Made by a program: the position numbers and the translations under genes. A stretch of 31,279 nucleotides of DNA from a virus: positions 1 through 31,279 of the IMG/VR virus record IMGVR_UViG_3300021375_000002. One strand, written 5' to 3'. A model generated the notes under the pieces. The model was given only the letters and a program-made list of their open reading frames with translations, was not told the DNA's origin and did no database searches. Shown in pieces: positions 1 to 31,279 of this stretch (within the stretch, counting starts at the first letter, position 1; every line of letters begins with the position of its first letter).

Positions 1-127
1 CCGATTGGCACTGCCACCTTCTCATCTTCGGTAACAATAAATACTTCTTTGCCAGCTTCAAAAGCTTCTGCTTCCAAAACAGCACCGTTTTCTAAAGTCT
101 GTTGTTCCAACTTGACCTCTTCGGACA
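1..127. repeat. Left copy of 127-bp terminal direct repeat
   Basis: Bases 1-127 are identical to bases 31153-31279. The repeat lies inside a coding sequence, and joining the two copies gives one continuous reading frame across the junction. A length of exactly 127 matches a common maximum k-mer of short-read assemblers, so this is best read as an assembly overlap of a circular or terminally redundant, permuted genome, not a biological long terminal repeat. The non-redundant genome is 31,152 bp. Confidence 0.97.
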
Positions 128-173
128 AATTAAGAACATCTTTGATTTTCTCGATCATATCGTTCGTGTTCAT
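1..173 (-). CDS. Capsid scaffold-like protein, N-terminal part (split by linearisation)
   Basis: This is the beginning of the 208-residue acidic protein whose remainder is at 30699-31279. The start is the ATG at 173 on the minus strand, giving MNTNDMIEKIKDVLNLSEEV and then running into the residues encoded at the right end of the window. An upstream TTATATATTAAT element touches the start codon. The piece runs off the left edge only because the circle was cut here, so it is not a truncated gene. Function is inferred from composition and from its place directly before the major capsid gene. Confidence 0.9.
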   Translation of the reverse strand, partial: MNTNDMIEKIKDVLNLSEEVKLEQQTLENGAVLEAEAFEAGKEVFIVTEDEKVAVPI

Positions 174-185
174 ATTAATATATAA
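174..185 (-). promoter_or_regulatory. TTATATATTAAT element before scaffold gene
   Basis: The 12-base sequence TTATATATTAAT (minus strand) abuts the start codon at 173. The identical 12-mer is found at 9439-9450 and 29077-29088, and close variants lie at 1939-1950 and 12344-12355, each shortly upstream of a gene start. It may be a phage late promoter (giving nearly leaderless mRNA) or an unstructured translation-initiation region; the sequence alone does not decide. Confidence 0.4.
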
Positions 186-209
186 GGGTTAAAAATTAAT
201 TTTGCATTT

Positions 210-677
210 TTAGGCTTTCTTTTGAATAATAAACCACTCTGTGCCATCACTCCAAATCTTTATACCTTCATAATCCTTGTTAATCTCGTAGTAGTTTGTA
301 CTGCCATCTAAATTTTGACCAGTAGCTGGTGTAAGATAAATTCTTGTATTTGTGCTAAACGTACTATCGCTAATAAATCTCATTGCTCTATTTGTATTAT
401 TTGCAGATGTGCAATCTGGTAAAGTCATTGTCATATTACCAGCACCACCAGACCAAGTTAGTTTTATTATTTCAGAATTGTGAAATGTAGTATCGTCTAA
501 ATCAACATTATTATTAGCACTTACTGTTATGCTTGTAGGTGCTAAATAGTTTACTATTTCTTTTTGTAAATTAGAGAATACTATTTTTTTTGTTTCTCCA
601 CTATCCACTACTACAAACTCATCATTATTAGCAAGGTCTGTAATAGCATTTAATTGTGATATTTTCTTGTCTGACAT
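210..677 (-). CDS. Putative small structural/fibre-type protein (155 aa)
   Basis: Encodes 155 residues with a short N-terminal motif (MSDKKISQLNAITDLANNDE) resembling the anchoring segment at the N-terminus of phage fibre proteins; the S74 fibre at 23739-24899 begins in a similar style (MANKKFSEFT, then a DVDFVV segment). The rest is rich in Thr, Asn and Ser and predicted beta-stranded, with no catalytic motif. It starts at 677, sharing one base with the upstream stop (TAATG), so the two are translationally coupled. It sits between the prohead protease module and the scaffold gene, suggesting a capsid-associated or head-fibre role. The fibre assignment is inference. Confidence 0.6.
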   Translation of the reverse strand: MSDKKISQLNAITDLANNDEFVVVDSGETKKIVFSNLQKEIVNYLAPTSITVSANNNVDLDDTTFHNSEIIKLTWSGGAGNMTMTLPDCTSANNTNRAMRFISDSTFSTNTRIYLTPATGQNLDGSTNYYEINKDYEGIKIWSDGTEWFIIQKKA

Positions 678-892
678 TATAAAAGTATTTTTCCGTTATT
701 CTCTTGTAATAATAAGCTTGAATTTTCTTGAAGCAAGTAATTATTTTGCTTTGTTATACTTCCAATTCCTTGAGCTCTCAAGCTACCATCACAACATTTT
801 ATTGAGTAAGTATTATCTTCGCAAAGACAAGCTCTTCTCTTTCCTCTTGGAGATATTTTGCTCGGTGTTATAAATTTCTTTAATCTTCTCAT
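677..892 (-). CDS. Conserved small cysteine-containing phage protein (71 aa)
   Basis: Encodes 71 residues starting MRRLKKFITPSKISPRGKRR. I chose the ATG at 892 over an upstream in-frame ATG at 907 because it forms an ATGA overlap with the stop of the protease gene (889-891). The N-terminal half is very basic; the middle holds four cysteines (a CLC followed by a CC about ten residues later) that could bind a metal or form disulphides. The C-terminal half is Asn/Gln/Leu-rich with two LLQEN-like repeats. I recognise this as a family seen in structural modules of Bacteroidota phages, but its function is not known to me. Confidence 0.7.
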   Translation of the reverse strand: MRRLKKFITPSKISPRGKRRACLCEDNTYSIKCCDGSLRAQGIGSITKQNNYLLQENSSLLLQENNGKILL

Positions 893-1938
893 TTGATTGG
901 CACACAATTAGGAACAAGCTTTCCGTTTTTCATTTTCATTCCATACTGCTCATAACCATCCTGGCAAGGAGCTTTTAAGTCAATCAAGTCTAGCTCTTTT
1001 AATTTACTCAATGCCCATCGCTTACCAGCTTTACCACCCCATAGTAAGTAAGATATTGTTCCACATGCTTTTGTATTTCCTTCATCGTAATACTCTTCAG
1101 CTCTTGACAAATATGAATACATGCGTTTGATTGTTTCAACGCTTACAGCTTTACCTTGAGCTAACTGTTGAGCTCTTACCTTACCTACTTGAGTTGCACA
1201 TTTATTATTTACTTTCTCATTAAGCTCTAGACCTCTCTTTGCGTTGTTCTTTACTCCACTTGGATAATCTGAATAACTTTCAAGAATCATCTTCTTTCCA
1301 GATGCTGTTCTTTTATCGTTCTTAATAATGGCTTTTACTTGACCTAGTAAATACTCTGCTTCTTCTTGATCTATTTCTTTTAACAGTTGATCACTGCTAA
1401 AATCCGCAAGAGTTTTATCTTTTGGTCTTTCCATTTTATCCGCAAAGTACCCCTCTATACTAAACCCTTTGACTTTTCCAGTTTTCACAAACTCGTTCCA
1501 AATCTCATCGTTGTTTACTTTTACGCTTCCTACCCAAGTTCCTAAAGGCAAGTCCATACCATACTTTACTGACTTGTCATGAACTTTGTCCTCTACTATC
1601 CAGCTCTCAACTAAAGATAGTCCGTTTATTTCATACTGATGTTCAAGAGTTGAATTGTTCTGTTTCCCTTGCATGAGATACATCTGCGAAGCTTTTAATA
1701 CAGTATCCTTTGAGAAATATATATAATACTCATCTTCTCCATTTCTTCTGTATATTGGCTTGTTAGGAATTAAAAGAGCACCCATTAATAGTCGCTTCTC
1801 TTTGTCTATTTCTGCAAGTTTAAATTCTTGTGATTTTAATGCGATGAAGTCCTCTTCAATTGCTGGGTTTTCCACAACGCTTATTGCTTCAATTCCAATC
1901 TCTTGATCTTCATCCAGGATAAGTTCTACAATTCTCAT
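889..1938 (-). CDS. Prohead (head maturation) protease, XkdF-like, with C-terminal extension
   Basis: The 349-residue protein begins MRIVELILDEDQEIGIEAIS, typical of XkdF-like phage head maturation proteases that cleave scaffold and capsid N-termini during prohead expansion. Candidate catalytic residues are His100 (in LEHQ) and Ser160 (in KGFSIEG), matching the His/Ser arrangement of prohead proteases. Residues about 215-315 form a second conserved module (SDYPSGVKNNAKRGLELNEK onward to ISYLLWGGKAGKRWA) often found in head proteins of Bacteroidota phages, and the tail (PCQDGYEQYG through VPNCVPIK) is a short Cys/Gly motif of unknown use. It lies three short genes before the capsid gene (circularly), as expected. 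The roles of the C-terminal parts are unknown. Confidence 0.85.
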   Translation of the reverse strand: MRIVELILDEDQEIGIEAISVVENPAIEEDFIALKSQEFKLAEIDKEKRLLMGALLIPNKPIYRRNGEDEYYIYFSKDTVLKASQMYLMQGKQNNSTLEHQYEINGLSLVESWIVEDKVHDKSVKYGMDLPLGTWVGSVKVNNDEIWNEFVKTGKVKGFSIEGYFADKMERPKDKTLADFSSDQLLKEIDQEEAEYLLGQVKAIIKNDKRTASGKKMILESYSDYPSGVKNNAKRGLELNEKVNNKCATQVGKVRAQQLAQGKAVSVETIKRMYSYLSRAEEYYDEGNTKACGTISYLLWGGKAGKRWALSKLKELDLIDLKAPCQDGYEQYGMKMKNGKLVPNCVPIK

Positions 1939-1950
1939 ATCTATATATAC
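1939..1950 (-). promoter_or_regulatory. TATATATAGAT element before protease gene
   Basis: GTATATATAGAT abuts the ATG at 1938 and is a variant of the TTATATATTAAT element, with an A-rich tract (AATTAAAAAA) just upstream as at the other sites. It separates the tape-measure gene (which follows the distal tail genes) from the head genes, so a promoter or initiation function at this module boundary is plausible. Confidence 0.35.
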
Positions 1951-1972
1951 ATTTTTTAATTATTTTTTGCAT

Positions 1973-3814
1973 TTAGCTCCCAATCGTTGCACCCTCTACA
2001 ATGTTGTTTTCTAAACTCTGTGCAGTTGTTACATCATTAGCTACTACATACGCTTGAACTGGCTGTTGGGTTTGACTTCCTACTGCCTCTGCTAATTGAC
2101 TTGTTTCTGTTGCGCCTACTATGTTGAATGATGGTGGCTGTGAAGAGCCAGCGCTCCCACTAGCAGCACCACCTCCACCAAGAGTACCAGCTACACTGTT
2201 AGCAGCGCCAGTTGCAGATTTTATAGCACCTATTATACCAGCCGCTTGTGCAGCATAACCAATCAACATTGGAATGTTTTGAGGAAAACCTATTTTAGCA
2301 GTTTGTGCTGTACCTTCAGCGACTGCTGTTGTACTTTTTGCTACTGCAAGTTTACTAAATGTTATGGTTTTTTTAGCTTCCATAATCATCTCCTTTAAAG
2401 CTAAACCTTGCTTAATTATCAAAAGTGCTTTACCAAGACCAGTTTCTGCACCAGCCAAACTGATTGCATCATCAAGAGCTTTTTGTTTTGCTGCTGTTTT
2501 TTGTTGTTCTAACTCTACCTCGGCATCTGTTATAGCTTTATTTTCTTCAAAAATTTTCTGTTTAGCTTCTAAATCTTCCTGGGCAAATTGATTGTTAAGC
2601 TCTAAAAGTTGTTCATCATAAACCTTTTTGGCTTCTAATAGTAAAATATTCTTTTCTGTTTCATCTGAAACTTGTTTATCAATTATTTCTTTTTGATCAA
2701 GATATTGTTGTTTAAGTTCTTCTCTCTGGACATCTCTTTCACTTTTACCTATTAAAGCGAGCTCTTGTTGAATTTCTTTTTGCTCTTTTAATAAAGAATT
2801 TACATTGACCTGTTGCTCACTTCTAAATCCAGTAATTTGAGCTTCAATCGCTGCTTGCTCATTCAAAGCTTCTATATAAGCTTTTTGTAATTCGATATTG
2901 TCTTTATTTTTTGACAATTCTGATGCTGCGGATGCAAGTTGAATTTCTGCATTTTTAAGCATGACTTTTTCTTGTTCATCTAAAATTAGAGCAAGCTCAT
3001 CATTTGCTTGTATACGTTCTTCAATACTTTTACTCTCATCATCTCTTATCTGCCTTAAACTTTCAGCTTGTCTGTCATACTTTTCAATTAACCCTTGATT
3101 TTTTACTGCTGCCAATTCTGCTGCTTTAGCAAGCTCTACATTTTCTTTAGCTGCTTTTACAGTTTCTGTTGCATAATTTTTTATTGTTTCAACAGTACTT
3201 TCAAAACTATCATCTACCCCAGTAACCACATCAACAGTCTGCTTTCCAGCTTCTTTAATAGTTTCAAAAGCTGCACTAAATTGACCAGTTACAAATTGAC
3301 CTAAAGCCTTACCAGCTAAACCAAGAACTTCAATGAACTCTTGAAATCTTACAACAATTCCTTCATAAATTCTTTTACCCAAGTCCTTAATTGCTTCGGC
3401 TGGATTTTCAAATATAGCTTTAAAAGTATCTACAATTCCTCCTTCACTTTCAAATAAAAAGCTGACAAAATCATTAAAAGCAATACTTACAACTTCAAAA
3501 GCTGTATTGAAAACATCTAAAACTTTTTGGTTTTGACTAAATACATCTTTTAATTTTAAAAATGCAGCAACCACTAAACCTATACCAGCCGCTTTCATTG
3601 CTGTGCCTAAACCTTTAAAACCTTTAGATAAACCTGCAATACCTTTAGAAGATTTTTTAGCATTTTTTTCAACTCCATCTAAAGCTTTTGATGAACTTTC
3701 TTGAGTTTCCTCTACTTCTTTATTTACTTCTTTTAAGGAATCTATAAGTTTGTCTAATCCTCCAGCCGCTTTTACAGCATCAACATCAATTACAATTTTC
3801 TTTTCTATTGCCAT
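1973..3814 (-). CDS. Tail length tape-measure protein
   Basis: Encodes 613 residues. The N-terminus (about 1-65) is charged and helical with Lys/Ser-rich stretches; residues about 65-90 form a small-residue hydrophobic helix (GLGTAMKAAGIGLVVAAFLK); residues about 210-450 are a long Glu/Gln/Lys-rich coiled coil; residues about 450-560 are Ala/Gly-rich and hydrophobic. This layout is that of tape-measure proteins, which span the tail lumen and set its length. By the usual approximately 0.15 nm per residue rule the tail would be near 90 nm, an estimate only. It follows the distal tail genes, whereas in lambda-like phages the tape measure usually precedes them. Confidence 0.85.
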   Translation of the reverse strand: MAIEKKIVIDVDAVKAAGGLDKLIDSLKEVNKEVEETQESSSKALDGVEKNAKKSSKGIAGLSKGFKGLGTAMKAAGIGLVVAAFLKLKDVFSQNQKVLDVFNTAFEVVSIAFNDFVSFLFESEGGIVDTFKAIFENPAEAIKDLGKRIYEGIVVRFQEFIEVLGLAGKALGQFVTGQFSAAFETIKEAGKQTVDVVTGVDDSFESTVETIKNYATETVKAAKENVELAKAAELAAVKNQGLIEKYDRQAESLRQIRDDESKSIEERIQANDELALILDEQEKVMLKNAEIQLASAASELSKNKDNIELQKAYIEALNEQAAIEAQITGFRSEQQVNVNSLLKEQKEIQQELALIGKSERDVQREELKQQYLDQKEIIDKQVSDETEKNILLLEAKKVYDEQLLELNNQFAQEDLEAKQKIFEENKAITDAEVELEQQKTAAKQKALDDAISLAGAETGLGKALLIIKQGLALKEMIMEAKKTITFSKLAVAKSTTAVAEGTAQTAKIGFPQNIPMLIGYAAQAAGIIGAIKSATGAANSVAGTLGGGGAASGSAGSSQPPSFNIVGATETSQLAEAVGSQTQQPVQAYVVANDVTTAQSLENNIVEGATIGS

Positions 3815-3945
3815 CTTATTTCTTGTTTAAGTGCTTTGTATCCCTCTTTTAAAGTTGTTGGGAGCTTATGCTTTCCCTTTGCTATGCGGATGTTTTCTGT
3901 CTCTCCGTTTACATGCTTCAAGCTGTCTAAAATTATTTTTATCAT
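3805..3945 (-). CDS. Small basic protein between distal-tail and tape-measure genes (46 aa)
   Basis: A 46-codon frame beginning MIKIILDSLKHVNGETENIR and ending QEIRWQ. Its ATG overlaps the stop of the 878-residue tail gene as ATGA (3942-3945) and its TAG lies within the first codons of the tape-measure gene (10-base overlap), so it fits exactly between the two and is probably translated by coupling. The protein is small, basic and has no recognised motif. A role in tail assembly is inferred from position only. Confidence 0.65.
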   Translation of the reverse strand: MIKIILDSLKHVNGETENIRIAKGKHKLPTTLKEGYKALKQEIRWQ

Positions 3946-6578
3946 GATTCTAATATTATTGTATCGCCTACCTCTGTTATTAAAGTATCCCCATCCTCTG
4001 CAAGTGCAACTGGTGGCGGATCTGTTGTTACTATTATACTTGTGTCAAAAGAGTAAGCGTCGTTTCCATCTATGTCGTATTTTGCTCTTACCCCTATATT
4101 GTATGTTGTATTGGGTTCTAAAGGCAATATCTTTATGCCATTACCTAAAGTTGTTACAAATACTCCACCATTTAAAATCACATCATAGCCAACTGCACCA
4201 GTAACCGCAGTCCAAGTTATGTTAATAAATGTTGAGGATTTTGATGGAGATGTAACTTGAGCAACCCTATCTAAATAAGCGAATTGACTGTTGTTTATTT
4301 GACTTACCCACTCATCAACGTTATAAAGTTCTAAATCTGATTTGTTTGTTAGTAGGTTTGTTTTTATACTGTTTACTCTGTATGCTTTATTATTAATTAC
4401 AAGCGTGTCATTCATGTTCAGTTTGATTAACAAACTTAACGGAAGATAAGCAGTCACTTTTACAAGCCTTGAATTTCTATCAAAAACTGTATGGACATAA
4501 TCTAAATAACCATATTGAAATAAGTTAGTTGTATCGGAAGGTATAACTCCAAGCCACTCGTCTTTCTCCTCTCCAAAGCTTAACTGTTGCCTTGTTGAAT
4601 AACCCCAGTCAAATGTCGTTAGTTGTGTTGGTCTGCGGTAATGTGAGTTTGCAGTTCCATCAAGAGTAAATTCATCGTCTGTATTTTCTTGATATGCTAT
4701 ACACAAAATCAAAGGCTCTCCAATAGTTGGGTTAAAATCCTTATCCAACATCGCACCTTGTCCAATATATGTTTGGTTACCAGATTCATCGCTTAAGCGT
4801 TCGTACATCATTTTCTCAAATGGTACTTCAACCTTATATACTCCACCATCCCATTCATCATCTCCGTAATCTTCCTCTGCAAATGGTATGCCTTGTATCT
4901 CGTCTGAAAACTGCACAAGGAAACTCTTTTTGCTTTTGAATTTAAAGTCCATTCTTTTATACTGAAACAAGCGCTCAACATTAGAAGATGACATATCCAC
5001 ATACTTTGTAATATCGTAATCAGCTCCAGCATTCATATACGCTCGTGCTTCAAACACATTTATCTGGTCATCAGATTTAAAAACTAATAAATTAAACATT
5101 TTAAACAAACCGCTTAAAAAGTCTATTACTTTAATGTTTGGAATCTGTTTGCCTATGTAAAACTTATTTTCAGTAGATTGATTTGTTGGTGTATATACTC
5201 CAACTTCTACATCATTATAGGTAGGATTGAAAGTAGTTCTCTGCTGCAACCTAACTGTTAAAGTTTGACTCATCGCAATCGTACTATCAGATTCAACTTC
5301 AATCATTAAATCTAAAAACCCACCATTACCAACCGAAAAAGGTATTTCTGCAACAGTTAAACTGTTACCTCCGTTATCATAACGTTGTTCTTCATAATCT
5401 TCTTCTGTTGATGCTTTTTTTATTCTAACTGTATAAGGTATTGTTGATCCACCTACATTAATATCAACCTCAACTTTGTATCTGTTTATCCACCACAGTA
5501 CTCCAGGAGGAGGTGTGATTGATGCTGGTCTTAATTCTGTTCCAGATGTAAACGAATAATCTGGTACACTTAAATCATACCATCGGTTTCTCAATATCCG
5601 AGTACCACCGCCTTCAACTGCATTCGAAACATACCCCTCGTTTCTATGCAGCCACATATAAAACTGATTGAACTTTGTTTCATTAAAATAACCGAAAAAA
5701 TTAATTCTTGGGAATCTTCTTTCTATTGCCTCAACAATTGCTCGTAATCTTATAGCTGGTTTTAAATCAGTCCATAATAAACCAGTATCTGTGATGTCAT
5801 CTTTATAGCCATTCGTAGTAGAATAGCGCATATTTTTACTATGTTGGATGTTTGGTACAAGTATATCGGTGCTTCCGTATATGCTATTTATAGAGCTGTC
5901 GGGTAAAGCAGAAAAGTTTGTTATATTTTGTTGAGTATATTCAAAGTCTAAATCAGTTCCATAGTTTAAACCGCCTAAAGTTGTTTCCCCTAAAATTTCC
6001 TTTAGCTCAACAGTATCCCCAAAAAATACCACTTTGTATGCGTGTGGTTTATTGTCTTTTAATGATACGCTTTTAAACTGTATCTTTCCTTTCTTGTAGT
6101 CTATTCCATTTAGCTTTATTATAGCATCGTGTCTGTACCTTGCATCAAAACTGTTTAGAATGTCTTGGTTTTCGTAATGTCTAAATAGCTTGTTGTTTAG
6201 TTTAGAAGCTGGAAGATTAAACTGCTGACTGAAAGGAGTAAATACCTTCCCTATATCTTTAACATTTAATAGCGTTTCTGTAATGCTTATGCTCTCATCC
6301 TCAAATAAATCAGCTCTAAAATATGGACTTGTGATTCTATATTCATAAGTCAAAGTTGCATCTGGAAATATACTTGCAGATAAAACAACGTTTGTATCGT
6401 TAGTTATAGAAACAACATGAGAGCTTTCTTGAGTAGTTAGATTTTCAACTAAATCTCCAACGCTTACAGTTGTTGTGAAAGTAGCTTGGCTATCTGTTAA
6501 AAGATTAACTGTTGCAGTTCCTTGAGCTCTACCCTCTAATCTATTATACCCTTTTATGTATAGTTCTATTATCTGCAT
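3942..6578 (-). CDS. Large tail protein (baseplate hub/tail-associated) with C-terminal fibronectin type III domain
   Basis: The longest gene, 878 residues. The body is beta-rich without transmembrane segments. Residues about 785-855 look like a fibronectin type III domain (FINITWTAVTGAVGYDVILN, then LEPNTTYNIGVRAKY), a module common in phage tail-tip and host-contact proteins. The last residues (DTLITEVGDTIILE) are a short repeat seen at the ends of many marine phage tail proteins. The gene starts directly after the stop of the 374-residue tail gene (TAGATG). Position and domain suggest the central tail-tip or baseplate protein that contacts the host; no lytic domain is visible. Confidence 0.65.
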   Translation of the reverse strand: MQIIELYIKGYNRLEGRAQGTATVNLLTDSQATFTTTVSVGDLVENLTTQESSHVVSITNDTNVVLSASIFPDATLTYEYRITSPYFRADLFEDESISITETLLNVKDIGKVFTPFSQQFNLPASKLNNKLFRHYENQDILNSFDARYRHDAIIKLNGIDYKKGKIQFKSVSLKDNKPHAYKVVFFGDTVELKEILGETTLGGLNYGTDLDFEYTQQNITNFSALPDSSINSIYGSTDILVPNIQHSKNMRYSTTNGYKDDITDTGLLWTDLKPAIRLRAIVEAIERRFPRINFFGYFNETKFNQFYMWLHRNEGYVSNAVEGGGTRILRNRWYDLSVPDYSFTSGTELRPASITPPPGVLWWINRYKVEVDINVGGSTIPYTVRIKKASTEEDYEEQRYDNGGNSLTVAEIPFSVGNGGFLDLMIEVESDSTIAMSQTLTVRLQQRTTFNPTYNDVEVGVYTPTNQSTENKFYIGKQIPNIKVIDFLSGLFKMFNLLVFKSDDQINVFEARAYMNAGADYDITKYVDMSSSNVERLFQYKRMDFKFKSKKSFLVQFSDEIQGIPFAEEDYGDDEWDGGVYKVEVPFEKMMYERLSDESGNQTYIGQGAMLDKDFNPTIGEPLILCIAYQENTDDEFTLDGTANSHYRRPTQLTTFDWGYSTRQQLSFGEEKDEWLGVIPSDTTNLFQYGYLDYVHTVFDRNSRLVKVTAYLPLSLLIKLNMNDTLVINNKAYRVNSIKTNLLTNKSDLELYNVDEWVSQINNSQFAYLDRVAQVTSPSKSSTFINITWTAVTGAVGYDVILNGGVFVTTLGNGIKILPLEPNTTYNIGVRAKYDIDGNDAYSFDTSIIVTTDPPPVALAEDGDTLITEVGDTIILES

Positions 6579-7703
6579 CTATCGTATGTTGTTAATAGTA
6601 TCAAAAGCAAAGTCTATCTCTATTGTGTAGTTTATTAATTTGTCGTTTAAGTGTGTTTTATAGTTTAGACTGCTACTGCTTACGTTTATCGGTAGTGTCT
6701 GTGAGTTTATCTCAATCCAACAATCTTCGCTTAACTGCATCTGCTTAAATACCTCGTTGTATTCCTCTGGATAAAAGCCAGTGTTTAGCGTTAGCTTCTC
6801 GCTTCCGTTTTTAGTTAGTATCTTTTGCTGATGTCTACTTGTATCGTAAGCTCCATTTACAATTATATTGCGCTTAAAGTTTTCTGTTTTAGTAGTTAGT
6901 GCCTCATTAGTTCTTTTGAAAAACCATAAATCTTGTAATGCACCAAACTTATTTACGAATGTTATTTTATAAGGATCATACTTACACTCCTCTATGTTGT
7001 CTACTGTTAGCTTGATAACCTCATCATCTGTATCAATATATATAGTATCAAAATCAAATAAAGTAAACTCATTAGCAAACTGATTTAAACATGAACTTCC
7101 CTCAAACGTTCCGCCATCTTGTATAACTCTGTCCTCAAATTCATCTGATCCGTTTATTGTATTGCTAACGTATTCTATTTGCTCATCACTTTCATTGCTG
7201 TCTGTTATAGCTTTGGTGTATATCAGCTCTCCATCAAGCTCGTAAGAAACTCTGTTTGTTATTTCAGTATAAACTGGAATTGTTGCTGGAGCATCATCCA
7301 ACTTTACAACCTTTGTGTTTGACTGCAATAGCCCACTATCATTTTGTGGATTAGCACCATCCTCATAAAAGCCATAACTATCAAAGCCAATTAATTGTGT
7401 ATAAGCAGAAGGAGTTTGTGCAGAGCCTTGTATATAACTTGTAGTTCTGTAATCTACCCATACATTATCAGTTGCGTAATCTCCATCAAAAGTATTAAGT
7501 ATATAATCTCTAACTATCTCGCTAATCTCAAAAGTTACTACATTGCTTATTGCAAAAGATGTAAGCGTAAACAAATTAGTTCTGTCTGTTGTTTGCGTAC
7601 CAGTATATACATACAGCTCCATATCCACTTGCGTAAGATTTGCTACTGTTGGGTTTACACCAATAGTAATATAATATGGGCTTCTTGCGTTTATCTTGCT
7701 CAT
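6579..7703 (-). CDS. Putative distal tail protein
   Basis: Encodes 374 residues, beta-rich, acidic, without signal peptide or membrane segment. It opens MSKINARSPYYITI and closes with IEIDFAFDTINNIR, a combination I associate with tail proteins of Bacteroidota siphoviruses. It is coupled at both ends: its ATG overlaps the preceding stop (ATGA at 7700-7703) and the large tail gene starts right after its stop. A distal-tail (Dit-like) role joining tail tube and tip protein is inferred from order, not from a clear domain. Confidence 0.55.
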   Translation of the reverse strand: MSKINARSPYYITIGVNPTVANLTQVDMELYVYTGTQTTDRTNLFTLTSFAISNVVTFEISEIVRDYILNTFDGDYATDNVWVDYRTTSYIQGSAQTPSAYTQLIGFDSYGFYEDGANPQNDSGLLQSNTKVVKLDDAPATIPVYTEITNRVSYELDGELIYTKAITDSNESDEQIEYVSNTINGSDEFEDRVIQDGGTFEGSSCLNQFANEFTLFDFDTIYIDTDDEVIKLTVDNIEECKYDPYKITFVNKFGALQDLWFFKRTNEALTTKTENFKRNIIVNGAYDTSRHQQKILTKNGSEKLTLNTGFYPEEYNEVFKQMQLSEDCWIEINSQTLPINVSSSSLNYKTHLNDKLINYTIEIDFAFDTINNIR

Positions 7704-8230
7704 TTCTCTTTAATATTTATTTGTATCTGTTTTTCTATTCCTATTGAATAAGCTTTGACAAGATCATCTGGAAGTCTTTTGAATGCTCTTTCAAATGGCT
7801 TTGTAAAAAACATGCTAGCTTTCATACCAGTCTTGTAAACGCTTCTTGTTATTATATACCCAGTTTGCTCATAAGACAAAAATTTTCCTTTCTTATCTCT
7901 AAATTGAATACCTCTTCTTCGCACCCACTTATCAATGCCTTTAGTTAATCCACCTTTCTTTCCACTTCCAGTTCCAAACTTATATGGACTGTTGGGAGCT
8001 TTAGCACTTGAATCCTTTCCCTTAACACCTAAATCCTGGAACTTTCCATAGTCAGCCATTTTAAAAGCCATAGACGTCGAATCTTTACTTGACTCTATAT
8101 CATACCCTAAACTATTATAAAGCTCTTTAGATGTATTCTTTTTGCCTTTAGTTAGATTGCTTCTGCTTTGCTGAATCACATACTTTGCAAACTTGTTCAG
8201 CTCTTCCCTTAAGAATTTCTCTGCTAACAT
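7700..8230 (-). CDS. HK97 gp10-like head-tail joining/neck protein
   Basis: Encodes 176 residues, basic. The segment MADYGKFQDLGVKGKDSSAK corresponds to the typical aromatic-x-x-x-[DE]-x-G stretch of the HK97-gp10-like tail component family, whose members act at the neck between head and tail. It overlaps the previous gene by seven bases and is coupled (ATGA) to the next. Neighbours (tail terminator before, distal tail after) agree with the role. Confidence 0.65.
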   Translation of the reverse strand: MLAEKFLREELNKFAKYVIQQSRSNLTKGKKNTSKELYNSLGYDIESSKDSTSMAFKMADYGKFQDLGVKGKDSSAKAPNSPYKFGTGSGKKGGLTKGIDKWVRRRGIQFRDKKGKFLSYEQTGYIITRSVYKTGMKASMFFTKPFERAFKRLPDDLVKAYSIGIEKQIQINIKEK

Positions 8231-8694
8231 ATATCAATGTCATTTCTAACAAAGACATCAAATGTTGCTGCCCATCCAGCAAGTCGATTCTCAAACCGCT
8301 CATAGAATGGCTCAAGATTTGCGTCTCCATCAAGTTGGTATTGATCTGAATAAAGCACTCCTTTTCTCAAAATCATGACAAGCTTATTAAGAACTGCGAG
8401 TTGAGTATTCAAAATATCTTGTTCATTGTTGTTTCCTCTGAATATATCAGTCGTTGCTTCTTTGCTTTCATCCACTATGTCCATAGCGAGTACAGATATA
8501 TTGAAAGTAAGCGTTTGCTCTTGTGTTGTTACGTTGTTTATGATGATATGAGATAAGGGAAAGATTGATTGCTTTGATAAGTCAATGTCATATATATCTC
8601 CAGTGGTTACTGTATTTACATTCACATCATTAAGAAGCTGGTTTTTGATTGCTTCTGTTAATAGATAAAATCCTCTTACTCCTGTATTGCTCAT
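8224..8694 (-). CDS. Putative tail terminator / tail completion protein
   Basis: Encodes 156 residues. The C-terminal segment LAGWAATFDVFVRNDIDIC resembles the last beta-strand and NDxxxC end of a tail-completion family common in flavobacterial phages; the N-terminus (GVRGFYLLTEAIKNQLLNDV) is an amphipathic helix as in tail terminator folds. It starts one base after the stop of the frameshifted chaperone product. Tail terminators cap the tube and mediate head joining. The assignment rests on pattern recognition and gene order. Confidence 0.55.
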   Translation of the reverse strand: MSNTGVRGFYLLTEAIKNQLLNDVNVNTVTTGDIYDIDLSKQSIFPLSHIIINNVTTQEQTLTFNISVLAMDIVDESKEATTDIFRGNNNEQDILNTQLAVLNKLVMILRKGVLYSDQYQLDGDANLEPFYERFENRLAGWAATFDVFVRNDIDIC

Positions 8695-8695
8695 T

Positions 8696-9426
8696 TTATT
8701 TGAATTTACTTTTTATTTGTCTTGCTTCCAATTCATTTTTCTCTTTAGAGAAAGTTAGAAATGTTAAGCATTCATGCACATTTAATTTAGAGATATGTTC
8801 AAATTTTGTAATATCTCCGTTAGCGATTGCAAAGATGGAGTTGTACCATCCCCACTTTCTTGTGAAATTAGATACTCCGCTAAAATCTCCTCGTTCTTCT
8901 TGTCCAAAGAGTTGATCATAACTGTAGACAAGTCCTTCCCTAAACTGTAAAAAAAAACAATAGCTCCAAGCACTGCATCTAGAGGAAAGTCTTTTGCTTT
9001 CTCAAACTCCTCTGGTTGATACTCTTTAATGAAATATCTGTTTCCTCTCTTCATCTCCATTGGTCTGAAAAGAACATTTACAGCTCTATGCAAATTGTCA
9101 TTATCTCCAATGAAAGTATCCAAGTCAATATACTCTCCAAAAGTCATATCTTCTAGCGATGGAATAAATCCATATTCAACTCCATCTAATTTGAAACTAT
9201 TAATAAGCTGATGCTTCGTATCAAACATGTTGTTTATGATGTTGGATATTTCTGTGATATCAGTTGCCTTCATTCCTCGAACAGCTTCTCTTGGTACATT
9301 GCAAAAGATTTCAATTGCTTTTAATTGTAGCTCTGTTTCTGGAAGCTCACTCAATTTAGTGAACTCTTGATATTGTCCGAGAGTTATCTCATTCAATGAA
9401 GTTGGTATCGTAATTTTATAATTCAT
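8696..9426 (-). CDS. Tail assembly chaperone, -1 frameshift fusion (gpGT-like)
   Basis: Reading the first 159 codons in the zero frame and then shifting -1 on the heptamer T-TTT-TTT gives a 243-residue fusion. The added 84 residues start LQFREGLVYSYDQLFG, contain TRKWGWYNSIFAIANGD and end EARQIKSKFK, stopping at TAA 8698-8696, one base before the next gene. The -1 frame has no stop from the slip site to this TAA. Such tail chaperone frameshifts are known in many tailed phages; the W-G-W-Y...GDITKF pattern is one I associate with the chaperone extension of Bacteroidota phages. Fusion frequency cannot be judged from sequence. Confidence 0.75.
8782..9426 (-). CDS. Tail assembly chaperone, unshifted product (gpG-like)
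   Basis: The zero-frame product is 214 residues, starting MNYKITIPTSLNEITLGQYQ. It is a soluble, acidic, helical protein just after the terminase. The downstream -1 frame from the T9 run carries an 84-codon extension with the KWGWYNSIFAIANGDITKF signature, which identifies the pair as a gpG/gpGT-like chaperone set that binds the tape-measure protein and recruits tail tube subunits. The start at 9426 is preceded 12 bases upstream by the TTATATATTAAT element. Unshifted ribosomes add 55 residues after the slip site before stopping. Confidence 0.75.
   Translation of the reverse strand: MNYKITIPTSLNEITLGQYQEFTKLSELPETELQLKAIEIFCNVPREAVRGMKATDITEISNIINNMFDTKHQLINSFKLDGVEYGFIPSLEDMTFGEYIDLDTFIGDNDNLHRAVNVLFRPMEMKRGNRYFIKEYQPEEFEKAKDFPLDAVLGAIVFFYSLGKDLSTVMINSLDKKNEEILAEYLISQESGDGTTPSLQSLTEILQNLNISLN
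8949..8957 (-). promoter_or_regulatory. Programmed -1 ribosomal frameshift site (T9 run)
   Basis: On the minus strand a run of nine T follows the G of a GTT codon; codons are GTT TTT TTT TAC, so 8956-8950 form the slippery heptamer T TTT TTT of the X XXY YYZ type. After slipping, the next codon is TTA and the frame is open for 84 codons. A stimulatory structure downstream was not determined. Confidence 0.75.
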
Positions 9427-9438
9427 CTTAATGTTCTT

Positions 9439-9450
9439 ATTAATATATAA
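9439..9450 (-). promoter_or_regulatory. TTATATATTAAT element before tail chaperone gene
   Basis: Exact copy of the 12-mer also found at 174-185 and 29077-29088. Together with the two preceding bases (GT on the minus strand) it shares 14 bases with the copy at 29077. It is followed by 12 bases before the ATG at 9426 and preceded by A-rich tracts after the terminase stop codon. Confidence 0.4.
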
Positions 9451-9473
9451 ACGTTTTTAAATTATTTTAGAGC

Positions 9474-10637
9474 TTAATGCACTGCATATTTACCAAAGTT
9501 AGGTCTGCTTAATAATGAATAAGTCGCATACCGTACCGCATCAATGATATGGTTGTTTTTATCCACTGGTTTATTTGTTAGCTTTCCACTCCTATCCTCT
9601 AGCCATTTATAGTTCCTAAACTCCTGGATTGCATTCTCACTATCCTTTGTGATATGTATTTTAAATCTCTTTAATAAATCAATACCAGCATTTACTGAAT
9701 CTCTTCCTTTTAATGATGGTTGTATATTGTGTCCCATTCTACGGAGCTCATCAATAAGACGTGGCTCTGCTGAATCAAAAAAGATTGTATTCCTTCCAAC
9801 TCCCACTTGCTTAAAGTGATCACTTAAATCCTTTGTTGTCATCATTGTTCTATAAAGATGCTCTTCGATATATAGATTGTAGTCTTTCTTATATACAGAC
9901 ACTAAAGTGCTTGGGTCATTAGTATATCCAGCATCAGCTCCAAAGCTCACAAACTCTGCATCTTCTGGAATCTTATCAGCTTCATAATATTTAAAGATAG
10001 TTGCTTTGCTTACCCCTCTCATTCCCAGACCATAAATCTGCCAGTATTGTTCATCTGTTTCTTTTAATCGCTCAATCTCTTCAACGATGCTTTGCTCCAG
10101 GAATGGATTGTCTAGATATGTTGTTCTATAAAAGTCAGCATCATCTCTTGGAATAACCTTGTCATATATCCAGTGGTATTCATCAGATGGATTGTAATCA
10201 ATTATGATTTTCTCTTGAGTTCTGAATACTAACTGTTGCCAATCTTCATAGTCAAGCTCATTGGCTTCGTTAATAAACAGCACATCTCTTTTCCGACCTC
10301 TAATCTTCTGCGGTTGATCAACAGAAATAAATTCGATGAGGTTTCCATTTAGCTTGTATTCGCTATTTGATTTATTGTGATTCTCTTCTCTATATAAACC
10401 ATACTCTTTAAGGATAGTTAAGAAATCTCTCATGACAGTAGCTCTAACACTAGGGAAAGTCTTTCTGCAAATAGTGATTGTTCTACCCTTATCATTTAGG
10501 CAATAGTCAAAAACAAGGAAGAGCAAAACATTCCACGTCTTTCCGCTTCTTGTTCCACCCTCGTGAATAGCTATCTTTCCAGTGCTGTTCCTTAAGTGTC
10601 TATAAACTATGTTAGTCTGTATCCTTGATCTTGTCAA
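9474..10637 (-). CDS. terL: Terminase large subunit
   Basis: The 387-residue packaging motor has Walker A at residues 27-34 (GGTRSGKT), Walker B at 118-126 (DVLFINEAN, with the catalytic Glu) and a C-terminal RNase-H-like nuclease with Asp235 (FGADAGYTND), Asp288 (IFFDSAEP) and Asp366 (NHIIDAVRY). This is the complete ATPase-plus-nuclease layout that pumps DNA into the prohead and cuts it. It resembles the PBSX/Terminase_6-type group. The start overlaps the small subunit by 26 bases. The portal gene lies far away, past the tail and capsid genes, instead of next to it as in many phages. Confidence 0.96.
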   Translation of the reverse strand: MTRSRIQTNIVYRHLRNSTGKIAIHEGGTRSGKTWNVLLFLVFDYCLNDKGRTITICRKTFPSVRATVMRDFLTILKEYGLYREENHNKSNSEYKLNGNLIEFISVDQPQKIRGRKRDVLFINEANELDYEDWQQLVFRTQEKIIIDYNPSDEYHWIYDKVIPRDDADFYRTTYLDNPFLEQSIVEEIERLKETDEQYWQIYGLGMRGVSKATIFKYYEADKIPEDAEFVSFGADAGYTNDPSTLVSVYKKDYNLYIEEHLYRTMMTTKDLSDHFKQVGVGRNTIFFDSAEPRLIDELRRMGHNIQPSLKGRDSVNAGIDLLKRFKIHITKDSENAIQEFRNYKWLEDRSGKLTNKPVDKNNHIIDAVRYATYSLLSRPNFGKYAVH

Positions 10638-10968
10638 TTATTTCAATTTTAAAATCAGTTGGCATTCCATCAGCTCCAGTTATTTCTTGTCTTTCAACGT
10701 ATCCTCTTTTCTTTCCTTTGCTCTTTAAATAGAATATCATCTCTGCTGTCTTTCCATCCTTAATATTTTCAAACAGTTTGCTCTCCACAAAATCAAGAGC
10801 GATTTCCTGGATGTCATTTACTTTCTCTGCAAACTCTGGATCATCTTTCAACCATCCATAAAAGGTAGTTCTTCCAACTCCAACTTTCTTACATGCAGTC
10901 GTTACCACACCCAGAGATTTCTCTAAAGCTTCTATTATTGCTTTTTTATGTTGTTCAGTTTTGTTCAT
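10612..10968 (-). CDS. terS: Terminase small subunit
   Basis: The 118-residue protein has an N-terminal helix-turn-helix (ACKKVGVGRTTFYGWLKDDP, about residues 25-45) for binding the packaging site and a helical C-terminal oligomerisation region, as in small terminase subunits. It overlaps the large subunit gene by 26 bases. Directly upstream lies the tRNA-like element in the opposite orientation. The packaging site itself could not be located. Confidence 0.88.
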   Translation of the reverse strand: MNKTEQHKKAIIEALEKSLGVVTTACKKVGVGRTTFYGWLKDDPEFAEKVNDIQEIALDFVESKLFENIKDGKTAEMIFYLKSKGKKRGYVERQEITGADGMPTDFKIEIIDKIKDTD

Positions 10969-11038
10969 AACTTTATAAAATTGTGTCCTATTTTTTTGTA
11001 ACTTGGACTTAATAATTAGGTTTTCATTCTATTCCCAT

Positions 11039-11108
11039 GCGGTGGTAGTTTAAAAGTAAAATACTTGGCATCCAGTCAAGAGATGGCGTTCATATCGACC
11101 TCACCGCT
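11039..11108 (+). tRNA. Degenerate tRNA-like element (Gly-TCC or Trp-CCA; may be inactive)
   Basis: A 70-base cloverleaf can be drawn. Acceptor stem GCGGTGG pairs with TCACCGC (one G-U); D-arm GTTT/AAAT with a 7-base loop; anticodon stem CTTGG/TCAAG with loop CATCCAG; T-loop TTCATAT; discriminator T; no encoded CCA. Key positions deviate: the D-loop lacks the GG pair, position 33 is A not T, the variable region is three bases, and the T-stem has mismatches. A 7-base loop reads TCC (Gly); a 9-base loop would allow CCA (Trp) after a T. It is the only gene-like element on the plus strand and ends one base before the stop codon of the Mom-like gene. It may be a decayed tRNA or a tRNA mimic. Confidence 0.5.
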
Positions 11109-11774
11109 CTAAATTTCCCTTCTCTTTTGGAGGGTTATTTTTTCCCCCTTATACATACCAGCTCCTAGCTCATCAATCATTTTAAAGTCTAATATCTCTG
11201 GCACTATCTTACAGCTTTTATCTATTAAGAGAATGTATCTGTTTTGGAATCCTTCAAGAGCTTTAGCTCCATTGAAGTCATACTTGCTATCTCCACGCTT
11301 TGCTACTATCTCTCCATTTGCAAGTTGATATATAGTTCCGTTTTTATTTATTTGTGTTAGCTTGAATCCGCTGGCTCTGTATATTGTTCCATCTCCGCAC
11401 TGCGTTGCATCCGAGTAGCTTAATATCCATTTAATTTGCGGTGCATTCTTTTTGATCATGCGGATACTGATTGCTATACATCGGCTCTCTGAATACTTTG
11501 GGAGATAATCATCAAAAGCCATTCTATTAAGCTCCAGCATCTCATTCCATCTTTTGTTTATATCTGATTCTCCAGAATCCACTAAAGGAAGAACGTTTCT
11601 TTTATCCATTGGACTACCATAACTCATTACTCCATGCAGTTGATTATCCAGGAAGCATCCGAAGTGCAGACTGCTCATATTGACAACCTTTCCAGAATAG
11701 TGATGTTTCTTTACAAAAGCATTCGCTATCTTGGAGTTTATAACTTTAACGATTATTTCCTTTGCTCTACCCAT
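11109..11774 (-). CDS. Mom-like DNA modification protein (GNAT fold)
   Basis: The 221-residue protein resembles the phage Mu Mom family, which converts adenine in DNA to a carbamoylmethyl form that blocks many restriction enzymes. Visible family features are an N-terminal KKHHYSGK (23-29), an HFGCF...LHGVMSYGSP strand pair (38-55), the LELNRMAF segment (80-87), and the SYSDATQCGDGTIYRASGF block (119-137), the GNAT-like core. The start overlaps the upstream ParB-like gene by 22 bases, a pairing common in phages. In Mu, mom is tightly regulated because the modification is toxic; no regulator is evident here. The exact chemistry in this phage is unknown. Confidence 0.8.
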   Translation of the reverse strand: MGRAKEIIVKVINSKIANAFVKKHHYSGKVVNMSSLHFGCFLDNQLHGVMSYGSPMDKRNVLPLVDSGESDINKRWNEMLELNRMAFDDYLPKYSESRCIAISIRMIKKNAPQIKWILSYSDATQCGDGTIYRASGFKLTQINKNGTIYQLANGEIVAKRGDSKYDFNGAKALEGFQNRYILLIDKSCKIVPEILDFKMIDELGAGMYKGEKITLQKRREI

Positions 11775-12343
11775 TGGCTTACTAATAAATATAAGGCATT
11801 CCCATTTGAGTTCTCATTCCCAAATGTTTCAACGTATTTGAACTCTTCTGTTTGTCTTATTTCTTTGATTGCTTCTTTTATGAACTCCACTTGCTTATCT
11901 GCAAGAGTATAAGTCTGCTGTTGGAATGGCTCTTTCTCTCCATCTGGAAGCGAGAAAGCATCACTGGTTTCAATGTCATCCATATTTTGCCAGTTATCCA
12001 TACCCCAGTCCTCAAGCTCAACGGAGTTCCACTCATTAGCCAATAAATCCCAATCCCATTCTCCAAAGTTTACATTATCTTTTACGACAAACTCTCTTTC
12101 TTGCATTGGAGTAAGATTGTCAGCTTTCATGATCCAAACCTCTTTCAATCCAGCTTCCTTGCAAGCTCTTAATCTCATGTTGCCTCCAAGCACAACCATA
12201 TCATTGTTTACTACTATTGGGCGAAGCTTGAGCATCTCTGGAAACTCTTTGATGCTTTTAACAAGTTTATGATACTTTGTGTCCCTTATGATTCTAGGGT
12301 TTTCTGGATTCTTTATTACTTTTCTTATATCAATCAGTTCCAT
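11753..12343 (-). CDS. ParB-like N-terminal domain protein
   Basis: Encodes 196 residues. Residues about 1-95 are a ParB/sulfiredoxin-fold domain: NPENPR (12-17), a central strand, then MVVLGGNMRLRACKEAGL (49-66) with the G-N-x-R-x-x-A motif that binds nucleotide in this superfamily. The rest is acidic with Trp-rich segments and is not a known DNA-binding domain, so a plasmid-partition role is unlikely. Such phage proteins are frequently encoded next to Mom or DNA methylases, as here, suggesting a helper role in DNA modification or site marking. A TTATATATAAGT element precedes the ATG. Confidence 0.8.
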   Translation of the reverse strand: MELIDIRKVIKNPENPRIIRDTKYHKLVKSIKEFPEMLKLRPIVVNNDMVVLGGNMRLRACKEAGLKEVWIMKADNLTPMQEREFVVKDNVNFGEWDWDLLANEWNSVELEDWGMDNWQNMDDIETSDAFSLPDGEKEPFQQQTYTLADKQVEFIKEAIKEIRQTEEFKYVETFGNENSNGNALYLLVSQWVEQRK

Positions 12344-12355
12344 ACTTATATATAA
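12344..12355 (-). promoter_or_regulatory. TTATATATAAGT element before ParB/Mom genes
   Basis: TTATATATAAGT abuts the ATG at 12343 and shares the first nine bases with the TTATATATTAAT element, again behind an A-rich tract (AATAATAAGAAAAAAT). It could promote the ParB-like/Mom/terminase segment. Confidence 0.35.
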
Positions 12356-12366
12356 ATTTTTTCTTA

Positions 12367-12720
12367 TTATTTTAGTATCTCTTCAATCGCCTCTAGTTTT
12401 TCTGGAGATAAGCTTGATACTTTTTTAATTATGTTAATCTTTGAGTCATTCATCAAAGATTCATAAATCAATGGAAGTTGTTTATTATAAAAGCTATGGT
12501 CTGGATAAGTTTCGCATGAATAGATCACTGACCTATGCGTTGTTTTAAATCCATTCTTTGCATATTCTCTTACAATCTCTGTCCATCCCATATCCATAAC
12601 CTGTCGCATGAATACGTTTGCAACGCTTCTCATCTCAACAAGCTCTCTCTTTCTGCTTTGCTCAAATATATCAACTCCAGTTATTTCTCTGATTTGTTCT
12701 CCTATCTTTTGTAATTTCAT
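12367..12720 (-). CDS. DnaA domain IV-like DNA-binding protein
   Basis: The 117-residue protein matches the C-terminal DNA-binding domain of replication initiator DnaA: a basic SRKRELVEMRSVANVFMRQV helix (about 22-41) and THRSVIYS (61-68), the counterpart of the DnaA signature D-H-S-T-V. There is no AAA+ domain, so it cannot open origins alone. It could recruit or block host DnaA, or bind a phage origin. It lies between a methyltransferase and the ParB-like gene, with only 11 bases to the former. Confidence 0.7.
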   Translation of the reverse strand: MKLQKIGEQIREITGVDIFEQSRKRELVEMRSVANVFMRQVMDMGWTEIVREYAKNGFKTTHRSVIYSCETYPDHSFYNKQLPLIYESLMNDSKINIIKKVSSLSPEKLEAIEEILK

Positions 12721-12731
12721 TTTATTTATTT

Positions 12732-13385
12732 TTAAAATAATTCTATTTGTTTAATATCTTTCTTTTTTATGATTCCCATTGCTGTGTCAAGAATTGTCTT
12801 ACCAGCTTCATACTCTACAAGATTTCTTGCAATCTTTACTGTGCTTTGCTTTCCTTTATATTGTTTAAAATTATAATTGTGGAACTCGCAAAGCTTGTTC
12901 AATTCATCTGTACTATTACCAAAAACTGGTGGCTTTCTTTTACTTAATTCATTGGGAAGATTAAAGTTTGTCCAATAAAGATGTCTACCTCTTTTATGTG
13001 CTTGGATAAGTGGCTCATAATAAGGAACAACATTCTCAACAACATACTTTCCTTTAAATCTTGGATTCTCTCCTTTTGAAACTAACTCCAGTAATATGAT
13101 TTGTTGATAAAGTGACATATCTGGATACTGTGCTTTATATTTTGAGTTATACGCTCTGGCTCTGGAATGAGTTGGACAAGGTGGAGAGCTCCAGATGAAA
13201 TCAAAATCTTGATAATTGTCAAGAAGATATTGATGTGCATCCGCAACAATAACTTTATCGTTTGGAAATCTCTCTTGATATAGTCTTGCAAGTTCCTCAT
13301 CCCACTCCACTGCTGTTATTTCATGCTCATCTCCCCACTTATAGCGGTTACCTCCAAGACAAGCGTATAAGTTTAAAATTCTCAT
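12732..13385 (-). CDS. C5-cytosine DNA methyltransferase-like protein (first of two)
   Basis: The 217-residue protein has C5-cytosine methyltransferase motifs in order: SAM-binding motif I (LNLYACLGGNRYKW), a VEWDEELA motif II-like segment, IWSSPPCPTH with catalytic Cys70 in P-P-C, and VVENVV with motif VI E-N-V (117-119). At this length the target recognition region is very small compared with the 300-400 residues of stand-alone enzymes, so specificity may be relaxed or a partner may be needed. The start overlaps the DUF3310 gene by ATGA. It probably protects phage DNA from restriction. Confidence 0.85.
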   Translation of the reverse strand: MRILNLYACLGGNRYKWGDEHEITAVEWDEELARLYQERFPNDKVIVADAHQYLLDNYQDFDFIWSSPPCPTHSRARAYNSKYKAQYPDMSLYQQIILLELVSKGENPRFKGKYVVENVVPYYEPLIQAHKRGRHLYWTNFNLPNELSKRKPPVFGNSTDELNKLCEFHNYNFKQYKGKQSTVKIARNLVEYEAGKTILDTAMGIIKKKDIKQIELF

Positions 13386-13609
13386 TTGTTCTTTTCAATC
13401 CATTTCTGTTGCTCATCTCTTAAGAACTCAATCTCTCTCCTTAAATAGTCGGCAGCTTTCTCCAAATCTCTCAACTCGCTTTCTTTCTTACCAGCTCTGC
13501 ATACATACTTGATGATGTTGCCTCTATTGAAGTTAAGATTGTAATCCTTTATAAAGTCGATAACATCGTATCCTTTTCCGTTCTCGTAATGTAAATAAGT
13601 TGATCTCAT
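13382..13609 (-). CDS. DUF3310 (SaV-like) protein
   Basis: The 75-residue protein has the DUF3310 pattern HYENGKGYDVIDFIKDYNLN followed by FNRGNIIKYVCRAGKK and a helical Asp/Glu/Arg-rich C-terminus. Members are small phage proteins sometimes called nucleotide kinase-like, though no P-loop is present here and the biochemical role is unsettled. It is coupled on both sides by ATGA overlaps (13606-13609 and 13382-13385). Confidence 0.85.
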   Translation of the reverse strand: MRSTYLHYENGKGYDVIDFIKDYNLNFNRGNIIKYVCRAGKKESELRDLEKAADYLRREIEFLRDEQQKWIEKNK

Positions 13610-13776
13610 ATAATAGCGTTGTCAAGTTGTTGAATAAGGTGTCGTATTTCACTTCTCTCAAACTTTCCAGATATTTCTGCATTATAAGTTTTGAATGATA
13701 GCTGATACATATCTTTCTCCGTATCTCCTTTTTTCTCTTTCTTTCCTAAATAATCAATTTTTAAATTCAATTTCAT
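13606..13776 (-). CDS. Small protein of unknown function (56 aa)
   Basis: A 56-codon frame starting MKLNLKIDYLGKKEKKGDTE and ending QQLDNAII. It overlaps the end of the ParB-like gene by 23 bases and its TGA overlaps the ATG of the DUF3310 gene (ATGA), so it fits the continuous operon. It is basic and has no recognised domain. Confidence 0.65.
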   Translation of the reverse strand: MKLNLKIDYLGKKEKKGDTEKDMYQLSFKTYNAEISGKFERSEIRHLIQQLDNAII

Positions 13777-14539
13777 TTTTTTTAGTTTTTCTTAATTTAT
13801 TAAATTCCAAAAGCGTTGCATCCATTAAAGGTTTAAATCTTGATATTGATGTCGCTGCTGGATGTTCTATTTTTGCAAGCTTTCCATATTCTTTAAATAA
13901 GTAATCCATTGCTTCATAATCATTGAAAGCATAACTAAAACCTATTTTAATCATTTCTCTAACAGCATAAGCTTGTATATTATTCTTTCCGTATTTGTTT
14001 ACTAAATTAGATATTTTCCTCAAAAGATATAAGGAAAATTTTAAATCTTTTATTTTGCATTGTCCTTTTTTAAATTTAGATAAATCCCGTGAATTACCCG
14101 TAAAGAAAAGGTGCACAATATTACCAGCAGAAATAGTGTTTGAATTTTTTCTGTAATAATCATAAGCAATTTTATATTGATCATTCTCTTTAGCGAATGC
14201 TTTTAAATAATCGACAGTTGTCCAAGCTTTGTTTCCGTTGTTTAAGTTTATGATTGCATTAAGATGATCCCTCTGTTGTTTAGTATCCACCCAATCAACT
14301 ATATAAACTGGTACTGTTTTTTGTTTCAATAGCTTTGCACTCTCAACTCTGTGATGTCCTTCAATGATATCTCCATCCTTTGACACTACTATTGGCATCA
14401 TCCAGCCAAACTCATTCAGTTTATCTTTGAAGTTCTCTGAATGCTTTAAAAGTAAATCTCTGTTCACTTTAGCTCTTTTTAAATCTTTAATGTTGAAGAA
14501 AGGTTTAAATTCTCCTCTTTTAATCTCTGTTGTTTTCAT
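13754..14539 (-). CDS. ParB/Srx-fold protein with long C-terminal region
   Basis: Encodes 261 residues. The N-terminal about 100 residues are a ParB-like domain: a KDGDIIEGHHRVESAKLL segment (54-71) holds the nucleotide-binding G-H-H-R core, preceded by a FGWMMPIVV strand. The remaining 160 residues are helical and basic, with an ISAGNIVHLFF segment suggestive of helix-turn-helix binding. This differs from the shorter ParB-like protein at 11753-12343, so the phage carries two unlike members. Its place directly after the exonuclease gene hints at a nucleic-acid role; function is not known. Confidence 0.75.
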   Translation of the reverse strand: MKTTEIKRGEFKPFFNIKDLKRAKVNRDLLLKHSENFKDKLNEFGWMMPIVVSKDGDIIEGHHRVESAKLLKQKTVPVYIVDWVDTKQQRDHLNAIINLNNGNKAWTTVDYLKAFAKENDQYKIAYDYYRKNSNTISAGNIVHLFFTGNSRDLSKFKKGQCKIKDLKFSLYLLRKISNLVNKYGKNNIQAYAVREMIKIGFSYAFNDYEAMDYLFKEYGKLAKIEHPAATSISRFKPLMDATLLEFNKLRKTKKNEIEFKN

Positions 14540-14559
14540 GTTATTTATTTATTTATAGT

Positions 14560-15342
14560 TTATAATTGTCCAGTTAAGCAATAGTTATCAATATCAGCTC
14601 CATCAATAAAGAACTGTTCATATAATTTGAGAGCTTTATCTACTTTCTCTTCTCCTCTGTGGTAAAAGTTTTCAGAGCAGTTAAAGATACCGATGTCAAG
14701 GCTTCCCTTGTCAAGTACCAAGAAATAAAAGTCCTCATGATTTTTATTAAATAGATTGCAATAAAGATAACACTGCACATCGTAAGAATACTTCTGTGCT
14801 GAATAGTGAAAGTCCTTAACGCTTGAAGATGATGTCTTTAAATCTACAATCCTATTATCAGCTAGAACGTCTGCCTTACCTCTAAAGGGTAGTCCTTTAA
14901 TGTTATCAATTCCAGGAACTTCGAACTCTGCTTTTGTGATCAGTTCCTTTGCATGCTCATTCTTAAAGAAAGCATCCACTAAACGCTCTGCATCGCTTCT
15001 TTCTTTTGCAGTGAATACTCTTCCAAGCTCCAGCTTTGCCTCTTTGAATTTCTTTGTATTCTTGCTTTGCACTTCAATGAATGTCTGTGCTGCAAATACC
15101 TCTGGCTCTAATATAGCAGTGTGGAATAACCACCCATCTCGTAGTGCTTGTGATTCTCCACTCCCATATTCAAGTGAGTATTTATAAGTCTTTGGACTTG
15201 CAAGTATTTGTTTCAAGCTACTACTACTTAAGGCTAATTTGTTTAACTCTCCATAATAGAAAGAATCATCATCCATTCTCTTTAGCAGCTCTGCTCTGTC
15301 GTATTGCTTCCCATCCAGAAGCGTTATTTTATTCGAGGTCAT
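14560..15342 (-). CDS. RecE/exonuclease VIII-like PD-(D/E)XK exonuclease
   Basis: The 260-residue protein belongs by pattern to the phage exonucleases with a PD-(D/E)XK fold (DUF3799/ExoVIII type). Seen here: the N-terminal LSSSSLKQILASPKTYKYSL segment, then LRDGWLFHTAILEP, and the catalytic GKADVLADNRIVDLKTSS with Asp158 and Asp167-x-Lys169. I use the ATG at 15342 (MTSNKITLLDG) rather than an upstream in-frame start because it overlaps the preceding gene by only 14 bases and fits family starts. It likely resects double-stranded ends for the annealing protein at 20487-20894. Confidence 0.82.
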   Translation of the reverse strand: MTSNKITLLDGKQYDRAELLKRMDDDSFYYGELNKLALSSSSLKQILASPKTYKYSLEYGSGESQALRDGWLFHTAILEPEVFAAQTFIEVQSKNTKKFKEAKLELGRVFTAKERSDAERLVDAFFKNEHAKELITKAEFEVPGIDNIKGLPFRGKADVLADNRIVDLKTSSSSVKDFHYSAQKYSYDVQCYLYCNLFNKNHEDFYFLVLDKGSLDIGIFNCSENFYHRGEEKVDKALKLYEQFFIDGADIDNYCLTGQL

Positions 15343-15709
15343 AATCGTAGCAGTTTTTAGAGCAATAAGTATCCCCATCGGTTTCCTTGTCGCATGTTCT
15401 ACAATAAGTTGTTTCATCTGGCATATCAATGTAATGCATATCGTATTTTTTTAATTCTATTGTTATTGTTTCTATTTGTTGTTTAAGGTCTTGAATTTCT
15501 GTATTCTTTCTTGACCTCATCAAGTTATATCTTTTTGTTATAATATCCAACTCTGTCCTTAATGAATTGCTAAACATTCCAATCTCATTCATTGCTTTAA
15601 CGCAATTGCGAAGATCCTTGTTAAGTGGCTTTGCATCTTTCCACTCCATTATCTTGTCGGCTAACCAATTAAACCAAAGGTCGTAAGCTTGATGATTAAG
15701 TAAGTTCAT
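15329..15709 (-). CDS. Coiled-coil protein with C-terminal zinc-ribbon-like cysteines (126 aa)
   Basis: Encodes 126 residues. The middle (about 45-90) is a predicted coiled coil (RTELDIITKRYNLM onward); the C-terminus carries CRTCDKETDGDTYCSKNC, a CxxC...CxxxC array that could bind zinc, and an acidic end. It begins with a TAATG overlap to the membrane-protein gene. No family was recognised; it could be an adaptor or DNA/RNA-contact protein. Confidence 0.7.
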   Translation of the reverse strand: MNLLNHQAYDLWFNWLADKIMEWKDAKPLNKDLRNCVKAMNEIGMFSNSLRTELDIITKRYNLMRSRKNTEIQDLKQQIETITIELKKYDMHYIDMPDETTYCRTCDKETDGDTYCSKNCYDYDLE

Positions 15710-15897
15710 TAGTTAGCTGCTCCAAGTATAAAACCTAATACAAAAGTTAGTGAAGCAATTAATAAAACTGCTGCTCTTATAATATAAGCTCTTGCTTCTC
15801 TTCGGTCTTGTTCTTCTTGTTCTAACTCTTTTTGAGTATAGACTTCGATTCTGTTTTTTCTTGTTTGGATATGTAATCCTGTCTTTGTTGTTTTCAT
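15709..15897 (-). CDS. Small single-pass membrane protein (62 aa)
   Basis: The 62-residue protein has a basic, Gln/Glu-rich first 40 residues and a C-terminal hydrophobic helix (about 40-60, AAVLLIASLTFVLGFILG). This implies a cytoplasmic N-terminus and a membrane anchor. It overlaps both neighbours by ATGA/TAATG. It might act in superinfection exclusion or takeover, but nothing in the sequence proves it. Confidence 0.7.
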   Translation of the reverse strand: MKTTKTGLHIQTRKNRIEVYTQKELEQEEQDRREARAYIIRAAVLLIASLTFVLGFILGAAN

Positions 15898-16112
15898 TTT
15901 GTTATAAATTTAGCAAGCTCTTGGTATCTCTCTTGCATTAATAATTTTTCTTTTTGCACTTCATTGAAAGTTATTTCAACTATTGAAGGAAGATCTCTAA
16001 AAAGCTCGTAAGCATAAAAAGTAATAACTCTTCCATCCTCCAGCTCCATGTTTACCTCTCCATTGTTTCCACCCCAGAGAGAAACTGTTTTTTCTACGTA
16101 TATCTGTTCCAT
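15894..16112 (-). CDS. Small protein of unknown function (72 aa)
   Basis: The 72-residue protein begins MEQIYVEKTVSLWGGNNGEV. I use the ATG at 16112, one base after the stop of the upstream gene, instead of longer upstream starts that would overlap it heavily. The C-terminus is helical and ends on an ATGA overlap with the membrane-protein gene. No domain recognised. Confidence 0.65.
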   Translation of the reverse strand: MEQIYVEKTVSLWGGNNGEVNMELEDGRVITFYAYELFRDLPSIVEITFNEVQKEKLLMQERYQELAKFITK

Positions 16113-16113
16113 C

Positions 16114-16485
16114 TTAATTAGTTCTAAAAATATAATAGTTAGCTCCATCAAAATTACATTCAAGCTCTTCTCCATCATAGGAAGCGAAAGTATGTCCATA
16201 TCCATCAACAGAACAGTTCTCTGCTGTTTGTTCCCAATCAATAGCTAACCAAGTCGGTGCTTTAATGTCATAGCAATCTTCTGTTATTTCTTTGATGGCT
16301 TCCACATAAATATCCCAAATTTCTAAATCATGAATAAATCTATATTCTTGTCCATCAATATCAATGCAGAAATCAGCTTCTACATCTGTTAAATATTGAG
16401 TTAGCTCTCTTGCCTCATCTCTATTGATTGCAAGGGCTAACTTTTCGTAAATAAATTCAAGAACTTCTCTTTGTATTGTTTTCAT
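16114..16485 (-). CDS. Acidic hypothetical protein (123 aa)
   Basis: Encodes 123 residues, strongly acidic, helical at first and then ending in IDWEQTAENCSVDGYGHTFA and ANYYIFRTN, a C-terminal pattern I have met in other phage proteins annotated only as hypothetical. Such small acidic proteins may mimic DNA, but this is speculative. It follows the two small genes behind the promoter at 16845. Confidence 0.65.
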   Translation of the reverse strand: MKTIQREVLEFIYEKLALAINRDEARELTQYLTDVEADFCIDIDGQEYRFIHDLEIWDIYVEAIKEITEDCYDIKAPTWLAIDWEQTAENCSVDGYGHTFASYDGEELECNFDGANYYIFRTN

Positions 16486-16492
16486 TTTTTTG

Positions 16493-16648
16493 TTATCTAA
16501 AGTTATAAATTGTGCTTCTTATTATCTCGGCTCTTTTGAGCAGTTTATCTACATTCTCCTTTGGAATGTGATTATACATTAAATTGATTTGCAATAAGCG
16601 TTCAATCTCTGTCAATTCTTTTTTTAAGTCTGTTAATTGCGTTTGCAT
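16493..16648 (-). CDS. Small helical protein of unknown function (51 aa)
   Basis: A 51-codon frame starting MQTQLTDLKKELTEIERLLQ, with heptad spacing of Leu/Ile suggesting a coiled coil, and ending STIYNFR. It starts two bases after the preceding stop and ends seven bases before the next gene, fitting the operon. Confidence 0.55.
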   Translation of the reverse strand: MQTQLTDLKKELTEIERLLQINLMYNHIPKENVDKLLKRAEIIRSTIYNFR

Positions 16649-16650
16649 TG

Positions 16651-16821
16651 TTATTCTTCAGTTAATTCTAATTCTAAAACTTCTGTTTCAGTATAAGTGT
16701 TTAAAGGAGTGTGAGTATCTAAAAACTTATAAAATTGATAAAACCCTCTATATTTACCCTCGTAAAAGTAACTATAACCATCTTTATCTAAATAGCTTTT
16801 GCCTTTGTAAAATCTTTTCAT
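16651..16821 (-). CDS. Small aromatic-rich protein, first gene after promoter (56 aa)
   Basis: A 56-codon frame starting MKRFYKGKSYLDKDGYSYFY and ending in an acidic LELELTEE. It is the first reading frame after the promoter at 16845-16876 (start about 17 bases from the expected transcription start), so it may be strongly expressed early. Tyr and Phe make up about a quarter of the residues. No domain recognised. Confidence 0.6.
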   Translation of the reverse strand: MKRFYKGKSYLDKDGYSYFYEGKYRGFYQFYKFLDTHTPLNTYTETEVLELELTEE

Positions 16822-16844
16822 AATTGTTATTTGTTAATAATATT

Positions 16845-16876
16845 CAAATGTAGGGTTTATAATAACTTTATACAAA
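16845..16876 (-). promoter_or_regulatory. Bacteroidota-type housekeeping promoter
   Basis: On the minus strand a -33 TTTG (16876-16873) is followed after 20 bases by TACATTTG (16852-16845), matching the Bacteroidota consensus TTTG-N19-21-TAnnTTTG. Transcription would begin near 16838 and read into the small genes, exonuclease, ParB-like and methyltransferase genes. It lies directly after the stop of the gene at 16888. Confidence 0.75.
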
Positions 16877-16887
16877 CTTTTTTTAAA

Positions 16888-17298
16888 TTATTTTTCTACT
16901 TCGTTTATATTAATTATTGAAGCATCTTTCTCATCAATCAAATAACAAGGTTTAAGAACTTTCTTTTTAGTCCAAAGAGATGAATCTGGACAATAAAAAT
17001 CTTTCTGCTGGAGCTCTTTTAATTCATTTAGCCAAAATAAATAGTTACCTTTAGGATCATTAACAAAATAAAGAGCAACCTTTCCAGTTGCCAGGAGTTT
17101 ATCATACCTATCCTTTTCCAGCATCTTCTGGAGATAGTGAGCTTTTCTGAAATTCATTGTCATAACAACATCAACTCCTTTAGGAGATTTCCCTTCAGCA
17201 TCATAATCATACCCATCACCTCTGTGTGTCAGCTCCCATCCATCTGCATTTAACAGCATTATCACAGCTCTTTCCCAATCTTCTACGCTTCTACTCAT
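16888..17298 (-). CDS. Possible degenerate PD-(D/E)XK-like protein (136 aa)
   Basis: Encodes 136 residues. The order GYDYDAEGKSPKGVDVVMTM, FRKAHYLQKMLEKDRYDKLL, LYFVNDPKGNYLFWLNEL recalls a small phage family in which the second strand normally reads like an acidic-x-Lys nuclease motif before FR. Here that position is MTMNFR (46-51), lacking the expected Glu and Lys, so if it is that fold it may be inactive. It overlaps the upstream gene by eight bases. Confidence 0.6.
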   Translation of the reverse strand: MSRSVEDWERAVIMLLNADGWELTHRGDGYDYDAEGKSPKGVDVVMTMNFRKAHYLQKMLEKDRYDKLLATGKVALYFVNDPKGNYLFWLNELKELQQKDFYCPDSSLWTKKKVLKPCYLIDEKDASIININEVEK

Positions 17299-17485
17299 TG
17301 CTTAATTTATTAAGTTGGTCAATCCATTGCACTATCCTTTTTGGACTGCAACTGCATGGCTCATGATATGGATGATTAAAATACTTTGCATGAAGCTCAC
17401 ACAATACTTTAAACTGATCTCTTTTCATTTTACCGTTTAATTCCTGGCTAATCTCAAGCCACCTTTCTTTGTCTTTTAATTCCAT
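17291..17485 (-). CDS. Small protein with CSCSP motif (64 aa)
   Basis: The 64-residue protein is helical and ends with HEPCSCSPKRIVQWIDQLNK; the paired cysteines could contribute to metal binding with the HPYH segment just before. It overlaps both neighbours (10 and eight bases). Similar small proteins occur in Bacteroidota phages and prophages without a known role. Confidence 0.65.
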   Translation of the reverse strand: MELKDKERWLEISQELNGKMKRDQFKVLCELHAKYFNHPYHEPCSCSPKRIVQWIDQLNKLSNE

Positions 17486-17625
17486 AAGTCTAAATCAATA
17501 TCGTTCCACTCATCCCTTCTTTTATCGCAACCGCAGTCTTTTCCAACTGCTTTGCTTATCTTTTTTACTAACCAATGAATACCAGTGTAATAAGTAAAGT
17601 AATACATTAAATCTCCTAACTTCAT
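17476..17625 (-). CDS. Small protein with DCGCDKRRDEWN motif (49 aa)
   Basis: A 49-codon frame starting MKLGDLMYYFTYYTGIHWLV, with an aromatic hydrophobic N-terminal helix that may touch the membrane, then KDCGCDKRRDEWNDIDLD. I recognise this layout as a recurrent small protein of Bacteroidota phages and prophages, often beside the CSCSP-type protein as here. Function unknown. It starts three bases after the methyltransferase stop. Confidence 0.7.
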   Translation of the reverse strand: MKLGDLMYYFTYYTGIHWLVKKISKAVGKDCGCDKRRDEWNDIDLDLWN

Positions 17626-17628
17626 TTT

Positions 17629-18255
17629 TTAACTTTTTAAAATTTCTAAACATAACTGCTCTGGTATCTTACTTCTATTGTAATTACCTTTAAGTCCTTG
17701 AGTTCCAGTTTGACTTCCTCTTGGAGCTCTTTCATGATGACAATTAGGGTTTCCGTTTGAGCACTCTGGTCTTGGATTCCATCCATCTGGATTCAAAAGC
17801 GACCTTAAATTATTTGTCCATATATCTGTCGGCTTTGCTCTTATATCTCCATAACGACAATACCAAACTGTTGTTCTTGGAATGCCCTCAACAACTGGAA
17901 GCTTTCTTAACTTTCCTCTTGGATTTTCTATATACCATTTTTTTGGTTTTAGCTCTTTTATAATTTCAAGAGTTTTTTCAACAAAAGCAACTCCTTTTAA
18001 AGCGTTTTCAGATTTTGGAGTATTGTCTTTATTCCAATGCTTTCCAATGCTGGCAACAGAAAAGTAAGTGCATGGAGGAGATGCCCAAATAATATCTGGC
18101 TTGAAAGGAACTTTGCTTATATCAAACTCCATAATATCAACAGCATAATCAATACCATCAAAAGCATTTACATCAGAGCTGAAAACTTCATATCCAATAG
18201 ATTCTGCTACTTTACCTACGCTTCTACTTCCAGCGAATAATTCAAGAACTTTCAT
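17629..18255 (-). CDS. C5-cytosine DNA methyltransferase-like protein (second of two)
   Basis: The 208-residue protein has motif I LELFAGSRSVGKVAESIG, motif II-like SSDVNAFDG, catalytic Cys62 in WASPPCTYFSVAS, and motif VI in altered form as YIENPRGKLRKLP (E-N-P at 110-112). The C-terminus RSKIPEQLCLEIL fits motif X. It is short for the family. Its ATG overlaps the stop of a PD-(D/E)XK nuclease gene (ATGA at 18252-18255), an arrangement like a restriction-modification pair. It is not closely similar to the methyltransferase at 12732-13385, so the two probably differ in target. Confidence 0.82.
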   Translation of the reverse strand: MKVLELFAGSRSVGKVAESIGYEVFSSDVNAFDGIDYAVDIMEFDISKVPFKPDIIWASPPCTYFSVASIGKHWNKDNTPKSENALKGVAFVEKTLEIIKELKPKKWYIENPRGKLRKLPVVEGIPRTTVWYCRYGDIRAKPTDIWTNNLRSLLNPDGWNPRPECSNGNPNCHHERAPRGSQTGTQGLKGNYNRSKIPEQLCLEILKS

Positions 18256-18761
18256 ATTAAAGTTTTTATATCATTTAATTTATTGTTTTGTATCTCGTAT
18301 GTTGGAGCTTTTAAAATAAAAGTTGTTTGATTTGTTCTAGTTCTTACAGTGCCTTCTTCATAAAAGTCAGCACGCTCTAATAATTCGTTTTTAGTAACCC
18401 ATCCGCATACAGTAAGATTACTTGTTTTTTTATTTAAAGAGCAAAATATATAAATATCACAATCAAAATCTTTTTGATAAGATATGAAGTTGTTTACATA
18501 ATAAGGTTTGACATCAACAGTTCTTCCCATTGTCTTTACATCTATTCTTTTGTTTTTATACTCTAAATCAAAACCTCCATCAAATCCATTAATTAACTCT
18601 GTATCTATATTTAAAAGCTCCTTAACTTTTAACTCTCCTAATAAACCAACAAACTGCTCTTCTTTATTTCCATTAGCTTTTGATCTATTGCCTATATTGT
18701 TAGTAGATAAAAAATCCCAAACTATTTTTTTTGTTTCTATGTCTACATGAATATTAATCAA
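18252..18761 (-). CDS. PD-(D/E)XK endonuclease-like protein next to methyltransferase
   Basis: The 169-residue protein has a PD-(D/E)XK core: Glu43 in GLLGELKVKELL, Asp65 in GFDGGFDLEYKN, and Asp74-x-Lys76 in RIDVKTMGR, followed by alternating strands and helices. These are the catalytic acid and lysine positions of restriction-enzyme-like nucleases. It overlaps the sigma-like gene upstream and the methyltransferase downstream by ATGA. It may degrade unmodified host DNA, process recombination intermediates, or form an RM-like unit with the methyltransferase; cleavage specificity cannot be read from the sequence. Confidence 0.72.
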   Translation of the reverse strand: MINIHVDIETKKIVWDFLSTNNIGNRSKANGNKEEQFVGLLGELKVKELLNIDTELINGFDGGFDLEYKNKRIDVKTMGRTVDVKPYYVNNFISYQKDFDCDIYIFCSLNKKTSNLTVCGWVTKNELLERADFYEEGTVRTRTNQTTFILKAPTYEIQNNKLNDIKTLI

Positions 18762-19252
18762 AGCTGGTCTTTTATAAATTTTTTTGCGTTTGTATATGTA
18801 TTATAAAGCGAATAATAACTGATGTTAGTATCTCTGCTTAATTTAGCAACGCTCTTTCCAGAAGCACAAATCTCAAAGACTTTTCTGTCATACCAAAACA
18901 TTCTGTTTAAAATATCATCAATCTTTCCTTTTCTTTTCGCATACTCTACCTCATCAATCCCAAGCTCTTCAGCTTGCTTTAACTCATTTATATCTTCCAG
19001 ATACATTTTAATTTGCTTTGCTTCTTTTTTATATATGTTTAAATAAATCCCTCTCAAAACCTTATAACAGTAATATGTGTTTACTTCTTTTCCATACCAA
19101 AGATCAAGTCCTTTCTGCACGTCCAAGTGAAGCTGTATATACATTTCTTGCACGATGTCTTCAGCTACTGATGAATTGCATCCAAATGATTTGACAATCT
19201 TAATCCAATCGTTGTGTTTGTTATAAGCTATCTCTACAAGGGATTTTTTCAT
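18758..19252 (-). CDS. Sigma-70 family (ECF-like) RNA polymerase sigma factor
   Basis: The 164-residue protein has region 2 in GCNSSVAEDIVQEMYIQLHL (about 24-43), a charged linker, and a C-terminal region 4-like helix-turn-helix (WYDRKVFEICASGKSVAKLS, about 120-139, then YYSLYNTYTNAKKFI). This two-domain layout suits a minimal sigma factor that would redirect host RNA polymerase to phage promoters, the obvious candidates being the TTATATATTAAT elements. It overlaps both neighbours by ATGA. It could instead be a sigma-derived transcription regulator. Confidence 0.75.
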   Translation of the reverse strand: MKKSLVEIAYNKHNDWIKIVKSFGCNSSVAEDIVQEMYIQLHLDVQKGLDLWYGKEVNTYYCYKVLRGIYLNIYKKEAKQIKMYLEDINELKQAEELGIDEVEYAKRKGKIDDILNRMFWYDRKVFEICASGKSVAKLSRDTNISYYSLYNTYTNAKKFIKDQL

Positions 19253-20109
19253 ACATCTAATTTTTTTGGCACATAATATTCCAGTGGGTCATATATCTCT
19301 CCAACTACAAATGGTAGTCCATATTCATTTATGCTAAAGCTGAATGTTTCAAAAGCATATCCTCTTGATCTTTTGCAGCTCACTGTTATCCAATCCTTGT
19401 TTACTGTATTTGCTTCAAGCTGTATTTGGCTTTCTGTTTTTTTCTCAAGGAAGCTACCAAGATGTCCAGTCGGTTTATCACTTCCATAATTAGAATGAAT
19501 CACTGTGATTATATGACAGTTAAATTTAGCACTCCATTCCATAATTTTCTGCACACATAAATTGCTTTCTTCCAAGTTGTTTACATCACTTACCAAGTCT
19601 GCAATCCCATCAATCACAACAACTCCATTTTTGTCTTTATTTTCTTTTAAGCAGAACTCAATGAACTGCATTCTCTGTTTATAATTAACTGTTCTTAAAG
19701 CATAGGTTTGGTAGCATCCAGGATCTTTCATGTTAGCCATATCTAACACTCGTTTAAATACACGTTGTGAATGCCAGTGACCTTGCTCTGTATCGAAATG
19801 AATTAAGCACCTTCCCTCTCTGTGTCCTAAAATCTTACCTCCAAAATTATTACCTCCGCTTAAATATACCGAAGCAAGAAGAGTAATAAAAAATGTTTTC
19901 TTCGTCTTTGGTGGAGCTTGCACAAATGAAAAGTTACCGTAAGTTCCGATTGGTATTGGAAAAGTTATCTCTCCAGCTTTTGTTTGTATTGTCTTTTTTC
20001 CCAAGCTTAATGCTGTTGGAGGATAATCAAGAACTTCAGTGGTATCCACCGAGCATTCCTCTTTGATCATTTCCATTAGCATTCGCTCTGTTGTTTCTTC
20101 TTCTGTCAT
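19249..20109 (-). CDS. RepA/RecA-fold (AAA_25-type) replication ATPase
   Basis: The 286-residue protein matches phage and plasmid RepA-like ATPases: a P-loop position at 65-72 reading APPKTKKT, HFDTEQG (104-110) as the acidic second strand, Walker B VVVIDG (163-168), and the HSNYGSDKPTGHLGS motif (205-219). The Walker A glycines are replaced (A and K), leaving only the terminal Lys-Thr, a variation that seems typical of Bacteroidota phage members but is notable. It probably acts as a hexameric helicase or loader beside SSB. A terminator lies just upstream, so this gene starts a new transcript or is read through. Confidence 0.82.
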   Translation of the reverse strand: MTEEETTERMLMEMIKEECSVDTTEVLDYPPTALSLGKKTIQTKAGEITFPIPIGTYGNFSFVQAPPKTKKTFFITLLASVYLSGGNNFGGKILGHREGRCLIHFDTEQGHWHSQRVFKRVLDMANMKDPGCYQTYALRTVNYKQRMQFIEFCLKENKDKNGVVVIDGIADLVSDVNNLEESNLCVQKIMEWSAKFNCHIITVIHSNYGSDKPTGHLGSFLEKKTESQIQLEANTVNKDWITVSCKRSRGYAFETFSFSINEYGLPFVVGEIYDPLEYYVPKKLDV

Positions 20110-20130
20110 GTTGTTATATTTGTTATCAAT

Positions 20131-20142
20131 AAATATATAAAA
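20131..20142 (-). promoter_or_regulatory. AT-rich TATATATTT variant between terminator and ATPase gene
   Basis: TTTATATATTT lies between the terminator T-tract and the start at 20109 and resembles the TTATATATTAAT elements, though farther (about 22 bases) from the ATG. A promoter is expected here because the terminator would otherwise isolate the ATPase operon. Confidence 0.3.
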
Positions 20143-20165
20143 AAAAAGGAGAGCCGAAGCTCTCC
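20139..20165 (-). terminator. Rho-independent terminator after SSB gene
   Basis: On the minus strand GGAGAGC, loop TTCG, GCTCTCC (20165-20148) form a perfect 7-bp stem with a stable UUCG tetraloop, followed by nine T. It begins six bases after the SSB stop codon. Confidence 0.92.
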
Positions 20166-20171
20166 CCTAAA

Positions 20172-20474
20172 TTAAAATGGTAAATCGGCAGCTTCTTCTG
20201 TGGAAGCTTCAACTTTTGGAGCATTATCACGCTCTGCGTTTACTATACTTCCGTTATTCCAAACGACCTTTCCATTGCCGAGATAAGTCTTTTGTTTTTT
20301 TGCTTCTCTCTCCTCTTGAGATTGGCTAACATAGATACCAGTATTATTTCCGTATCGTGTTTCGTCATTGACGCTCATTGTGAGATTAACGTATACCGCA
20401 CCGTCCTTGCCAGCGATAAATTTCTCTTTTGGTAGCTTTGCTACGTTTAAACTAAAATTAATTAATGCACTCAT
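20172..20474 (-). CDS. ssb: Single-stranded DNA-binding protein
   Basis: Encodes 100 residues. The body (about 1-75) is beta-rich as in an OB fold; the linker is polar and the C-terminus is EEAADLPF, matching the acidic D-D-D-I-P-F tip through which SSBs recruit partner proteins. Its length is close to compact phage SSBs. It lies between the annealing protein and the replication ATPase, and a strong terminator follows, so SSB may end an abundant early transcript. Confidence 0.82.
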   Translation of the reverse strand: MSALINFSLNVAKLPKEKFIAGKDGAVYVNLTMSVNDETRYGNNTGIYVSQSQEEREAKKQKTYLGNGKVVWNNGSIVNAERDNAPKVEASTEEAADLPF

Positions 20475-20486
20475 AATTTATAAATA

Positions 20487-20894
20487 TTAAAGGGTTTTAA
20501 ATTCTGTTTTTGGTTTCTTGAAACTTTCACTTTCATCTTCTCCGAATACACCGAGTTCATAAAAGCCAGTTAGTTTCAAAACTGCTCTACTCATTGCACG
20601 CTTCTCTGCCATTTCTGGAACGTACCACGAGTTCGTGTTTCCGTCTTTGTAATTAGCTCCTTTTAAAGCACTTCCAAAGGTTTCAATTTTCTTTCCATCT
20701 TTCTCCGCATGAGCTTTAAATACTGCGTAATTTGGCTCACATCTTATTACTTCAAAATTAACTATCATTTGCTCAAGAGCTTGTATCTTGTCGATGCCTT
20801 GTCGTGTGATGATTGTATAGTGTTGATGTTTAAAAAAATCGTCTTTCGTTAAATTATACTTTTTGTATAACTCTGTTAATTTTTCTTTGTTCAT
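20487..20894 (-). CDS. Putative single-strand annealing protein (Rad52/Sak-like)
   Basis: The 135-residue protein has a segment GSALKGANYKDGNTNSWYVP followed by EMAEKRAMSRAVLKLTGFY, which resembles the beta-hairpin and EKA-kEAv-TDAlkRAL helix of Rad52-type annealing proteins. Position next to SSB and the presence of a RecE-like exonuclease elsewhere support a recombinase role, pairing single strands during replication and repair. It could also be a short relative of another recombination protein. It overlaps the upstream gene by ATGA. Confidence 0.55.
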   Translation of the reverse strand: MNKEKLTELYKKYNLTKDDFFKHQHYTIITRQGIDKIQALEQMIVNFEVIRCEPNYAVFKAHAEKDGKKIETFGSALKGANYKDGNTNSWYVPEMAEKRAMSRAVLKLTGFYELGVFGEDESESFKKPKTEFKTL

Positions 20895-21082
20895 TGTTTT
20901 ATCGGTTTTAATTCTAATAATTTAGTTAAAGTTTCTATGTCTAGTTTTTCATAAACTTCATAAAGTTTTTTTCGATACATTGAAGGCTCATGTGAATATA
21001 CACCGCTATTTAAAAAACCAATGTTTCTATAAATAGAAGTATCTAACAAAGTAATTTTGTTTATTAATTCTGCTTTATTCAT
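20891..21082 (-). CDS. Small protein of unknown function (63 aa)
   Basis: The 63-residue basic protein starts MNKAELINKITLLDTSIYRN and ends LLELKPIKQ; two helices joined by a Tyr/Ser segment are likely. Overlaps neighbours by ATGA at both ends (21079-21082 and 20891-20894). No domain recognised. Confidence 0.65.
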   Translation of the reverse strand: MNKAELINKITLLDTSIYRNIGFLNSGVYSHEPSMYRKKLYEVYEKLDIETLTKLLELKPIKQ

Positions 21083-21222
21083 TCCTCTTCTGTTAAAAGT
21101 TCATTAATTTCTACCAATGCTTCTAAAAATTCTACTCTAGATTCAAGAGCTACAATTCTAGCGTTTAAGTAGTCTACTTGTGATGGAGATGATGCTCTCC
21201 TTACGTCTTCTGAATGTGTCAT
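21079..21222 (-). CDS. Small acidic coiled-coil protein (47 aa)
   Basis: A 47-codon frame starting MTHSEDVRRASSPSQVDYLN then a heptad-like LNARIVALESRVEFLEALVE helix. It begins two bases after the preceding stop and ends in an ATGA overlap with the next gene, so it fits exactly. It could be an oligomerisation or regulatory peptide. Confidence 0.65.
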   Translation of the reverse strand: MTHSEDVRRASSPSQVDYLNARIVALESRVEFLEALVEINELLTEEE

Positions 21223-21224
21223 AA

Positions 21225-21425
21225 CTATTCTGTAAAATAATCAAAAGGACTGTTTTGCCATCCACACAAACTTCTTAAATCCATAACAGTTCCAAACTTA
21301 AGTTCTGTTACAAATTCTTCTTTTTCTAGATTTTCAACTAGATTTTCAATCAAATCTGGATACTGCAAATTAGCTTTGCTTAATTTATCCACATAAACTG
21401 GATGTAATTTTTCAAATAAATTCAT
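21225..21425 (-). CDS. Small protein of unknown function (66 aa), first gene of operon
   Basis: The 66-residue protein starts MNLFEKLHPVYVDKLSKANL and is helical and acidic. It is the first gene after a TAAATTTG promoter-like element and the terminator at 21497-21520, so it likely leads the transcript covering SSB. No domain recognised. A DnaA-box-like TTATCCACA (plus strand) falls within it at 21385-21393. Confidence 0.65.
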   Translation of the reverse strand: MNLFEKLHPVYVDKLSKANLQYPDLIENLVENLEKEEFVTELKFGTVMDLRSLCGWQNSPFDYFTE

Positions 21426-21455
21426 ATTGTTATTGTTATTAAGTTAATATTATCT

Positions 21456-21463
21456 CAAATTTA
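21456..21463 (-). promoter_or_regulatory. Candidate -7 element TAAATTTG before SSB operon
   Basis: TAAATTTG fits the Bacteroidota -7 consensus TAnnTTTG; transcription would start near 21449, about 24 bases before the ATG at 21425. No TTG was found at the proper -33 distance, so the promoter is incomplete or activator-dependent. Confidence 0.5.
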
Positions 21464-21496
21464 TAAAAAATATTTTAATTATTCATAATTTATTAC

Positions 21497-21520
21497 AAAA
21501 AAAACCACCTATTAAGGTGG
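21497..21520 (-). terminator. Rho-independent terminator
   Basis: On the minus strand CCACC, loop TTAATA, GGTGG (21520-21505) with a following run of eight T. It lies 114 bases after the NinG-like stop and just before the TAAATTTG element. It can end either the NinG transcript or the short RNA proposed at 21500-21572. Confidence 0.88.
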
Positions 21521-21572
21521 CTCTTTCCGAGTTGGTTAACTCAAATGATAACAAATAACAAAGATTTTATCT
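21500..21572 (-). ncRNA. Candidate small RNA between TATATTTG element and terminator
   Basis: A TATATTTG -7 element (21585-21578) would start transcription near 21572, and the terminator ends it about 70 bases later with no reading frame between. The segment can form a GATAA/TTATC pairing, a GAGTT-AACC-AACTC hairpin (21542-21529) and the terminator stem. No matching -33 was found, and it may simply be the 3' leader of the NinG transcript. Confidence 0.25.
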
Positions 21573-21633
21573 TCATTCAAATATAGTTAATAAAATAAAA
21601 AAGTGATTTAAAATGCTAAAGAGTTATTAACAT

Positions 21634-22035
21634 TTAAAAGTTTTGGATTTTTTTAAGATCATCAAGTTTAGTCTTAAAATCCTGGAATACTTCTAACCAC
21701 TCTGGATCAGTCAGCTTAAGCACTCCTCTTGATAATGTAAGCAGCTCTTGACTTAACTCCTCTCCTAGCTTTAAGCTGTATTCGTATTGTCTACCGTATT
21801 CAAAGCGATTGCATTTCCTACACTGTGCATGTACGTTCCTTTCATCATATCTAGTTATAAGATGTTGCCTTGATATAAAATGTCCAGCATCTGTTTCTGA
21901 AAAGTGCACTTGCTTTCCACATGAAACACAAGAACAGTATCCAGATTCATTGTCTGCATCTCTTCTTCTTATATATTCATGAAAAACTTTGTCAATCTTA
22001 TTCTTCCAATATTTTAGAGTTTTCTTTTTTGGCAT
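21634..22035 (-). CDS. ninG: NinG/Rap-like recombination nuclease
   Basis: The 133-residue protein has the lambda NinG (Rap) pattern: CSCVSCG (34-40), a DAGHFISRQH segment (49-58), RNVHAQCRKCN (66-76), giving two CxxC pairs and a central His as in an HNH-type zinc nuclease that resolves Holliday junctions and branched DNA. It is preceded by the AT-rich gap at 22036-22180 with a promoter-like element and followed by a 208-base intergenic stretch. Confidence 0.85.
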   Translation of the reverse strand: MPKKKTLKYWKNKIDKVFHEYIRRRDADNESGYCSCVSCGKQVHFSETDAGHFISRQHLITRYDERNVHAQCRKCNRFEYGRQYEYSLKLGEELSQELLTLSRGVLKLTDPEWLEVFQDFKTKLDDLKKIQNF

Positions 22036-22180
22036 AAGATTACTTTTCCGAAGTCAGATATTTATTTATAAATTTATTTATATATTTTTAGAAATATATG
22101 TATCTATATAATTAGAAAACATTTTTTTATAATAAATAGTTCAAATTTATATATTTTTTTTTAAATATAAAACAAAAAAT
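22036..22180. other. Extremely AT-rich intergenic gap between lysis and recombination genes
   Basis: This 145-base gap has only scattered G or C and includes stacked ATTTATTTA, TTTATAAATTTA and TATATA tracts. There is no reading frame of note. It divides the last late gene (holin) from the first replication gene, carries the promoter-like element at 22142-22176, and could hold a melting region for replication. No terminator with a stable stem was found after the holin. Confidence 0.6.
22142..22176 (-). promoter_or_regulatory. Candidate promoter before NinG-like gene
   Basis: TTTG (22176-22173), 23 bases, then TAAATTTG (22149-22142) on the minus strand. The spacing is at the upper limit reported for Flavobacterium promoters (17-23). 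Transcription would begin about 100 bases before the NinG-like start. Confidence 0.5.
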
Positions 22181-22657
22181 TTATTTTTTCCAATGTTTAG
22201 TGATTTTTTCTGCTGATCTCATTCCGAAGTATCCACCATAGACCAACAATAAAAGCGAAGATAACAAGTCAATCCAATTGGAATCAATTTTAAAACCATC
22301 TAGAGAGCTGTCAAGGATTATGTATATAAATAAGGTAAGAGTTAAAAATGCTAATGATAATGGTCTTACATTTTTAGATAGCCAAGAATCACTATTCATG
22401 TCAGCAGACCAACGCTTCGTGGTTTCTTGCATCTCAATCATGTCGTACTTAAGCTCCTCCAGGAGCATCTGTTTGTCAATCTCTGAAAGCTCTTTATTTC
22501 CTTTAATCTTATCAGCTAAAACCTTTAATTGATCAATGCCAGTGATATTTCCAGCAACAGTCAAAAGCTCTGGAGCTACCTCTTTTCCTTGCTTCACTAA
22601 CCAACGCAATGCATCTCCTACTCTTGTAGTTCCGTTCTTTTTTTTGTAATCACCCAT
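22181..22657 (-). CDS. Holin (3TM/Holin_3TMs-like)
   Basis: The 158-residue protein has a helical charged N-terminal half, then RPLSLAFLTLTLFIYIILDS (about 98-117) and WIDLLSSLLLLVYGGYFGMR (about 128-147) as membrane helices and a short basic tail (RSAEKITKHWKK). The phrase W-L-S-x-x-V-R-P in front of the first helix is typical of the Holin_3TMs family. It overlaps the peptidase gene by eight bases, the normal holin-endolysin pairing, here with holin last. Confidence 0.75.
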   Translation of the reverse strand: MGDYKKKNGTTRVGDALRWLVKQGKEVAPELLTVAGNITGIDQLKVLADKIKGNKELSEIDKQMLLEELKYDMIEMQETTKRWSADMNSDSWLSKNVRPLSLAFLTLTLFIYIILDSSLDGFKIDSNWIDLLSSLLLLVYGGYFGMRSAEKITKHWKK

Positions 22658-23021
22658 TCCATCTCGCTTTAGTTTTTCTTATGTCATAGTGAGTAAACGT
22701 ATCATAATTTCCAACTCCACCTTGCAATAGCTCTCCCATATCAATTAAGTCCTCTATAATTACAAAGACTTCTGCTGGCTTTAAACTTTCAATTTTGATA
22801 TCTGCTGCTTTACCCAATAAGTGTTGGCTTCGACTACTTCCTCCAGATTTGCGGTTATGATCCTCGCATCTGTAAGCACTATTTATAGTGATTGCTCTTC
22901 CAGTATAATCTCTTAATTTTTGAAGCTGGACAGAAAGCTTGATCACATTCTCATAAACTTCAAGAGGCATCTTGCAACCGCATGAACATTCAAATTCATG
23001 TATTTTAAAGTTCTTTGTCAT
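22650..23021 (-). CDS. Endolysin: M15 family zinc peptidase (D-Ala-D-Ala type)
   Basis: The 123-residue protein has zinc ligands in the M15 pattern: His67 and Asp74 in SRSQHLLGKAADIKI and His111 in YDTFTHYDIR, with the INSAYRC entry strand at 46-52. It would cut peptide bridges in host peptidoglycan. I use the ATG at 23021 (MTKNFKIHEF) because a longer start at 23066 adds a very basic leader that reads as the overlapping end of the previous gene. Four cysteines near the N-terminus (CSCGC, 12-16, and Cys52) may bind a structural metal. Confidence 0.85.
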   Translation of the reverse strand: MTKNFKIHEFECSCGCKMPLEVYENVIKLSVQLQKLRDYTGRAITINSAYRCEDHNRKSGGSSRSQHLLGKAADIKIESLKPAEVFVIIEDLIDMGELLQGGVGNYDTFTHYDIRKTKARWNG

Positions 23022-23172
23022 TTTTTTTCTTCTGCGTTTCGTATATCTTCTGAAACGTATATACAATAGAAGCTAATAAAAGAATAATCTTTAAACTGTT
23101 CTCAACGTGCGTAAAGCTAACCCCTAAAGAAATAGCATTAAAAAAGGCTAGTCTCAAATCTCCTACTGTCAT
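23005..23172 (-). CDS. Small membrane protein in lysis cassette (55 aa)
   Basis: A 55-codon frame starting MTVGDLRLAFFNAISLGVSF with a hydrophobic helix (LKIILLLASIVYTFQKIY) and a Lys-rich tail. Its ATG overlaps the preceding stop as ATGA (23169-23172) and its end overlaps the endolysin start by 17 bases. It might be a second holin, antiholin or spanin-like partner; nothing decides between these. Confidence 0.65.
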   Translation of the reverse strand: MTVGDLRLAFFNAISLGVSFTHVENSLKIILLLASIVYTFQKIYETQKKKNDKEL

Positions 23173-23267
23173 AGCATCAAACCCTTTAGAAAGTTATTCC
23201 ATTTAGCAATTAACCAAAACTGTAACGCTTCTATTTTATCTGCTATGTATCTTAATCCTTTTACCAT
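23169..23267 (-). CDS. Very small protein in lysis cassette (32 aa)
   Basis: A 32-codon frame (MVKGLRYIADKIEALQFWLI onward) that shares one base with the upstream stop (TAATG at 23267) and overlaps the next ATG (ATGA). Amphipathic and aromatic. The tight coupling is the main evidence that it is translated. Confidence 0.55.
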   Translation of the reverse strand: MVKGLRYIADKIEALQFWLIAKWNNFLKGLML

Positions 23268-23590
23268 TACATTTTCTTTTCTTGATAGTTAATCCCATAA
23301 AAACTATGTACACCGTTTCCATCAGTAACCGCAACTGCGCTTGACTTCCACCCATAAGGGTGGCTTTCAAGGTCTTTCCAAGCTACGTCCAAATGGTACT
23401 TGTCGCTCAATACTGGTGCTTTTATTTCATTACCCTCCGCATCGTATTCGCCTTGCTCTAAAACTATATGACCAAGTTTTACAATAGCGTGTCCGTGAGT
23501 AGCATTGCCCTCATCATCTACCCCTAGCGCAGTTATTTTAGCGTCAGAAGTAGACTCATCTTTAAAGGCGTATTTACCAATCTTAATCAT
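23267..23590 (-). CDS. Hypothetical protein (107 aa)
   Basis: Starts MIKIGKYAFKDESTSDAKIT; an in-frame ATG 21 bases earlier (23611) is also possible. I chose 23590 because it overlaps the stop of the 42-residue gene by only eight bases and the residues from MIKIGKY look like the conserved start of a family in Bacteroidota phages that I know only as hypothetical. Soluble and beta-rich, with GHAIVKLGHIVLEQGEYDAE and KYHLDVAW segments. It lies between fibre and lysis genes. Confidence 0.65.
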   Translation of the reverse strand: MIKIGKYAFKDESTSDAKITALGVDDEGNATHGHAIVKLGHIVLEQGEYDAEGNEIKAPVLSDKYHLDVAWKDLESHPYGWKSSAVAVTDGNGVHSFYGINYQEKKM

Positions 23591-23711
23591 CCTCTTTTGG
23601 TATTGACTCATTCAGTATGTTTACAATCTCTTGTGCTTGTGCTAATACTGCAATAGGAAGCGTGTTAATGACTTGATTTACTCTTGCGATTTGTTCTTTA
23701 GTAATTTCCAT
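23583..23711 (-). CDS. Small helical protein (42 aa)
   Basis: A 42-codon frame (MEITKEQIARVNQVINTLPI to SIPKEDD) just after the S74 fibre gene. One amphipathic helix is predicted; the frame overlaps the next start. No function assigned. Confidence 0.6.
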   Translation of the reverse strand: MEITKEQIARVNQVINTLPIAVLAQAQEIVNILNESIPKEDD

Positions 23712-23738
23712 AGTTATATTTTTATGTAAATATACAAA

Positions 23739-24899
23739 TTAACCCTTTAACAATTCAACTTCTTCTTTTAATTCTTGTATTGCTTTAACTAAAATAGGCA
23801 CAAGTTTTCCGTAACTCATTTCAAGTCTGTCTTCATTTTCAGCATAAACTAATCTTAAAGTATCGTTGTCTAATTCTCTAACTTCTTGTGCTATAAAACC
23901 AAAGTCTTTTTTACCTTTGTTAGCTGAATAAAATTCTACTTCTGTTTCGTTACCATCTTCATCAAATTCTGGTCTTGTTTCTGGTCTATTGTCCCACACA
24001 AACTCTCTTGGTTGTAAAGCATCAATAAAATCAAGTCCGTATTCTAAATCTTTTATTTCTGATTTATCTCTTTCGTCTGACAAAGATGTAATAGAAGTAA
24101 CTGCACAACGTAAAGCAGTAATGTTTGAATCGCCTAAAGTAATTTCGTTATCAACACCACCAGTTGATGGTCGAGCATAAGCACCAATTACAATTTGATT
24201 CCAGCCCGTTAAACTACCAGCACCACTTCCAGTATTAAAACCAAGATAAGTACACGAATTTGCATAGTTTCCAGTCCAAGCTGCACCACTAATCCTATTC
24301 CCAGCTCTATAACCTATCATTACATTGTATCTTGCATCAGTTGAACTAACACCAAATGCTTGACCAGCTTCAAAACCCAAAAAAGTATTATGAGTACCAT
24401 TTACGTTTCGACCAGTTCTTGTACCGACAGCAGTTGTATAATCTTTGCCGTAATTTTCAAAAGATTGATAACCAATAATCACACTTCCAAGTGGATTAAC
24501 AAAACTATTTCCAGCATCTATTCCAATAACCACGTTCTCACTTGGATTGGTGAGTCCAGATGGTACATTCGCAAGAAAAACATTTGACGTACTAACATCA
24601 CAATCACTCAAACCATTCAAATCAGTAGCACCACCACCACCAGCATCTTGAAAAGTAAACGAGCCACTTCCGTTTGTTGTTAATACTTGTCCGTTTGTAC
24701 CATCAGACCCTACGTCATCTAACTCTGTTAAACCCAAAGATACTGCTCCAGTTAAACTGTTTACGCTTGTAACTGGTGCTGCTGGTGCTAAATTAGCTGG
24801 AGATATTCTTACGTTATCCGTACCATCATAACCTACAACAAAATCTACATCAGAAGTTGAGGTTTTTAAAGTAAATTCACTAAATTTTTTATTTGCCAT
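23739..24899 (-). CDS. Tail fibre/spike with YadA-like head repeats and C-terminal S74 chaperone
   Basis: Encodes 386 residues. The N-terminus (1-40) holds a fibre anchor; residues about 122-240 hold at least six YadA-like head repeats of about 14-20 residues (VVIGIDAGNSF, VIIGYQSFENY, TAVGTRTGRNV, TFLGFEAGQAF, VMIGYRAGNRI, TYLGFNTGSGA), which fold as trimeric beta-rolls; residues about 272-386 form the peptidase S74 intramolecular chaperone with Ser274 and Lys279 in SDERDK and the KDFGFIAQEV core, ending in a coiled coil. The chaperone would assemble the trimer and cleave itself off. This is a likely host-recognition fibre. Confidence 0.88.
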   Translation of the reverse strand: MANKKFSEFTLKTSTSDVDFVVGYDGTDNVRISPANLAPAAPVTSVNSLTGAVSLGLTELDDVGSDGTNGQVLTTNGSGSFTFQDAGGGGATDLNGLSDCDVSTSNVFLANVPSGLTNPSENVVIGIDAGNSFVNPLGSVIIGYQSFENYGKDYTTAVGTRTGRNVNGTHNTFLGFEAGQAFGVSSTDARYNVMIGYRAGNRISGAAWTGNYANSCTYLGFNTGSGAGSLTGWNQIVIGAYARPSTGGVDNEITLGDSNITALRCAVTSITSLSDERDKSEIKDLEYGLDFIDALQPREFVWDNRPETRPEFDEDGNETEVEFYSANKGKKDFGFIAQEVRELDNDTLRLVYAENEDRLEMSYGKLVPILVKAIQELKEEVELLKG

Positions 24900-24909
24900 T
24901 TTTTTAAAT

Positions 24910-25083
24910 TTATTCTATTATTATATATTCGTTTTGTTCTGTTTGTAAAAAGTCGCCATTCTCTGCTAATACCTCAAAGAAAGGTGTAGGTGTTGGATCT
25001 GTATAAGGATAGTAAATGCTTCCCCATCCGCTTACTGTTGGATTACCCCACCAAGTTGTTTCGTATATTTTTCCCCAGCTCAT
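24910..25083 (-). CDS. Small conserved protein between fibre genes (57 aa)
   Basis: A 57-codon frame starting MSWGKIYETTWWGNPTVSGW, rich in Trp, Tyr and Pro, ending QNEYIIIE. It shares one base with the upstream stop (TAATG at 25083). The opening is one I have seen at this position in other marine phages; function unknown, probably fibre-associated. Confidence 0.7.
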   Translation of the reverse strand: MSWGKIYETTWWGNPTVSGWGSIYYPYTDPTPTPFFEVLAENGDFLQTEQNEYIIIE

Positions 25084-26318
25084 TATATTGTTGTTAGTTG
25101 TTCTAATTCTGTTTGTGTCATAGTTTGGTCGTATACTCTAAAATCGTAAAGTTTTGCTGATGGTGCTTCTGCGCTACTGCCAAAATCATTTAAAATAGCA
25201 CTATTGTTTAGTATAGTCCAATCTCCATCATCAGAAGTGCCAGTATATTCTCTTGTTCCGTTTACATATATTTCAAAATTACTACCATATAATCGAACAG
25301 CTACTTTGTTTCTTCTAAACATTTGTATAGCATCTTGTCCTAAATTAATAATTGTTTGTAAAGCAGATTGATTTGTTGCTCTTATTCTAAAATAATAATC
25401 ACTTCCACTATTATAGCTTATTAAGTCCATAGTCTGTGTAAAACCAGAATTTCTTACAACCATTAAAGGTCTGAAACTATTTTCAAAAGTATAGTTATCA
25501 AATTCTAAAAACCACGCTACATCATTTTCTGTTGAATATGTTGTTGTACTTTCTAAATCGTCTACTAATCTTGTTACACCATTAATATCATCTACGTTTT
25601 TAATATAGCTTGTAGCACCCTTACCAGCTTCCATCTGCGCACCCCATATAAATATACTTCCAGCTTGTGTTAGAGATATACTCGCACCCGTTCCACCACC
25701 TTGTAACGGATTTGGCGAAGTAGCGGTTATTTTTAATCTATACCAACCACCATCTAGTTTATCAAAACTTGCGGTAGCAAGGCTAGTAGAAATTGTTTCT
25801 GTAGCCATATTAAAATTAACCAACCCATAATAGTAACTTGCACCACCAGATAGTGTATCATACAACTCAATTTTACAAATACTTGTTGTATCTGCTTTTA
25901 CAAAAAGAGAGTAAGTGTATTCTGTGTTTGCAGTAATTTGCAAAAACCCATTTAAAGAACCAACAGACGATGTAGTTTCTAATTTGTATGCAGCCAGTTC
26001 TCCGTTTGGAGATATACTACTGTTTGCAGTTATAGTTGAAAAAGCTGGTGTCCAAGCAGCACCGCTAAAGTTTTCGCTATACGCTTGTATGTTTGTGCGT
26101 TGTGGCTCAAGTAAGAGTGAAGGGCAATCGCTATTTAACCAATCTAATCTTGGTGTGTCATCAACAGTTAATTCTTCAATAAGACCATCCTTACGCACTC
26201 TTGTTGCGCTACCATTACGTTCGTAATCAAAATCGCCATCTGCATTATTCGGCAAAATAGAATATACAGTAGCAGTCTTATATCCGCTTGGTATTAATGC
26301 TAATTTAGGATTTTTCAT
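25083..26318 (-). CDS. Head/tail spike protein with carbohydrate-binding and LamG-like domains
   Basis: The 411-residue protein begins with the phage spike pattern LALIPSGYKTATVYSILPNN, GDFDYERNGSATRVRKDGLI and PSLLLEPQRTNIQAYSENFS (about 5-90), typical of phage head-spike-type proteins. Residues about 95-230 look like a carbohydrate-binding beta-sandwich (GAQMEAGKGATSYI at its end), and about 265-405 a concanavalin/LamG-like domain (WFLEFDNYTFEN, then VAVRLYGSNFEIYVNGTREY, KLYDFRVYDQTMTQTE). It probably attaches the virion to surface polysaccharide. It overlaps the small gene upstream. Confidence 0.75.
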   Translation of the reverse strand: MKNPKLALIPSGYKTATVYSILPNNADGDFDYERNGSATRVRKDGLIEELTVDDTPRLDWLNSDCPSLLLEPQRTNIQAYSENFSGAAWTPAFSTITANSSISPNGELAAYKLETTSSVGSLNGFLQITANTEYTYSLFVKADTTSICKIELYDTLSGGASYYYGLVNFNMATETISTSLATASFDKLDGGWYRLKITATSPNPLQGGGTGASISLTQAGSIFIWGAQMEAGKGATSYIKNVDDINGVTRLVDDLESTTTYSTENDVAWFLEFDNYTFENSFRPLMVVRNSGFTQTMDLISYNSGSDYYFRIRATNQSALQTIINLGQDAIQMFRRNKVAVRLYGSNFEIYVNGTREYTGTSDDGDWTILNNSAILNDFGSSAEAPSAKLYDFRVYDQTMTQTELEQLTTI

Positions 26319-26412
26319 GATTCTTTTCTTTCATGTTGATCTTACTCTTTTTTATTACTTCAATATATTTTTGAAGCTTTGTAAGGTTTGTTTTCTTTAC
26401 CTTATATCTCAT
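26305..26412 (-). CDS. Very small basic protein (35 aa)
   Basis: A 35-codon frame (MRYKVKKTNLTKLQKYIEVI onward), Lys-rich and helical. Its ATG overlaps the stop of the head-completion gene (ATGA at 26409-26412) and its end overlaps the spike start by 14 bases. Coupling is the main evidence; no function assigned. Confidence 0.5.
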   Translation of the reverse strand: MRYKVKKTNLTKLQKYIEVIKKSKINMKEKNHEKS

Positions 26413-26909
26413 AAAACCCAACCTTTAAACGTTGTGTCAGTATCTGGACTGATATCTTCATCTGTGTTTGTATTGTACTCTGGAAACAAATTGTCATGAA
26501 AGCACAAGTAATCTACTAATCTTGTTGAATAATAGTTGGCATATTCTCTTGCCTTCGCAACTAAATAATCCACTTCATTTTTATCAACGTTCTGTGCGGT
26601 TTCGCTTGAATGTTTAAATACTCCACCGTTTTTAATTTGATAAGCAGCAAATGGAATGTATGTCATTTGAGCAAACCAAATCAATGTAGGTTGCACATAA
26701 TTGTTTACAAGATCAAGATAATCTCCAGAAAGTGAATCTGCAATAATGTCAGCACTAATCTTATTGTATAAATCAGTTCCAAGAAGATTCTGAATCTCAA
26801 CTTGCTGTGCTACTTTGATAAATTGTATGAACTTGTCTGTGTCAGTATTTCCATCAATAATACTGTTCTTAACAAGATCTGTTCTGCTTATAAATAGTGC
26901 TGTCGCCAT
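26409..26909 (-). CDS. Head-tail connector / head completion protein (DUF6712-like)
   Basis: The 166-residue helical protein begins MATALFISRTDLVKNSIIDG and has QVEIQNLLGTDLYNKI and PTLIWFAQMTYIP, matching the connector family annotated DUF6712 in Bacteroidota phages. Its ATG shares a base with the portal stop codon, and connectors normally follow the portal. It would form the ring between portal and tail. Confidence 0.75.
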   Translation of the reverse strand: MATALFISRTDLVKNSIIDGNTDTDKFIQFIKVAQQVEIQNLLGTDLYNKISADIIADSLSGDYLDLVNNYVQPTLIWFAQMTYIPFAAYQIKNGGVFKHSSETAQNVDKNEVDYLVAKAREYANYYSTRLVDYLCFHDNLFPEYNTNTDEDISPDTDTTFKGWVL

Positions 26910-28729
26910 TAGTTTTTAAATTTCATTTTATTCCAATACTCTGCTGTGTATCCTTTATACTTCATATCCTTTGGAGCAACTGGAACTTCTTGTGCGTTTG
27001 CTTCTGGTTTGAAACCTCTTCTCCTGGCTTCTGTTGTTGTTATTGCATCTCCAAGTCCTTTAGCTCCATCTTTTCTCACATAAGTCTTTCTCAACCATTT
27101 GTGGTTGCATCGAGCACCGCCTTTATAAAGCCATATACTATAAGTATCACTTCCACCTTTTCCAAAGCCAGCATTTACAACCTTTGTGTCCATTGAAATG
27201 ATATCTTCTTTTCTATAAACTTTTTTTGCTGCAACCATTTTTTTGCAAAATTCTCTTGATGTTGGCTTTACAGTTTGAGGAGAGTACATATATCTTACAA
27301 GAAACTCATTCCCTTCTTCTGCTGATTGCTTACTCTTTCCATCTTGTTCACTCTCTCTGTATGGCTTTGCACTTCCAGTGCTTACAAACTCCCATATCTT
27401 TGAAAGTAAACTTTTCTCCTTTGGTTGATTAAGGTCTGTTATTACCTCATCAAGCTCCTCTTCATGCTCATAGCTAACCTCACGCTCATCAATAACTTCA
27501 AAGTCTTTTAAAAGCTCCTCTTCATCTTCTCCAAGCTCAATCAAAGAGTTAGCAATATCACTCTCAATCTCTTTAGGAAAATCAACGCTTAATTTAACTC
27601 CAGTTTCTTCTTCTCTTGTTTCCTTATCAACTACGTTCTCCAAATCAGTAAACTCAAGTGGTTGAAGCGTTTTAAAGTATAATTTAAGAGCTATATTATT
27701 GTAAGCTAATATACTATCAAAGGCATCTATTAAAAGTGTCTGAAATGGTCTAATAACAGTGTTATCCATTAACGTTGAAGCAGTCTTTAGTTCGTCTGCA
27801 TTGTTTCCAAGTCCAGTGCTGTCTTTAATACCTAGAAGCATTGGGCTTACGATTCTGTGAGCTACCATTATTTTTTTGCCACTCTCGTCTGATAAGAATT
27901 GATACTGATTGTGAGCATCGCTTAACTGAATTGGCTCTATTGTTGCTGCACTCTCTGGATTGTCGTTAAACGCCAGGATGAATTTACCAGCGTTAGAGCT
28001 GCCAGAAAATTTAGAATAAATACGGTTTTCTAACATTTGTCGCTCTTCGGCGTTGGGTGTACCATTGTTAAAATTGATTAACATGCTAGGAGCTAAACCG
28101 TTAAGTATGTTGTTTAAATGGTAGTTGCTTATTTCCTCCTCAAGCTCTGCGTATTGAAGTCCACCTTGATAATCTGGAGAGGAATAGTATTTGTATCCAG
28201 CTCTGTATGGCTTAACGTAAACTATCTCTATTGCTTCCTTTGAATATCCAAAAGCTGGTATTCTTGTGCAATCCTCTACTTTTTTAACCTTGCTCCAATC
28301 ATCTGAATAATAATACGCTTCGATATCTCCATCCTCATTGCATTTCTCTGCTCTTAAGTTCTCAACTGGAATGTGCTCTACTCTTGCAACAGTCTTTCTG
28401 TCTTTTGAGTATATCACTTGCATGGAGCACTGTCCCATAAGCTTCAAATCGTAGCACAATTTACGCACACAATCCTTATGAAATAAAGTGATCATCTTTG
28501 CGTATTGCTCTGGCTTTCTGTTTGAATCTAAAGCATCCAATCCCTTTCCATATATCATCTCGGATACTCCGTTGATAATAGCATTGTTAGTTGGACTTCC
28601 ATTGTATCTATCTATAAGATACTGGAAATAATTGTTGTCGCTACCATACGCAACCCAGTCTTTGTTTGATTTCTCAACTATCTCTGGACTTGTATAAGTG
28701 CTTAAATTAACTACTCTTAAATCGTTCAT
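26909..28729 (-). CDS. Portal protein with MuF-like C-terminal domain
   Basis: Encodes 606 residues. Residues about 20-400 have the phage portal layout: helical wing, KLMGQCSMQVIYSKD strand, a stem with LSDESGKKIMVAHRIVSPML (about 280-300) and a crown rich in acidic helices up to 450. Residues about 490-560 add a conserved block, SREFCKKMVAAKKVYRKEDI through GARCNHKWLRKTYV (538 on), with R-x-F-C and C-x-H-x-W elements resembling the C-terminal part of MuF head-morphogenesis proteins, normally a separate gene. The start overlaps the upstream gene by ATGA. As portal it nucleates the prohead and is the DNA gate. Confidence 0.85.
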   Translation of the reverse strand: MNDLRVVNLSTYTSPEIVEKSNKDWVAYGSDNNYFQYLIDRYNGSPTNNAIINGVSEMIYGKGLDALDSNRKPEQYAKMITLFHKDCVRKLCYDLKLMGQCSMQVIYSKDRKTVARVEHIPVENLRAEKCNEDGDIEAYYYSDDWSKVKKVEDCTRIPAFGYSKEAIEIVYVKPYRAGYKYYSSPDYQGGLQYAELEEEISNYHLNNILNGLAPSMLINFNNGTPNAEERQMLENRIYSKFSGSSNAGKFILAFNDNPESAATIEPIQLSDAHNQYQFLSDESGKKIMVAHRIVSPMLLGIKDSTGLGNNADELKTASTLMDNTVIRPFQTLLIDAFDSILAYNNIALKLYFKTLQPLEFTDLENVVDKETREEETGVKLSVDFPKEIESDIANSLIELGEDEEELLKDFEVIDEREVSYEHEEELDEVITDLNQPKEKSLLSKIWEFVSTGSAKPYRESEQDGKSKQSAEEGNEFLVRYMYSPQTVKPTSREFCKKMVAAKKVYRKEDIISMDTKVVNAGFGKGGSDTYSIWLYKGGARCNHKWLRKTYVRKDGAKGLGDAITTTEARRRGFKPEANAQEVPVAPKDMKYKGYTAEYWNKMKFKN

Positions 28730-29076
28730 AATATTATGTAATCGTTGTCATAACTATCCTCCTGGACATACTCTCCATTATTTACAGAGTAATAGTCATT
28801 GTTGGATTGATTAATTGTTTGATCTGTGCAAAATACTCTGTCTTTATATATTACAGAGCTTCCATTCTTTACTTCTAATGTATAGAAATCTCCTTCTGTT
28901 AGCGTTCCGAAGTCTGCTAAAAATACAGAGTAATTCCTATCAGTTGAAGCAGTAGGAGTTATGCTTATGTTTGTACCAGTGCTTTCACTCATTAAATTAA
29001 CAGTGATGCTGCCAGTAATATATTCTCTTGGAATGATCTTAAAAGACTTACTTCCATTTGTTCCAATTAACTTCAT
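28726..29076 (-). CDS. Small structural protein of unknown function (116 aa)
   Basis: The 116-residue protein is beta-rich (KLIGTNGSKSFKIIPREYIT, then YSVFLADFGTLTEGDFYTLE) and ends with an acidic Asn/Asp/Tyr tail. It lies between the tail-tube candidate and the portal, preceded by a terminator and the TTATATATTAAT element, and coupled to the portal by ATGA. It may be a decoration or neck protein; unknown. Confidence 0.65.
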   Translation of the reverse strand: MKLIGTNGSKSFKIIPREYITGSITVNLMSESTGTNISITPTASTDRNYSVFLADFGTLTEGDFYTLEVKNGSSVIYKDRVFCTDQTINQSNNDYYSVNNGEYVQEDSYDNDYIIL

Positions 29077-29088
29077 ATTAATATATAA
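29077..29088 (-). promoter_or_regulatory. TTATATATTAAT element before portal genes
   Basis: Exact copy of the 12-mer, abutting the ATG at 29076, and located between the terminator at 29122-29150 and the portal genes. Because the terminator would cut transcription, a new promoter is expected here; this is the best site to test the element. Confidence 0.45.
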
Positions 29089-29121
29089 ACAAAAAAGAAA
29101 TATTTTGTATTGATAAGTAAT

Positions 29122-29150
29122 AAAAAAAGGGCTATCCCTAAAGATAACCC
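29122..29150 (-). terminator. Rho-independent terminator after tail-tube candidate
   Basis: On the minus strand GGGTTATC, loop TTTAGG, GATAGCCC (29150-29129; one A-C mismatch in an 8-base stem) and then seven T. It lies 25 bases after the stop codon at 29175. Confidence 0.85.
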
Positions 29151-29174
29151 TTAATTTTCTAAATCCCTTTAGAT

Positions 29175-29690
29175 TTATGCATCTGGATCAATCTGTGTTG
29201 CATCCTCTTGCAAGTTAGTTACAAAGTAAGGTGGAGCTACTTCTTGAGCTGTTGCAACTAAAGTAAACCCAGAGAGGTCACCCATTGCTGCACCGCTTAC
29301 GATTGTACCACCAGTAATCTCTGCACCGTTCTTATGTCCGATTAACAGTTGATTTCCATTGTAATCTTCTACCACATAGTGAGCTCTACCAGCATTCAAA
29401 AGTTTGATTTGCTCTTGAGTTGCTACATCTAGGAAAGTAAAAGTAATATTTAAAGTTGTTTCATAAAAAGTCGTTCCATTCTCACGTGAACTGTTCACTG
29501 CTGTTTCTAAAGAACTGTTACCTTTGATATCAAACTTGAAGAAATCTCCTCCAGTTGTCAAATCAATTGTTCCAGATGTATCAGAAAGAGCTGCAATCGT
29601 TGGGTCATAATCAAGAATGTAAATAGTCTTGAGTCCGCCAACGCTGTTCTTACAAGGTAAAGAGCGACCGCTTGTTACTGCACATGCCAT
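29175..29690 (-). CDS. Putative tail tube (major tail) protein
   Basis: The 171-residue protein opens MACAVTSGRSLPCKNSVGGL and is beta-rich throughout, with one hydrophobic strand pair near the C-terminus. It resembles a family in Bacteroidota siphoviruses annotated as structural, plausibly the tail tube. The gene is bracketed by terminators (29711-29738 and 29122-29150), as expected for a highly expressed monocistronic unit, like the capsid gene before it. Assignment as the tube is moderate. Confidence 0.6.
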   Translation of the reverse strand: MACAVTSGRSLPCKNSVGGLKTIYILDYDPTIAALSDTSGTIDLTTGGDFFKFDIKGNSSLETAVNSSRENGTTFYETTLNITFTFLDVATQEQIKLLNAGRAHYVVEDYNGNQLLIGHKNGAEITGGTIVSGAAMGDLSGFTLVATAQEVAPPYFVTNLQEDATQIDPDA

Positions 29691-29710
29691 AATTTATAGT
29701 TTTTTATAAT

Positions 29711-29738
29711 AAAAAAGGGTAGGCAATTTTACCCACCC
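29711..29738 (-). terminator. Rho-independent terminator after major capsid gene
   Basis: On the minus strand GGGTGGG, 8-base loop, CCTACCC (29738-29717; one mismatch) followed by six T. It starts 25 bases after the capsid stop codon. Confidence 0.85.
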
Positions 29739-29762
29739 TCTTTATATTGATTAGTTAATTTA

Positions 29763-30686
29763 TTAAGCGTAATATACGATGTCTGATCCGATTCCTGTCT
29801 GAACACCAGCAGTATATCGCATGACAACTCTTACGTTTTGACTTCCGTCGATGTCGCTCATGTCAATAACCTTCACTTCGTTTCTGTCATTTAACAGTCC
29901 AGTACCGAAGAATAAGTTAGATTTTTGAGCAAGTACAGCTTTATTATCTCCAAGACCTTGAGCTACAAAGATATTGATCCCTTCAAAAGTCAATTGACCT
30001 CCGTTGTACCAAGTAGTTCCTTTATTATCAACACCATTTGCACCGATGTTAGTAGCGAATCCACCTAAAGCTCTAATGTAAGCTCTTGCGATGTTATTAG
30101 AAACGTAAAGAGTTAAATCTTCTTTTCCTAGTACAGCAGCGTTAGCAGCATCTACTATCTTTCCAAGCTCTGTAATTACGTTAGCAGAATCTACTGTTGT
30201 TCCAGTTACATCTACAACAGTTGTATCTGCAGCTAATAAAGTAGAGAAACCATCAAAAGTTCCTTCACCAGCAGCACCACTCCAGATTGAGTTTTCAGTA
30301 GCTTGAGCAACTTCAGCAGCAACTCTTGAGATTACATAGTCAGAAAACAATGGAGGTAAGCTATCAAAGGCAGAAAAACCCATTTGTGCAGCTTCCCAGT
30401 CTGAATGTAATTCTTTCTTACATATTTGTAAGTTTACTTGCAGTTCAGTTGGTGTTAATACTTTCTCTGTTAATGTTAGAGTTGAAGTAGTTGAATCAAA
30501 ATCACAATCAGCAGAACGTACAATATCAGCGAAAGCTCCCACTTTCATTGCTGCTTTAAACTTTACGTTTGGCAAGATTGATACAGCTCCAGCATCTAAT
30601 GTTGAAGCAGATAAAAGGGCAGCACCTAGATACTTCCCAGCAAATTCTCCAGCATATGAAGAACCAGTAATTGTTGGATTTGGCAT
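29763..30686 (-). CDS. Major capsid protein (HK97-fold)
   Basis: The 307-residue protein has typical capsid features: N-terminal AGEFAGKYLGAALLSASTLD, a KVLTPTELQVNLQICKKELH strand with loop, a helical spine (SDYVISRVAAEVAQATENSI about 115-135), and a conserved C-terminal portion (FATNIG..., GINIFVAQGLGDNKAVLAQK, then VRVVMRYTAGVQTGIGSDIV). It is a compact HK97-like capsid with no obvious insertion domain. It lies 12 bases after the scaffold gene and is followed by a terminator. Confidence 0.9.
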   Translation of the reverse strand: MPNPTITGSSYAGEFAGKYLGAALLSASTLDAGAVSILPNVKFKAAMKVGAFADIVRSADCDFDSTTSTLTLTEKVLTPTELQVNLQICKKELHSDWEAAQMGFSAFDSLPPLFSDYVISRVAAEVAQATENSIWSGAAGEGTFDGFSTLLAADTTVVDVTGTTVDSANVITELGKIVDAANAAVLGKEDLTLYVSNNIARAYIRALGGFATNIGANGVDNKGTTWYNGGQLTFEGINIFVAQGLGDNKAVLAQKSNLFFGTGLLNDRNEVKVIDMSDIDGSQNVRVVMRYTAGVQTGIGSDIVYYA

Positions 30687-30698
30687 TTTATTTTAGTT

Positions 30699-31279
30699 TT
30701 AGTTGTTTATAATTTTACTCATTACTCTGTCAAGTGTGCTCATTTTTCTTTTTGATGCAAACTTGAAATTTGTTTTGTTTTCTTTAGCCTCTGGATTTGC
30801 TTTGATTGGCTCGGCTGCTGGCATTCCAAGTTCAGCTTCTTGATTCTCAATGGATTCACTTAACTCAACTTTTTCATGTTTTGCAAGCTCCTCTGTCATG
30901 AGATTCCCAAGCTCATCAGCGCTCATCTCTTCTTTTGGCTCTAGCATCGCTTTGATTTCTTCAATCATTTCTTTTACTTCTGCTAGTTCTTCTTTTGTAG
31001 CGTATCCCATTTCTTCCTTTTCTTCTTCCAGGACTACATCTTCTTCTGCTTCAACTTCTTCTTCTGGAGCTTCTTCTCCAGCTTCTTTAATTTCAGCAAT
31101 AAGACCTTCTTCTGCTACTACAAGTATTTTACCATCTTCAAGTTCATACTCGCCGATTGGCACTGCCACCTTCTCATCTTCGGTAACAATAAATACTTCT
31201 TTGCCAGCTTCAAAAGCTTCTGCTTCCAAAACAGCACCGTTTTCTAAAGTCTGTTGTTCCAACTTGACCTCTTCGGACA
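30699..31279 (-). CDS. Capsid scaffold-like protein, C-terminal part (split by linearisation)
   Basis: This is the bulk of a 208-residue protein that starts at 173 on the other end of the window; the frame is open to the right edge. A TTG at 31262 can be mistaken for the start. It is strongly acidic (long Glu-rich stretch about 90-150 in full-length numbering) with a coiled-coil ELAEVKEMIEEIKAMLEP and a basic helical C-terminus (FKFASKRKMSTLDRVMSKII), the usual layout of scaffolding proteins that bind the capsid protein and are removed by the protease. The capsid gene follows after 12 bases. Confidence 0.8.
   Translation of the reverse strand, partial: SEEVKLEQQTLENGAVLEAEAFEAGKEVFIVTEDEKVAVPIGEYELEDGKILVVAEEGLIAEIKEAGEEAPEEEVEAEEDVVLEEEKEEMGYATKEELAEVKEMIEEIKAMLEPKEEMSADELGNLMTEELAKHEKVELSESIENQEAELGMPAAEPIKANPEAKENKTNFKFASKRKMSTLDRVMSKIINN
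31153..31279. repeat. Right copy of 127-bp terminal direct repeat
   Basis: Identical to bases 1-127 in the same orientation. It marks the circular closure of the contig and splits the scaffold-like gene between the two ends of the window. Confidence 0.97.

Follow-up and report, generated by a model that had tools for sequence, protein, structure and literature searches.

Reading frames around the T run

The window analyzed here is the whole IMG/VR virus record IMGVR_UViG_3300021375_000002, a stretch of 31,279 bases with 34% GC. On its minus strand, the gene of the terminase large subunit (9474..10637; PF04466, E 1.7e-25; PHROG 2) is directly followed by an open reading frame at 8782..9426. 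This 0-frame ORF encodes a short product of 214 aa, which consists of an N domain up to residue 159 and a 55-residue tail, and matches PHROG 32199, a family of unknown function (E 1.5e-18). The ORF contains a run of nine T (T9) at 8949..8957 of the minus strand, read as A9 on the plus strand. The original prediction was that a programmed -1 frameshift at this run, after the terminase, builds a tail chaperone fusion. Recomputing the positions reproduced its reading of the frames. The codons GTT TTT TTT TAC occupy 8958..8947 of the minus strand, the run is exactly T9, and the heptamer T TTT TTT is in the correct phase at 8956..8950. The -1 frame offers 84 open codons (8699..8950, minus strand), closed by the TAA at 8698-8696, one base before the ATG at 8694 of the next gene. 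Joined to the N domain, this extension gives a fusion of 243 aa, in which the KWGWY...GDITKF segment is present. The unshifted product continues for 55 residues beyond the second Phe and ends at 8782; this tail lies over the first part of the -1 extension and forms a dual-coding overlap at 8785..8949 (minus strand).

The next gene downstream (8224..8694, minus strand) encodes a protein of 156 aa that matches PHROG 30964, of unknown function, and is possibly a tail completion protein. Apart from the run at 8949-8957, no sense-strand run inside a predicted gene of the window reaches nine T; the two further 9-base A/T runs lie between genes. The minus strand of the window also encodes a Mom-family DNA modification protein (11109-11774; PF25680, E 2.4e-43) and two short C5-cytosine methylase-like proteins (12732-13385 and 17629-18255), each corresponding to only part of PF00145.

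Conservation of the site and coding in both frames

Relatives were drawn from viral contigs, genome contigs and phage records and confirmed by tblastn. The 337 complete loci form 92 clusters at 80% identity and 26 clusters at 50% identity, and reach down to about 30% identity, including the isolate Nonlabens phage P12024L. Most of the few excluded loci were cut by contig ends, and one (L017) has a 1-nt deletion upstream. All 337 complete relatives turned out to keep the in-phase T run, the long -1 extension and the open 0-frame tail. Lengths were measured in 77 clusters and range over 80-93 aa for the -1 extension and over 16-90 codons for the 0-frame tail. The run is T9 in 218 loci and T10 in 119, and is never shorter. 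Six independent metagenome assemblies (L002-L007) at 95-96% identity have the same T9, and together with the isolate phages this makes a miscounted run unlikely. The original prediction would have been undermined if the -1 extension had no homologues joined to gpG-like proteins; in the relatives, the extension was found together with the same N domain.

The only isolates found with the pair are the Nonlabens phages P12024L and P12024S. The P12024L record lists it as two hypothetical proteins, P12024L_40 and P12024L_41; the site is CTT TTT TTT TAT, and the -1 frame reads FLSFRERLRDLYPELY...KWGWY. The pair is also present on contigs of metagenome-assembled genomes from Winogradskyella and another Bacteroidetes bacterium, and on one contig binned as Epsilonproteobacteria. 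Since the isolates are Nonlabens phages and MAG contigs come from Winogradskyella and Bacteroidetes, the hosts are most likely marine Flavobacteriia.

In two loci, L208 (490-1239; T10) and L179 (1001-1738; T11), one extra T is present, and the DNA itself encodes the fusion. In these frame-swapped copies, the short frame has remained open and would be read with one T fewer. They are either natural variants or assembly errors. In a third locus, L210, an in-frame deletion spans the slip site; no T run is left there, and the N domain is continuous with the extension.

To evaluate coding in the overlap, we relied on a codon-position test with 36 thinned close relatives of the window and on a simulation of open frames. 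The wobble variability of the 0 frame fell from 0.505 upstream to 0.255 in one half of the overlap and 0.174 in the other. For the -1 frame, it was 0.198 and 0.224 in the overlap, against 0.382 in the part encoded by the -1 frame only. Wobble-position variability is thus suppressed for each frame within the overlap, which indicates that both frames are constrained there. Given the -1 amino acids, the probability that the 0 frame stays open by chance over 54 codons was about 0.01 for one sequence. In much of the clade L211-L258, the 0 frame continues for 86-90 codons past the slip site, so that the two frames overlap almost completely, and for the clade with an 86-codon overlap no simulation kept the 0 frame open under the same condition. 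A null model of independent draws for 0-frame identity was set aside because it ignores shared ancestry.

Upstream of the run, the -1 frame is closed by a stop, which directly adjoins the T run in L294 and lies 5-8 nt away from it in several other clusters. Conservation of the -1 frame starts with the first residues after the run. These two boundaries place the frame transition at the T run itself. Taken together, comparison of the sequences supports a conserved programmed transition that would yield both an N-domain protein and a longer -1 fusion.

RNA polymerase or ribosome at the T run

Both RNA polymerase and the ribosome could change the frame at such a site. The heptamer named in the original prediction implies a ribosomal -1 slip. 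Two tRNA-Phe would slip on U UUU UUU, comparable to the shift of lambda G/GT; the additional T's would then reflect hydrophobic residues in the two frames or a mild context effect. A heptamer of the form X XXY YYZ (T TTT TTT) does lie in phase in all 337 loci, and the tail chaperones covered by a published review rely on ribosomal frameshifting (PMC5009743). However, a ribosomal heptamer needs seven T, and runs of seven or eight were never found in the complete loci. The length of the run is kept while its register moves, and the run begins at all three codon positions. Besides the common GTT TTT TTT TAC, we found GGT TTT TTT TTG (L095), AGT TTT TTT TTT (L173, L294, L229) and TTT TTT TTT CTN (the L176 clade, 15 loci). 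The two flanks compensate each other: when the 5' codon contributes no T beyond its last base (GGT, AGT), two or three T come from the 3' flank, and when the 3' flank has no T (CTN), the first codon is TTT. The joint chance of this is about 3e-4, a rough value obtained from simple cluster-level frequencies that ignore phylogeny.

The choice of Phe codons also argues against the ribosome. Both Phe codons of the site are TTT in 337 of 337 loci, although 26% of all Phe codons in these genes are TTC. In most clusters, a TTC at the site would leave the amino acids of both frames unchanged; with phylogeny ignored, its absence has a p of about 1e-4 to 1e-3. In E. coli, the organism to which this evidence refers, ribosomes slip efficiently on the heptamer U_UUU_UUC (PMC4066793), but T TTT TTC does not occur in any of the loci. 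A stimulatory RNA structure was not detected downstream: RNAalifold, whose model does not cover pseudoknots, gave 0 conserved pairs, and no excess of folding was seen over 77 clusters (mean z +0.14 to +0.24). Ribosomal frameshift sites often have such a structure but do not require it.

Published criteria for transcriptional slippage fit the site. Transcriptional realignment is expected at Tn with n>8 (PMC3711429), and a nine-base run whose length is conserved among homologues is regarded as very likely purposeful slippage (PMC1088944). Sense-strand T runs across all loci comprise 21 T8, 222 T9 and 41 T10. Because at least nine T are kept in any register, only TTT is used, no RNA stimulator was detected and these criteria fit, we favor transcriptional slippage over ribosomal frameshifting. 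The floor of nine T must be read with the caveat that it is partly driven by amino acids, since V/L-F-F in frame 0 and L/F in frame -1 favor T at the flanks, and to this extent the flanking T's are also compatible with the ribosome. The VFFY-like motif is hardly present in other genes and is too rare to serve as a control. Thus, the programmed frame transition at T9 stood, while its assignment to a ribosome acting on the T TTT TTT heptamer was not supported in that form, since the constraint is for at least nine T whatever the register. Ribosomal frameshifting as the source of the fusion now appears unlikely, though it is the most serious competitor, and both kinds of slippage may act at the site.

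In the favored mechanism, RNA polymerase would realign on the template at T9, and a fraction of the transcripts would gain one U (or drop two). Most transcripts would carry U9 and give the short protein of 214 aa, and the realigned ones would give the N domain with the 84-residue -1 extension, 243 aa in all. We estimate the probability of the whole explanation, a G/GT-like chaperone locus with RNA-polymerase slippage at the T run, at about 65%.

Slippage could also occur at the level of DNA, that is, T9 and T10 genomes would be mixed in the phage population, and each would make one protein. A/T homopolymers are mutable, and two of about 340 loci (L179 with T11 and L208 with T10) are frame-swapped. 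Nevertheless, the swapped state is rare, both frames are under selection, and a G/GT-type system requires both products in one cell, which makes such phase variation very improbable. We give even less weight to the -1 ORF being a separate gene, expressed from an internal start or through reinitiation where the short ORF stops. The short ORF of P12024L does end with TAATG and the pair is annotated there as two genes, but only 14 of 92 clusters have an ATG, GTG or TTG in the -1 frame at most 20 codons from the run, and the window has no -1 start codon until codon 57. Conservation right after the run, and a single predicted helix that spans the junction, are also at odds with a separate gene. Finally, homopolymers are error-prone in sequencing and assembly, but the two frames stand in the same relation in 337 loci, which come from many metagenomes and from deposited isolate genomes. 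This and the dual-coding selection leave a miscounted run or a broken gene with hardly any probability.

Putative tail-chaperone role and comparison with known systems

To assess the structure of the fusion, we used the naturally fused form L208. AlphaFold2 (alignment of 81 rows) predicted it with a pLDDT of 94.7 and a pTM of 0.87, and in the model a single helix passes through the slip point. The predicted 0-frame product has a confident N domain and an ill-defined end, with block means dropping from 74 to 38 after the slip point. Foldseek found 43 viral predicted structures at E<=1e-3, P12024S among them and none with an assigned function. The first match with a named function was weak, the tail assembly chaperone of Arthrobacter phage Kitkat (E 0.033, prob 0.97, TM 0.36). 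A search of the PDB by sequence, by Foldseek and by VIA-align gave no usable match, and for the last two methods absence proves nothing. When the fusion, short form and extension were used as queries, Pfam and PHROGs yielded nothing beyond PHROG 32199 and a weak match to phrog_166 (tail protein). The extension alone had a single tblastn match among phage records, which we dismissed as chance. Flavobacterium phage 6H gp10 (L357, 10352-10927, minus strand) is a weak structural relative with a long open -1 frame from just before the gene end and without a poly-T run; it may use a different signal for the frame transition.

The order of terminase and then the pair is the same in Nonlabens phage P12024L. 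The likely tape-measure gene of the window (1973..3814, minus strand; 613 aa), to which we assign this role from a match to PHROG 21537 'virion structural protein' (E 1.4e-26), lies about 4.9 kb downstream of the pair with four genes between them. The pair had been described as lying about 5 kb upstream of the tape measure, and with this assignment the distance agrees; the usual, non-obligatory adjacency is not found here. From the two-product architecture, the position in the structural module after the terminase and the weak structural match, we infer a tail assembly chaperone of the G/GT-like kind. Chaperones of this type bind the tape-measure and tail-tube proteins and are absent from the virion. 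If the pair works like lambda gpG/gpGT, its short form would be the abundant one and cover the tape-measure protein, while the rarer fusion would bring in the tail-tube subunit. The name 'gpG-like' thus holds as a working analogy of architecture and synteny and not as sequence homology, since no relation to lambda gpG or gpT was detected by hhalign.

Tail chaperones made by frameshifting are a long-established theme of phage biology. The likely hosts make little use of Shine-Dalgarno pairing, which is a usual stimulator of ribosomal frameshifting. Tail chaperones have been described as cases of ribosomal frameshifting (PMC5009743), and apparent slippage in the tape-measure gene of an Acinetobacter prophage was mentioned in one sentence (PMC6095929). 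In the literature on transcriptional slippage and on tail assembly chaperones and tape measures, subscription papers aside, we found no earlier report of a tail chaperone expressed by slippage. Judging from sequence, it is somewhat probable that in widespread tail chaperones of marine flavophages the ratio of the two forms is set by RNA-polymerase slippage and not by the ribosome, with the stoichiometry fixed in the mRNA pool. If so, phages can arrive at this two-protein arrangement at a different level of gene expression as well. Hundreds of gene pairs now labeled 'hypothetical', that of P12024L/S among them, would become one two-product gene, and the relatives form a natural data set for telling the transcriptional and ribosomal mechanisms apart.

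The locus resembles lambda gpG/gpGT in having a short protein and a longer -1 fusion with a common N domain within a tail gene module. It differs in the poly-T run of at least nine, where lambda-type systems have a mixed heptamer, in not adjoining the tape-measure gene and in having no detectable sequence homology. The 0-frame overlap is usually 37-90 codons, whereas the mean distance from slip to stop in the SEA-PHAGES set is 26 nt (PMC10885494). With programmed transcriptional realignment, as in Shigella mxiE, Thermus dnaX (A9) and several IS elements, the locus shares an A/T run of at least nine with conserved length and an overlapping ORF in another frame; an extra U leading to the long product has been described for mxiE (PMC1088944). 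In contrast to these systems, ours is a structural phage gene in which such slippage is predicted. The homologous pair of Nonlabens phages P12024L/S likewise directly follows the terminase and has T9 and the KWGWY extension in the -1 frame. That pair is only about 31% identical, its 0-frame tail is shorter, and it is annotated as two unrelated hypothetical genes, with the fusion unrecognized.
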